From positions 1 through 64,000 of the forward strand of contig CACJRY010000002.1 in NCBI GenBank assembly GCA_902595855.1: a stretch of DNA of 64,000 nt. The letters are read 5' to 3'. The translations under genes were made by a program, and so were the position numbers. Shown one piece after another: positions 1 to 64,000 of this stretch. Each line of letters opens with the position of its first letter. The first letter of the stretch is position 1. The DNA is from an uncultured Alphaproteobacteria bacterium (GTDB lineage: Bacteria > Pseudomonadota > Alphaproteobacteria > HIMB59 > GCA-002718135). Under the pieces are notes generated by a model, which saw only the letters and a program-made list of their open reading frames with translations, searched no databases and was not told the origin of the DNA.

Positions 1-468
1 AAAGCGCTTTTAGCGAACAAAGTAGAAGATATGCTAAATACAGTTATTAGGCAGATCGCCTTTTTTCAATTTGAAAAAGAAGTTCATACTCTAAGAAAAA
101 ATTCTGAACTAAGCACCAATGAAATATGTGAAATATGGATGAATGTCCAAAAGGACAGTTTAGGACCATCAATAAAATATGAAGAGGAATATAAATATTT
201 TTGGAGCTATATTCCGCATTTTATTCATTCACCATTTTATGTATATGCATATGCCTTCGGAGATTGCCTAGTAAACTCATTGTTCAATACTTATGAGCAA
301 GGTTTAGAAAATTTTGAAAATAAATATATAGATTTACTTAAAAGTGGAGGTTCAAAAAAATATGATGAACTTTTTCAACCTTTCAATTTAGATTTATCTA
401 AAAAATCATTCTGGAAAAAGGGATTAAGTATGATTGAAAAGTTAATTGATGAATTAGAGACAATTTAA
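1..468 (+). CDS. Oligoendopeptidase F / M3 family peptidase, C-terminal part (5' end outside window)
   Basis: Frame is open from base 1 (KALLANKVEDMLNTVIRQIAFFQFEKEVH...); YIPHFIHSPFYVYAYAFGDCLVNSLF resembles the conserved C-terminal region of PepF-type M3 peptidases. Confidence 0.8.
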   Translation, partial: KALLANKVEDMLNTVIRQIAFFQFEKEVHTLRKNSELSTNEICEIWMNVQKDSLGPSIKYEEEYKYFWSYIPHFIHSPFYVYAYAFGDCLVNSLFNTYEQGLENFENKYIDLLKSGGSKKYDELFQPFNLDLSKKSFWKKGLSMIEKLIDELETI

Positions 469-1803
469 ATGTCAGATGCAGAGTCACTATCAATAGCTAA
501 ACAAATAAAACGTTATGCTCAAGTAGGTGGAGTTGTAGGAAAGCTTGCAACAAAATTAGCTAGTCAAAAGTATCTTGGTGTAAAATTAGATAAGGAAAAA
601 CACGCTCTAGAAATTAGGGAAGCGCTTGGTGGTATTAAAGGTCCTTTAATGAAAGTAGCTCAGTTATCAGCTACAATTCCTGATCTCTTGCCTGATGAGT
701 ATACAAAAGAGTTAATGCATCTTCAATCAAATGCGCCACCTATGGGTTGGTTATTCGTGAAAAGAAGAATGGCTTCTGAATTATCTTCTGATTGGTTAAA
801 AAATTTTAAAGAATTTGATAAAGAAGCAACTAGAGCTGCCTCTCTAGGACAAGTACATAAAGCAGTATTAAATAATTCTGAGACAGTTGCTTGCAAATTG
901 CAATACCCTGATATGCAATCAGCTGTGAGTGCAGATTTATCACAATTAAAAATGATTTTTTCCATCTACCAAACCTATAATAAGGCTATTAAAACTTCAG
1001 AGGTATACAAAGAAATAACCGAAAGATTAAATGAGGAGCTTGATTATGAAAGAGAAAAAAAGTTAATGAGTGTATTTAATAAAATCTTTTCAAAAAATAA
1101 ATTTATACATGTACCTAAAACTTATGAAAAATTAAGTACAAAAAGATTATTAACAATGTCTTGGTTGGAAGGTAAATCAATTTTAACATTCAAAGATGCA
1201 AAAAAAGACGTAAGAAATTCTCTTGCTAGAAATATGTATTATGCCTGGTACAAACCTTTTTTTGAATACGGTGTTATTCATGGGGATCCTCATTTAGGTA
1301 ATTATTCTGTTCAAGATGATTTAAGTATTAACCTTTATGATTTTGGTTGTATGAGAATTTTTAAGTCTAATTTTATAAAAGGAGTAATAGATTTGTATTT
1401 TGCTTTACAAAAAAATGACGAAGCTCTTGCTGTTCATGCTTATGAACAATGGGGATTCAAAGATATCACAAAAGAAAAGTTAAAAATACTTAGTAAATGG
1501 GCTAATTTTTTGTATGCTCCTTTGATGGAAGATAAAGTTCAAAAAATTCAGGAGAGTGATAGCGGAGTATATGGTGCTCAAATTGCATCTGAAGTTCATC
1601 GGGAATTAAAAAAAATAGGTGGAGTTAAGCCCCCAAAAGAGTTTGTTTTCATGGATAGAGCAGCTGTAGGTTTGGGATCAGTATTTATGCATTTAAAAGC
1701 TGAAGTTAACTGGTATAGAGTCTTCCATGAGCTAATAGATAATTTTGATCAAAAAAAATTAACTGAAAAACAACAAAATACTTTAAAATTAGTTAACCTA
1801 TAA
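469..1803 (+). CDS. ABC1/AarF (UbiB-like) atypical kinase family protein
   Basis: KxGQ-like GPLMKVAQLSATIPDLLP, AAxxGQVH motif (AASLGQVHKA), VIHGDPHLGNY, YDFGCM. Confidence 0.88.
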   Translation: MSDAESLSIAKQIKRYAQVGGVVGKLATKLASQKYLGVKLDKEKHALEIREALGGIKGPLMKVAQLSATIPDLLPDEYTKELMHLQSNAPPMGWLFVKRRMASELSSDWLKNFKEFDKEATRAASLGQVHKAVLNNSETVACKLQYPDMQSAVSADLSQLKMIFSIYQTYNKAIKTSEVYKEITERLNEELDYEREKKLMSVFNKIFSKNKFIHVPKTYEKLSTKRLLTMSWLEGKSILTFKDAKKDVRNSLARNMYYAWYKPFFEYGVIHGDPHLGNYSVQDDLSINLYDFGCMRIFKSNFIKGVIDLYFALQKNDEALAVHAYEQWGFKDITKEKLKILSKWANFLYAPLMEDKVQKIQESDSGVYGAQIASEVHRELKKIGGVKPPKEFVFMDRAAVGLGSVFMHLKAEVNWYRVFHELIDNFDQKKLTEKQQNTLKLVNL

Positions 1804-1815
1804 CTATAAGCCCTT

Positions 1816-2937
1816 ATGCAAATTTCAGTATTAAAAGAAAATTTTAATAATGAAAACAGAGTAGCGTTAACTCCAGACACTATTAAACTTTTTCAAAGGT
1901 TGGGTTTAGAAGTTTTAATTGAAGATGGAGCAGGCAATAATTCAGGATATCCAAATGATCTTTATAAAGCAGGTGGAGCTAAGATAGTTTCACGAGATGA
2001 ATGTCTAAAGGCAAATATCTGTTTATGTGTAAAGATTCCAAATGATAATGATCTGCAACAATTAAATGAAAATACTGTTTTAATTGGTATTCTGAATCCA
2101 TATGAAAATAAAAAATATTTTAATACTTTGAATGAAAAGAAAATTATTTCTTGTTGCATGGAGCTTATTCCTAGAATTAGTAGAGCGCAAAGTATGGATG
2201 TATTATCATCTCAAGCAAATTTAGCTGGCTATAGAAGTGTAATTGATGCGGCAGAGCAATTTGGAAAAGCTTTTCCAATGATGATGACTGCAGCAGGAAG
2301 AGTTAATCCAGCAAAAGTTATGGTTTTAGGTGTCGGTGTTGCTGGATTGCAAGCAATTGCAACTGCAAAAAGGTTGGGAGCTGTAGTATCAGCAACTGAC
2401 GTTCGATCTGCCACTAAGGAACAAGTAGAGAGTTTAGGTGGAAAATTTATCATGGTTGAAGATGAAGCGTCAACTAATGCTGAGACTGAAGGTGGTTATG
2501 CCAAGGAAATGAGCGAAGAATATAAAAAGAAGCAGGCTAAACTTATTGCTGAAACAATTGCAAAACAAGATATAGTAATTTGTACTGCTCTTATACCTGG
2601 AAAAAAAGCTCCAGTTTTAATTTCACAAGAGATGGTTGAGTCTATGGCATCTGGATCAGTTGTAGTTGATCTTGCTGTTGAGGCAGGAGGCAATTGTCCT
2701 CTCAGCAAAGAGGGTGAAATTGTAGATCATGGAGGAGTTAAAATTGTTGGATATGCAAATGTGCCAGGCAGAGTGGCAAAAGATGCTTCTGCTTTATATG
2801 CAAAAAATATTTTTAATTTTTTGAGTTTAATTATAAACAAAGATGATAAAAAAATTAATTTCAACTGGGAAGATGAAATAGTTAATGCCGTCACATTGAC
2901 ATACGAAGGAAAATTAAGATTGGAGCAGTTTAATTAA
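1816..2937 (+). CDS. pntA: NAD(P) transhydrogenase subunit alpha part 1
   Basis: AlaDH/PNT N-terminal domain; VMVLGVGVAGLQAIATAKRLGAVVSATDVR; followed by the PntA-2 and PntB ORFs. Confidence 0.95.
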   Translation: MQISVLKENFNNENRVALTPDTIKLFQRLGLEVLIEDGAGNNSGYPNDLYKAGGAKIVSRDECLKANICLCVKIPNDNDLQQLNENTVLIGILNPYENKKYFNTLNEKKIISCCMELIPRISRAQSMDVLSSQANLAGYRSVIDAAEQFGKAFPMMMTAAGRVNPAKVMVLGVGVAGLQAIATAKRLGAVVSATDVRSATKEQVESLGGKFIMVEDEASTNAETEGGYAKEMSEEYKKKQAKLIAETIAKQDIVICTALIPGKKAPVLISQEMVESMASGSVVVDLAVEAGGNCPLSKEGEIVDHGGVKIVGYANVPGRVAKDASALYAKNIFNFLSLIINKDDKKINFNWEDEIVNAVTLTYEGKLRLEQFN

Positions 2938-2938
2938 T

Positions 2939-3256
2939 ATGGAAGCACATAGCTCAGAAGTTTTTGTTATAGGGTTAACAGTTTTTTTTCTAGCTTGTAT
3001 TATTGGATATTATGTAGTTTGGTCTGTTACCCCAGCATTACACAGTCCTTTAATGGGTGTTACTAATGCAATTTCAAGCGTGATCATTGTCGGAGCTATT
3101 TTAGCCGCAGGCCCTCTAGGACATGATACATCCAAAATATTTGGAATTATAGGAGTAGTTCTTGCCTCTGTAAATATTTTTGGTGGTTTTATTGTAACCT
3201 ATAGAATGTTATCGATGTTTAAAAAGAAACCTAAAAAAGAACAAAAGGATAAATAA
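2939..3256 (+). CDS. pntAB: NAD(P) transhydrogenase subunit alpha part 2 (membrane)
   Basis: FFLACIIGYYVVWSVTPALHSPLMGVTNAISSVIIVGA. Confidence 0.95.
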   Translation: MEAHSSEVFVIGLTVFFLACIIGYYVVWSVTPALHSPLMGVTNAISSVIIVGAILAAGPLGHDTSKIFGIIGVVLASVNIFGGFIVTYRMLSMFKKKPKKEQKDK

Positions 3257-4648
3257 ATGTCAGCAAACATGGTTGCAGTTTTATACCTTATTTCAGCATT
3301 AATGTTCATTTTTGCTCTAAGAGGTTTATCACATCCTGAGTCTTCAAGGTTGGGTAATATTTTTGGAATAGTTGGAATGATAATAGCAATTATCACAACA
3401 CTCATGTTTAAATCTGTTCTTAGTTATGTTGAAATTGGAGCTGCGATTATAGTTGGTGGAGCAATTGGAACTTTTATTGCACTAAGAATAGAAATGACAG
3501 CCTTGCCACAGTTAGTTGCTGCTTTTCACAGTTTAGTGGGTATTGCTGCAGTTTTTGTTGCTGCTGCTGCTTTTTATGACCCGGCGTCTTTTGGAATTGG
3601 TAAAATAGGAGCTATAGGAAAAAGTAGCTTGATTGAAATGAGTATTGGAACCTTTATTGGTGCAATAACTTTTTCAGGATCAATTCTTGCATTTGGTAAA
3701 CTTCAAGGGACTGTATCAGGTAAGCCTATAGTATTTAAATTTCAGCACCATATTAATGCTTTAATACTATTATTTATAACATTCTTAATTGTGATTTTTT
3801 GTATTAACCAATCACCATCAATCTTTTGGACTATTGTATTTGTCTCTATCTTGTTAGGTTTCTTGGTTGTAATTCCAATAGGTGGAGCAGATATGCCAGT
3901 AGTAGTATCCATGTTGAATTCTTATTCTGGATGGGCTGCGTGTGGTATTGGTTTCACTCTTAGTAACAATCTATTAATTATTACTGGAGCTCTCGTTGGT
4001 GCCTCTGGAGCAATTCTTAGTTATATAATGAGCAAAGGTATGAATAGATCCATTATAAGTGTTGTGCTAGGTGGATTTGGAGGTGAACAAGCTGCAAGTA
4101 ATTCTGATGGTAACTCTGATAAAATAGTTAAACAAGGAAATGCAGAAGACGCTGCATATATTATGAAGAATGCTGACTCAGTAATTATAGTTCCTGGTTA
4201 CGGCATGGCTGTTGCGCAAGCTCAGCATGCACTTAGGGAAATGGGAGATATACTTAAAAAAGAGGGTATCAATGTCAGATATGCAATCCATCCAGTTGCT
4301 GGAAGAATGCCCGGCCACATGAATGTATTGCTTGCAGAAGCAAATGTGCCTTACGAAGAGGTATTAGAGCTTGATGAAATTAATCATGATTTTCCTATGA
4401 CCGAAGTATCTTTTGTTATTGGTGCAAATGATGTTACAAATCCTGCAGCAAAAACTGATGAAACTTCTCCTATCTACGGTATGCCTATTTTAGATGTTGA
4501 GAGATCACAAACTGTATTATTTGTAAAACGATCAATGGCTACCGGCTATTCAGGCGTTGATAATGAATTATTTTACAGAGATAATACTACTATGCTGTTT
4601 GGTGATGCAAAAAAAATGTGTGAGGATATTGTTAAAAGCTTAGCTTAA
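3257..4648 (+). CDS. pntB: NAD(P) transhydrogenase subunit beta
   Basis: TM domain plus C-terminal d[47 protein letters not shown]. Confidence 0.96.
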
Positions 4649-4842
4649 GAGTTATTTCTTCGAGCAGTTTTTCTTGATCTTCTAATATTCTCTTCTTTTT
4701 CTCTAGCTCTTTTAAGGCAAGGTTTTTCAAAATGTTTTCTGAGCTTCATTTCTTTATAAAGTCCTTCTCTTTGCATCTTCTTTTTAAGACTTCTTATAGC
4801 TTGCTCTACGTTATTATCTTTTACATTTACGAATAGTGTCAT
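4645..4842 (-). CDS. rpsU: 30S ribosomal protein bS21 (start set at [16 protein letters not shown])
   Basis: [40 protein letters not shown]; internal ATG of the listed ORF preferred. Confidence 0.93.
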
Positions 4843-4940
4843 AATCTGGAGGGCATTTAACACAAACTTATATTTAATGCAAATACTGAAATCTGTTTAA
4901 AAATATTGGTATAATGTTCATTTATGACTATATAATTAGA

Positions 4941-5477
4941 GTGGCAATTTTAAAAATAGCAAAATTAGGTCATCCAGTTTTAATAAAAAAAACTAATGAA
5001 ATTAATAACTTAAATAAAGTTGATTTAAAAAAAATTGTATTTGATATGTCTCAAACAATGCTGGATGCGAATGGTATAGGTCTTGCCGCTCCACAGGTTC
5101 ATCTTTCACATAGAATGTTTATTTATAGAAATCCAGATATTGAAGAAGAAGATAAAATAAATATTTCAGTTTTTATTAATCCATCTGTTGAGAATATCTC
5201 AGATGAAACAGAGGATGATTGGGAAGGTTGTTTGTCGATTCCTGGTATGTCTGGTTTAGTAAGAAGACATAAACGAATTAAGTACTCAGCTATCGACTTG
5301 AATGGAGAAAATATAACAGGAGAGGTTGAAGGATTACACGCAAGAATAATTCAACATGAGTTCGATCATCTCAACGGTATTTTATATATATCTAGATTGG
5401 CACATAAAAATGCATTTGGATATTCTGAAGAAATAGAAAAATTTTGGAAAAACAATCATGATGAAAACTCAAAATAA
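4941..5477 (+). CDS. def: Peptide deformylase (GTG start proposed; listed ORF begins at 4914)
   Basis: GIGLAAPQVH, EGCLSIPG, QHEFDHLNGILY motifs. Confidence 0.95.
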   Translation: MAILKIAKLGHPVLIKKTNEINNLNKVDLKKIVFDMSQTMLDANGIGLAAPQVHLSHRMFIYRNPDIEEEDKINISVFINPSVENISDETEDDWEGCLSIPGMSGLVRRHKRIKYSAIDLNGENITGEVEGLHARIIQHEFDHLNGILYISRLAHKNAFGYSEEIEKFWKNNHDENSK

Positions 5478-6099
5478 ATATCTCTATAATAAAAGATTAA
5501 AAATATTAAAATTAGCAAAAAACATCATTTCAGAGGAAGGCTTAAATTCAAACACTTTTCAAATAATTGCTTCAAAGCACAAATTGAATATCAGTGAAAT
5601 ATACTTATTATTCCCCGATCATAATAAAGATTTGTTAAAATTTTCGTTAGATCAATTAAATATTGAGCTTAAAGAATATTGTAAATCAATAGATTTAATA
5701 CGATTACCTGTACATAAAAGGATAAGAAAGATATTGCTTTCTAAATTTGAGATTATGAATAAAGAAAAAAATTTTTATAAAAAAATATTCTTAAACTCTT
5801 TAATACCTAATAAAAATATTTCTTTACCAACTCAGTTATACAAAAGTATTGATCAGATATGGTATTTAGCAGGAGATACATCAGTTGACTTCAATTTCTA
5901 TACTAAAAGATTAATTTTAGCTGGTATTTATTCCAGAGTTATTCTCTTTTTTATTAATAATGATAATCAACAAGAACTTGAGAATGTCTTAGATTTAAAC
6001 TTAAAAAAAGTAGCTAGAATACCTGAAATAAAATCAAAGATAAAAATCCTCAAGGATTATTTTCCAAATGTAATGAAGTTTGTCAAAAATTCAATTTAA
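5458..6099 (+). CDS. COQ9 family (ubiquinone biosynthesis) protein
   Basis: TetR-like N-terminal helices and COQ9-like C-terminus (QIWYLAGDTSVDFNFYTKRLILAGIYS); neighbours rpsU as in other alphaproteobacteria. Confidence 0.82.
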   Translation: MMKTQNKYLYNKRLKILKLAKNIISEEGLNSNTFQIIASKHKLNISEIYLLFPDHNKDLLKFSLDQLNIELKEYCKSIDLIRLPVHKRIRKILLSKFEIMNKEKNFYKKIFLNSLIPNKNISLPTQLYKSIDQIWYLAGDTSVDFNFYTKRLILAGIYSRVILFFINNDNQQELENVLDLNLKKVARIPEIKSKIKILKDYFPNVMKFVKNSI

Positions 6100-6296
6100 G
6101 CTATACTATCTGGTTCTAGTTCACTTCTAAGATAGGCAATTTTATCTTTTAAAACTAACTTTCTTTTTTTTAATCTTTGTATTTGCAAAAAATCAACAGT
6201 GTGTTTTTCTTGTAATTGAATTAAGATTTGATCAAGATCTGAGTGCTCTTGTTCATATTCTTTTAACTTTTCAATTAATTTACTATTATTAGTCAT
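6096..6296 (-). CDS. YdcH/DUF465 family small coiled-coil protein
   Basis: EQEHSDLDQILIQLQEKHTVDFLQIQRLKKRKLVLKDKIAYLRSEL. Confidence 0.75.
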   Translation of the reverse strand: MTNNSKLIEKLKEYEQEHSDLDQILIQLQEKHTVDFLQIQRLKKRKLVLKDKIAYLRSELEPDSIA

Positions 6297-6341
6297 AAAA
6301 TTAAAAATTTATCTTATAGAATAATAGTATATAAGCTCGTC

Positions 6342-7427
6342 GTGGTAAAAAAAATAGGTATTTTAACTAGTGGTGGAGATTGTGCTGGCTTAAATGCAGT
6401 AATAAGGGCAGTTACACTACGAGCATCAAATGAATACGGATGGAAAGTCTATGGACTAAGAGATGGCACTTTAGGACTAATGAAGAACCCTATTGATGTT
6501 GTAGAATTAAAACCAGAGTTTTTTGATGGAAATTTAATGAGAATGGGTGGAACATTTTTGGGTTCTAATAATAAAGGAAATCCATTTGGCACTATTGAAA
6601 AAAATGGAAAAAAATTTGAGATATCTGAGCTAATTATAAATAGCTTTAAGAAATTAGAATTAGACGCATTAATTGGTATAGGAGGGGATGGTAGTTTAAA
6701 AATACTTCAATCTTTGACAAAAAAAGGAAATATTAAATTTATAGGAATTCCAAAAACTATTGATAATGATGTTAAATATAATGAACTTTCAATAGGATAT
6801 GATACAGCAGTTGATGTAGCTACCAATGCATTAGATATGCTTCAACCTACTGCTGCCAGTCATAGAAGGGCAATGATTCTTGAGGTCATGGGAAGAGATG
6901 CAGGCCATATAGCTTTGAATGCAGGTATTGCAGGTGGAGCAGATGTAATTTTAATCCCAGAAATACCATACTCAATAAAAGGAATTGCAGAGCATATTGA
7001 TAAAATAAGAAGTAAAGGAAGAAATCATGCTCTTATAGTTGTTGCAGAAGCAGTAAAAAAAGAAGATGGAAAAAAAGCAACTATAAAATTTGTAGATGGA
7101 CAAGTTAGATTAGGTGGTATTGGAGCTTATTTAGGGGACGAGATATATAAACTCACTGATGCAGAAACTCGTGTAACTGTTCTTGGTCATGTTCAAAGAG
7201 GGGCTCAACCAACACATAGAGATAGAATGATTGCTAGTGCTTTTGGGGTTAAAGCAGTAGATTTAATTGCGAATGAAAAATATAATAGAGTTGTAGTTTG
7301 GCAAGATAGAAGTGTGAAAGACGTTTCTTTAGATGATATTGCTGGAAAATCACAAACGTTGAGTAAAACTGATCCGTTGATTGGAGTAGCTAGAGGTTTA
7401 GGTATTTACATAGGTGAATTTAATTAA
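6342..7427 (+). CDS. pfkA: 6-phosphofructokinase (GTG start)
   Basis: LTSGGDCAGLNAVIRA, GIGGDGSL, PKTIDNDV, MGRDAGHIAL. Confidence 0.93.
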   Translation: MVKKIGILTSGGDCAGLNAVIRAVTLRASNEYGWKVYGLRDGTLGLMKNPIDVVELKPEFFDGNLMRMGGTFLGSNNKGNPFGTIEKNGKKFEISELIINSFKKLELDALIGIGGDGSLKILQSLTKKGNIKFIGIPKTIDNDVKYNELSIGYDTAVDVATNALDMLQPTAASHRRAMILEVMGRDAGHIALNAGIAGGADVILIPEIPYSIKGIAEHIDKIRSKGRNHALIVVAEAVKKEDGKKATIKFVDGQVRLGGIGAYLGDEIYKLTDAETRVTVLGHVQRGAQPTHRDRMIASAFGVKAVDLIANEKYNRVVVWQDRSVKDVSLDDIAGKSQTLSKTDPLIGVARGLGIYIGEFN

Positions 7428-8188
7428 AAATTACCGATTTTTTTCCAAAGATAAAAATATATTCGATATGGTAAAATTCTTAATAATTTTACGATGAATA
7501 CAATTATAAAAGGAAAATAAATTTCAAATCTTTTTTTAAAAACTAAACCTTTATATATTTTTTCAGCAGCAAATTCAGCAGATTTTAAAAAGGGCATTTT
7601 AAAAGAGTTTAATCTTGTGGCCTCTGTATCAATAAACCCAGGGTTAATTACTTTTATTGCAATTCCAATCTTTTTGAAATCAAAAAAAAGACTTTCAGCA
7701 AGATTTAATTGTGCTGCTTTTGTCATTCCATAAGCGCCGGAAGTTGGCCAACCCCTATAACCAATAGGAGATGAAACTATTGCAATAGTACTTCCTCTAT
7801 TTTTCATTAAATCTTTAAGAATATTGATACAGTACAGTGTACCCTTTAAATTAACATCAATTAGTAATTCATAGTTTTCAATATCAAATTCTTGACTTTT
7901 ATTAGGAGAATATGCTGCAGCATTTAATAGAGCAGTATTAATTGCACCTATTTCATTTTCGATAAATAAAATAGTTTTTTTAACTTCATCTTGATTGGTA
8001 ATGTCACATTTAGCTATATATAGATTTTTAAAATTGGGTTGGTCTTGCAACTTTTCTTTAGCTGTTTTTAATTTTTTAATGTTACTTGAACTGATAACTA
8101 CAATCCAATTATTTTTTAAATAATGTTTTGCTGTAGCAAATCCAATTCCAGATGAGCCTCCTGTTATCCAAATTATATTAGGAGTCAT
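7424..8188 (-). CDS. SDR family NAD(P)-dependent oxidoreductase
   Basis: ITGGSSGIGFATAKHY Rossmann motif, NAAAYSP, YGMTKAA (YxxxK), VNPGFIDTEAT. Confidence 0.9.
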   Translation of the reverse strand: MTPNIIWITGGSSGIGFATAKHYLKNNWIVVISSSNIKKLKTAKEKLQDQPNFKNLYIAKCDITNQDEVKKTILFIENEIGAINTALLNAAAYSPNKSQEFDIENYELLIDVNLKGTLYCINILKDLMKNRGSTIAIVSSPIGYRGWPTSGAYGMTKAAQLNLAESLFFDFKKIGIAIKVINPGFIDTEATRLNSFKMPFLKSAEFAAEKIYKGLVFKKRFEIYFPFIIVFIVKLLRILPYRIYFYLWKKIGNF

Positions 8189-8865
8189 TACTTTGTCAAA
8201 TCAGTTCTTATTATAGTTATTGTTTTTTTATCTTTAGGATTCTGAAACTCCATTTTTAAAAGTTCATCTTTATAATACCAAAGAGTATATTCAGGAAAAG
8301 GCCCCAAATCTTTAGGGTTAAGAGAAGCATTAAAAATAAATTTTTCGGTCTTAAACTTAGAGTTATTAATTTTTATATTTTCATTTTTTAGTTTTTCAAC
8401 ATTAATCTCTCTTACAATTCCTTTTTGTGTATCAAATACCTCATTTTCTTTAAGCATTTTCTTATTCCAGTAATTGAGAGGAACAATATTTTCATTCATT
8501 TTAATTAATCCATCCATACCGGTAGCTATAAACATTCCATTCTCATCCTTACCATCAATTTTATATTCTCTATCATCCTCAAAATCAGTAAAACCATTAA
8601 TGGCTATGAAATTCCCATTTCTCCAAGTTTCTTTTGTTTCCTGAAAAAATTTGTAAGCTGGGATAAATAAAACTTTTACTTCAATATCTAAAACAGAATG
8701 TAAGATTAAATTTTCATTTTCCTTTATAAACTTTGTAGTTAAATTACCTATAACTTTGTTTTTTCTTATTACATCAAAATTAACTTCATTATCATCTGGA
8801 ACAGGAAATGCATGGGCTTTTATTAATAATGTAGAAAAAATAAATAATAAAAATAAAACTCTCAT
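8188..8865 (-). CDS. Secreted DUF6134-like protein
   Basis: N-terminal signal peptide; NEVNFDVIRKNKVIGNLTTKF ... LWYYKDELLKMEF pattern. Confidence 0.6.
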   Translation of the reverse strand: MRVLFLLFIFSTLLIKAHAFPVPDDNEVNFDVIRKNKVIGNLTTKFIKENENLILHSVLDIEVKVLFIPAYKFFQETKETWRNGNFIAINGFTDFEDDREYKIDGKDENGMFIATGMDGLIKMNENIVPLNYWNKKMLKENEVFDTQKGIVREINVEKLKNENIKINNSKFKTEKFIFNASLNPKDLGPFPEYTLWYYKDELLKMEFQNPKDKKTITIIRTDLTK

Positions 8866-9584
8866 CCTTTTAATCTTAAAGTTGATCTACCCCCATCAAT
8901 ATGAAATATTTGACCAGTAATCCAGTTATTTTTTTGACCTAAAAGAAAAGATGCTAAAGCTCCAAAATCTTCACCCTGTCCTATTTTTGGTATTGGATGC
9001 ATACTTTCTATAGCCTTTCTTATATTTTCATTACTAACCATTTTTTGTGACATTTTTGAGTCAGTTAGGCTAGGTGCTATACAATTAACCCTGATTTTGG
9101 GCGCAAATTCTGCGGCTAAACTTAGGGTCAACCCTTCAATAGCACCTTTGGACGAAGAAATGATGGAATGATTTGTAAAACCCTGCTGAACTGCAATTGT
9201 TGAAAAAAGAAGAATTGATCCATTATTTTTAGCTAAACTTTCAATATTTGATTTAATTGCATTTATGGCTCCAAGGGTATTGATCTTAAAACTTTCAATG
9301 AAATCATCATCTTTAGTTATTTTAATTGGTTTTAAATTAATAGAGCCAACACAGTAAGCCAGTCCATTAACTGTATCTGCATGTTTTTTTGATATTTGAT
9401 CAATATGATCTTTTTCCAGAACATCACAAACTTCATATTCACAATTAATTTCTTTTGATTTTTTAATTAATTCTTCTTCATTTCTTGAAATAAGAATTGG
9501 AGAATAACCCTCCTCAGTTATTTGTTTTGCAATAGAAAAACCAATAGTTCCTGTTCCTCCAAAAATAAGCATTTTTTTACTCAT
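8862..9584 (-). CDS. SDR family oxidoreductase
   Basis: IFGGTGTIGFSIAKQI, SSKGAIEGLTLSLAAEFAPKIRVNCIAPSLTDSKM. Confidence 0.88.
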   Translation of the reverse strand: MSKKMLIFGGTGTIGFSIAKQITEEGYSPILISRNEEELIKKSKEINCEYEVCDVLEKDHIDQISKKHADTVNGLAYCVGSINLKPIKITKDDDFIESFKINTLGAINAIKSNIESLAKNNGSILLFSTIAVQQGFTNHSIISSSKGAIEGLTLSLAAEFAPKIRVNCIAPSLTDSKMSQKMVSNENIRKAIESMHPIPKIGQGEDFGALASFLLGQKNNWITGQIFHIDGGRSTLRLKG

Positions 9585-9585
9585 A

Positions 9586-10629
9586 TTAAACTCCTCTGAT
9601 TGTTGATTTGAAATAAGCTAAGAATAAAACTGATAATAAAAGTATTGAGTTTGCTTGATGTAAGCTGGCATATTGTATGGAAACATTTGATAGTAAGGCC
9701 ATCACTCCAAGAAAAAATTGCAAGCTTAGTATTAACAATACAAGAACAGTAATTTTTTTTTGTAACTCTATAAACTTACTTATAAATAAATATAAAAATA
9801 GTGAAAATGTATATATGAAAGTTATAGTGGCTATCCATCTGTGATTAAAATTTATTGTGACAGTATTTTCAAATAAATTAAAGATACCCATTTCCTCTAA
9901 GTAAATATCATCTGGTATAATTTTTCCATTCATTAATGGATAAGTATTAAACGATTGACCTGCATGTGAACCTGCCATAAAACCACCACTTAAAATAGTT
10001 ATAAAAACAAGTAATATAGATACAAGTATTAAGGATTTTTTAGATTTAATATCTATGAAATTTTTGCTTGTTAAATGAAAATATTCAATCGTTGTCCAAA
10101 GCAAAAGTGCATAAATAATAATTGCATTAGATAGATGAAATGTTAATCGATAGGGACTCACGTAAGGGTCGTTTTGAAGCCCACTTTTAACCATCCACCA
10201 GCCGACTAATGCCTGTATTAAACCCAGACTAAAAATAATAGTAAATCTTTTATAGAAAAAGATATTAAGATATTTTTTGAAATAGAAAAAAAGAAATGGC
10301 AATACAAAAACAACACCAATTAATCTTGCAAAGAACCTATGAAACCATTCCCACCAAAAAATATATTTAAATCCTTCTAATGTAATATTTTTATTAACGT
10401 ACAAATATTCGGGAGTTTGTTGGTAGTCGTTGAAAACTTTTAGCCACTGACTTTGATTTATGGGAGGTAAAGTTCCAAGCAAGGGACGCCAGTCTACCAT
10501 AGAAAGTCCTGAGTCGGTAAGTCTGGTCAAGCCTCCTATTATAATTATCAAGAAAACCATTATGGTTAATAATATTAGCCATAACATCACTGGTTTATGA
10601 TAATTTAAGTTTAAGTCAGTAGATTGCAT
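9586..10629 (-). CDS. ctaA: Heme A synthase, COX15/CtaA family
   Basis: GGLTRLTDSGLSMVDWRPLLGTLPP, EWFHRFFARLIGVVFVLPF, GSHAGQSFNTYPLM. Confidence 0.94.
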   Translation of the reverse strand: MQSTDLNLNYHKPVMLWLILLTIMVFLIIIIGGLTRLTDSGLSMVDWRPLLGTLPPINQSQWLKVFNDYQQTPEYLYVNKNITLEGFKYIFWWEWFHRFFARLIGVVFVLPFLFFYFKKYLNIFFYKRFTIIFSLGLIQALVGWWMVKSGLQNDPYVSPYRLTFHLSNAIIIYALLLWTTIEYFHLTSKNFIDIKSKKSLILVSILLVFITILSGGFMAGSHAGQSFNTYPLMNGKIIPDDIYLEEMGIFNLFENTVTINFNHRWIATITFIYTFSLFLYLFISKFIELQKKITVLVLLILSLQFFLGVMALLSNVSIQYASLHQANSILLLSVLFLAYFKSTIRGV

Positions 10630-10642
10630 AAAAGTTAATATA

Positions 10643-10652
10643 TTGTATACAA
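10643..10652. promoter_or_regulatory. Palindrome TTGTATACAA (putative MarR operator, copy 1)
   Basis: Exact palindrome in the intergenic space between divergent heme A synthase and the reductase gene; same core repeated twice before the MarR gene. Confidence 0.65.
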
Positions 10653-10681
10653 ATAGTAATAAAAGTTGTTATTTAAATCCC

Positions 10682-11695
10682 ATGATTGAAAAAACTGATG
10701 TCATAGTTATTGGAGCAGGACCAGTAGGTTTATTTGCTATTTTTGAGCTAGGTTTGCTGAATATTTCTTGCCATGTAATTGATAATTTGGATAAGCCTGG
10801 CGGTCAATGCGCTGAACTTTATCCAGAAAAACCAATTTATGACATCCCATCAAGGGTTAAGATAACTGGGCAAGAGCTAACTGATGATTTATTGGCACAG
10901 GCTAAACCTTTTAATCCAGTATATCACTTAAATCAGCAAGTTGAAAAAATAACAAAATTAGAAACAAATGAATGGATCGTTGAAACAAGTCAAAATAAAA
11001 AAATACAAGCAAAATGTATAGTAATTGCAGCTGGAGCAGGCAGCTTTGTACCTCGAAAAATACCAATTGATAATTTTGATCATTTGGAGGGTAAAAATAT
11101 TGTCTATGCAGTTAGAAATAAATCTTTATTTGAAAAGAAGAAGATCATGATAGTTGGTGGTGGAGATTCTGCTTTAGATTGGACAAATGAGTTGTCAAAA
11201 ATAGCTGATGTGACTTTGATGCATCGTAGAAAAGAATTTAGGGCCGCACCTGACTCTGTTTCTAAAATGCTTGAATTAGAAAAAGATAAAAAAATAAATT
11301 TTTTATTAGGTCAAATCGATAATTTAGAAGATCTGAAAAATGGACAAATAAATGTCATAGTAAAAAACAAAGATGAAAAGAAAAATTTTGAGGTTGATTA
11401 TTTACTTCCATTTTTTGGCCTAAAAATGGAACTTGGACCAATTGCAAATTGGGGCCTTAATTTAGATGAAAATTTAATTAAAGTAGATACAGAAAAGTTT
11501 GAAACTTCAGTTTCTTCAATCTTTGCAATAGGAGATATAAACTCCTATCCTGGAAAATTGAAATTAATTTTATCTGGTTTTCATGAAGCTGCTTTAATGG
11601 CGCAACAATGTTTTAAATATTGTTTTCCAGATAAAAAAAATGTATTTCGTTACACTACATCATCAAAAGAATTGCAAAAAAAATTAAACTCTTAA
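10682..11695 (+). CDS. NAD(P)/FAD-dependent oxidoreductase, ferredoxin/flavodoxin-NADP reductase-like (TrxB-type)
   Basis: VIVIGAGPVGLFAIFELGL, GGQCAELYPEKPIYDIP, IVGGGDSALDW, FAIGDINSYPGKLKLILSGFHEAALMA; ATG at 10682 preferred because the track start (TTG 10643) lies in the palindrome. Confidence 0.88.
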   Translation: MIEKTDVIVIGAGPVGLFAIFELGLLNISCHVIDNLDKPGGQCAELYPEKPIYDIPSRVKITGQELTDDLLAQAKPFNPVYHLNQQVEKITKLETNEWIVETSQNKKIQAKCIVIAAGAGSFVPRKIPIDNFDHLEGKNIVYAVRNKSLFEKKKIMIVGGGDSALDWTNELSKIADVTLMHRRKEFRAAPDSVSKMLELEKDKKINFLLGQIDNLEDLKNGQINVIVKNKDEKKNFEVDYLLPFFGLKMELGPIANWGLNLDENLIKVDTEKFETSVSSIFAIGDINSYPGKLKLILSGFHEAALMAQQCFKYCFPDKKNVFRYTTSSKELQKKLNS

Positions 11696-12003
11696 TGAAA
11701 ATTAAAGTAACTGATCGAGAAGGAAATAAACATGAATTAGAAGGAGATGCAAACTCCACTCTTATGGAAATTTTAAGAGATGCAGGTCTTGATATTGAAG
11801 CTGCATGTGGAGGATGTTGTGCCTGTGCTACATGCCATGTCTATATTGCTGATAAATGGATTGAAAAAATCAATGAAAAAGATGATGATGAGGAATCAAT
11901 GCTTGATCAAGCATTTGATGTTAAAGATACTTCAAGATTAAGCTGCCAAATTAACCTTTCTGATGATTTAGATGGTATTGAATTAGAATTGGCTCCAGAT
12001 TAG
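11695..12003 (+). CDS. 2Fe-2S ferredoxin
   Basis: CGGCCACATCHVYI ... LSCQI cysteine pattern. Confidence 0.94.
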   Translation: MKIKVTDREGNKHELEGDANSTLMEILRDAGLDIEAACGGCCACATCHVYIADKWIEKINEKDDDEESMLDQAFDVKDTSRLSCQINLSDDLDGIELELAPD

Positions 12004-12035
12004 AAAAAGACAAAAAGTACTTTACAAATAGTTAT

Positions 12036-12065
12036 AGTTTGTATACAAATAGTTTGTATACAAAT
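12036..12065. promoter_or_regulatory. Tandem 15-bp repeat AGTTTGTATACAAAT x2 (putative MarR autoregulatory operators)
   Basis: 12036-12050 and 12051-12065 are identical, each with the palindrome TTTGTATACAAA; second copy overlaps the predicted ATG at 12064. Confidence 0.7.
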
Positions 12066-12525
12066 GGCAGACACTTCTCTTAACGAGAACAGAATAGGAT
12101 TATTAGTTTGGCAGACATCAAATCTCTGGCAATCAATTATCCGTAAACAGATAATCAAATTTAATCTTTCATTTAATGAGTATCTTATTTTAGAAACATT
12201 ATATAAATTATCGAAATCTTTATCTGATATTAGTCAAGTAGACATAGTTAAACACTCTTTTGTCGATAAATCAGTCGTAAGTGCTAAATTGACACAACTA
12301 TACAAAAAGAAATTAATAAATAAAATGAAGCCAAGTGATAACAGGTCAAATAAATTAGTCCTTACGAGAGAGGGTATAACTATCGTTGAAAAAATCATAA
12401 ATGATGTATTAGAAGTTGAAAATGTATTTTTTAGCAAATTGAATCAAGAAACTTTTAATTTCATTAATTCTCTAAAATTGCTATTGGGTAAAAAAATTAG
12501 AATTAAAGCAAATTATCATGAGTAA
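12064..12525 (+). CDS. MarR family winged-helix transcriptional regulator
   Basis: NEYLILETLYKLSK...VDIVKHSFVDKSVVSAKLTQLYKKKLINKMKPSDNRSNKLVLTREG wHTH. Confidence 0.9.
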   Translation: MADTSLNENRIGLLVWQTSNLWQSIIRKQIIKFNLSFNEYLILETLYKLSKSLSDISQVDIVKHSFVDKSVVSAKLTQLYKKKLINKMKPSDNRSNKLVLTREGITIVEKIINDVLEVENVFFSKLNQETFNFINSLKLLLGKKIRIKANYHE

Positions 12526-14122
12526 AATAGATCGAAAATTTTATAGTAATTTAAAATCTTGGCCCTTTAAGGAGGCTGAACAAATAATTAAAAGCAATGG
12601 TGGTTTAGCAAATTTTAAAAAACCGAGTAAAGGTCATATTCTTCTGGAGACTGGTTATGGCCCATCAGGATTGCCTCATATTGGAACATTTGGTGAAGTT
12701 GTTAGAACGACCATGGTCAGAAATGCTCTAATGTCTCTAGTCAATTGTCAAACAAAATTAATTGCATTTTCAGATGATATGGATGGATTAAGAAAAGTCC
12801 CAGAGAATGTTCCCAATAAAGATTTGCTTAGCAAATATATTGGAAAACCTCTAACCTCAATTCCAGACCCATTTGATAAGTATGAAAGTTTTGGTCATCA
12901 TAATAATGCTAAACTTAGATCTTTTTTAGATGAATTTAATTTTGATTATAATTTTGTAAGTTCAACAGAACAGTATCAAAGTGGATTTTTTGATAATACT
13001 ATCACAGAAATTCTTCAAAATTATGAAAAGATTCTTGAAATTATTTTACCAACTTTAAGAAAAGAGAGAAAAAGTACTTACAGTCCTTTTCTTCCAATAA
13101 GTATAGAGAATGGAGATGTATTACAGGTGCAAATAGATGAATACAGAAAAAAAAGTAACACTATTATTTACACAGATCCAAAAAGTAACAAAAAAGTTGA
13201 AGTGTTGGTTACAGGTGGGAATTGCAAATTACAATGGAAGGTTGATTGGGCAATGAGATGGATGGCGCTTGGTGTTGATTATGAAATGTGTGGTAAGGAT
13301 TTAACTGAGAGTGTTGATTTAGCTTCAAAGATTTGTAAAGTGTTAGGCAAAAAATCACCTGTGAATTTAATTTACGAGATGTTTCTTGATGATAAAGGTG
13401 AAAAAATTTCTAAGTCTGTTGGCAATGGAATAAGTGTTGATGAGTGGTTGCGATATGGACCACCTGAGAGTTTATCATTATTTATGTATCAAAAACCTAA
13501 GTCAGCAAAAAAGCTATTTTTTGATGTAATTCCAAAGACTGTTGATGAATATATTTCGCACTGCAATAGTTATAGAAAATTAGATGATCAAAAGAAATTT
13601 GATAGCCCAGTATGGCATATTCACTCTGGAAATCCTGTAAATTTTAAATCAGACATTTCATTTAATGCTCTCACAAATCTTGTAAGTATATGTAACACTA
13701 GTGATAAAAAAATAATTTGGGGATTTGTTAATCAATATGACGAAAGCATTAATCCAAAAAATAATCCTGAGTTTGACAAATTAATTGATTATTCGATAAA
13801 TTATTATAACGATTTTGTTTTACCCAATAAAAAATATTTAGATGTTAACGACAATACAAAAACTGTTTTTGAAGATATTAGATATGTTTTGAATAATAAT
13901 ATAAATGAAAATACCTCTGCTGAAGAAATTCAAACATTGCTTTATGATGTAGGCAAAAAACATCAATTTGAGAATTTGAAAGATTTTTTTAAGTTAGTGT
14001 ATCAGGTTTTATTAGGACAAGAACAAGGACCACGACTAGGTTCTTTTATTAAATTATATGGAGTTGAAGAAACAATTAAAATAATCGATCAAAAACTCGA
14101 AAATGCAGATAATGTTAATTAA
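12518..14122 (+). CDS. lysS: Lysine--tRNA ligase, class I
   Basis: TGYGPSGLPHIGTFGEVVRT, WKVDWAMRWMALGVDYEMCGKDL, EKISKSVGNG (KMSKS-like). Confidence 0.95.
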   Translation: MSKIDRKFYSNLKSWPFKEAEQIIKSNGGLANFKKPSKGHILLETGYGPSGLPHIGTFGEVVRTTMVRNALMSLVNCQTKLIAFSDDMDGLRKVPENVPNKDLLSKYIGKPLTSIPDPFDKYESFGHHNNAKLRSFLDEFNFDYNFVSSTEQYQSGFFDNTITEILQNYEKILEIILPTLRKERKSTYSPFLPISIENGDVLQVQIDEYRKKSNTIIYTDPKSNKKVEVLVTGGNCKLQWKVDWAMRWMALGVDYEMCGKDLTESVDLASKICKVLGKKSPVNLIYEMFLDDKGEKISKSVGNGISVDEWLRYGPPESLSLFMYQKPKSAKKLFFDVIPKTVDEYISHCNSYRKLDDQKKFDSPVWHIHSGNPVNFKSDISFNALTNLVSICNTSDKKIIWGFVNQYDESINPKNNPEFDKLIDYSINYYNDFVLPNKKYLDVNDNTKTVFEDIRYVLNNNINENTSAEEIQTLLYDVGKKHQFENLKDFFKLVYQVLLGQEQGPRLGSFIKLYGVEETIKIIDQKLENADNVN

Positions 14123-15164
14123 TTTATTAAGGCTACTTCCTCCTGAAACTGCTCATACTATAACAATAAAACTTCTAAAATCTAAACTTAATTTAAGAAG
14201 AAAAAATTCAAAAATTTATAAAAGTCTTAATCAAACTATATTAGGTATTAACTTTAAAAATCCTATAGGATTGGCAGCAGGCTTTGATAAGAATGCTGAA
14301 GTTATAAATCAAATGTTTGCTTATGGATTTGGTTTCATCGAAGTAGGAACAGTTACTCCAAAAAAACAACTGGGTAATGAAAAACCAAGAGTATTTCGTT
14401 TAGTAGAAGATGATGCGATTATTAATCATTTAGGCTTTAATAATAAAGGCAGTGAAGAAATTGTATCAAATTTAAAATCTTTTTATGTGGATAAAGATAT
14501 TAATGAGATTATTGGAGTTAATGTTGGAAAAAATAAATCTACTGAAAACGATATAGATGATTATTTATACGGTGTTGAAAAACTTGGAATTTTTAGTGAT
14601 TATATAACTATTAATATATCATCACCAAATACACCAGGACTTAGAGACCTGCAATTACGTGGCAGAATTGAAGCATTGGTAAAAAAAATACAAAAAAAAC
14701 AATCTGAAATAGAACAATTAGTCAATAAACCAATTTTCATCAAAATTTCCCCTGATCTTAATGATGAACAATTAAGAGATATCGCTTTAATGTCACTTGC
14801 TAACAATATTAATGGTTTGATTATTTCTAATTCAACAATCCAACGTCCAGATACTTTAATTTCAAATTATAAAAATGAGGTAGGTGGATTGAGTGGAAAA
14901 CCAATATTTTTAAATTCAACAATTCTACTAAAAAAAATGCACTCTTTAACAAACGGTCAAATTACACTTATAGGAGTAGGTGGCGTATCAAGTGGACACG
15001 AGTGTTATGAAAAAATCAAAGCTGGTGCTAGTTTAGTTCAATTATATACTGCTTTGGTTTATCAGGGCCCTGAAATAATAGATCACATTTTAAAAGAACT
15101 TGATGAGTTAATCACTATTGATGGGTACAAACATATTTCCGAAGCTATTGGTAAATCTTCCTAA
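14103..15164 (+). CDS. pyrD: Quinone-dependent dihydroorotate dehydrogenase
   Basis: NPIGLAAGFDKNAEV, NISSPNTPGLRDLQ, IGVGGVSSG. Confidence 0.95.
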   Translation: MQIMLINLLRLLPPETAHTITIKLLKSKLNLRRKNSKIYKSLNQTILGINFKNPIGLAAGFDKNAEVINQMFAYGFGFIEVGTVTPKKQLGNEKPRVFRLVEDDAIINHLGFNNKGSEEIVSNLKSFYVDKDINEIIGVNVGKNKSTENDIDDYLYGVEKLGIFSDYITINISSPNTPGLRDLQLRGRIEALVKKIQKKQSEIEQLVNKPIFIKISPDLNDEQLRDIALMSLANNINGLIISNSTIQRPDTLISNYKNEVGGLSGKPIFLNSTILLKKMHSLTNGQITLIGVGGVSSGHECYEKIKAGASLVQLYTALVYQGPEIIDHILKELDELITIDGYKHISEAIGKSS

Positions 15165-16036
15165 TGACACAAATCATAAATAGTTTTTCAGAAATAATAG
15201 ATAAATATGATATATTTATCTTAGATCAGTGGGGTGTAATGCATGATGGGCATCATGGTTATAAACATTCAATAGATGCTGTGAAACATCTAATAAATAA
15301 TAATAAAAAATTAGTAATTATTTCTAATTCTTCGAAAAGAAAAATCAGCTCTATTGATTGTCTAAAAGATTTAGGATTTGATAAAAATAATTTTGTAGAA
15401 GTCATGACAAGCGGAGAAATGATCTGGCAAGAATTAAATTATTTTTCAGATAAATATATTTCTCAATTAAAAACCTGTTTTCACATTTATGACAATTCAA
15501 AAGAAGATGGAAAAGATTTTAGAATTGGATTAGAAAAATTTCATTTTATTGATGATATTAAAGATGCAGACTTCATACTTGCATGCACACCTTTTCAAAA
15601 TACTAAACCAATAGATTATATCCCTATTCTAAATGATGCTTTAGATAAGAATCTAATTATGTTTTGTGCAAATCCTGATTTTGTAACAATCGAAAAGAAT
15701 AATGGAAAAAACATGTATTGTATGGGAACTATTGCAGATTTGTATGATCACATGGGTGGAAAAGTTGTTATTATGGGAAAGCCGTCTAAAGAAATTTATT
15801 TAGAAACTTGCAAAAATTTTGATAAAATTGATATGTCTAGAATTGTAGCTGTAGGTGATTCATTAGATCATGATATTTTAGGTGCTTCAAATTTTGGTGT
15901 GAATAGTATTTTAATAACCAGTGGTATACATAAAGATCTATTTAAAAATAGTATAGAAACAGGGTTAAAAAACATAGAAAATGATAGAAAATGGAATTTT
16001 AAACCAACATATGTCTGTGAAAATTTTTCTTTTTAA
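15164..16036 (+). CDS. HAD-superfamily hydrolase, TIGR01459-like
   Basis: ILDQWGVMHDGHHGY, ISNSSKRK, MGKPSKEIY, VGDSLDHDILGASNFG. Confidence 0.87.
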   Translation: MTQIINSFSEIIDKYDIFILDQWGVMHDGHHGYKHSIDAVKHLINNNKKLVIISNSSKRKISSIDCLKDLGFDKNNFVEVMTSGEMIWQELNYFSDKYISQLKTCFHIYDNSKEDGKDFRIGLEKFHFIDDIKDADFILACTPFQNTKPIDYIPILNDALDKNLIMFCANPDFVTIEKNNGKNMYCMGTIADLYDHMGGKVVIMGKPSKEIYLETCKNFDKIDMSRIVAVGDSLDHDILGASNFGVNSILITSGIHKDLFKNSIETGLKNIENDRKWNFKPTYVCENFSF

Positions 16037-16081
16037 CTATGCTTGACAAATAATCATTTATATTTACTAACCCCATTCATT

Positions 16082-16363
16082 ATGAGTATGAAATGTGAAT
16101 TAACAGGAAAATCCTTCCAGACTGGAAATAATGTAAGTCATGCCAAAAATAGAACTAAAAGAAGATTTTTACCTAATTTACAAAAAATTACTTTCATAAG
16201 TGAAAAACTTGGTCAAAAAATTCAGCTTAAAGTTGCAGCTAGTACCATCAGAACTGTTGAAAAAAAAGGTGGATTAGATGATTTTTTAGTATCCACTCCT
16301 AATAGTAAATTACCAGAAAAAGCTAAAAAATTAAAAAAAACTATTCTTAGCAAGATCAACTAA
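16082..16363 (+). CDS. rpmB: 50S ribosomal protein bL28
   Basis: MKCELTGKSFQTGNNVSHAKNRTKRRFLPNLQ; internal ATG at 16082 preferred. Confidence 0.94.
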   Translation: MSMKCELTGKSFQTGNNVSHAKNRTKRRFLPNLQKITFISEKLGQKIQLKVAASTIRTVEKKGGLDDFLVSTPNSKLPEKAKKLKKTILSKIN

Positions 16364-16370
16364 TCCCTAG

Positions 16371-17102
16371 ATGGATTTTTTTATTAATTTTACGTCATAT
16401 TTGGGTTCCTTAAATACCTTTGTATTATGGTTAATAATGTTGCTTTTTTGCTTTTCATCAATTTTAATTTTTCTAAAATTATTTGGATATGTTGGCCTTT
16501 ATGTATATTCTGCACTGGCCGTTGTAATTGGCAATATTCAAGTTTTAAAAACCGTAGATTTTTTTTATTCTCCTGAGCCAGTAGCTTTAGGAACGGTATT
16601 ATTTGCTTCTACATTTCTATGTACAGATATTTTATCAGAGCATTTTGGTAAAGATAAAGCAAAAAAAAATGTACTCATTAGTTTTGTGGGATTTTTATTT
16701 ATGACAATTATAATGTTATTTACAATTGGTTTTCAACCATCTCAAATTGATTGGATTCAAGATAGCTTAGCAAATGTCTTTACTCCAATGACTAGATTTT
16801 TTATTGCAAGTATGATTGCTTATCTTCTAAGTCAATATTTTGATGTTTGGATTTACTCAAAAATTAAAAGTTTTACTACAAATAAATTTTTATGGCTTAG
16901 AAATAATCTTTCAACAATTTTATCTTCTTTGGTAGATAATACTGTATTTAGTATAATTGCTTGGATTATTTTGAATCCTAATCCAGAGTCTTTTTATAAT
17001 GTTCTAATGATTTATATTTTTGGTACTTATGTACTAAGAATTTTTATAGCTTTAATCGATACACCCTTTATGTATTTGTCTAAAAAGTTTATTCCTAAAT
17101 AA
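16371..17102 (+). CDS. Queuosine precursor transporter (YhhQ/VUT family)
   Basis: GTVLFASTFLCTDILSEHFGKDKAKK, LVDNTVFSIIAW; directly upstream of tgt. Confidence 0.87.
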   Translation: MDFFINFTSYLGSLNTFVLWLIMLLFCFSSILIFLKLFGYVGLYVYSALAVVIGNIQVLKTVDFFYSPEPVALGTVLFASTFLCTDILSEHFGKDKAKKNVLISFVGFLFMTIIMLFTIGFQPSQIDWIQDSLANVFTPMTRFFIASMIAYLLSQYFDVWIYSKIKSFTTNKFLWLRNNLSTILSSLVDNTVFSIIAWIILNPNPESFYNVLMIYIFGTYVLRIFIALIDTPFMYLSKKFIPK

Positions 17103-18295
17103 TGAAAAATTTTTCATGGAATATCGAATATAAATCAAAAAAAAATAAAGCAAGAGCAGGAACATTAACTACTCCTCATGGTAAAATTAGTACCCCTGCA
17201 TTTATTTTTTGTGCAACTAAGGGAGCTTTAAAAGCATCAACTACTAATTTAGCTAAAGAAAACAATGCTCAAATTATATTATCTAATACCTATCATTTAA
17301 TGTTGCAACCTGGAGGTAATCTAATTTCAAATCATGGTGGATTACATAAATTTTTAAACTGGGATGGACCAATGCTAACAGATAGTGGGGGTTTTCAAAT
17401 TTTTTCTTTAGGTCATGGCTCTGTTGCAGATGAAATTAAAGGCAGAACAAACACCAAAAGAAATAAGACACTTCTCAGCATAAGTGAAGAGGGGTGTTTA
17501 TTCAAATCATATTTAGACGGATCCCTTAAACTATTATCACCTGAAAAATCTATAGAAATTCAAAGAGATATTGGTGCTGATTTAATTTTAGTTTTTGATG
17601 AATGCACGCCTTTTCATGTAGATAAAACTTATACAGAAAGCTCAATGAGAAGAAGTCACAGATGGGCAATTAGATCACTGAGTCGTTTCAATGCATCTAT
17701 TAAATATAAACCTAACTGCGGCTCAGCAGGTGAACAAAAACTTTATGGTATTGTTCAAGGCGGTATTTATGAAGATCTTCGTGAAGAAAGTATAGATTTT
17801 AACTTGAATAAAATTGATACGTTTGGAATTGCAATTGGTGGGAGTCTTGGTTCATCAAAAGAAGAAATGTATAAAGTTGTTGAATTCACAGCTCCAAAGT
17901 TAGGAACAAAACATCCAATACATCTTTTGGGAATTGGAGACTCAAGTGATATCTGGAAATTAGTTAAAAGTGGCATTGATACATTTGATTGTGTTAGTCC
18001 AACCAGATTAGCAAGACATGGTTCAGCACTAGTGAAAGGGAAGGTAGGAAAAATAAATATTAAGAATAATGAGTGTTCTAATGATTTATCTCCTATTGAT
18101 ATAAATTGTGGTTGTTCAACTTGTAAAAACTATTCATTAGCTTATCTCCATCATTTATTTAAAGCAGGTGAATTGCTTGGTCTGCAACTTATTACTGCTC
18201 ACAATATTTATTTTATGAATGAATTAATGGAACTAATTAGGGATTCTATTAAAAATGATAGGTTAGAAGAGGCAGAGAGGGATTGGTTTAATTAA
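17102..18295 (+). CDS. tgt: tRNA-guanine(34) transglycosylase
   Basis: [40 protein letters not shown], zinc site CGCSTC. Confidence 0.96.
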
Positions 18296-20066
18296 TTTGA
18301 AATATTTCAGACAGCTCATTAAGAAGAACTTCTCCTAATTGATCAACATCCATAATGGTAATCGCTTTTGAATAATATCTTGAAACATCATGGCCAATAC
18401 CAATAGCAACTAGCTCAATTTGTTTTTGACTTTCTATCTGATTAATCACATCTCTTAAATTTCTTTCAAGATAGTTTCCAGGATTAACTGAAAGTGTTGA
18501 GTCGTCTACAGGCGCTCCATCACTAATCACAATAAGAATTTTTCTTTTTTCTTGCCTATTTCTTAATCTGTTATTAGCCCATAATAGAGCTTCTCCATCA
18601 ATATTTTCTTTTAAAATACCTTCTCTTAAAAGTAGTCCTAAGTTTTGTTTTGATCTTCTTGAGGGAGAGTCTGCTGATTTATAAACAATATGTCTTAAAT
18701 CATTTAATCTTCCTGGATTGCTAGGTTTGCCATTTTTTATCCATTTTTCTCTTGAGGCACCACCTTTCCATGCTTTAGTTGTGAAACCAAGAATTTCAGT
18801 TTTTATAAGACATCTCTCAAGAGTTTTCGCCAAAATATCACTACACAATGCTGCGACTGTAATTGGTCTACCTCTCATAGATCCTGAATTGTCAATTAGT
18901 AGCGATACGACAGTATCTTTGAATTCAACCTCTTTTTCTTGCTTGTAAGACAACTTATTTTGAGGGTTAGCAATTATTCTTGATAATCTGGAGGTGTCTA
19001 AGTAGCCCTCTTCCATATTAAAGTCCCAATTTCTATTTTGTTGGGCAAGAAGCTTTCGTTGAAGTCTATTTGCAATTTTTGTTATCAAGGGCAAGAAAGA
19101 AAACACCTGTTTATCTAAGTTATATCGCAATTTTTCTAATTCTTTTTGATCACAAAGTTCGTTTGCATTAATTACTTCGTCATAATCTTTTGTGAAAGAT
19201 TTATATTCCTCAGTAAAGTTTTTATTTTCAATTTTAGGAAAGTATTCAATTTCACCTTCTGATGAGTCTTCGCTAATTTCATCACTTTCCTCCATGGAGA
19301 CAGCTTCTTGTAAGTCTAAAGTACTGCTATCAGTTTCTGTTTTACTTTGATTATTATCATTTTTATTTTGTTCATTACTGTCTTTTTGATCTTTATCATT
19401 ATCTATCTCATTGTCTTGATTTATATCATCTGAAGTTTTTTGATTTTCATTTTGATCAAAAAACCCATAATCTTCCAAATATTTTTTAATTTTGGACCCA
19501 AAGGTTATTTGATTATTAATACTTTTTGTCAAATCTTTAAAAACTTTTTCATAATCATTTCCAAATTTATCTTTAATAAATTTTCTATTTTTTTTGTTAT
19601 GCTCCCCTAAATCTAGATTTAAGAATTTTTCATAGGCAACATACTTAAATGCTTCCGCTATATTAATCTGATCATTGTGAGAATTTTTTTTTAAATCTAA
19701 AATATGTTTCTTTGTTATATTTGATTTAATTCCCTTAAAAAAAAATGATCCTTTTGCTTCAATTCTTGATTGCTCCAAAGAATTAAAAATCTCATTTGAG
19801 AATTCGCTATTATTAATTAAATCATTATGAATTTCTTTAGAATGAAACCTAAATTCAAGTGCTAATGAGTCTGCTTCAGCTCTAATATAGGTTAAGTTTT
19901 TTTTAATACTTTCTAAGTTAGGTTCTGTTAAATTTATTAAATTACCTTCAATAGAAGAATTTTCTTTTGTGAAACTGATTTCTACTAAGTTATTCTTACT
20001 AATAGATTTTGTAGTAGCGGTGAGTGATTTTTTAAATTCTTCTAAAATATCTTCATTCTTTAACAT
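18288..20066 (-). CDS. cobT: Cobaltochelatase CobT-like protein with VWA/MIDAS domain
   Basis: Acidic central region, [40 protein letters not shown]. Confidence 0.9.
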
Positions 20067-21018
20067 TCGCTACCTTTGCATCTGAAATATCAATGCCAAA
20101 TGAGCGCTGAAAATATTCCTCAATAATAGGTCTTTCAAGCTCATCACATCTATTTAGAAATGAAAGCTTAAATGCATATTCGATATCATCAAATATTAAA
20201 TAATTCTCAGCCCAAGTTAAAACTGTTCTTGGGCTCATAACCGTTGAAATATCACCACTTATAAAACCTGATCTACTTAAATCAGCTGTTGCCACCATTG
20301 ATTTAATGATTTCTTTTCCATTTTTGTTATTAAGTTTTTTGATTTTACTTAAAATAATCTGCTCTTCCTCATTATTTTCTAAATAATTTAAAATTGTAAC
20401 TATATTCCAACGGTCCATTTGACCCTGATTAATTTGTTGAGTGCCGTGATATAATCCAGAAGTGTCTCCTAAACCAACAGTATTAGCTGTTCCAAATAAT
20501 CGAAAATATTTATTTGGTTTAATGACCCTTGATTGATCAAGTAAAGTTAATCTTCCCTCAGTCTCTAAAATTCTTTGTATAACAAACATTACATCAGGTC
20601 TTCCAGCATCATATTCATCAAATACAAGTGCAACAGGATTTGAATATGCCCATGGTAAAATTCCATCTTGAAACTCTGTTATTTGTTTTCCATCCTTCAA
20701 AACAATAGCATCTTTACCAATTAAATCTATTCTACTTATGTGACTATCGAGATTTATCCGAATGCATGGCCAATTTAGTCTTGCAGCAACTTGTTCTATA
20801 TGGGTTGATTTACCAGTACCATGATATCCCTGAATAAGCACCCTTCTATTATTCGCAAATCCAGCAAGTATTGAAGTTGTTGTTTCAGGATCGAATCGAT
20901 AACTCAAATCAATCTTAGGAACATGTTCGGTGATTTTTTCAAAACCAAAGACTTCAAAATTGCACTTAAAACCGAACATATCCAGAGTGTTAATTAGTTT
21001 ATTAGGTTGTGTTTCCAT
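20053..21018 (-). CDS. cobS: Cobaltochelatase CobS-like AAA+ ATPase
   Basis: [61 protein letters not shown]. Confidence 0.93.
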
Positions 21019-21601
21019 TTTTCTTTATAAATTTTTTTAATAGTAGTTTGTAAGACTCATTTATTTGCTTGAACTTTTCTTCAGCTTTTTTATTATTTCC
21101 ATTTACATCAGGATGAAAGATTTTCACTAACTTTTTGTAATTTTTTTTAATTTTTTCAAGTGAAATTGGCATTTCCAGATCTAAATCTTTTAAAGCTCTA
21201 GTTTCTTCAATTGTAAAAGATTCATCAAATAGCTTATTTTTAAAATAATTATCATTAATTTTATCATCTTCAGAATTAATAAACTCATCTGCAAATCTTT
21301 TAAATTCATCAAAAGTATCTTTATAATTACCCTTAAGTGGCCAAGAAGGTCTATCCCACACTGTATCATTTCTCATAGAATGCTCAATTTGATCTACAGT
21401 CATACCTTTATAAAAATCCCATGATTTATTGTATTCTTTAACGTGATTTAAACAAAAATAGAAATATTCATTTAATCTAATTCTGGACTTAGGAGCTCTA
21501 AATTCACCCTTTTCATTACATTCATATGAGTCACATTTTTTAAATGAGTGTTTTTCCCATGATAAATTATTTTTTTGAATATCAAATTTAAATTTGTTCA
21601 T
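21002..21601 (-). CDS. J-domain (DnaJ-like) protein
   Basis: C-terminal YKKLVKIFHPDVNGNNKKAEEKFKQINESYKLL; start at MNKFKFDIQKN (21601) preferred over 21685. Confidence 0.88.
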   Translation of the reverse strand: MNKFKFDIQKNNLSWEKHSFKKCDSYECNEKGEFRAPKSRIRLNEYFYFCLNHVKEYNKSWDFYKGMTVDQIEHSMRNDTVWDRPSWPLKGNYKDTFDEFKRFADEFINSEDDKINDNYFKNKLFDESFTIEETRALKDLDLEMPISLEKIKKNYKKLVKIFHPDVNGNNKKAEEKFKQINESYKLLLKKFIKKNGNTT

Positions 21602-21623
21602 AAAATGTATATAGTTTAAAATA

Positions 21624-21878
21624 ATGAATCGCACAAAAAGAATACATAATATTTTAAAAAAACATTTTAATGAAACGACTAGCATAGTAAAAAATAATTC
21701 AATTTTGCATAAAGGTCATAATAATTTTGATGGAAAAGGAGAAACTCACATTTTTATTCAGATAAATAAAAATTCTAAATTGAAGTTAAACAGATTAGAA
21801 ATTCATAGAAAAATAAATTTTTTATTAAGGAAAGAGTTTGAGAGTGGTTTACATTCATTAGAAATAAAAATTATTTGA
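21624..21878 (+). CDS. BolA family protein
   Basis: KGETHIFIQINKNSKLKLNRLEIHRKINFLLRKEFESGLHSLEIKI. Confidence 0.85.
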   Translation: MNRTKRIHNILKKHFNETTSIVKNNSILHKGHNNFDGKGETHIFIQINKNSKLKLNRLEIHRKINFLLRKEFESGLHSLEIKII

Positions 21879-23127
21879 TAATTTTTACCTCAATTTTTGA
21901 GATTTGCTTTCTGGAATGTGATAACACTTTGTAATTAAAATAATCATCTTTTACTTCCTCTCCAAACAAAGGAATTCTTTTAGCAATTTCTAATATTTGA
22001 CCAGAGATTGTTGAAGCTTCGCTTAAAGGTGCATCAAGATCAAAATGTTTATACAAATCTCTAAGATTACTCTCACCGTTTGTAATAATTGTACCATTAT
22101 CTATTTTTGTAAATTGTTCATTACCCAAATCAACTTCGTCAACTATTTCTCCAACTATTTCTTCGATAATATCTTCAAGAGTAATAAGCCCTAGTAATTC
22201 ACCATATTCATCCACAACAAAAGCTATATGTTCTTTTTTATTTTTAAAGGCAGCCAATTGCTCCAAAAGATTAGTTGTTTCAGGAATAAACCAAGGTTTT
22301 GATATTTTATCAAAAATTATTTCTTTAGAACTCTCTTTTTTTGATAGATCAATGTTTAACGTTCTTACATTTAGCAGTCCTATAATATTTTCAGGATTAT
22401 TTTTCCAAAAAGGAATTCTTGTATATCGAGAACTATTTATTTTTTTAATGATTTCATCTATTTCTAATGAACTATCAATTGAATAAATATTTTTTCTATG
22501 AGTAAATACCTCTTCTACTGTAGTATCATTTAGTGTGAGTATGCTTTGCAGCATATCTTTTTCGTGTTCTGAGTCAGGATTTGAAGTTTTATACGTATCT
22601 ATGACACTTTGAAGCTCTTCCTCTGACTGTTCATCACTAAATTTATTATCCTCTTTTTTATTTTTTAAAAAAATCTTTTTTACAATTAAGTTTATTAAAA
22701 ATATTAATGGGTACAGAAGTCTGCTAAGATAAAAAATTATTGGTGCAATTTGTAAAGAAGTTCTATTTGGTTTACCTAAAGAATAAGTTTTAGGAAGTAT
22801 TTCTGCAAATATAACAATCACAATAGTCATAATTATTGTTGCATAAAATATTCCACTTACACCAAATAAATCATATAAAACTGCTGTAGCAAGAGATGAA
22901 GCAAGTATATTGACTAAATTATTAGACAACAAAAGTGCTGAAATTACATTTTCAAGATTATCCAAAAGTTTAAGTAAATATTTTGCTCTTTTATTTCCTT
23001 TTTTAAACTTAAGAAGTATTCTTGGTTTAGAAGAAGCAGTTAATGCTGTTTCTGAACCAGACAAAAAACCTGATATTATAACAAGCAAACCTAAGCATAT
23101 TAGAAGTATAATCGTTATAGTTGACAT
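21871..23127 (-). CDS. CNNM/CorC (HlyC/CorC) family transporter-like protein with CBS pair
   Basis: DUF21 TM domain GFLSGSETALTASSK; VFTHRKNIYSID, FVVDEYGELLGLITLEDIIEEIVGEI. Confidence 0.92.
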   Translation of the reverse strand: MSTITIILLICLGLLVIISGFLSGSETALTASSKPRILLKFKKGNKRAKYLLKLLDNLENVISALLLSNNLVNILASSLATAVLYDLFGVSGIFYATIIMTIVIVIFAEILPKTYSLGKPNRTSLQIAPIIFYLSRLLYPLIFLINLIVKKIFLKNKKEDNKFSDEQSEEELQSVIDTYKTSNPDSEHEKDMLQSILTLNDTTVEEVFTHRKNIYSIDSSLEIDEIIKKINSSRYTRIPFWKNNPENIIGLLNVRTLNIDLSKKESSKEIIFDKISKPWFIPETTNLLEQLAAFKNKKEHIAFVVDEYGELLGLITLEDIIEEIVGEIVDEVDLGNEQFTKIDNGTIITNGESNLRDLYKHFDLDAPLSEASTISGQILEIAKRIPLFGEEVKDDYFNYKVLSHSRKQISKIEVKIIK

Positions 23128-23135
23128 AAATATAA

Positions 23136-24203
23136 TTATTTAATTATTTTCTGTATATTTTTTAAGCTTATATTTTGTTTTAAAAAAGCATTACCAATAT
23201 TTTTTAATATTACAAAATTTATTTTATCCCCAACAACTTTTTTGTCTTTGCTTATAATTTTAAATATTTTTTTATCAAACATTCTAGGATCTGATATGGG
23301 TAAGTTATTAGATATAAAGTGATTTTTGATTTCATTTAAATCTTTGTAAGATAAATAATTAAGTTTCTGCGAAATAGTTGATGCAATAATCATTCCAATG
23401 GAAATTGCTTCTCCGTGAGTTAACTTTCTATTATAGTTATAATATGTTTCAAGCGCATGTCCAAATGTATGACCAAAATTAAGTATAGCTCTTGAATTTC
23501 GATTTTGTAGTTTTTCTTTTTCATCTTTAAGCACATATTCTTTTTTTATTAAAATACTTTTGTAAATAGCATAGGTAATAATCTTAAGATTAAAATTAAA
23601 TAAATTTTTAGCATTTTTATTTAACCAAATAAAAAATCTCTTATCTTTAATAATGCTATGTTTTACTATTTCTGCATAACCAGATAAAAATTCTCTTTTT
23701 GGTAAGGTTGACAAAATGCTTGGATCAATTATTACTTGTTTTGGTTGATAAAAAGTTCCTACAAGGTTTTTACCATAATTTGTATTAATTCCATTTTTTC
23801 CACCTATTGAACTATCAACTTGAGAGAGTAAAGTTGTAGGCACCAATACAAGTTCTATTCCTCTTAAGACTGTGCTTGCAACAAAACCAGCTAAATCTCC
23901 TAGCGTTCCACCACCTATTGCAACTAAAATACTTTTTCTATCAACTCCTAAATTCAAAATGTTGTTACATAATTTAGAAAAATGTTGAAATGATTTAATT
24001 TTTTCTGAACAGCTAATTGTAATATATTTTTGACTTTGGTAATTCCTTACTGTTTTGAAAGTTTTAAAAACTTTTTTATCTATTATAAAAATCACATTAT
24101 TATTTTTACTAATAATATTTTCTAATTTTTTTTTAATAGAATATGATTCTATTTCAATTGAATATTTTTTATCTTTTGTTGAGATATTAATTTTTTTTAT
24201 CAT
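23136..24203 (-). CDS. aroB: 3-dehydroquinate synthase (start at MIKKINISTKDKK preferred)
   Basis: GGGTLGDLAGFVASTVLRGI, PTTLLSQVDSSIGGKNGIN, LNFGHTFGHALE. Confidence 0.95.
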   Translation of the reverse strand: MIKKINISTKDKKYSIEIESYSIKKKLENIISKNNNVIFIIDKKVFKTFKTVRNYQSQKYITISCSEKIKSFQHFSKLCNNILNLGVDRKSILVAIGGGTLGDLAGFVASTVLRGIELVLVPTTLLSQVDSSIGGKNGINTNYGKNLVGTFYQPKQVIIDPSILSTLPKREFLSGYAEIVKHSIIKDKRFFIWLNKNAKNLFNFNLKIITYAIYKSILIKKEYVLKDEKEKLQNRNSRAILNFGHTFGHALETYYNYNRKLTHGEAISIGMIIASTISQKLNYLSYKDLNEIKNHFISNNLPISDPRMFDKKIFKIISKDKKVVGDKINFVILKNIGNAFLKQNISLKNIQKIIK

Positions 24204-24723
24204 AAATTTTGAAATTTTTTTTAAGTTCATTGATTGTATCATTAATTGACTCACAGTTTTTTATTGTTAAGTCAGCTTGCTTATAAAAATTCTCTCGTTT
24301 AATGTACAATTCTTTTAATTTTATTTTTATATTAGCATTTTTTATCAGCGGTCTTTTTTTAGAATTTTCTAATCTTTTGTTTAGAGTATTAATATCAACA
24401 TTAAGATAAATATTAAATGAATTTTTTTTAATAATTTTTCTTAACTTTAAACTAGTCATTACTCCTCCACCAAGTGCAATAACGTAATTTTTTTTAAAAA
24501 GAATTTTACTTATGAATTTTTCTTCAAGGTCTCTAAAATAGGCTTCTCCAAAGTCATTAAATATTTGATTAATTGATTTTCCAGTTTCTTTTTCTATTAA
24601 AGAGTCTGTATCTAAAAAATCGTAATTTAATATTTTAGCAAATTTACTACCAATAATTGTTTTTCCTGAGCCCATCATGCCACAAAAAGTGATGTTAAGT
24701 TTATTAAAGTTGCTTAAAATCAT
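24187..24723 (-). CDS. aroK: Shikimate kinase
   Basis: GMMGSGKTIIGSKFAKILNYDFLDTDSLIE, GEAYFRDLEEKF, ALGGGVMTS. Confidence 0.95.
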   Translation of the reverse strand: MILSNFNKLNITFCGMMGSGKTIIGSKFAKILNYDFLDTDSLIEKETGKSINQIFNDFGEAYFRDLEEKFISKILFKKNYVIALGGGVMTSLKLRKIIKKNSFNIYLNVDINTLNKRLENSKKRPLIKNANIKIKLKELYIKRENFYKQADLTIKNCESINDTINELKKNFKIYDKKN

Positions 24724-24823
24724 TTTAGATTATGTATCTTATCTTATTATTGACAAAATTAGGTTACAAAAAGAAATAATTTTAAAAATGAACTAATTCC
24801 TGTAAAAGACATTGCTAATTTAA

Positions 24824-24952
24824 ATGAAAATAACTTATATTACTTTATTCCTTTTTGCAATTTTATTGATATTTTTTTTTATTATGTATTTTATTGATAT
24901 ACCTTCACCAGGCAAAATTATTACAGAAACATTCATACTAGAGGTAAAATAA
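24824..24952 (+). CDS. Short single-TM hypothetical protein (42 aa)
   Basis: Own translation MKITYITLFLFAILLIFFFIMYFIDIPSPGKIITETFILEVK; TAATG overlap with the next CDS; below the track's length cutoff. Confidence 0.6.
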   Translation: MKITYITLFLFAILLIFFFIMYFIDIPSPGKIITETFILEVK

Positions 24953-26787
24953 TGTTTTTTAGGTTCCTTTTTATTAGTTTTATAGTCCTGTCAAATGTTT
25001 CAAAAGCATCAGAAGTGACTATAATAGAACTTCATAAAAACAAAAGTTTAGATCAATTAGTTTTAGAACAAGAAAATGAAACTCAAATTCAAAATAATGA
25101 AAATGGTTTAGTTAAAGAAGTCACAGAGGATACAAAAGATAATTCTAACAAAAATTTATCTGAAGTTAACCAAGATGATTCAGTTGAAGTAAATCAATTA
25201 GAGAATGAAAATAGCTCAGAAATTATAGATTCTGAAAAAGTAACTTTAGTTAGTTCAGAAAGTATATTTGATATAGATGAAGTATTGTTAAAATCTTATT
25301 TAACATCAATAAACCAGATTAATTCTCAAACTCTTAGTAAAGAGTTTTTAAAAATTTTATCAAGTGCAAAAACTGAAATAAATGACAATGATGCTAATAA
25401 AATATATTTTATAATAAAAAAACTTTATGAAACTGGTGAAATTCAAAAAGCCTACAACCTAATTAAAGAGAGTAATTTAGACTTTTTATCAAATAAGGAA
25501 TATTTAAGTTATTTCAAAACTATTGAATTAAATTATTTGCTGTCAACATTTAAACTTTCAGATGTTTGTGAACTTAAAACTCAGTTATTAGATGACTCAG
25601 TAGTTTTGCCAAATTTCCTTTTAGAAAAAACTGATATATTTTGTTTAAGTATAGAAAACAAGTTAGCAGAAGCAAAACTTTTAAATTCATTACTTTTAGA
25701 AAAAGAACCAACAAATGATAAAAATTTTCAAAAATTATTTGATTATACAATTTTAGAAAATAAAGAAGGAGTATTTTTTGATGGTATAAATTCATTACAG
25801 TCTGGAGATTTAATTTTCCTATATAGTGCCATGTTAAGGATAAATGAACTTCCTCTAACAGAAGAATTTATAGAAATTGATCCTCTTAACTTAGCAATAC
25901 CTGTTATATTAAGTGAAACAACTCCAATGAATATTAGAATAAAAGCAGCTAATAAATCATTTAATGACAATTTTACTTCTGAGGATATATTATCTGCTCT
26001 CTATCAATCAGTTGATTTTAATTCTGAACAATTTACTGAACCCAAACAAACTGTTCAAAATTTAAATGGAAATAATGAATTGATAATGGCTTTTTATTTT
26101 CAGCTGGTTAATAGACAAATATTTCCTGAAGATAGATTTAGGGTTTTAATGGAATTTTGGGAATTTTCAAAAAATAATGGCTATGAAAGTATAGCATATT
26201 CTCTATCTAAAAATATAATTGATACATTTACTCCATCATTAGAAAACTCAAAATATGGTTTGCAGATAGCCCAAGCACATATTTATAACAAAAACTATAA
26301 TAAAGCCTCCAAATGGTTGATTGTTATTGAGCAATCAGAAGGAAATCGATCTCAACTGGAATATATAAAATTTTTAATAGCATTAAGTGCAAATAGTGAT
26401 TTAAATACAATTGTTACTTTTTTAAATACAATAAATAATAATTTAGACTCAAACATTGATGTTAAAATTATTGAGACCCTAGATGTTCTTAATAGATTTT
26501 TTGAAATTCAAAATCCACAAATTTCTAATTTTGATTATGAATTTATACAAGATGAAAGATCAATGCCATCTTATTTCTTGATAAGAGATGTTAAAAAAAA
26601 TATTAATGAGATTAATAACCTAAATCTTTTTTTACTTTCGCTTATTTCAATGGATAGAAAAAATTGGCATGAAATACACCCAGAACATTTGAAACTTATG
26701 CTTGAAACTTTTAATGTTTATGATCAAGGATCTTTAATTAAGCCTATAATTTTAGAAGTTTTAAATGATTTAAATGTCATTAGATGA
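24952..26787 (+). CDS. Secreted/periplasmic hypothetical protein with helical (TPR-like) body
   Basis: N-terminal hydrophobic leader, acidic low-complexity segment, alpha-helical repeats; 611 aa; ends overlapping accA. Confidence 0.75.
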   Translation: MFFRFLFISFIVLSNVSKASEVTIIELHKNKSLDQLVLEQENETQIQNNENGLVKEVTEDTKDNSNKNLSEVNQDDSVEVNQLENENSSEIIDSEKVTLVSSESIFDIDEVLLKSYLTSINQINSQTLSKEFLKILSSAKTEINDNDANKIYFIIKKLYETGEIQKAYNLIKESNLDFLSNKEYLSYFKTIELNYLLSTFKLSDVCELKTQLLDDSVVLPNFLLEKTDIFCLSIENKLAEAKLLNSLLLEKEPTNDKNFQKLFDYTILENKEGVFFDGINSLQSGDLIFLYSAMLRINELPLTEEFIEIDPLNLAIPVILSETTPMNIRIKAANKSFNDNFTSEDILSALYQSVDFNSEQFTEPKQTVQNLNGNNELIMAFYFQLVNRQIFPEDRFRVLMEFWEFSKNNGYESIAYSLSKNIIDTFTPSLENSKYGLQIAQAHIYNKNYNKASKWLIVIEQSEGNRSQLEYIKFLIALSANSDLNTIVTFLNTINNNLDSNIDVKIIETLDVLNRFFEIQNPQISNFDYEFIQDERSMPSYFLIRDVKKNINEINNLNLFLLSLISMDRKNWHEIHPEHLKLMLETFNVYDQGSLIKPIILEVLNDLNVIR

Positions 26788-27722
26788 TTAGATATTTAGA
26801 TTTCGAAAATGATTTAGAAAAAATTGAAGATTTAATTAACAAGTTAGATATTAACAAGCAAAACTATAAATCTGAAAAAGAAAAATTATTAGATAAAAAA
26901 AACAACCTTTTAAAAAAAATTTATTCCAATTTAACTGCTTGGGAAAAAGTTCAAGTAGCAAGACATTCTAATAGACCGCATACAAAAGACTACATCAATT
27001 TAATTTTTGAAAATATTGTTTATCTCCATGGTGATAAAAAGTTTGCTGATGACTCAGCTATATTAGGGTGTTTGGGTGATATTTCAGGTCAATCAGTAAT
27101 GATTATAGGTACAGAAAAGGGTGACTCAATGGAGTCAAGAATTAAACATAATTTTGGTATGGCAAAACCTGAAGGATACAGGAAAGCTCAAAGATTGATG
27201 AATATTGCTGATAAATACAATTTACCAATTATCACTTTCGTTGATACTGCTGGCGCTTTTCCAGGTAAAGATGCTGAGGAGAGGGGTCAATCTGAGTCAA
27301 TAGCATCTTCGATTCAAACATCACTTAAAATAAGTTCTCCTATAATATCAATAATAATTGGTGAGGGTGGATCTGGTGGGGCTATTGCTTTAGCAACTGC
27401 AGATAAAGTATTGATGTTTGAGCATTCTATTTATTCGGTTATCTCACCTGAAGGTTGCGCATCAATTCTTTGGAGAAGTAATGATTATGTACAAAAGGCT
27501 GCTGAAAACTTAAAGCTTACTGCTCAGGATTGTCTAAAAAATAATATAATAGATACAATAGTAAAAGAGGTTGATGGAGGTGCTCATAGATTTCCTGAAA
27601 AACAATCTATAATATTGAAAAAAGCAATTATTGATGCAATAGACAGTCTTTCTTCGTTAGAAGCAAATACAAGACTCAAGTTAAGGAATGAGAAATTTCT
27701 TAATATGACTTCAGAAATTTAA
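26784..27722 (+). CDS. accA: Acetyl-CoA carboxylase carboxyltransferase subunit alpha
   Basis: [67 protein letters not shown]. Confidence 0.96.
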
Positions 27723-30232
27723 GATCCATGACATAATTTATATTTCTTTCCTGAACCACAGGGGCAGGGATCATTTCTACCAATTTTCTTTGCTATTATT
27801 CTTTTTGGTTGATTTTTTTTAGAATTTTCTTTTTTGTCTGCACTTATCAATTCTATACCAAAAAGAGTATTTAGTACTCGTTCATTTTGGTTAGAAAGCA
27901 TTTCATCAAAATAATCAAAAGATTCTTTTTTATATTCATAAAAAGGATCTCTCCCACCCATTGCTCTTAGGTTAACACTTCCACGAAGCATATCCATTGC
28001 AGCTAAATGTTCTCTCCAATCTTTATCAATTTGAAAAAGCATAACTCTTTTTTCAGCAAAACTAAATAAATCTGACGAATATGTGTTTTTTTTATCTTTT
28101 AATTTTTGATTTACTTCATTTTTGATTCTTTTATTTATTTCCTCTTCATCGACTCCTTCTTCTTCAAACCATTCTTCAATAGGTAGTAAAATTTTAAAAG
28201 TACTTTCAATTTTTTCAGTAAGTATTTTATGGTTCCATTCATGAGAGTATTTTTTTGGAGGTATAGCTTCAATAATAATCTCATTTATAAAATCATCTAT
28301 CATTTCTTCAATTATCTTTGATTGATCTTTGGTTGTTAATATTTCTTTTCTATTCTGGTAAATTATTTTTCTTTGATCATTTAAAATATCATCAAATCTT
28401 AATATTTGTTTTCTTATATCATAGTTGTGTGACTCAACTTTTTGTTGAGCTCTTTCAAGGGATTTTGTTATTAAAGAATGTGTGATTGCTTCTCCTTCCT
28501 TAAGACCCAGTTTGCCTAGAACATTTTCTAGGGTTTTGGATCCAAATATTCTCATTAAGTCATCCTCCAAGGAAAGATAAAAAATACTTTCACCTATATC
28601 ACCTTGACGTCCCGATCTTCCTCTAAGTTGATTATCAATTCTTCTGCTCTCGTGTCTTTCGGTACCAATTACTAACAAACCTCCTGAGTCAATAGCTTGT
28701 TTTTTTTGCCCCTCATCATCATTCCCAAGTTTTATATCTGTTCCTCTACCTGCCATATTAGTTGATATTGTAACATTTCCGGGTATTCCTGCTTTTTCAA
28801 TAATTTCTGCTTCTTGCTGATGATGTTTTGCATTTAAAATTGAATGCTTGATATTTTCATTTTTTAATAGTTTTGAGATAAGTTCTGAATTTTCAACAGA
28901 AGTTGTTCCAATTAAAATTGGTTGTTTTTTTATATATCTATCTTTAACCAATTTAAGAACAGCATCATATTTTTCTTTTTTTGTAATATAAATTTGATCA
29001 TTATGATCAGTTCTATTAATTTTTAAATTTGGTGGTATTGACACAACACCTAAATTATAAATACCCTCAAACTCATTTGCTTCCGTAAGAGCTGTTCCTG
29101 TCATGCCACTTAATTTGCTATAGGTTCTAAAAAAATTTTGATAAGTTATAGAAGCTATTGTCTGATTTTCTTTTTGAATACTCAAGTTTTCTTTAGCCTC
29201 AATTGCTTGATGCAAACCATCACCATATCGTCTACCTTCCATTGGTCTACCGCTTAAATCATCAATAATTACTACTTGATTATCTTTAATTATATAATCC
29301 TTGTCTTTTATGAATAATTTATGAGCTCTTAAACCTTGAATAATATTGTGATTTAAAGCCATATTATCTAAATCTTGCAAAGTACCACTTTGAATTAAGT
29401 TATTTTCAAGTAAAAGTTTTTCAGCAAACTCCATCCCATCATTTGTTAGAAGTATAGACTTATTTTCTTCATTTAATTCATAATCATTTTCTTTAAATAA
29501 TTTTATAATTTTATTAATTTTTGGAAACAAGTCTATTGAGGAAGATGACTCTGATGAAATTACTAATGGTGTTCTTGCTTCATCAATTAAAATACTGTCA
29601 ACTTCATCTACAATTGCAAATGCATCTTTTTTAAAGCATAGACTCTCATAATCTCCTTTTAAATTGTCTCTTAAATAATCAAACCCTATCTCATTATTTG
29701 TGGCATAAACAATATCACTCTCATATTCTTTTGGTCTGTTAGCATGATCTGTTTGTGAGTTTACACAACCAACTGATAAATTCAGGAATTTATAAATCTC
29801 GCCCATCCACTCAGAGTCTCTTTTTGCTAAATAATCGTTAACTGTAATTATATGAACAGATTTACCTTCAATTGCATTCAAATATGCTGGTAAAGTGGCA
29901 GCAAGTGTTTTGCCTTCACCTGTTTTCATTTCTGCAATTTTACCCTCGTTCAAAACTAGGCCCCCGATGAGCTGAACATCAAAATGCCTCATATTAAGAG
30001 TTCTTTTTGCCACCTCTCTAACAACTGAAAATGCTTCTGGGAGAATTTTATCTATGCCTATATTTTCAACTTTAACTTTATTTTTAAAATAATCAGTTTT
30101 ATTTTTTAACTCAGTATTAGTTAATTTAGAAATTTCTGATTCGAATTCATTTATTTCTTTTACAATATTTTCATATTTTTTTAGATTATTTGAACCTAAA
30201 CCTCCAAAGAATTTATTAACAAAATTTAGCAT
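27719..30232 (-). CDS. secA: Preprotein translocase subunit SecA (start at [11 protein letters not shown])
   Basis: [52 protein letters not shown]-terminal zinc site [15 protein letters not shown]. Confidence 0.97.
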
Positions 30233-30256
30233 ATTATGATATGTGGCTGTTATCAT

Positions 30257-31519
30257 ATGAAAATCAAGAACGCTAGAAAGGATTTAGATCTTAATAGCAA
30301 TGACAGATTATATATTAAATCTAGATCTCCATTTGCTCCTAAACATTATAAGGATTTAAAACCCATTGGATTTAAAATATATACATTTCACTCTGGGTTT
30401 AAAAAGAAAAAAGATGATCTTTTGATTATTATATTTGAAAAGGCTATTAAAGTTGCATGCAAATATTCTTTAACTTCTACGCCATCAGCACCAATTATTT
30501 GGGATAAAAAAAACAATACGGGTAAATGTAGGGCCTTAATTGTCAACTCAGGAAATGCAAATGCACATACTGGGATTAGAGGATTAAAAAATATTGATAA
30601 ATACGCAAATGATCTTGCTAAATATTTAACGTGTTCCAAAAGTGAAATTTTAGTATCTTCAACAGGTGTTGTAGGAGAGCAGCTCAACTCAGAATTAATC
30701 AGTGAAAAGATAAGAAAATTGAAGTTTTCAGAAAATAAAAAGCTTATTGATGCAGCAAATACAATATGGACTACAGATACTTTTGTAAAGACTTCAGTAC
30801 ATATATTAAAAATTCAAAATCAGAAGATCAGAATTTATGGATTCGCAAAAGGCTCTGGCATGATTTTTCCAAATATGGCAACAATGTTAGCTTACATTTT
30901 TATAGATTGTGAAATAAATTCTAAAATATTAAACAAACTTCTTAAAGAAAACATTGAAGAAACTTTTAATTCAATTTCTGTTGATAGTGATACTTCAACA
31001 AGTGATACCGTGATGTTATTCTCAAATCCAATTAGTAAAATTAATTTAGACAAAACTAAATACAGCAAAATTTCAAAAATTCTTAAAAAAGTTATGCATG
31101 AGTTATCGTATAAAATTATTTCCGATGGAGAGGGTGTAAAAAAATTAACAAAAATCACTGTAAAAAATGCCAGGTCAAAGTCCCAAGCAAAAAATATAGC
31201 CTTTTCTATTTGTAATTCTCCACTTGTAAAAACTGCAGTAGCCGGAGAAGATGCCAATTGGGGTCGTATCGTGATGGCTATTGGAAAAACCAAAGAAAAA
31301 ATTATACAAAATAAATTAACCATTAAATTTGGAGATATGCTTTTGGCAACAAATGGTGAGAGAAACAGAAAAGTAAATTTATTAAAAGTTGATAAATATA
31401 TGAAAAAACAATTAATAGAAATAGAAGTTAATCTCAACCTAGGTGAGCATTCAAAAGCTGTATATGGAAATGACTTAAATAATAAATATGTAGAAATTAA
31501 TGCAGATTATAGGTCATAA
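30257..31519 (+). CDS. argJ: Bifunctional glutamate N-acetyltransferase / amino-acid acetyltransferase
   Basis: [66 protein letters not shown]. Confidence 0.95.
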
Positions 31520-32326
31520 TTATTTTAAATAATCTTTTAAACTATTTTTTGCTTCACCAGGCCTTAGGGGTTTTTGTTGAGATTTATCATCTTTCCATCC
31601 TGAAATAATGTAAAAAGTAGTCGAGACAAAATAATTATTATTAATATTTTTATTAAAATTATTTTTTAATATTTTTTTATAATTTTTATTTTCAAATTTT
31701 TGTTTTTTATCTTCATTGTAATATGATAAATTCATTGCGCGTATATCATTAAGTAATTTTTCAAATTTTTGATATTCTAGATTAATAGTTTCAAAATTAA
31801 CTAATGGAATTTTAAAATTATTATTTTTTAATAATTTTATTATGTCTGTGACATCAATAAATTTATTAAATCTATTGTAAGCACCCCCATAAAGTTCTAA
31901 ATCAGTTTTAATCATCGCCTGTCTCAATGAACTAAAATTTTCTGTTGTAGGAAAAGTTGCAATAAAAAAACCATTTGGAGTAAGAGAATTTATAATTTTT
32001 CTAAATAAATCATTTATATTATTACTGAGAAATAAAAAAAAATTACTTATTATTAAATCATATTCTTTTATTTCTTCTTCCCAATTATCTATGTCAAAAT
32101 TATTTGATTTTGAGTCATAAATATTTAATGATAAATCTTTATATTTATTGTTTAGAAATTCTTTTAATTTTATCCCGTGATCCCCCAAAATCAAAATTTT
32201 TTTAAAGTTAATATTTATTATTTCCAAGGAATCAATAATTCTTTCATTGTATAAATCAAAGATAAAATGATTTTTTTTATTGACTTCTTTACTTCTTAAA
32301 TTTTTAAGATATTTTTTATTTATCAT
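31520..32326 (-). CDS. Methyltransferase-like protein related to the NDUFAF5/BioC group
   Basis: TPNGFFIATFPTTENFSSLRQAMIKTDLELYGGAYNRFNKFIDVTDIIKLL and KPLRPGEAKNSLKDYL; degenerate motif I (ILILGDHGIKLKEFL). Confidence 0.65.
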   Translation of the reverse strand: MINKKYLKNLRSKEVNKKNHFIFDLYNERIIDSLEIININFKKILILGDHGIKLKEFLNNKYKDLSLNIYDSKSNNFDIDNWEEEIKEYDLIISNFFLFLSNNINDLFRKIINSLTPNGFFIATFPTTENFSSLRQAMIKTDLELYGGAYNRFNKFIDVTDIIKLLKNNNFKIPLVNFETINLEYQKFEKLLNDIRAMNLSYYNEDKKQKFENKNYKKILKNNFNKNINNNYFVSTTFYIISGWKDDKSQQKPLRPGEAKNSLKDYLK

Positions 32327-32346
32327 TACTTTTTATAAATTTACAA

Positions 32347-32808
32347 ATGAATACATTTTCAAATAATATACTTGATACAGTAATTTCTGAAGTAAATTCA
32401 ATTAATGATAAGGTGAAAGGTTTAAATTTTTTAGAGATTTTAAAAAATAATCTTATTCAAAAAATTTTACCTACTATAAATGATCAAAAATCTTCCTTGG
32501 CACAACTTGATCAAATTCAAAAAGAAATCAATACAGATAAAAGAAATCTAAAGATATTAATTAAATTTTTGTCAAACCCAACTATAATATCCAAAAAACT
32601 CATTGAAGAAGATACCTTATTTTTATCATTTAATGACTCATTAAGTTTTGATATTAATGTAAACAATAAAAACTTTGTTAATATATTGTTGTATAAAAAT
32701 ACTGGAATATCTCTTTCAAAAAATACAATAATTAACCTAAAAAATAACAAAAATGTATTAATGTTTGAAATTCAAAATAAAGATGTAGAGCTAATATTGA
32801 CAAATTAA
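32347..32808 (+). CDS. Hypothetical protein
   Basis: 153-aa ORF with ATG start fitting the gap between flanking genes; no recognised family. Confidence 0.6.
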   Translation: MNTFSNNILDTVISEVNSINDKVKGLNFLEILKNNLIQKILPTINDQKSSLAQLDQIQKEINTDKRNLKILIKFLSNPTIISKKLIEEDTLFLSFNDSLSFDINVNNKNFVNILLYKNTGISLSKNTIINLKNNKNVLMFEIQNKDVELILTN

Positions 32809-32830
32809 AAAAAGTTATAATATTGATAAT

Positions 32831-33247
32831 ATGATTGTTTACAATTTGATTTGCTCCGAGTGTAATTATCCTTTTGAGGGATGGTTTGACAGTAGTGCAG
32901 CATTTGATAGCCAGAAAAAAAGAAAATTAATCAACTGTCCAAATTGTGACAGCAATAGCGTAAAAAAAACTCTTGTCGCCCCTAACGTAGGTAAAAAAAG
33001 TAACTCCAAAAACCGATCAAATAAAAAAGCTATTGCTAGTAATATAAATAAAATAAAAAAAATAGTTGAAGAAAATTTTGAATATGTGGGTGATAAATTT
33101 ACGAATGAAGCAAAAAAAATTAAATATGGTGAGACGGAAGATAGGCCAATATATGGTGAAGCAACTGCTGAACAAACCAAAGAACTTATTGATGAGGATA
33201 TCAGTGTCACACCACTTCCATTTCAGCCTAATAAAAAAAATAACTAA
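32831..33247 (+). CDS. DUF1178 family protein
   Basis: MIVYNLICSECNYPFEGWFDSSAAFDSQKKRKLINCPNCDS; EQTKELIDEDISVTPLPF. Confidence 0.87.
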   Translation: MIVYNLICSECNYPFEGWFDSSAAFDSQKKRKLINCPNCDSNSVKKTLVAPNVGKKSNSKNRSNKKAIASNINKIKKIVEENFEYVGDKFTNEAKKIKYGETEDRPIYGEATAEQTKELIDEDISVTPLPFQPNKKNN

Positions 33248-33945
33248 TTTAATTTACAACTACAAAAATAATTTACTCTAGTCATTTGTGACAGGCGCCA
33301 TTCTTTTTTCAAAGGCTGATATTCTAAACCCTTGAATTTGATATTTTTAAAATTATTTTCTCTTAAAATATATTCCAATTCATTTGGTTTTATAAATTTA
33401 TAATATGTATGAGTATTGATTGGGATCCATTTAAGATAGTTTTCTGCTATATCTATAGTAAGAAGTTTAGATAGAAGATTTCTATTTATAGTAGATATAA
33501 TAAGCTTTCCATTTGGATTTAAATTAAATTGAATTTTTTCTAAAAAATATTTCCAATTTGAAAGATGTTCTAAAACTTCAAAAATTATTATCATGTCAAA
33601 TTTGGAATTTATCCTCTCTTTTTCAAAGTTAAGAGTTTTATAATTTATCTTTAAATTATTTTGTTTTGCATGAATTCTAGCAGCATGGATGTTTTCTTTT
33701 ACAAAATCTATTCCAGTGACATTAGCTCCTAGTTTTGCAAGTTCCTCAGAAATGAGACCACCACCACATCCTAAATCTAAAATTTTAATTTTTTCTAAGT
33801 TTTTTTTATTAAATATTTCCTGTATAAATTTAATTCTTATGGGTTGAATATCATGCAAGGTTTTAAATTTGCCATTTTTTTGCCACCACTCGCTTGCAAG
33901 TCCCGAAAAATGATCAAATTCACTTCTTTTTAATTTAAAACTCAT
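33244..33945 (-). CDS. ubiG: Ubiquinone biosynthesis O-methyltransferase
   Basis: FDHFSGLASEWWQKNGKFKTLHDIQPIRIKFI, ILDLGCGGGLISEELAKLGANVTGID. Confidence 0.95.
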   Translation of the reverse strand: MSFKLKRSEFDHFSGLASEWWQKNGKFKTLHDIQPIRIKFIQEIFNKKNLEKIKILDLGCGGGLISEELAKLGANVTGIDFVKENIHAARIHAKQNNLKINYKTLNFEKERINSKFDMIIIFEVLEHLSNWKYFLEKIQFNLNPNGKLIISTINRNLLSKLLTIDIAENYLKWIPINTHTYYKFIKPNELEYILRENNFKNIKFKGLEYQPLKKEWRLSQMTRVNYFCSCKLN

Positions 33946-34009
33946 CTTAAATCTTGTTTTTTATACTAATAATAATAATACCCAAGAAGATTTAAAAGTT
34001 TAAATATCA

Positions 34010-35215
34010 ATGAATACAATTGTAATGAAATTTGGAGGCACATCAGTTGCAGGAACTGAAAAGCTAAAAAACATAGCAAATATAGTTAAAAATCACTTAT
34101 CAAATAATAAAATTATAGTTGTTTTGTCGGCAATGGCAGGAGAAACTAATAAACTCCAGAGTTATCTAGATGAATTTCGTTCGCAAAATTCAATAGAAAG
34201 TGATCTAGTTCTAACATCAGGTGAGCAGGTAACAATTGGATTACTTTCTGCCGCATTAAAAAATTTAGGAGTTAAATCAATCCCTCTTCTTGGATGGCAA
34301 GTGCCTTTAATTACTGATGAAAATTATGAAAACGCTAAAATTCTTAAAATAGATAAAAAAAGAATTGAAGACTATTTGATAGATAATGATGTTATTGTAC
34401 TTGCAGGTTTTCAAGGAATAAATTTAAACGGAAAAATAACTTCCTTAGGTAGAGGGGGCTCTGATACAACAGCTGTTGCAATTGCTTCAGCAATAGAGGC
34501 TGAGAGATGTGACATTTATACTGATGTCGAAGGAGTATTTACAACCGATCCCAATATTGAGAAAAATGCAAAAAAAATATCTAAACTTTCATATGAGGAA
34601 ATGCTTGAAATGGCATCAACTGGAGCTAAGGTTCTGCACACAAGATCAGTAGAACTTGCGATGAAAAATAATTTGACATTACAAGTTTTATCTTCATTAA
34701 CAAAAAAAACAGGCACTTTTATAGTTAATGAAAAACAATTAATAGAAAAAGAAATTGTTAGCGGTGTTAGTTATAGTAGAAGTGAAGCTAAAGTAACTAT
34801 TTCTGGAATATTAGATAAACCAGGTATTTCTGCAAAAATTTTTGGATTGATGTCTGAAAATAATATTAACGTAGATATGATCGTTCAAAATATTTCTCAG
34901 GATGGTGTATCTGCAAATATTACATTTACTATCAATCAAAAAGATCATGATTTGACCAAATTGGTGATTGAAAATAGTCAAAATATTTTGAGTTATAAAT
35001 CTTTATTGCTAGATAAAAATGTAGCTAAAGTTTCTGTTATTGGAATGGGAATGATGTCTCAGGCTGGGGTCGCAGAAAAAATGTTTAAAACACTTGCTAA
35101 AAATTCAATCAATATACTTGCTATTTCAACTTCAGAAATTAAAATTAGCGTTTTAATTGATGAAAAACACGCAAATATTGCTGTAAAATCTCTTCATGAA
35201 GTTTATAATTTATAA
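34010..35215 (+). CDS. lysC: Aspartate kinase
   Basis: VMKFGGTSVAGTEKLKNIA, LGRGGSDTTAVAIASAI, DVEGVFTTDP, C-terminal ACT domains. Confidence 0.96.
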   Translation: MNTIVMKFGGTSVAGTEKLKNIANIVKNHLSNNKIIVVLSAMAGETNKLQSYLDEFRSQNSIESDLVLTSGEQVTIGLLSAALKNLGVKSIPLLGWQVPLITDENYENAKILKIDKKRIEDYLIDNDVIVLAGFQGINLNGKITSLGRGGSDTTAVAIASAIEAERCDIYTDVEGVFTTDPNIEKNAKKISKLSYEEMLEMASTGAKVLHTRSVELAMKNNLTLQVLSSLTKKTGTFIVNEKQLIEKEIVSGVSYSRSEAKVTISGILDKPGISAKIFGLMSENNINVDMIVQNISQDGVSANITFTINQKDHDLTKLVIENSQNILSYKSLLLDKNVAKVSVIGMGMMSQAGVAEKMFKTLAKNSINILAISTSEIKISVLIDEKHANIAVKSLHEVYNL

Positions 35216-35226
35216 AAAATTTTTAT

Positions 35227-36036
35227 ATGGATTCTGTAGGTCAAATACTAAAAAAAAATAGAGAATTAAAAAAATTAACGATTTCTAATATCTCAAAAGA
35301 ATTAAGAATTTCTGAAGAAATTATAATTAATTTTGAAAATGACTATCTTCAAAATGATATTAATTCAGTTTTTTTAATTGGCCATCTTAGATCTTATTGC
35401 AGTTTTTTAGAACTTGATCAGAAAGAAATTGTTAAACAATATAGAAATACACAATTTCCAAATGAGAACTTAAATCTCGAAATAAAAAAACCAATAGATG
35501 AAAAAAATTTTTTATTTGCAAATAAATTAATCTCACTTGTTTTAATAATAGTAATCTTTTTATCTTTTTATTTTCTATTTATAGAGGTTGATAAATCTGA
35601 GAGGGAATATGCTTTAATTCCTGATCTACCTGAAAATTATATTTCTACAGTTGAGAAAGCAAATTTGATTTCATCAAATGAAAAAAATAAAATTAAAAAA
35701 AAGGTGGATGAAAATCCTGCTAAATTAGATAATTATCCAAATTCATCAAGTGCAGTTGCTTCAATAGCTAAAAATGAAAATCATAAGTCCACAATTACTC
35801 TAAAGATTTTAGATGATGCTTGGTTACAATTAAGAGATGAAAATGATAATATTATAATCAGTAAGCTGATGAATAGAAATGATGAGTATTCATATGATAT
35901 CAATTTAAATTATTCAATTACTTCTGGAAATGCTGGTCATATAATGGTGATTATTGATAATAAAGTTAGAGGAAAGATAGGAAAAAAAGGACAAGTAGTT
36001 GACGCTTTGGTATTAAATAAAGATTTTAGTAATTAG
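35227..36036 (+). CDS. RodZ-like protein: HTH_25, one TM, DUF4115-like C-terminus
   Basis: [56 protein letters not shown]-terminal [19 protein letters not shown]. Confidence 0.83.
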
Positions 36037-36040
36037 CTTT

Positions 36041-37132
36041 ATGTTAAGAACTTACCAAAAAATTCACAGAAGAAAAACGCGTGTAGTTAATGTTGGGAAT
36101 GTATTAATTGGAGGTGATAATCCGATATCAGTTCAGACAATGACAAACACATTAACTACTGACTCTAAATCTACAATTAATCAAATTAAAAGAATAGTTA
36201 AAGCAGGGGCAGATTTAGTTAGAGTATCAATACCTGATAAAGATTCATCTGAAAGCTTAAAACAAATAGTAAAAAATAGCAAAATTCCAATTATTGCCGA
36301 CATACATTTTCATTATAAAAGAGCTATAGAGTCTGCTGAAAATGGAGCTAGTTGTCTTAGAATTAATCCAGGTAACATTGGATCAAAAGAAAAAGTTAAA
36401 GATGTCATTAAAGCAGCGAAAAATAACAATTGTTCAATTAGGATAGGCGTAAATGGAGGCAGTCTTGAAAAAAAAATTTTGGAAAAGTACTCAGAGCCAA
36501 ATCCTGAAGCACTAGTTGAGAGCGCAATAAATAATATAAAAATATTAGAGGATAATGATTTTTTTAATTTTAAAATAAGTGTCAAATCATCCGATATCTT
36601 TATGGCAATAAAAGCTTACGAAGGTCTTTCAGAACTTTGTGATTACCCACTTCATCTTGGAATTACTGAAGCAGGAGCTAAAAGAACAGGCACAATAAAA
36701 TCATCTATTGGCATGGGTAATCTTTTATTAAATGGTATTGGTGACACAATAAGAGTTTCTCTATCTGATGAACCAGAAGAGGAGGTTAGAGTTGGTTTTG
36801 AAATATTAAAGAGTCTAGGAGTGAGAAACAGAGGTATAAAAATTATATCATGTCCTTCATGCGCAAGGCAACAATTTGAAGTAATTGATTTAGTAAAAAA
36901 ATTAGAAAAATCTCTAGAGGATATTGAAAAAACAATTACAGTTTCTATTATTGGTTGTGTTGTAAATGGTCCAGGGGAAGCAAACATGACAAATATAGGA
37001 ATAACTGGTGGTGGTAATAACACTCATATGATTTATGTTGATGGAAAAAAAGATCATATTGTCAAAGACAGAGATTTAGCTCCCTATCTCGAAGATATAA
37101 TTAGAAAAAAAGCAAAAAATAGTAGTATATAG
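36041..37132 (+). CDS. ispG: 4-hydroxy-3-methylbut-2-enyl-diphosphate synthase (flavodoxin type)
   Basis: [58 protein letters not shown]. Confidence 0.96.
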
Positions 37133-37138
37133 AAAAGT

Positions 37139-38371
37139 ATGAAAATTAACCCAGTTAGAGGAACACATGATCTGTTTGGTAAAGAAATTAGAAAGTTTAA
37201 TTTTATTATTTCTCAAGTAAAAGATATTGCAAGAAAATTTGGTTTTAACGAAATTATAACTCCTATTTTTGAAAATACAGAATTGTTTAGAAAGCCCTTA
37301 GGTGAACAAAGTGACGTGGTCTTAAAAGAAATGTACACTTTTATTGACAGAAATGAAGATGAATTAACTTTGAGACCTGAATACACTACCCCAATGATAA
37401 GAGCTGCTTTATCAAATGGTCTTTTAAATAATTTGCCAGCTAAATTTTTTGGAACAGGACAGATGTTTAGAAGAGAAAGACCTCAAAAAGGCAGATATAG
37501 ACAATTCAATCAAATAAATTTTGAAAATTTTGGAACCAATGATTTTTTTGCAGATGTAGAAATGATAAGTTTAGCAAATCATTTACTAAAAAAAATTATA
37601 CCTGATAATAAAATTACTTTACATATAAACACTTTGGGGAGTAGAGAAAATTTAAAAAGTTATAAAAAAACTTTATCGAAGTATTTTAAAGATCATCAAA
37701 ATTTGCTATCAATTGATAGTGTAAGCAAGATAGACTCTAATCCTCTAAGAATATTAGACTCAAAAAATATTAAAGATAAAGAGGTAATTTTACAATCTCC
37801 TAAACTTATTGATATGATCACTCAAACAGATTTACAGAAATATGAAGAAATTAAAAATTGCTTGAAAGATTTAGATATCGCAATTTTTGAAGATTTTAAT
37901 CTTGTTCGAGGTTTGGATTATTATTGTCATACAGTATTTGAGTTTAAGACAAATGATATAGGTAGTCAGGATACTTTGATAGGTGGTGGTAGATATAATG
38001 GTTTAATAAAAAATCTTGGAGGCAAAGATATTCCTGGTATTGGATGGGCAGGAGGCATTGAGAGAATAATGTTATTGATGAAGGATACTAACCCTATCAC
38101 TACAGATATTCATTTATCAATTAAAGACTCAACTGCAAAAAAACATGCAATAAAAATATACTATTTTTTAATAAAAAATAATTTTTCTGTTTATTGGAAC
38201 TATAAATACAATCTTAAAAAATCTTTATCTCTAGCAAGTGAAAATAAAGTAAAATATATAATCATTGTTGGAGAAGAAGAAAAGATTAATAATAATTATG
38301 TTATCAAAAATTTATCTAATGGAGAACAAAAAACTGTTAGCTTAAATAATATATTAGATCATATTAAATGA
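37139..38371 (+). CDS. hisS: Histidine--tRNA ligase
   Basis: [63 protein letters not shown]. Confidence 0.96.
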
Positions 38372-39444
38372 TTAATTTTGAAAAACAGTTTGATAACATT
38401 GAAAAAAAATTTAGAGAAATCGAAAATAATTTAAATAATCAATCTAATTTAGGTACTGAAAAATTAATAAAATTAAATAGAGAATATGCAGAGCTAACTC
38501 CTATAGTTGAAACAATATCAAAATATAAAAAAGAAAAAAAAGAAATAAGTGAGTTATCAAAATTATCTGAAGATAGTGATTTTTCAATAAAAGAAATGGC
38601 CGAAATAGAACTAAAAGAAAAAAAGAAATCTATAGCAATTTTGGAGAGTGATTTAATGAGACTTTTAATTCCAAAAGATGAAAATGACAAAAAAAACTCT
38701 ATTCTAGAAATTAGAGCAGGAACAGGAGGTGATGAAGCCTCTTTATTCGCGGCAGATTTATTTTCAATGTATCAACGGTTTTCAGACTTAAATAATTGGA
38801 CCTTTGAAATTTTATCAATCTCAGAGACGGGTTTAAAAGGAATAAAGGAAGTTATTTGTAATATTTCAGGAAACAATGTTTTTTCAAAATTAAAGTTTGA
38901 ATCAGGTGTTCACAGAGTTCAGAGAGTTCCAGCTACAGAAAGTAGTGGACGTGTCCATACCTCAGCTGCAACCGTTGCTGTTTTACCAGAGGCTGAAGAA
39001 GTAGATATTATCATTGAAGAGAAAGATTTAAGAATAGATGTTTTTAGATCTAGTGGGCCTGGGGGTCAGTCTGTTAATACCACAGATAGTGCTGTAAGAA
39101 TCACTCATATTCCAACAGGTATAGTTGTTTCACAGCAAGATGAAAAATCACAACATAAAAATAAAGCAAAAGCTCTTAAAATTTTAAGATCTAGAATACT
39201 AGATAATGAAATTCAAGAAAAAAATAAACAGAGGTCGCAAGATAGAAAAAATCAAGTTGGATCTGGCGATCGTTCAGAAAGAATAAGAACTTATAATTTT
39301 CCTCAAGGAAGAGTTTCAGATCATAGAATAAACTTAACTCTATATAATTTAACAGAGATACTTGAAGGTAACTTAGATGAATTAATTAATCCATTAATAG
39401 CTAACGAAGAAACCAACAAATTAGCTGAATTAGGCAATGAATGA
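38368..39444 (+). CDS. prfA: Peptide chain release factor 1
   Basis: [59 protein letters not shown]. Confidence 0.97.
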
Positions 39445-40267
39445 TTTTATTTCTTCTAATTTAAAAAAATTAAAAAATAATAATATTCCGAACCCAGAAA
39501 TCGACCTTAGAATATTATTAAATTATTCAAGAAATTCTAAGAATGAAATTATCCTTAGTAATTTCAATATAAATCAAATCAATATTGATAAATTTTATTC
39601 TATATTAAATAGAAGAATTTTGCATGAGCCTATTTCAAAAATAATTAACACGAAAAGTTTTTGGAAAGATAATTTTTATGTAAACAAATTTGTATTAGAT
39701 CCACGACCAGAAACAGAGTGTATTATTGAGGAAGCTTTAAAAATTTATAACAATAAAAAAAATCATTTTAAAATCTTAGATATAGGTACAGGATCAGGTG
39801 CGCTAGCAATTTCTTTGGCAAGAGAATTCGAAAATGCAGAGATATTAGCAGTAGATATATCTGAAGATGCCATTAAAGTTGCTAATAAAAATATTAGAGA
39901 AAAAAAATTAGATAAACAAATCAGGGTAAAAAAATCAACTTTTGAAAATATTGATGATGAATTTGATTTGATAGTATCTAATCCACCGTATTTAACAATA
40001 ACAGAAATGAAAAATGTCTCTGATGAAATTAGAAAATTTGAACCTGAAATTGCATTATATGGTGGAGATGATGGTTTAGATTTTTATAGAGAATTTGCAT
40101 TAAAAATTGACACAAAACTTACAAATACTGGATATTTTATATGCGAGATAGGTGCAAGCCAGTTTGATAAATGTATGGAAATTTTTAATGAATCTGGTCT
40201 AAAATTTATAAAAAAATCTCAAGATTTGCAAAAAAAAGATAGAATTATGAGCTTTTCAAAGCTATAG
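39437..40267 (+). CDS. prmC: Release factor glutamine methyltransferase
   Basis: [28 protein letters not shown] (NPPY). Confidence 0.95.
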
Positions 40268-40337
40268 AGTTGATAAATAAAGAAAATCGTAGTTTAAAAA
40301 TATTAAATTCTGAATTTTCACAAAACAATAATAAAAA

Positions 40338-40778
40338 ATGTATACCAAGAAAAATGGTCGAATGACCTTTAAATCGAACAGAAGACCTAATTTTAAGAGG
40401 AATAATAATTTCGTTTCTAAAAATAGGAACAAGGGGAATATTACTCAACAGTATAACAAATATTTAAAACTTGCTAAAGACACCTTTAGTTCAGGTGATA
40501 GAATTCAAGCTGAATATTATTATCAATTTACAGATCATTATTACCGCTTGATGATAGAACTAGGAATTAACCTAGAGGATCAAGATAGTTCAGAAGAGCC
40601 TAAAGCTTCAAATAATGAAAATCTAAATATAAATGAAATAAAAGAAGCATCTTCTGAAGATAAACCAAAATTAGTCGAGGATGATACAAAGGCTGAAGAG
40701 ATTGAGGAGGAGTCTATTGAGTCTGTTCCATTTATTTCAGAGCCTATTAAAAAGAAAAGAACCAGAACTATAAAATAG
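40338..40778 (+). CDS. DUF4167 domain protein
   Basis: Basic N-terminus, then NITQQYNKYLKLAKDTFSSGDRIQAEYYYQFTDHYYRLM; acidic C-terminus. Confidence 0.88.
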   Translation: MYTKKNGRMTFKSNRRPNFKRNNNFVSKNRNKGNITQQYNKYLKLAKDTFSSGDRIQAEYYYQFTDHYYRLMIELGINLEDQDSSEEPKASNNENLNINEIKEASSEDKPKLVEDDTKAEEIEEESIESVPFISEPIKKKRTRTIK

Positions 40779-42071
40779 TTATTCATATAAATTATTCAAA
40801 TGATTGGCTAAAATCATTTTATAATCTTTTTCAAATCTCATTAATTCATCTCCCTTTAAGATTTTACCGGATGGCAATTTTAATGTTAATGGGTTAATTT
40901 GTTTATTTTGATATATTATTTCATAATGAAGATGTGGGCCAGTTGATCTTCCAGTGTTTCCTACATATCCGATTACTTCACCTTGATTAACTCTTACTCC
41001 TTTACTAATTCCTTTTTTATAACCACTCAAATGGGCATATGCTGTTTTATACTCATTATTGTGACGTATTCTGATGTATTTTCCATATCCTCCATTTCTT
41101 CCCACATATTCAACTATACCATTACCTCCTGCATAAATTGGAGTTCCAATTGGAGCAGCAAAATCTATTCCTTTGTGCATTTTATTAAAACCTGAAATTG
41201 GATGTTTTCTCATACCAAAGCTAGAGGATAATTTCGCACCATCCAAGGGTGTTTTTAGTATAGATTTTTTTACATTTTTACCCTCTCTATTAAAATAATC
41301 TATAAAGCCCTCATTAGTAAAAAATTTAAAATATTCTAATATATTTTTACCAATTTCAATTTTAGCATACTCAATGTTTCCAATGGAAAAATCTACTGCA
41401 TTTTCAACAAATGTTTTTTCATAAGCAATAGACACCTGTGTATTTTTTTTTATATCTCTTTGAAAATCTAAATCAAAACTAAACAACTGGATTAATTTAA
41501 TTAAGACTTCGTTTGGAACATTATTTTCTATACCATCTGTGTAGAGTGAGTTAAGAATTATATACTCTTTTGACTCAATAGTAGAAAAAGTATTTAATTC
41601 TTTTTTTGTTACTTCCATCCTGTCTGATAAATTAATAATTAGTATAGTTTTATAATCTAACTCGATTATAATTTTTTTTGTTATATTTTTTTCATCACTA
41701 AAAAATGAAATTTTTTGATTAACTTTTAAGCCCTTAAGGTTAAATTCACTATTAACTAAATTGATTATTTCAAACTTATTATATTTAAAAAGAAAATTAT
41801 CTAAAATTTCTGAGAAAGTTTGCCCCTTTTTAACAGTAATGACTTCTTCACTTAGGTTTATAACTGAATTATCGATTGAGTCTTGAACTATTGAGGTTGG
41901 AGTCTGTTTTTTTTGTTCATTTACAATTTCTTTTTTTTGAATTTTCTTAGGTGTCGTATCAGAAACAATAATAGTTTTTTTAAAATTTAAATTTGATACA
42001 TTTGTTAAGAAAATATAAAAACCAAAAAAAATCAATACAAGTAAATTTATTTTTTTAAAACTTATTTGCAT
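40779..42071 (-). CDS. M23 family metallopeptidase with LysM-like N-terminal part
   Basis: GMRKHPISGFNKMHKGIDFAAPIGTPIYAGGNGIVEYVGRNGGYGKYIRIRH, GNTGRSTGPHLHYEI. Confidence 0.95.
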   Translation of the reverse strand: MQISFKKINLLVLIFFGFYIFLTNVSNLNFKKTIIVSDTTPKKIQKKEIVNEQKKQTPTSIVQDSIDNSVINLSEEVITVKKGQTFSEILDNFLFKYNKFEIINLVNSEFNLKGLKVNQKISFFSDEKNITKKIIIELDYKTILIINLSDRMEVTKKELNTFSTIESKEYIILNSLYTDGIENNVPNEVLIKLIQLFSFDLDFQRDIKKNTQVSIAYEKTFVENAVDFSIGNIEYAKIEIGKNILEYFKFFTNEGFIDYFNREGKNVKKSILKTPLDGAKLSSSFGMRKHPISGFNKMHKGIDFAAPIGTPIYAGGNGIVEYVGRNGGYGKYIRIRHNNEYKTAYAHLSGYKKGISKGVRVNQGEVIGYVGNTGRSTGPHLHYEIIYQNKQINPLTLKLPSGKILKGDELMRFEKDYKMILANHLNNLYE

Positions 42072-42074
42072 AGA

Positions 42075-42539
42075 TTATGTATATTTAGAATTGAAATAAA
42101 TAAGAGGTTTTAGTTTATCATTAAATTTAACTTTAAATACTTTACAAATAAATATGATATGATCCCCCTTTTTTATTTTATCTTGTATTTTACACTCTAA
42201 GTTGGATATACAATTTTTGATAATAGGAATTCCATTTCTTAAAAGCTGGTAGTCAATGTCTTTCCAATCTGGTTTTTTTTGTGCGAAGTTATCAGAAATA
42301 AATTTTTGTTTTTTGCTCAAAACATTTATTGAAATATATTTAGTATTTCTGAAAATTTTTAATTTTGAGGATTTTACATCAAGTGAAAACAATACCAAAG
42401 GTGGAGAAAGGGATAGCGATGAAAATGAATTAATTGTCTTTCCAAATAATTCAGAGTTTTTATTTGTCGCAATAACTGTAATACCAGTTGAAAATTTTGA
42501 TAATGTTTTTTTAAAGTTCTGTGAATTTACTTTTTTCAT
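42075..42539 (-). CDS. Flavin reductase family protein
   Basis: KFSTGITVIATNKNSELFGKTINSFSSLSLSPPLVLFSLD. Confidence 0.88.
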   Translation of the reverse strand: MKKVNSQNFKKTLSKFSTGITVIATNKNSELFGKTINSFSSLSLSPPLVLFSLDVKSSKLKIFRNTKYISINVLSKKQKFISDNFAQKKPDWKDIDYQLLRNGIPIIKNCISNLECKIQDKIKKGDHIIFICKVFKVKFNDKLKPLIYFNSKYT

Positions 42540-43036
42540 AAATCTTTTTGCATGATTATGGTGTCAATCCATTTACCTTTTTTGTAGCCAATATTTTTTA
42601 ATCTACCACAATTTTTAAAACCTAATTTCTTATGAACTTTAATTGATCCAACACTATCTATACTTCCTATTACTGCAACTATTTTTTTTATTTCTTTATT
42701 TTTTTTTGATGAAGTGATCAGTTTTTTTAATAATCTAAAACCTAGGCCTTTTTTTAAATAATTATGATGTATATATATTGTATTTTCAAAAACAAATCTG
42801 TAACCGCTTTTATCTCTAAATTTATTTAAATATGCAATACCAACTAATTTTTCATCAATCATTGCAGACAGATAAGGTAATTTCATTTTTGTAATATTTT
42901 TATAATTATGGGTAAAATCACCAAGACTAACTTTTTTTTCTTCAAAATTTGAGAAGGAATTATTTATGTAATAATTATATATTTTTAGTGCATCTCTTAA
43001 ATTCTTTTTTAGAAGAGGGGTTATTACTAAACTCAT
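42536..43036 (-). CDS. GNAT family N-acetyltransferase
   Basis: YIHHNYLKKGLGFRLLKKLI acetyl-CoA site, IGSIDSVGSIKVHKKLGFKNCGRLKNIGYKKGKWIDTIIMQ. Confidence 0.9.
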   Translation of the reverse strand: MSLVITPLLKKNLRDALKIYNYYINNSFSNFEEKKVSLGDFTHNYKNITKMKLPYLSAMIDEKLVGIAYLNKFRDKSGYRFVFENTIYIHHNYLKKGLGFRLLKKLITSSKKNKEIKKIVAVIGSIDSVGSIKVHKKLGFKNCGRLKNIGYKKGKWIDTIIMQKDL

Positions 43037-43091
43037 TTATTTTCTTTTTATAGATTTATTTTTAATTTAGAATAATTAATTAATAGATATT

Positions 43092-43166
43092 GGGTGCGTA
43101 GCTCAGCGGTAGAGCACTGCCTCGACACGGCAGGGGTCACAGGTTCAATCCCTGTCGCACCCACCA
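43092..43166 (+). tRNA. tRNA-Val(GAC), CCA encoded
   Basis: Hand fold: acceptor GGGTGCG/CGCACCC, D-arm GCTC..GAGC, anticodon stem CTGCC/GGCAG with loop TCGACAC, T-arm ACAGG-TTCAATC-CCTGT, 3' CCA. Confidence 0.93.
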
Positions 43167-43483
43167 GTATTTAATCTTTATCTAAATAAGAACAAATGTA
43201 TCCTCGTAATTCAAATGATTTATTGGTTGTGGCATATTTCAGCTTAAACTAAAAACTTTTACAGAATCACAATAATCTGATGATACACAAAGATTACTGG
43301 AAATTATTATTGAGTCTAAAAAATATAAATAAAATATGCTATGTATTTATATAATTTGTTAATTTAAAATATGTAAGAAATATTAAAAGCTATTTATAAG
43401 GTATTAAATTATTTAAAAAAGGTGTTAAAATTTTATATTTCATAAAAAATATCAAAATTGGGTCTGGAAAACAGGATTCATTA

Positions 43484-44614
43484 TTGAATAGTAATGAGGT
43501 TTTTAGAGAAACGAATTTGATGTTTCTCGGAACAAATTCTGATAACAATTTTATAATAACTGATATGGTTAATTTTGGTTTTTTATCAATATTTCCTTTT
43601 TTCTCTAAGCTCCTAGAAATTAACATAAATATAGTGATAAGTATTTTTTTTTTAGCTATTTTTTTAATTAGTTTAGCTCTGACAATTCTGTCTGTAATTA
43701 TATTAACAAAAAATAAAGTAAAAAAAATATTTCTAATAACTCTTACTTTATTTATTTATTATATTCTTTATGAAATCATACTCATAAAACATGCAGAGTA
43801 CTTTATTTATTTTTTTTGGGGTATTTTACCAATCTCAACTTTTTTAATTTTTAAATTAAGTAGAAAATATATATTTATTTTATTATTACTTTATTCTTTT
43901 TTAATTCCATTATTAGGATCATTAGTTTATTTTTCATTCTTAGGATTTTTTATTTTTTTGAATTTAATAATTTTAAGCTTGGATACAAATATCAAAATTA
44001 AAATTAAATATTTAACATTTCCTTATTTTGCAGTATTAATTTTGTATTTTTTTACAGAGTTATCAAATAATTACTCACAAATTAATTTAAAAAAAATTGA
44101 CCCAACTGCTGAGGTAAAGATATTAAGAAATGTTGGTAATAATTTAATACCAACATTATATGCAGGAATGGGCTTCATAAATAGTGATAATTTTAAACGT
44201 GAGTTTAGTGACAATGAAATTTTAAAATTAATTGGAAAAGTAGATGCTAACGAAAATAAAATTATTAAAAACTCAATAAGAAATCAAACTCAAATAACAA
44301 ATACAGATATTCAAATTCTAAAGAAAAAAATATTAAACATAGTTTTAGAGAATCCTTTGTTTATTTTTAGACTTTATACGGCTAAAATAGGTGTTTTGAT
44401 TGGTTATTTTATAGTGATTTGTAATATTTCTTTAATATTCTTTTTCTTAAATATTAAGAAAAATATATTTGGTGTCCCATTATTGTTTAACTTATTTTTT
44501 TCATCATTATTTCCAATAATTTCTATTCCATCTTTTATTTATTCTCTACCTTTTATTGCTTCAAGCATATCAATTTATTATTTTTCTATAATATTTAATA
44601 AGAAATTAATTTAA
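43484..44614 (+). CDS. Multi-pass membrane hypothetical protein, possibly 5'-truncated
   Basis: Track start is TTG at 43484; frame is open upstream to a stop at 43397-43399 with no ATG; many hydrophobic helices. Confidence 0.6.
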   Translation: MNSNEVFRETNLMFLGTNSDNNFIITDMVNFGFLSIFPFFSKLLEININIVISIFFLAIFLISLALTILSVIILTKNKVKKIFLITLTLFIYYILYEIILIKHAEYFIYFFWGILPISTFLIFKLSRKYIFILLLLYSFLIPLLGSLVYFSFLGFFIFLNLIILSLDTNIKIKIKYLTFPYFAVLILYFFTELSNNYSQINLKKIDPTAEVKILRNVGNNLIPTLYAGMGFINSDNFKREFSDNEILKLIGKVDANENKIIKNSIRNQTQITNTDIQILKKKILNIVLENPLFIFRLYTAKIGVLIGYFIVICNISLIFFFLNIKKNIFGVPLLFNLFFSSLFPIISIPSFIYSLPFIASSISIYYFSIIFNKKLI

Positions 44615-44618
44615 ATAA

Positions 44619-45248
44619 ATGAAAAATTTCTATTATCTAACTTACATAGTTAATTTAATTATTTTGTTTGTTATTTTTTTAAATTTAATTAACATTGAAA
44701 GCTTTAATTTTTTTAAAAATTATTTTGATTTAAAAAACAAATTTTATACAATATTTTTCTTATCTTTAATTTATATATTAATGGTTATACTTAATATTCC
44801 TTTGACACCATTTATTACTACCTTTAGTGGTGCCTATCTTGGAGTTTATGAAAGTTTTTTCTATATTTTTTTATGTTCATCATTTGGTTCTTATCTGTCT
44901 CTACTTTTAAATAGATATATTAATGATAAAGAATCAATTTTTAAAAAAAAATTAAATAAATATAATCTTTTATTTGAGCCATCTTTCTATCATATATTAA
45001 TACTTAAAATTTTACCTATAATGCCTTTTTCATGGGTAATTATTTATACAAGTAATACAAGGTATAGCTCAAATAAATTTCTTTTAATAAATATGATTGG
45101 ATGTACCCCGAATATACTTTTATTTTCAAATCTAGGAAAAGCAATTTTAGATAATAATTTAAAGTTTATAATTTTAATTTTTATAATATTTATTTTTTTA
45201 ATTTTTATAAGCTATTTATTAAAAGATTATTTTCTAAAAAAAAGATAA
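44619..45248 (+). CDS. VTT-domain (TVP38/TMEM64-like) membrane protein
   Basis: LNIPLTPFITTFSGAYLGVYESFFYIFLCSSFGSYLSLLLNRY, LKILPIMPFSWVIIYTSNTR, IGCTPNILLFSNLGKAI. Confidence 0.75.
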   Translation: MKNFYYLTYIVNLIILFVIFLNLINIESFNFFKNYFDLKNKFYTIFFLSLIYILMVILNIPLTPFITTFSGAYLGVYESFFYIFLCSSFGSYLSLLLNRYINDKESIFKKKLNKYNLLFEPSFYHILILKILPIMPFSWVIIYTSNTRYSSNKFLLINMIGCTPNILLFSNLGKAILDNNLKFIILIFIIFIFLIFISYLLKDYFLKKR

Positions 45249-46093
45249 TAAAAGTATCTAATAATAAGATTAGAGGATAAGTATAAAAATAATTTAAAAT
45301 TAAAAATGTGAAACTTTTTCTTAAAGTAGTATACGTATGTTTCTTTTAGAAGTTTTTCACGATATTTTAGAGCTTCTTTATCAAAATTTTTATTAATTAT
45401 AGGTTCAGAAATATAATTCTTGCTTAAAGAGCTATTTATATACGTAGCAGTTTTATATATTTTCGAGCTATTTGAGCTTTTAGCAAATCTTAAAGCCAGC
45501 AATATTCTTGTTTTGTTTGTCTTGTTTGCATATGAACCATGAAGAATATTACCATGATGAATTGAAAATTCACCAGGTTCTAATTCTAGAAATTTTCTTT
45601 TTTTATTTTCAACATTTACACTTTGGAAATTTGCTAACAGATTATCAGATGATTTTTCTTTTATATGAACTTCTTGATTTAAGTGAGATTTTGGGACTAC
45701 AACAAGGCAGCCATTATCTTTAGTGCTTTCAGTTAAAGCTAAAGAGACTGTAAGACAATCTGAATTTTTAAATTGCCAGTATTTTAAATCTTGATGAAAT
45801 GATACAAATTTTGCATTTTTTTTATAAAAAAGAAGTGAATTCCAGCAAACTATATCTTTGCCTAAAATCTCTTCAACTTTTTCTTTGATTACTTTGTCAA
45901 AAAGTATTTCATTATATGATTTAAATAATAGATGGACCTTATATATCATTTCATTTTTTAATAAAATATGTGGTGAAAAATGATTATGATAATTATTATT
46001 AAACTCATTGACTAGAGCTGATGCCTTTTCTAAATTAAAAGCTCTAAATTTATATAAATAACCATTTTCGTTGTAATATTTTTTCAAACTCAT
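45227..46093 (-). CDS. Phytanoyl-CoA dioxygenase (PhyH) family protein
   Basis: FHQDLKYW (HxD), SLALTESTKDNGCLVVVPKSH, FSIHHGNILHGSYANKTNKTRILLALRF. Confidence 0.87.
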   Translation of the reverse strand: MSLKKYYNENGYLYKFRAFNLEKASALVNEFNNNYHNHFSPHILLKNEMIYKVHLLFKSYNEILFDKVIKEKVEEILGKDIVCWNSLLFYKKNAKFVSFHQDLKYWQFKNSDCLTVSLALTESTKDNGCLVVVPKSHLNQEVHIKEKSSDNLLANFQSVNVENKKRKFLELEPGEFSIHHGNILHGSYANKTNKTRILLALRFAKSSNSSKIYKTATYINSSLSKNYISEPIINKNFDKEALKYREKLLKETYVYYFKKKFHIFNFKLFLYLSSNLIIRYFYYLFFRK

Positions 46094-46125
46094 ATAATAA
46101 AAATTAATAAACCATAATCACGTAT

Positions 46126-47148
46126 ATGATAAGTACATTAAATAAAATTAATACGGCTTTTGAGATTTTTAGAGCTAATAAAGGTTTTGCCTCTAAATTC
46201 AATTTTGCAAAATGTATTCTTTATAATTTAACACCTTCTAAATATAGGCCCCAAAGTCTTAATTTTTTTCCTATATCTTCTACTATTTATGTGAATACGA
46301 TTTGTAATTATAGATGCTCTTTTTGTTTTTTAATTAATGATGATCACAAGGGAAGTAAGAAATTTAATTTAACCTTGGATCGTTTTAATGAGTTGATAGA
46401 GCATGATTTTTTAAGATATTCAGGAAGAATTACTTTAGGTGGAGGAGAGCCATTTTTAAATAAATATATATTTGATTTTATTAAAATTTTAAAAAGCAAC
46501 AATAAAGTTATTTCAATTTATACTAATGGTTCTCTATTAGATAGGCTATATGATTCATATATGGACAATCAGGTAAATTATTTAAATATTAGTCACTATG
46601 ATGATAAGTTCGCATCTTTAAGACATATCTTTAAAAGAATAAATTTTGATAAAAAAAGAACATCAATAACGAGGTTGAGTAAAATTGTTACTAATGAAAA
46701 TTTTTATGAATTAGAAGAAGTATTCGACGAGGCGACAGCTTCGGGTTTTGATAGAATAATTTTACAAAATTATTTTCCTTATAAAAAAGATGAAAAAGAC
46801 TTAGTTATTTATAAAGATAATAAAGATTTTATTAACACTCTTAATTCCTTAAAGAAAAAACATAAGAAAATTAAAGTAATTGAACCCAATTTGTTAAGTC
46901 GGCGTAATAAAAAATTTTCTTGTAACAATTTATCTTTAAATAGTACTATTGACTCTGAGGGCAACCTATCACCTTGTTGTTTTTTAACTCCACCTTCACC
47001 GTTAAATGGTAATATATTTGATGAAAATTCAAACCCTTGGAATAGTTTTCAATTTTTAAAATTTAGAGAAAAATTAGGGGAAAATTCAAGTCCAAAAAGT
47101 TGTGAATTTTGTTATTTCAAGCACGGCATTGAAAATCGAGTATTTTAA
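46126..47148 (+). CDS. Radical SAM protein with SPASM-like C-terminal cysteines
   Basis: CNYRCSFC (CX3CX2C), TLGGGEPFLN, C-terminal FSCNNLSLNSTIDSEGNLSPCCFL and SCEFCYFK. Confidence 0.88.
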   Translation: MISTLNKINTAFEIFRANKGFASKFNFAKCILYNLTPSKYRPQSLNFFPISSTIYVNTICNYRCSFCFLINDDHKGSKKFNLTLDRFNELIEHDFLRYSGRITLGGGEPFLNKYIFDFIKILKSNNKVISIYTNGSLLDRLYDSYMDNQVNYLNISHYDDKFASLRHIFKRINFDKKRTSITRLSKIVTNENFYELEEVFDEATASGFDRIILQNYFPYKKDEKDLVIYKDNKDFINTLNSLKKKHKKIKVIEPNLLSRRNKKFSCNNLSLNSTIDSEGNLSPCCFLTPPSPLNGNIFDENSNPWNSFQFLKFREKLGENSSPKSCEFCYFKHGIENRVF

Positions 47149-47852
47149 TTTTTATCATTAGTAAAAAGATAATGAAAAGATTCAAAAATAAATTGAATTA
47201 TTAAACTAATTCTAACTTTAGAAAATTTATTATTATCTCTAATTTTTACTGGTATATCTTTGTATTGTAGGTTTCTTTTGTAGTTTAATAAGAAAAATTG
47301 AGTATCAAAAAAATAATTATAAGGTTTTAAGTTTTTAATAAAATTATTATCCACTCTAAACATTTTAATACATTGAGTATCTTTATGTAACTTACGAAAA
47401 AAAATAGTTCTTAGAAAAACTTTTGAAAAAAAACTTATTATCTTTCTAGATATTGGTCTAATTTGCTTTGATTCTCTATGATCTTTTGGTCCATAAACAC
47501 AAAAAACAAGTTTGTTTTTATCAAGAATATTATAAGCTGATTTATAAAATTGTCGATCCCATGCGTTATCCAGACTAGCTATGCAAGCTAGTGGCTTTGA
47601 AGTAAAGTTTAATGCATCAATAATTGCATAACCTCTTCCTCTTTTCTTATTTTCAATAATAATTAAATTATTATATTTGAATTCTTTTGCTAAGGTAAGT
47701 GTGTTGTCTTTACATCCATTCAGTGATAAAATTAATTCACTATTTTCTGTATTTGATTTATGCCAATTAATCCAATTAGCTAAATTAGATATCCTTTTTG
47801 ATTCATTATAGACTGGTAATATAAATGCACAATTATTTATTTTTTCTGTCAT
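47145..47852 (-). CDS. Glycosyltransferase family 2-like protein
   Basis: CAFILPVYNESKRISNLANWINWHKSNTENSELILSLNGCKDNTLTLAKEF, RGRGYAIIDALNFTSKPLACIASLD. Confidence 0.83.
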   Translation of the reverse strand: MTEKINNCAFILPVYNESKRISNLANWINWHKSNTENSELILSLNGCKDNTLTLAKEFKYNNLIIIENKKRGRGYAIIDALNFTSKPLACIASLDNAWDRQFYKSAYNILDKNKLVFCVYGPKDHRESKQIRPISRKIISFFSKVFLRTIFFRKLHKDTQCIKMFRVDNNFIKNLKPYNYFFDTQFFLLNYKRNLQYKDIPVKIRDNNKFSKVRISLIIQFIFESFHYLFTNDKN

Positions 47853-47991
47853 TTTAAGACAAGTAACACATAAAGTTAATTCAATACATAATAAAAAATT
47901 GTAATTTTTTTTTCTTTTAAAATTAACTCAATTTATCTTAATATAATTTTACTATAATTATTTGATGTTTTTATTTTATAAGGCATTATCT

Positions 47992-48012
47992 GCTATTGAA
48001 ATTTTAAAATTT
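47992..48012. repeat. Direct repeat copy A, GCTATTGAAATTTTAAAATTT (21 bp)
   Basis: Exact match to 48227-48247. Confidence 0.85.
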
Positions 48013-48160
48013 AAACTGAATATTTTGCCTTTAAATCAGTATACATAAAAAACATTCAATTTTTTTTGAACCAAAATCACCTCACACTTTATTTTCCCAA
48101 AATTAAAATAATAAAAAAATCTTATGAAATCAGGAAAAAAAATAAATTTCTTTCTTTCTA

Positions 48161-48210
48161 GCATTCCCTCGATAGTAGGGTCACAGGTTTAATCCTTGTC
48201 GCACCGACCA
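48161..48210 (+). pseudogene. Degenerate duplicate of the 3' half of tRNA-Val(GAC), candidate att remnant
   Basis: gcattccctcgatagtagggtcacaggtttaatccttgtcgcaccgacca aligns with gcactgcctcgacacggcaggggtcacaggttcaatccctgtcgcacccacca of the tRNA at 43092; the last 30 nt differ at 3 positions. Confidence 0.85.
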
Positions 48211-48226
48211 AATATTAATATTTTCA

Positions 48227-48247
48227 GCTATTGAAATTTTAAAATTT
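48227..48247. repeat. Direct repeat copy B, GCTATTGAAATTTTAAAATTT (21 bp)
   Basis: Exact match to 47992-48012; the two copies bracket the tRNA remnant. Confidence 0.85.
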
Positions 48248-48674
48248 GATATATTTAGTGTATATGATCAAATGTTTTATAGTTGCTGCTCTATTAGCTT
48301 CAATTATTTTTTTAATTATAGATGTAATTTGGCTATCTTATGCAACTAAATCTTTCTACAGACCATTATTAGGTGATCTAATTTCTGATAAACCAGTATT
48401 ATGGGCCGCTGGCTTATTTTATCTTTTATATATGTTTGGTATGGCTGTAATAGTTATACAACCTTGCATAGAGCCTAGTGGATTAACTAAATCTCTATAT
48501 ACAGGTTTTGTATTTGGCTTAGTTGCTTATGGAACTTACAATTTAACTAATATGGCAGTCATTAAAGATTGGTCACCCACAGTAGTATTTGTAGACATGT
48601 TTTGGGGGGGATTCTTAACAGCCGTATCTGCTACAACAGGAATTTATTTAGCAAAAAAAATAGTTCATTTTTAG
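48246..48674 (+). CDS. DUF2177 family membrane protein (start probably ATG at 48264)
   Basis: FLIIDVIWLSYATKSFYRPLLGDL, YNLTNMAVIKDWSPTVVFVDMFWGGFLTAVSA. Confidence 0.88.
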   Translation: MIYLVYMIKCFIVAALLASIIFLIIDVIWLSYATKSFYRPLLGDLISDKPVLWAAGLFYLLYMFGMAVIVIQPCIEPSGLTKSLYTGFVFGLVAYGTYNLTNMAVIKDWSPTVVFVDMFWGGFLTAVSATTGIYLAKKIVHF

Positions 48675-48679
48675 CTAAT

Positions 48680-49561
48680 TTATTTCGACCTATCTATATT
48701 AAAATATAATAACTCTTTAAGTACTGGATATTTTTGAAATTCATTTTTATTTTTTTTAATAAAATTATAAATATTTTCTTCACAAAAATTAATTGTATTT
48801 TTTTTACCAATTATACTTAACAATGTTCTTTTGCCTTGTTTTTTATCCTTTCCAGGTGTTTTTCCAATCGCTTTAAATGAATTTACTTCATCTAATAAAT
48901 CATCCATAATTTGGAATATTATCCCAAACAACGCACCATAGTTTTTGCTAAATTTAATTCTCTTATTAGTTTCACCCTTAATTATAAAAGGTGCAGCAAA
49001 AGAAAATTCAAATAGTTTTCCAGTTTTTTTACTGTACATTTCTATAATTTTTTTTCTACTAAATGTTTTATTTTCATATAATAAGTCCAAAGATTGACCA
49101 CCAGCTAAACCATTATAACCAGTACATAAAGTTAAATAATTAATTAGTTGCAAATTTTTTTCTTTGCTAATTTTTGTTAAACTTTCAGATAACAATTGAA
49201 ATGCAAAATCATGTAAAGCATCACCTGCTAATATAGCAGTCGCTTCACCATATTTTTTATGAGTGCTTAGTTTTCCTCTTCTAAAATCATCATTATCCAT
49301 ACTTGGAAGATCATCATGAATTAGGGAGTATGAATGTATAGATTCTATTGAAGAAGAAATTATCATAGCATTTTTTGTTGACAAATTTACAATTTTAGAA
49401 GACTCAGACACTAAAAAAGTTCTTATTCTTTTACCTCCATTAATAGAGCTATATTTCATTGCTTTTGCTAACAAACTATTATCAAGTTTTTTTTGCAATA
49501 TTTTATTGTAAAATTTATCAAATTTTAACTTGTTTAGATCTATTAACCTATTTATGTTCAT
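48680..49561 (-). CDS. ispA: Polyprenyl synthetase (farnesyl/geranyl diphosphate synthase)
   Basis: GGKRIRTFLV, SLIHDDLPSMDNDDFRRGKLSTHKKYGEATAILAGDAL, FQIMDDLLD. Confidence 0.94.
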   Translation of the reverse strand: MNINRLIDLNKLKFDKFYNKILQKKLDNSLLAKAMKYSSINGGKRIRTFLVSESSKIVNLSTKNAMIISSSIESIHSYSLIHDDLPSMDNDDFRRGKLSTHKKYGEATAILAGDALHDFAFQLLSESLTKISKEKNLQLINYLTLCTGYNGLAGGQSLDLLYENKTFSRKKIIEMYSKKTGKLFEFSFAAPFIIKGETNKRIKFSKNYGALFGIIFQIMDDLLDEVNSFKAIGKTPGKDKKQGKRTLLSIIGKKNTINFCEENIYNFIKKNKNEFQKYPVLKELLYFNIDRSK

Positions 49562-49621
49562 AACTGTTTTTTATATTTGTTTTAATCTCTAAATTATTTA
49601 TTACAATAAACTAATTAAAAT

Positions 49622-50659
49622 ATGAGAATCGAAGAAGAAATCAAACTTGACTATTCAGATGTCCTTTTTAGGCCTAAAAGAAGCACATTAAAAAGTAGAA
49701 GGGAAGTCAATCTTAATAGAAAATATAAATTTAAGTACTCCAAACTTAGCTGGGAAGGAGTTCCAATCATTGCTTCTAATATGGATGGTGTTGGTGAAGT
49801 TGGTATTGCAAAAAAACTGGTATCATTCAAAATGATGACAGCGCTTACTAAGCAGCATGATAATAAAGAAATAAATAATTTACAAAAAACCAAATATATT
49901 CACAATTTTGTAGCTTTAAGTTGTGGGACTAGCAAAGAGAGCTATTCAAGATTAAACAAGCTACTTAAAAAATATCCTAAATTTAAATTTATTTGCATAG
50001 ATGTAGCAAATGGATATTCAGAAAATTTCAGTCATTTTGTAAGTGAGGTTAGAAAGAAATATCCAACAAAAACGATAATAGCTGGAAATGTTGTTACTGC
50101 TGATATGACCCAAGAACTTGTATTGAGTGGGGCAGATATTGTTAAAGTAGGGATTGGTCCAGGTAGTGTTTGTACAACAAGAATACAAACTGGTGTTGGT
50201 TACCCGCAATTAAGTGCAGTTCTAGAATGTGCTGATGCAGCACATGGACTTGGAGCACATATTATTGCTGATGGAGGTTGCACAAGTCCAGGTGATGTAG
50301 CTAAAGGATTTGGTGCAGGTGCCGATTTTGTTATGTTAGGAGGAATGCTTGCTGGACACAAAGAGGGTGGTGGTAATATAATTAAGCATAACGGTAATAG
50401 TTATATCGAATTTTATGGTTCAAGTTCAGAAGAAGCTAATGAAAAACATTATGGAGGCCTAGCAAGCTACAGATCATCAGAGGGAAAAAAAGTAAGAATT
50501 CTTTTTAGATCATCTTTAGAAAAAACTGTTAAAGATATTTTAGGGGGTATTAGAAGTAGCTGTACATATGTAGGTGCACCAACTTTAAAACAGCTTAGTA
50601 AATGTACCACTTTTGTAAGAGTAAATAATCAATATAATGATGTTTTTGGCAAAGTTTAA
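49622..50659 (+). CDS. guaC: GMP reductase
   Basis: [48 protein letters not shown], no CBS pair. Confidence 0.93.
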
Positions 50660-52246
50660 TTAATAGCCTATAGCTAAACCATCTTTTCTAGGGTCAGAAC
50701 CTCCAATTAAAATACCTTCCTGTCTGTCAATTATAATTCCTTGCCCCCCTCCAATTCCATCTTCTTCAATTTTAATATCATGCCCTAAATCTGATAGACC
50801 TTTAATCAAGTTTTCAGAAAATGATTTTTCAATTTTTAGTTTTCCGTTTAATGCAAATGCCCTCTGAGTATTTATTGCCTCTTGCATGCTCATTTCAAAT
50901 TCAAAAATATTCTGCAGAACATGTGATTGACCAATCGGTTGATATTGACCTCCCATTACTCCATACGAAAGTATAGTTTTATTTTTTTTATTTGTCATTA
51001 GTCCTGGTATAATTGTATGTAAGGGTCTTTTATTAGACTCAATGCAATTTGGATGTCCTTCTTCTAATCTAAAGTTAACACCACGATTTTGAAATAATAC
51101 ACCAGAATTTTCTGAACAAATACCGCTTCCAAAAGCATGACAAATAGAATTAATAAATGAAACAGTATTTAAATCATTATCTACAACTGTTAGATATACT
51201 GTTTCAGGATGAGAAGTAACATAAGATTTTTTTGAATTATATACTTTATCTAAACTGATTTTATTTACTATTTTATTAATATTTTTTTCACTCAACAATT
51301 GTTCAAAATCAAAATTTGAAAAATTAGGATCTCCGAGAATAGTTTCCTTTAATTCAAAACATACTTTTGTAACTTCTGCTTGAATATGAAATCTTTGAAT
51401 ATCCAAAGAACAAATATTTTTCCAATCAAATTTTTCTAATAATTTCATCATTAACTGTACTATTACACCTGGTCCATTTGGTGGACATTGATGTATATAA
51501 TTTTCTTTGTAATTTGAAATTAATGTATCAGAAATGATTGTATTTTGATTATAAAAATCTTCTTCAGTATGTGTTCCTCCAAGCCTATTTAAGCTTTTTA
51601 CCATGTCATTAGCTATACTACCCTCATAAAATCCTTTAGCACCTTTTTGACCAATTGTTTTAAGGGTGTTTGCTAATTTTACATTTTTATATTTAGAGGC
51701 AAACTTTGGAGCGTTATCATTAATTAAAAATTCATTTCTAGTAATTTGATTTCTTCTCAATTTTTCTTCATTTTTTTTCCAATGATATGCTTCAATTTCA
51801 TGAATTGGAAATCCATCTCTTGCATATTTTTCAGCTGTTTGGAATAATTGTTCAAAATTTAATTTTCCAAATTTTTTATGCATTTCATACCATGCATCTA
51901 CTGCCCCTGGTATTGTAACTGAATGAGCACTTAAAAGCCCAATTTTATCAATTTTATTTTTTTTAAAAAAATTCAGGTTAGCATTTTTAGGGTTTATCCC
52001 AGAACCATTAAATGAAACAGGCTCATTATTTTCCATTTTAACTATTGCAAAACAGTCCCCGCCTATTCCAGTTGAGCCTGGCTCAACCACAGATAATACA
52101 GCTGATGCAGCAATTGCAGCATCAACTGCATTACCCCCTATTCTTAGAATATTAATTGCTTCCTGAGAGCTTAATGGCTGTGAAGTAGCAACCATTGCAT
52201 TATTTGCAAGTATATTTGATCTTCCTTTTTCATAAATTTTTCTCAT
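50660..52246 (-). CDS. ggt: Gamma-glutamyltransferase family protein
   Basis: NAVDAAIAASAVLSVVEPGSTGIGGDCF, HPETVYLTVVDNDLNTVSFINS, NKRPLHTIIPGLM. Confidence 0.93.
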   Translation of the reverse strand: MRKIYEKGRSNILANNAMVATSQPLSSQEAINILRIGGNAVDAAIAASAVLSVVEPGSTGIGGDCFAIVKMENNEPVSFNGSGINPKNANLNFFKKNKIDKIGLLSAHSVTIPGAVDAWYEMHKKFGKLNFEQLFQTAEKYARDGFPIHEIEAYHWKKNEEKLRRNQITRNEFLINDNAPKFASKYKNVKLANTLKTIGQKGAKGFYEGSIANDMVKSLNRLGGTHTEEDFYNQNTIISDTLISNYKENYIHQCPPNGPGVIVQLMMKLLEKFDWKNICSLDIQRFHIQAEVTKVCFELKETILGDPNFSNFDFEQLLSEKNINKIVNKISLDKVYNSKKSYVTSHPETVYLTVVDNDLNTVSFINSICHAFGSGICSENSGVLFQNRGVNFRLEEGHPNCIESNKRPLHTIIPGLMTNKKNKTILSYGVMGGQYQPIGQSHVLQNIFEFEMSMQEAINTQRAFALNGKLKIEKSFSENLIKGLSDLGHDIKIEEDGIGGGQGIIIDRQEGILIGGSDPRKDGLAIGY

Positions 52247-52308
52247 ATTTAGGTATTTTTAATATATGTTTGACAAACTAAAGCATAGAATTTAATAGCC
52301 CATTTATT

Positions 52309-52434
52309 ATGAAAGTTAGATGCTCATTAAAATCGGCCAAAACTAGAGATAAAGACTGCAAGCTTGTAAGAAGAAAAGGCAGAATTTATGTTATTAATAA
52401 AAAAAATCCTAGAATGAAGGCTCGTCAAGGCTAA
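52309..52434 (+). CDS. rpmJ: 50S ribosomal protein bL36, zinc-independent (YkgO-like) type
   Basis: Own translation [41 protein letters not shown]; below the track's length cutoff. Confidence 0.93.
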
Positions 52435-53375
52435 TAATTCTCTGCAATATATTTTTCGGCTTCAAGCGCAGCCATACAACCCATCCCTGCAGCAGTTACT
52501 GCTTGTCTAAATACCTTGTCCTTTACATCTCCAGCAGCGTAAACACCTTTAATATTTGTTTCTGTGCTATCAGGTTTTGTAATAATATAGTTTTCATCAT
52601 CCATTTTAATTTTATTTTTAAATAAAGAAGTTGCAGGGTCATGCCCTATAGCAATAAATGCTCCTGTTGCATTAATAACTTTTTCAGTATTATCATTAAC
52701 ATTTCTTAATTTCACTTCTTTGAGAGACAAAGGTTCATCTGAGCCAATAAATTCATTAACAACATGGTTCCAGATCACATCTATTTTTGGATGATTAAAA
52801 AGTCTTTCTTGAAGAATTTTTTCTGCACGCAATTTATCTCGTCTATGAACTAAGGTCACAGTAGACGCAAAATTTGTTAAGTAAAGAGCTTCTTCAACAG
52901 CACTATTTCCGCCACCCACTACAATTATATTTTGATCTTTAAAAAAAAACCCATCACAGGTTGCACATGCAGAAATTCCAAAGCCCTTAAATTTATTTTC
53001 AGATTCTATATTCAGCCATCTTGCTTGAGCTCCTGTTGCAATAATTATAGCTTTAGTGATGAACTCTATCCCTGAATCAGTCTCAGCATAAAAAGGATTT
53101 TTATCAAATTCAACTTTACTTACTATATCATTATGAAATTCAGTTCCAACTTTTAAAGCTTGTTCTTTCATTTGTTCCATTAGCCAAGGACCTTGTATAA
53201 CTTCGCCAAACCCAGGATAATTTTCAACGTCGGTTGTAATTGTTAGTTGTCCTCCAGGCTCTAATCCTGATACGAGGTGAGGTTTTAAATTTGCTCTAGC
53301 TGCATATATTGCCGCTGTGTATCCAGCTGGACCTGAACCAATAATCAATACGTCGGTTTCTATTGTTTTTCTCAT
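52431..53375 (-). CDS. trxB: Thioredoxin-disulfide reductase
   Basis: [27 protein letters not shown] (CATC), [34 protein letters not shown]. Confidence 0.96.
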
Positions 53376-53398
53376 TGATTACATATTGTATAAAATAG

Positions 53399-54013
53399 TC
53401 AATTTTCAACTGGCCAGTCTGTTTTAAATGAGACATAGTTAATTTGTATACATCGTCTTTCTTTTTTAATTTCTTTTAATTCAAGCCCGTGCCAAGTATC
53501 TTCACCAGATGAAAAGAAATACCCATTATTATGTAAGTACTTAATTGTTTTTACTAGTTTAAAATCTTTATCATATAAGTCAGTTCCTAAACTTTCTGAT
53601 TCTTTGTACGGATTAGCCCAAATCATCATAGTCATAAGTTTTTCAGGTATGTCCTTGTGAGGTTTTAACCAGAAACCTTTTTTATCTCCTATAATTTCAA
53701 GTCTTACAAAAGATTTACTCAAATCTTTTTTCAACAAATTACCAATTTTTGTATAATTATCTTTTTTTTGAAGTTCGTTAATAACTTTTGTTAAATTAGG
53801 ATAATATTTACAATTTTCTAAATCTAAAAAAAGTCTTAATTTTCCATCAAGTCCTTGTCCTGTGTGATCAGCTGCCCTTGTTCCATCATAAGCTCGATCA
53901 CCATCTGGAATATCTGAATAAGATATCTCATTTAATGTTTTATCATCTAAACAACTTGATATTTCCCAATGCTTGAAAGGGGTTTCAGCTGAACTTAAAT
54001 TATCTAAATTCAT
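53399..54013 (-). CDS. 2OG-Fe(II) oxygenase-like protein
   Basis: LKPHKDIPEKLMTMMIWAN (HxD) and TWHGLELKEIKKERRCIQINYV (distal H and R). Confidence 0.68.
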   Translation of the reverse strand: MNLDNLSSAETPFKHWEISSCLDDKTLNEISYSDIPDGDRAYDGTRAADHTGQGLDGKLRLFLDLENCKYYPNLTKVINELQKKDNYTKIGNLLKKDLSKSFVRLEIIGDKKGFWLKPHKDIPEKLMTMMIWANPYKESESLGTDLYDKDFKLVKTIKYLHNNGYFFSSGEDTWHGLELKEIKKERRCIQINYVSFKTDWPVEN

Positions 54014-54945
54014 AAATTTTCCACTATTATATTTTTTTTTATGATCGTACCAATTCTTTCTGATTCATTCAATAGATTGTATTCCCAATTTTCTAAATGA
54101 TAAACCTTTTCTATGTTCTTTGTTATCCCTAATTTTTTAAATTCGTTATGAAAGCTAGAAATTCGAGTACTTTTTCTTTTAAAAGGTAAATGAAATATAT
54201 AAATAGGTTTTCCTGATATAGCAGCTTCACTAATCATTGATGTTGAGTCAGAAGTAACAATAAAAAAAGATGATATTTGAATAGCTTTTTCATATGGATT
54301 TTCTCCTGTTCCGCTCCAAATGTTAGCAATATTATCTAACCTTTGAGTGATTATTTTTTTTACTAGATTGGAGGTTCTTCTAGAGGTAATGATTTGTAAT
54401 TCAATACCTTGATTATTTTTTTTTAATTCTAAAAGTTTATTACATAGTTTATTTACTTCTTTAATTCCAAAATAATAATGTTGATTATCTCCACCAATTA
54501 TACAAGTTAATAATTTTGAATTAATATTTTGATTGGTTCTTGATAAATGATGTAATGCACCGATAGAATTTAAAACATTATTTCCATAAAAATTATCATG
54601 ATTTGGGCTAACTATATAACTAAAATTTTTTGGAGAAACTTTGGGATTTTGTATGTGTATGTTTATGATACTCTTAAATTTTTTTTTATAGTAAAGAGAA
54701 AAATATACGCTTTTTCTTCCACACGAAATTACAATATCCGGTTTCAAATTAATAGGAATTTTATTTTTAAAGATCCATTTATATATAGGTAAAAAACCAG
54801 GCTGCAGTTTACTCCATGGGAAGATAAGCTCAGTCTTTATGTGTGTAATATTATTACTAATTTGTTTTGATAAGCCAGTAACTTGACTTATCATTCCTTG
54901 GGAGCCATCAGTAACAGCCCATATTTTAAGTTTATTAGAATTCAA
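54010..54945 (-). CDS. ELM1/DUF1022 family (mitochondrial fission ELM1-like) protein
   Basis: WAVTDGSQGMISQVTGLSKQI, PDIVISCGRKSV, NIHIQNPKVSPKNFSYIVSPNHD, VTSDSTSMISEAAISGKPIYIF. Confidence 0.88.
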   Translation of the reverse strand: MNSNKLKIWAVTDGSQGMISQVTGLSKQISNNITHIKTELIFPWSKLQPGFLPIYKWIFKNKIPINLKPDIVISCGRKSVYFSLYYKKKFKSIINIHIQNPKVSPKNFSYIVSPNHDNFYGNNVLNSIGALHHLSRTNQNINSKLLTCIIGGDNQHYYFGIKEVNKLCNKLLELKKNNQGIELQIITSRRTSNLVKKIITQRLDNIANIWSGTGENPYEKAIQISSFFIVTSDSTSMISEAAISGKPIYIFHLPFKRKSTRISSFHNEFKKLGITKNIEKVYHLENWEYNLLNESERIGTIIKKNIIVENL

Positions 54946-55415
54946 ACGTACTTTACTGATTTTATTGTATAAGATTTTTGTCCTTTAGGACTATTAATTT
55001 CTACTACTTCGTCAATTACTTTATTAATTAAACCTCTTGCAAGAGGACTATTTACTGAAAGTTTATTGTTTTTAATATCAGATTCGTATTCTCCAACAAT
55101 TTGATATGTTACTGACTCCCCTGTATCATCATCTTCAATTTCGACTGTTGCTCCAAACTTTATATCATCTCCTTCTAAACTTTTGACGTCAATAACTTCT
55201 GCACGACTAACTGCACTTTCTAGATCAACAATTTTACCCTCTATCAAGCTTTGTTGTTCTTTTGCGTATTGATATTCAGCATTTTCTGATAAATCACCAT
55301 GACTTCTAGCTTCAGCAATTGCTTCTATTATATTAGGTCTATCTTCATTAAGTAGCTTTTTTAATTCTTTTTGAAGATTATCATATCCATCTGCTGTCAT
55401 TGGTATTTTATTCAT
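54942..55415 (-). CDS. greA: Transcription elongation factor GreA
   Basis: MTADGYDNLQKELKKLLNEDRPNIIEAIAEARSHGDLSENAEYQYAKEQQ. Confidence 0.96.
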   Translation of the reverse strand: MNKIPMTADGYDNLQKELKKLLNEDRPNIIEAIAEARSHGDLSENAEYQYAKEQQSLIEGKIVDLESAVSRAEVIDVKSLEGDDIKFGATVEIEDDDTGESVTYQIVGEYESDIKNNKLSVNSPLARGLINKVIDEVVEINSPKGQKSYTIKSVKYV

Positions 55416-55454
55416 ACATCTATGATGATATATTTTTAACTTAAGTCAATATAT

Positions 55455-58400
55455 TTAGATCAAATCTTGTAAACTTGTAACTTCTAAGGAACTGTTTTTC
55501 AAGTGCTCTATAGTATCTACTGCAATTTTTGCACCTCTAATAGTAGTATAGTAGGGAATATTATAAGTTAGTGCAGTTCTCCTAATACTATAACTATCTC
55601 TAATTGATCCTTGAGTTTTTGTTGTATTGATAACTAAATCAATTTGATTTCCTTTAATTGCATCAACAATATGTGGCCCCCCTTCTTTAACTTTATTAAT
55701 TGTTTCAACATTTAAGTTATTATCATATAAAAACTTTGAAGTACCTTTGGTTGCAACAATTTTAAAATTTAAATCTAATAATTTTTTAGCAATTTCTAAA
55801 ATATATTTTTTATTCTGGTCATCTATCGAAATAAATACCATTCCTTTGGATGGCAAAATAGTGCCACAAGCAATTTGACTTTTTGCAAAAGCAGATAAAA
55901 ATGTGCTATCAATGCCCATTACTTCACCAGTTGATTTCATTTCAGGCCCTAATACTAAATCCACTCCATCAAATTTATTAAATGGAAATACTGACTCTTT
56001 AACATTAAAAGTATTCAAATTTTTAACTTTAAATCTTTTAAGAATTTCTTTCAGTAAATCACCTGTCATTACTTTGGCAGCAATTTTGGCAATGGGTATA
56101 TTTCTTGCTTTTGCAACAAAAGGAACAGTTCTACTTGCTCTAGGATTTACCTCTAAAACATATATCTCGTTATTTTTTAATGCTAATTGGGTGTTCATCA
56201 AACCAATCACTTTAATTTCTGAAGCTATATTAGATACCCATTCTATAATATTTTTTTGAATTTCGGTTGAAATTGAAAAGGGGGGTAAAGAACAAGCGCT
56301 ATCACCGGAATGAATTCCAGCCTCTTCGATGTGTTCCATTATCCCAGCAACAAAAATTTCTCCCGCGCTATCTCTAATAATATCCACATCAACTTCAGTT
56401 GCATTTTCAAGATATTGATCCACAAGAATTATATTATTTGAAGATACTTCCAATGCGCTTTTAGTAAATTCTTCAAGATGTTTTTCATTATAAGCTATTT
56501 CCATCGCCCTTCCTCCTAATACATACGAAGGTCTAACTAATACGGGATATCCTATTTCATTAGCGATAGAAATTGCTTCTTTTAAGTTTTTTGCAAAACC
56601 ATTCTTGGGTTGTTGAATACTTAATTTATTAAGTGTTTCACTAAATCTATCTCTGTCTTCAGCCAAATCTATTGCCTCTGTTGTGGTTCCAAGAATTTTT
56701 ACACCCTCATTTTCAAGTTCATTTGCAATCTTAAGAGGTGTCTGTCCTCCAAACTGGACAAATACTCCAAGGACTTCACCAACTTCATCTTCTTTTTTGT
56801 AAATTTCTAAAACACTCTCAGTTGTTAGTGGTTCAAAATATAATCTATCAGCTGTATCATAGTCAGTTGATACTGTTTCTGGATTACAGTTAATCATTAT
56901 TGTTTCAATGCCTTTTTCTCTAAGCGCATAAACGGCATGTACACAACAATAATCAAACTCAATGCCCTGACCAATTCTATTTGGACCCCCTCCTAAAATG
57001 ATAACTTTTTTATTTTCAGTAGGATTGGACTCACAAAATGGCTTATTATGAAAACTCCAATCATAACTTGAATAAAGGTAAGGCGTTTTGGAGCCAAATT
57101 CACCGGCACAGGTATCTACAAGTCTAAATATCGGTCTAATATTATTTTGATGTCTAAATTTTCTAATTTCATTTTCTGAAATATTTTTAATTTTTGCAAT
57201 TTTTTTGTCAGTGAAGCCATTATGTTTGGCTAAAAGAATAATTTCATTTGATAATTCACTTTCTTGAATTAACTTTTCAATTTCAATAATCTTTTTGATT
57301 TGATAAATAAACCAGTTATCATATTTTGTTATGTTATTTATTTCATCTTGATCAATTCCAAGACGAAGAGCATGTCCAATTGTTAATAATCTTTGTGAAG
57401 ATTGAATTTTTAAATCGTTAAGAATTGTTTGTTTGCTTGTAGAATGATTTTGTGGGACATCTAGACCATCCAAGCCATATTCAAGAGAGCTAAATCCTTT
57501 TTGTAAACTTTCATTGAATGACCTTCCTATACTCATTGTCTCACCAACTGATTTCATAGAAGTTGTTAAATTGGAATCAGCTCCATTAAATTTTTCAAAA
57601 GTAAATCTTGGAATTTTTGTAACAATGTAATCAATGGTTGGCTCAAAACTTGCAGGGGTTGTTTTTGTAATATCATTCTTTAATTCATCTAGTGAATAAC
57701 CAACTGCTAATTTTGCTGCAATTTTTGCAATTGGAAAACCGGTTGCTTTTGAAGCTAAAGCAGAGGATCTACTCACTCTAGGATTCATTTCAATAACATT
57801 TATTTCTCCATCTTCAGGATTGATGGCAAACTGAACATTTGATCCACCTGTATCTACTCCAATCTTTTGTAATACTTTAATGCTAGCATTTCTTAAGATT
57901 TGATATTCTTTATCTGTCAAAGTTAGTGAAGGTGCTACCGTTATACTATCGCCAGTATGGACACCCATTGGGTCAATATTTTCAATTGAACAAATTATTA
58001 TACAATTATCTTTATGGTCTCTAACAACTTCCATCTCAAATTCTTTCCAGCCTGATACTGATTTTTCAATTAAAATTTGATTTGTTGGACTTGCATTCAG
58101 TCCTCTTTGACATAATTCAGAGAATTCCTCATCTGTATAGGCAACTCCACCCCCTGTTCCTCCTAAAGTAAAACTCGGTCTTATAACTAAAGGTAATTTT
58201 AATTTTTCTTTTACCTCTATTGCTTTTGTTAATTCCTCTACAATAACGCTCTCAGGACATTTTAATCCAATTGCTCTCATTGCATCTTTAAATTTTTGCC
58301 TATCTTCCGCAAGTTCTATTGCGTCAGGATTGGCCCCAATCATCTTGACATTGTTCTTCTTAAGTATTCCTGATTTTGCAAGTTCCATGGAGACATTTAA

Positions 58401-58685
58401 AGCAGTTTGACCACCCATCGTAGGTAATAAAGCATCAGGTTTCTCTAACTCTATAATTTGCTCTACAAACTCTTTTGTAATTGGCTCAATATAAGTTTTG
58501 TCAGATAAATCTGGATCAGTCATTATGGTTGCAGGATTGGAGTTTACAAGAACTACTTTGTATCCTTCTTCTTTAAGAGATTTGCAAGCCTGCGCACCAG
58601 AATAGTCAAACTCACACGCCTGTCCAATGACAATTGGTCCAGCTCCAATTATTAATATTTTGTTTATATCTTGTCTTTTAGGCAT
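55455..58685 (-). CDS. carB: Carbamoyl-phosphate synthase large subunit
   Basis: [57 protein letters not shown]; duplicated ATP-grasp halves; MGS-like C-terminus. Confidence 0.97.
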
Positions 58686-59841
58686 ACTTTGTAATTAATT
58701 TGTAAAATTCTCTAAAAAGATAATTACTATCATGGGGTCCAGGACTTGCCTCTGGATGATATTGCACACTAAATACAGGTAGGGTTTTGTGCCTTATACC
58801 TTCATTTGATCCATCAAATAAAGATACATGAGTTTCTTCAACTTCATTTGGTAAACTTGCTCTATCAACTTCAAAACCATGATTTTGCGAAGTTATTTCT
58901 ACAGTATTATTAATTAAATTTTTTACTGGTTGATTTGCACCTCTATGACCCTGATACATTTTTTTTGTTTTTGCACCAAGGGCAAGATTTATTAATTGAT
59001 GGCCAAGACAAATACCAAAAATGGGAATTTCAAGGTTGATAAGCTCTTTAATTGTGGGAAGTATCAATTTTATAGTAGCATCAGGATCTCCAGGGCCGTT
59101 TGATAAAAAGATACCTTTTGGTTTATTACTTAGAATTTCTTTTATATTAGTTACAGCAGGCAAGATTGTAGGATTAAAATTTAAATTTTTTAAATTTCTT
59201 AAAATATTTTGTTTAATGCCAAAATCTAAACACACGATTGGAAAATTTTCAAAACTTTGTTTTTCAATATCTTTTTTCCATAAGCCATCATCCCACTCAT
59301 AAACTTTTTTTGTAGAGACTAAAGTTGCAAGATCCAAATTTTCAAGACCACCCCATTGCTTTAATTGTTTTTTTAAATCTTCTAAGCTTTTATTTTTTTC
59401 ACCAAAATGAATTAATGCTGCTTTTTTTGCACCCTCTATAGATAATTTTCTAGTTAAGTATCGAGTATCAATACTTGTAATTGCTGGAATATTATTATTT
59501 TTTAAAAAAGAATTTAAACTATCTTGAGCTCTCCAATTTGAATAGTGTTCTAGAGTTTGATTGATAACACAGCCTTCAGCATAAATTTTAGATGATTCTA
59601 AATCTTCATCATTTGTTCCTACAATACCTATATGAGGAAAAGTAAAAGTAATAATCTGTTTTGCATATGATGGGTCTGTCAAAGTTTCTTGATAGCCTGA
59701 TTGAGATGTATTGAAACACAATTCAGCTACAACTGATTTAATGGCTCCTAAACCATCACCCCACAATATTTCACCGTCATCGAAAATTAAAGCAGCTGAA
59801 GGAGGGCGTAGGTGTTGTTTTTTATAAATATCCCGCAGCAT
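58678..59841 (-). CDS. carA: Carbamoyl-phosphate synthase small subunit
   Basis: [67 protein letters not shown]. Confidence 0.97.
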
Positions 59842-59967
59842 TATTTGATAAGAAATGATGGTTTACTAGGCATTTTGAAAACTTTAGTCAAGGATTAGTT
59901 GAAATTGTAAATAACAGTTATATTAGTGATAAAAATAAATTTAACCGATTCTAACAGGTAGATAATT

Positions 59968-60429
59968 ATGAGTTTAAGAAACAATATTGATGAGGATTAT
60001 AAAAAAGCAATAAAAAACAAAGAGCAAGATAGGACCAATACTCTTAGATTAATAAAAAGTGCTATAAAAGATAAAGATATTTCATCTAGATCTAATGAAA
60101 GCAGAGAAGGCATTAGCGATCAAGAAATACTATCACTTTTGATCAGCTTGATTAAACAGAGAAAAGATTCGATAGAGCAATTTCAAAAAGCTGGAAGAGA
60201 TGATTTAATTAAAACTGAGCAAAGTGAAATTGACATAATAAATCAATATTTACCTAAGCAAAAATCTGAGGATGAAACCATAGAAATTATTGATGAATTA
60301 ATTAAAACTCATAATTTAGAAAATTTAAAAGATATGGGCAAGCTTATGGGTTTTGTTAAAAAAAATTATCCTGGAGAGGTAGATATAGGATTGGTGGGTA
60401 AAATTGCAAAATCTAAACTTGGAAATTAA
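59968..60429 (+). CDS. GatB/YqeY domain protein
   Basis: KDRTNTLRLIKSAIKDKDI-type N-terminus, LISLIKQRKDSIEQFQKAGRDDLIKTEQSEIDIINQYLP. Confidence 0.93.
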   Translation: MSLRNNIDEDYKKAIKNKEQDRTNTLRLIKSAIKDKDISSRSNESREGISDQEILSLLISLIKQRKDSIEQFQKAGRDDLIKTEQSEIDIINQYLPKQKSEDETIEIIDELIKTHNLENLKDMGKLMGFVKKNYPGEVDIGLVGKIAKSKLGN

Positions 60430-62174
60430 TGGCTTTCAATAAGATTGATTTAGAAAATATAAAATCAAAAATTCTTATTTCAGAAGAGTTAGATAAAAAA
60501 ACTAAAGTAATTAAAAAAGGAAAAGATTTTTGGTGTTGCTGTCCATTTCATAATGAAAAAACCCCATCATGTAAAATTAATGATGAACAGGGATCTTATT
60601 ATTGTTTTGGCTGTGGAGCAAAAGGAGATATTTTTACAATCTACCAAGAATTATTTAATTATACTTTCCTAGATGCAGTAAAGGAGTTAGCAAATAGAGC
60701 AGGTATTAAAATAAACTTTGAGCAAACTTCAAATTATAAAGATTATGATAAACATTTAAAAATTTTAGAAATTTCAGCTAAGTGGTTTGAGGAAAATTTA
60801 AAAGCAGAAAATAATTTATGTATAAAATATTTACAAAATCGCAAATTATCAGATGATACAATTAAAACTTTTAGACTTGGGTATTCTTTTAATAAAGATC
60901 TTTCACTCCATGAGCATTTAAAAAATTTATCATTTGCTGATGAAGAGATTTTAAAAAGCAATGTTGCTAAACTTGATAAAAATAAAAATATAAAAGATTT
61001 TTTTTACAAGAGATTAATTTTCCCTATAACTAATATAAACGGAAAAGTAGTTGGATTTGGAGGGCGTGTTTTGGATGAGTCCAATCCTAAGTATATAAAT
61101 TCTCCAGAAAGTCATCATTTTAAAAAGAGAAGCATGCTGTATAATCTTAATTTAGCAAAAAACTCTGCAAGAGAGAAAAAAAACTTATTAATTTGTGAAG
61201 GATACATGGATGTGATTTCATTATACCAAAACAATATCAAAAGTGTTGTAGCTCCACTTGGTACATCTTTTACACAAGAACAATTAGAACTAACCTGGAA
61301 ATATACTAATAAACCTACTATAATGTTTGACGGCGATGATGCTGGTGTTAGAGCATCCTATAAAGCAGCACTAATGTCCCTTCCTTTTTTAGTTCCTAAT
61401 AAATCTCTTCAATTTATAAGATTGCCCAAAAATAATGACCCAGACAGTTTTTTAGAAAAAAATAAATTAGCTAATCTTGTTAAGATACTGAAAGCACCAA
61501 CATCTTTATTAACCTACATTTTTGAACTATCTAGTGATGGAGTATCTCTTAGTGATGCCGACCAAAAAATTTCATATGACCAATATCTTGATGATATAGT
61601 AAGCACGATTAAAGATAAAAAAATTCAATATTTTTATAAAAGCGAATTTAAATCTTTATTTTTTAAAAAATTAAAAAATTCTAATAAAAATGACATAATA
61701 AATGTCATTCCAACAAAAGTTAGTTCCTTACAAAAAAAACAGATATATTCTTTTATTGCTAGTGCTATTAACCACTCAAAATTAAGAATTAAAATCATTG
61801 AGTGTATTTTTGAAAATATTGAATTAGAAGAAATGGAGAGCAAAATTTTAGAGATTCTAAAAAATGACACCTTATTTAGTAATGATAATTCAAATGTTTT
61901 AAGTTTGTTTAATGAAGAAATCAGACAATTTTTGAAATCTAAGATATTGCATCCAAGTATTTATAAACTTTTCCCGTATTCTAGCCATAAATATGATACA
62001 GAAGGAGCTTTAGGAGAAATACAAGAATCTTTGAAAAACTTGAATACAAGGCTTTCAAATTTGAAAAAAATAAATAAAAGCCTAAATACCTTTGAAAAAA
62101 ATAGTACTTCTTTGAATTGGGATGAACTTCAGAAGATATCTATAGAGTTAGAGGAAACCTATAAAGATAGTTAA
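60429..62174 (+). CDS. dnaG: DNA primase
   Basis: [34 protein letters not shown] zinc site, [44 protein letters not shown]. Confidence 0.96.
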
Positions 62175-62175
62175 T

Positions 62176-64000
62176 ATGGCAAAAAAAACAGTTAAAAAAA
62201 AGAAGACTACTCCAAAAAAAACCTTAATTAAAAAAAAGGCTGTAAAGAAAGTTGCAGCAAAAAAAACAGCAAAAAAAACAAAAAAAGCTATTTCAAAAAA
62301 AACATCCAAAACTAAAAAAACTATAAAAACAAAAAAGGTATCACAAAAAAAATCAACAAATTTAAAAAAGAAAACAGCAAAAATTAAAAAAAGTAAACTA
62401 AACAAAAACAAAATTAATAAGAAGGTTAAAGATAAAAAATTAAAAAAAGAAAAAAAAGTTATTTCATTTGATGATCATATAAAATCTATCATAGCTAAAT
62501 TATTAGATAAACATAAAGTTGATGGAATATATACACAAAAAATAATTGAAAAATCTGTCCCAAAAAAGTTTAGAACAGAAGAAAATGTTTCTAAAGTTGA
62601 AGCATTTTTGAAAGAAAATAATATAACAATTGTTTCTGAAGAAGAAGCAGCCGCTTTGATAAAATCAGCTAAAGAAGATCAATCTAAAAATGATGAAGAA
62701 AGTGGTGAGGACCAAAAAAAACAAACAGGTAAAACTGATGATCCTGTAAGATTATATTTAAGAGATATGGGAGCTGTTGAACTACTTAGCAGAGAGGGTG
62801 AAATAGCAATAGCCAAAAGAATTGAAGCTGGAAGAGAAAAAATGATTGGAGCAATATGTGAAAGTCCCATGACAATTCGATCAATAATAAATTGGAAAGA
62901 CTCCATAAAAGATGGAACAATGTTGTTAAGAGATATTGTTGATTTAGAGGCAACTTATGACATGTCTGATATTAATGACAATAAACTGGATGATACTCTA
63001 AAATTAATTGAAGAAGCTGGCGCTAGTGAAAAAAAAGATAAAGAAGAAAAGAATTCATCAAATGAAACAGAGGGAGAAACTGACTCAGATAATCAAAGTG
63101 AAGAAGACGAACTAAATGTTTCATTAGCTGCAATGGAAGAAAAGCTTAAACCAAAAGTTTTAAGTGATTTTGATTTTATTACAAAGCTTTTCAAAAGATT
63201 ACAAAAATATAGTTCAGAGCTAATAAGCTCAGACAGAAAAAATGAGACAAGTTTCATTGCTACTGAAAAAAAATACAAAAAAATCCAGAAAGAAATGGTA
63301 GTTGCCATGAAAGCTGTTCATTTTAATTCATCTACAATTGAAGCTTTAATGGAGTCTCTTTACGAACTTAACAAAAAATTACTTGTAAGAGAAGGTCGCA
63401 TGTTAAGACTCGCTGTTAATGAGGGTGTTAAAAGAGAAAACTTTATTGAAGAATACTTAAATTTTAATTTTGAAAAAAACTGGATTCAAACTTTACTTAA
63501 CCTGAAAGATAAACACTGGGAAAAATTTATAAATAAAAATCATTTAGAAATTAATAAATTAATTGATGAAATAAAAGAAATTCAAGATGCATCTGAATTG
63601 CCTTTAACTGAATTTAGAAGAATAGTATCTACTGTACAACAGGGGGAAAGATCTGCAGGCAGAGCAAAGAAAGAGATGATTGAATCAAATTTACGTTTAG
63701 TTATTTCAATTGCAAAAAAATATACCAATCGTGGCTTACAGTTTTTAGATCTAATTCAGGAAGGTAACATTGGTTTAATGAAAGCGGTTGATAAATTTGA
63801 ATACAGAAGAGGTTACAAATTTTCTACTTACGCTACTTGGTGGATAAGACAAGCAATTACAAGATCAATAGCAGATCAAGCTAGAACAATAAGAATACCA
63901 GTACACATGATAGAGACAATAAATAAAATAGTAAGAACTACTCGACAAATCATGGCAGAAATTGGCAGAGAACCTACACCAAATGAGCTAGCAGAGAGGC
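62176..64000 (+). CDS. rpoD: RNA polymerase primary sigma factor RpoD (3' end outside window)
   Basis: Own translation from ATG 62176: lysine-rich N-terminus, then [113 protein letters not shown]. Confidence 0.97.

Follow-up and report, generated by a model that had tools for sequence, protein, structure and literature searches.

The five genes that separate tRNA-Val(GAC) from its conserved downstream neighbour in the 64-kb stretch of DNA analyzed here (the window, 64,000 nucleotides) form a genomic island that was inserted site-specifically at this tRNA gene. We consider it very probable that the island was brought by a tyrosine integrase, which was either lost or acted in trans. The position is an insertion hotspot with variable cassettes, a familiar type of site that is newly mapped in this group of bacteria. 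Evidence comes from the sequence of both junctions, from empty and differently occupied sites in relatives, from further tRNA 3' remnants and from one integrase gene located at the same tRNA.

Junctions of the island at tRNA-Val(GAC)

ARAGORN and Rfam agree on a single tRNA in the window, and the original prediction had proposed that this intact gene and a 3' remnant in the same orientation 5 kb downstream bracket five accessory genes of a tRNA-anchored island. Both tRNA sequences and five ORFs between them were recovered (Table 1). In a genome-wide search, positions 48178-48210 matched tRNA positions 43-75 with 91% identity over 33 nt (E 6e-7), and the tRNA 3' copy together with flanking sequence gave a match of 46 nt at 83%. 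The remaining match of the tRNA query reported in the 1.47-Mb genome that contains the window (38 contigs, 84% complete) reached 73-74% and is located on a separate contig (C5:60373-60446). Almost all genomes of the genus yield a 74% match to the same query; wherever the locus was retrieved and scanned, it proved to be tRNA-Gly(GCC).

Table 1. Features of the tRNA-Val(GAC) locus in the 64-kb window
Feature	Position	Strand	Evidence or remark
GNAT acetyltransferase, conserved left neighbour	42536..43036	-	PF13420 2.6e-15; syntenic in relatives
tRNA-Val(GAC), intact	43092..43166	+	Target gene, restored at left junction (attL side); collinear with G098 empty site
Inserted island, 4,993 bp	43167..48159		Not present in G098, the closest relative, whose site is empty
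Cargo 1, multi-pass membrane protein, no family	43484..44614	+	No Pfam match; open frame extends back to 43427
Cargo 2, VTT/DedA-domain membrane protein	44619..45248	+	PF09335 1.3e-10
Cargo 3, phytanoyl-CoA-dioxygenase-like Fe/2OG oxygenase	45227..46093	-	PF05721 3.8e-24; PDB relatives PhyH, EctD
Cargo 4, radical SAM/SPASM protein	46126..47148	+	PF04055 3.2e-14, PF13186
Cargo 5, GT2 glycosyltransferase	47145..47852	-	PF00535 1e-9; weak GtrB-like match phrog_841 6e-6
tRNA-Val 3' fragment, decayed	48160..48210	+	Displaced host end (attR side); collinear with empty site into DUF2177 upstream region
Native sequence after tRNA-Val, upstream of DUF2177	48220..48247	+	Same sequence after tRNA-Val at G098 empty site
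DUF2177 membrane protein, conserved right neighbour	48246..48674	+	PF09945 3.5e-38; synteny
ispA-like polyprenyl synthetase, conserved flank	48680..49561	-	PF00348 4e-50; synteny

The junctions were compared with G098, which is closest to the window on the tree of the left flank and carries an empty site. G098 aligns to the left side of the window through the CCA of the tRNA and to the right side from within the fragment, via ACCA and native DNA, into DUF2177, and the overlap of the two junction alignments consists of the tRNA only. In the alignment to this empty site the remnant starts with AGCA at about tRNA position 21 on the 3' side of the D arm, is interrupted by small gaps within the anticodon stem and continues past the CCA into the native downstream DNA. 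A restored tRNA gene on one side in combination with a displaced 3' end on the other side is the signature expected for a tRNA-targeted island (PMC4383910). A second copy of the native DNA that follows tRNA-Val is present at the right end of the island (47985..48012, plus strand; 93% identity to 48220-48247).

An integrase or transposase gene was not found within the island interval, as had been stated before. The base composition, which had been suggested as an additional check, gave a mixed result: at 21.5% G+C the island lies below all other equally long segments sampled across the window (mean 27.7%), but low values are seen in the left flank too (22-25%), and therefore composition alone is weak evidence for an island.

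Empty and occupied sites in the genus

The gene order GNAT (-), tRNA-Val (+), DUF2177 (+), ispA (-) and guaB (+) is kept in the genus. A survey of 102 genus genomes yielded 74 loci with a full-length match to tRNA-Val, and 73 were counted after exclusion of G089, where the match is a degenerate tRNA-like sequence on the edge of a contig. Most relatives that have named records are single-amplified genomes labelled as uncultured Alphaproteobacteria (AG-447, AG-414, AG-905 and others). At 56 of the 73 loci the site is empty, with DUF2177 at most 140 nt 3' of the tRNA and an uninterrupted order on the 3' side, and at the other 17 a cassette is located immediately 3' of the tRNA. The succession of GNAT, tRNA-Val, DUF2177 and ispA that the original prediction had proposed to look for in strains lacking the cassette is thus found in the closest relative as well as at most of the counted loci, and other cassettes, the second point of that check, are present at this position in 16 further genomes. 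Among the 52 genomes of the HIMB59-like family, one tRNA with ~80% identity was seen; a 3' remnant of tRNA-Val was missing at E<=1e-4.

Conservation of the same five genes and the remnant throughout the clade is excluded, since neither the radical SAM protein nor the membrane protein encoded by the first cargo gene has a homologue elsewhere in the 102 genus genomes. Matches to the radical SAM gene at E<=1e-15 were also missing from the 162 order genomes searched, and its protein had none in phage records. For the PhyH protein the genus holds distant paralogues only (~33% identity).

Of the 17 occupied sites, ten are closed at both ends (the window, G024, G008, G106, G069, G091, G061, G082, G095 and G032, the last one by ispA, with no DUF2177 found), and seven run off the contig (G103, G035, G108, G101, G086, G080 and G027). 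The cargo differs in nearly every occupied site; one gene is common to the cassettes of G108 and G027. Gene names of the cassettes were in part read from the sequence rather than scanned. The closed cassettes comprise a TPR/O-GlcNAc-transferase-like protein (G024), a GT2 with an NAD-epimerase and a membrane protein (G008), a beta-barrel, a GNAT/aldo-keto-reductase and a PhyH-like protein (G106), two SGNH-hydrolase-like proteins (G069), an arylsulfotransferase (G091), PhyH (G061), a cytosine-5 DNA methyltransferase (type II) next to an unassigned neighbour that is a probable restriction enzyme (G095), and a urease gene cluster (G032). GDP-sugar and glycosyltransferase genes (G086), a prim-pol (G035) and a tyrosine integrase followed by a MORN-repeat protein (G103) were found in cassettes that run off the contig.

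Every occupied site begins after an intact tRNA CCA. At the far end, 36-37 nt before DUF2177, the remnant of G095 is perfect over 45 nt and that of G082 matches at 40/44 nt (four substitutions); the two begin at the anticodon arm, and none of 300 shuffles scored as high. At the corresponding position G091 has a weaker match that is more strongly decayed (p ~0.04 versus shuffles), and a convincing tRNA remnant is missing in seven of the ten closed sites. As the closed sites other than these three and the window show none, the remnants form a series from perfect to unrecognizable. Variants of the T arm (AAATCC, GAATCC or AAGTCC) are found at 4/17 occupied versus 1/56 empty loci, a difference that is confounded by relatedness and that would be in line with tRNA 3' halves derived from the inserted elements.

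On the 68-row left-flank tree, parsimony needs 13 changes of occupancy, of which at least 10 are forced by well-supported branches. In one genome (G020) a separate insert of 2.7 kb lies 5' of tRNA-Val, so not every insertion in this region uses the tRNA 3' end.

Insertion mechanism and competing explanations

An integrase gene at the site was detected only in G103 (PF00589 4.6e-22, phrog_1 4e-51), where it starts just 3' of tRNA-Val in the same orientation. It is a member of the phage integrase family. PF00589 was found in 0/10 closed occupied sites, and in the 84%-complete genome of the window its only representative is a conserved Xer-like recombinase on another contig. Viral contigs contained no exact match to a 27-nt tRNA-Val attP, and their relatives of the G103 integrase are distant (at most ~35% over the full protein) and showed no link to an att site.

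Based on the junctions, we assume that an element bearing a copy of the tRNA 3' half would have recombined with tRNA-Val in the region of the anticodon stem-loop. The tRNA beside GNAT would have been restored using the 3' half of the element, and the 3' half of the host would have been pushed to the far side beside DUF2177, where, released from selection, it would be decaying. Most likely the recombining enzyme was a tyrosine integrase resembling the one located at the same tRNA in G103. As the island has no integrase of its own, the enzyme was probably lost or acted in trans; later loss seems to be the most likely account, with action in trans as the alternative. The suggestion of a decayed or integrase-less island fits these data, and both decay and movement by an integrase in trans are compatible with it.

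It is possible, though distinctly less probable, that the cassettes are brought in by homologous recombination between the conserved flanks, as in a replacement-type flexible island. The tRNA would then be a mere safe intergenic boundary, and the remnant would stem from a donor in which an integrase had been active in the distant past. The genes of the left flank reject a grouping of the window with G098, G020 and G001 (p 0.005) and those of the right flank a grouping of the window with G098, G026 and G097 (p 2e-8), both p values being indicative since the groups were chosen post hoc. These conflicting histories imply that homologous recombination also reshuffles the region. The shortage of integrases and visible remnants in most occupied sites and the 5' insert of G020 point in the same direction. 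Flank recombination is opposed by the fact that the occupied sites all begin behind an intact tRNA CCA, that three of them have a tRNA 3' fragment exactly at the far end, and that the empty site of the closest relative has clean tRNA-bounded junctions; an integrase event in the donor would still be required.

Integrase-mediated insertion at tRNA-Val could also have taken a different form, in which cargo-only satellite islands flanked by tRNA 3' ends never had an integrase and are mobilized in trans by the integrase of a helper element. None of the ten closed islands (1-5 kb) encodes PF00589, and relatives harbour one integrase-bearing and one prim-pol-bearing element at the same site. Nevertheless, plain loss of the integrase accounts for the same data, an excised form was not seen and the viral contigs gave no exact attP, and we regard satellites of this kind as unlikely. 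Slightly more doubtful still is the specific proposal that a trans-acting tyrosine integrase moves integrase-free cassettes of ~1-5 kb and 1-7 genes that end in a tRNA 3' copy. If true, the site would provide streamlined marine bacteria with a cassette-exchange locus, somewhat integron-like in outcome, and the islands would be spared a recombinase of their own.

Two further explanations are highly improbable. The remnant, with its limited length and identity and its small gaps, might be a chance match or a paralogous tRNA pseudogene rather than the scar of an attachment site, but this reading is refuted by the alignment to the empty site, and the significance of the genome-wide match, the identical strand and side, the collinearity with native downstream DNA and the recurrence of remnants in G095 and G082 argue against it as well. 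Likewise, sibling records in the genus are assemblies of single-amplified genomes, and amplification can join unrelated DNA, so the island might be an assembly chimera. Yet its edges are the tRNA and a fragment of this tRNA, located where relatives would lead one to expect them, and cassettes occupy this site in 16 other genomes.

Relation to known islands and predicted cargo functions

The island belongs to the tRNA-targeted genomic islands and, among flexible genomic islands, to the additive ones; it is of the anticodon-loop type and lacks its own integrase. In accordance with the Islander definition of tRNA/tmRNA-targeted genomic islands (PMC4383910), an intact tDNA and a 3' fragment of the same tDNA are located at opposite edges, the fragment lies downstream in the same orientation, the interval is inside the range of 2-200 kb and the target site is empty in relatives (G098 and 55 other loci). 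The fragments begin at the anticodon arm, which fits the class of anticodon-centred sites (class A) in that work. Unlike Islander islands, the interval contains no integrase gene and the fragment is decayed with small gaps; for lack of an integrase gene the Islander filter would reject this island.

As in the additive flexible genomic islands of aquatic bacteria (PMC4033161), differing cassettes are present or absent among relatives at one chromosomal position. One such island, fGI-2, is located at tRNA-Lys in Methylopumilus and has repeats of the tRNA 3' end (PMC10872708). The site described here differs in its target, tRNA-Val(GAC), in the short length of the cassettes (~1-5 kb for those closed on both sides) and in the fact that flanking integrases or transposases are mostly missing, G103 being the only genome with an integrase at the site. 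A cargo island bordered by a tRNA in a streamlined marine bacterium also resembles the tycheposons described for Prochlorococcus and reported in Methylophilaceae (PMC10872708); we do not use this term because a tyrosine recombinase is not present in the island. The phosphate and phosphonate islands of the HIMB59 order (PMC10734472) share with this locus a fixed position and flexible content, and the two very probably belong to the same order, but cargo and function differ. The main text of that study mentions tRNA once and integrase never, and does not describe the tRNA-Val site.

With empty and occupied alleles both bracketed, a hotspot of gene exchange is mapped here in a marine group that is abundant, uncultured and genome-streamlined. 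As the cassettes carry genes as diverse as those for urease, restriction-modification and surface sugars, the site can be tracked in single cells and metagenomes, and the near absence of integrases in these short islands turns integrase loss versus mobilization in trans into a testable question.

Regarding the cargo of the window itself, the GtrB-like GT2, the VTT/DedA protein and the multi-pass membrane protein together suggest that a sugar or lipid moiety is transferred at the cell surface, and the most likely role judged from the protein families is modification of a cell-surface glycan or lipid. The oxygenase and the radical SAM protein could tailor the transferred group. DedA proteins have been linked to the recycling of undecaprenyl-phosphate. 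Compared with an O-antigen conversion (gtrABC-like) cassette, the similarity of the GT2 to GtrB is weak, a VTT protein stands where a GtrA-type flippase is expected and the first cargo protein, which would have to be the serotype-specific membrane transferase of such a cassette, belongs to no family; its structure prediction without an alignment reached a pLDDT of 49. An antiviral (viperin) reading of the radical SAM protein was not adopted, as the PADLOC matches are weak and a SPASM domain is also present. Surface-sugar genes are also found in several of the alternative cassettes at the tRNA-Val site.

Possible traces of further insertions at tRNA-Val

The left (42075-43036) and right (48246-49561) flanks of the site, on the GNAT and DUF2177 sides, respectively, yield strongly conflicting phylogenies for the window and its relatives; the relatives G026 and G097, which rank with the nearest genomes by their left flank, have a DUF2177 that is only about 60% identical. 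A 28-nt direct repeat marks the right end of the island, the five-gene insert behind tRNA-Val(GAC). One copy is native DNA following tRNA-Val and the other, 235 nt upstream within the island's right end and with no tRNA remnant preceding it, may be the trace of an earlier insertion or duplication.

Relative G082 carries two tRNA-Val copies besides the intact one, which suggests that its site holds two stacked islands. In G089, a tRNA-like sequence lies on the DUF2177 side at a contig edge; its 3' end is Val-like and its anticodon arm differs (loop TCGAAAA, GAA-like). It is possibly an element-borne chimera. The glycosyltransferase insert of G020 (2.7 kb) adjoins GNAT on the 5' side of tRNA-Val, and the region therefore takes insertions by another route too.

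Coordinates of additional features (L-numbers, individual loci; C6, another contig of the window's genome)
Feature	Source	Position	Identity
28-nt direct repeat, island copy	window	47985-48012	93%
28-nt direct repeat, native copy	window	48220-48247	93%
tRNA-Val, full-length degenerate	G082 (L121)	+980	
tRNA-Val, 3' fragment	G082 (L121)	+2360	
tRNA-like sequence	G089 (L151)	10-84	
Glycosyltransferase insert	G020 (L028)	about 9241-12002 (window's orientation)	
Tyrosine recombinase	window's genome (L153)	969-2105 (C6, about 68468-69604)	

A probable second tRNA hotspot in relatives

Integrases were also observed near tRNA-Gly(GCC) in several relatives (L155-L161: G031, G097, G003, G072, G081, G018). 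With two tRNA-Gly copies each in G031 and G097, spaced 3-6.5 kb, this gene is probably a second hotspot in these relatives.

A genus-conserved tyrosine recombinase

A tyrosine recombinase of about 365 aa, compared in the window's own genome and 20 relatives (L245-L264), is conserved across the genus and often the sole match of its genome to the phage-type integrase family PF00589; no XerC/XerD equivalog scored above the NCBIfam cut-off. Immediately upstream of its start lies an inverted repeat. All 20 relatives share the core TTACGATAA-CTGTAA-TTATCGTAA; the window's genome has GTATGATAA-GTGTAA-TTATCATAC, with concerted changes in the two arms. Recombinase and repeat appear to form a single-recombinase Xer/dif pair.
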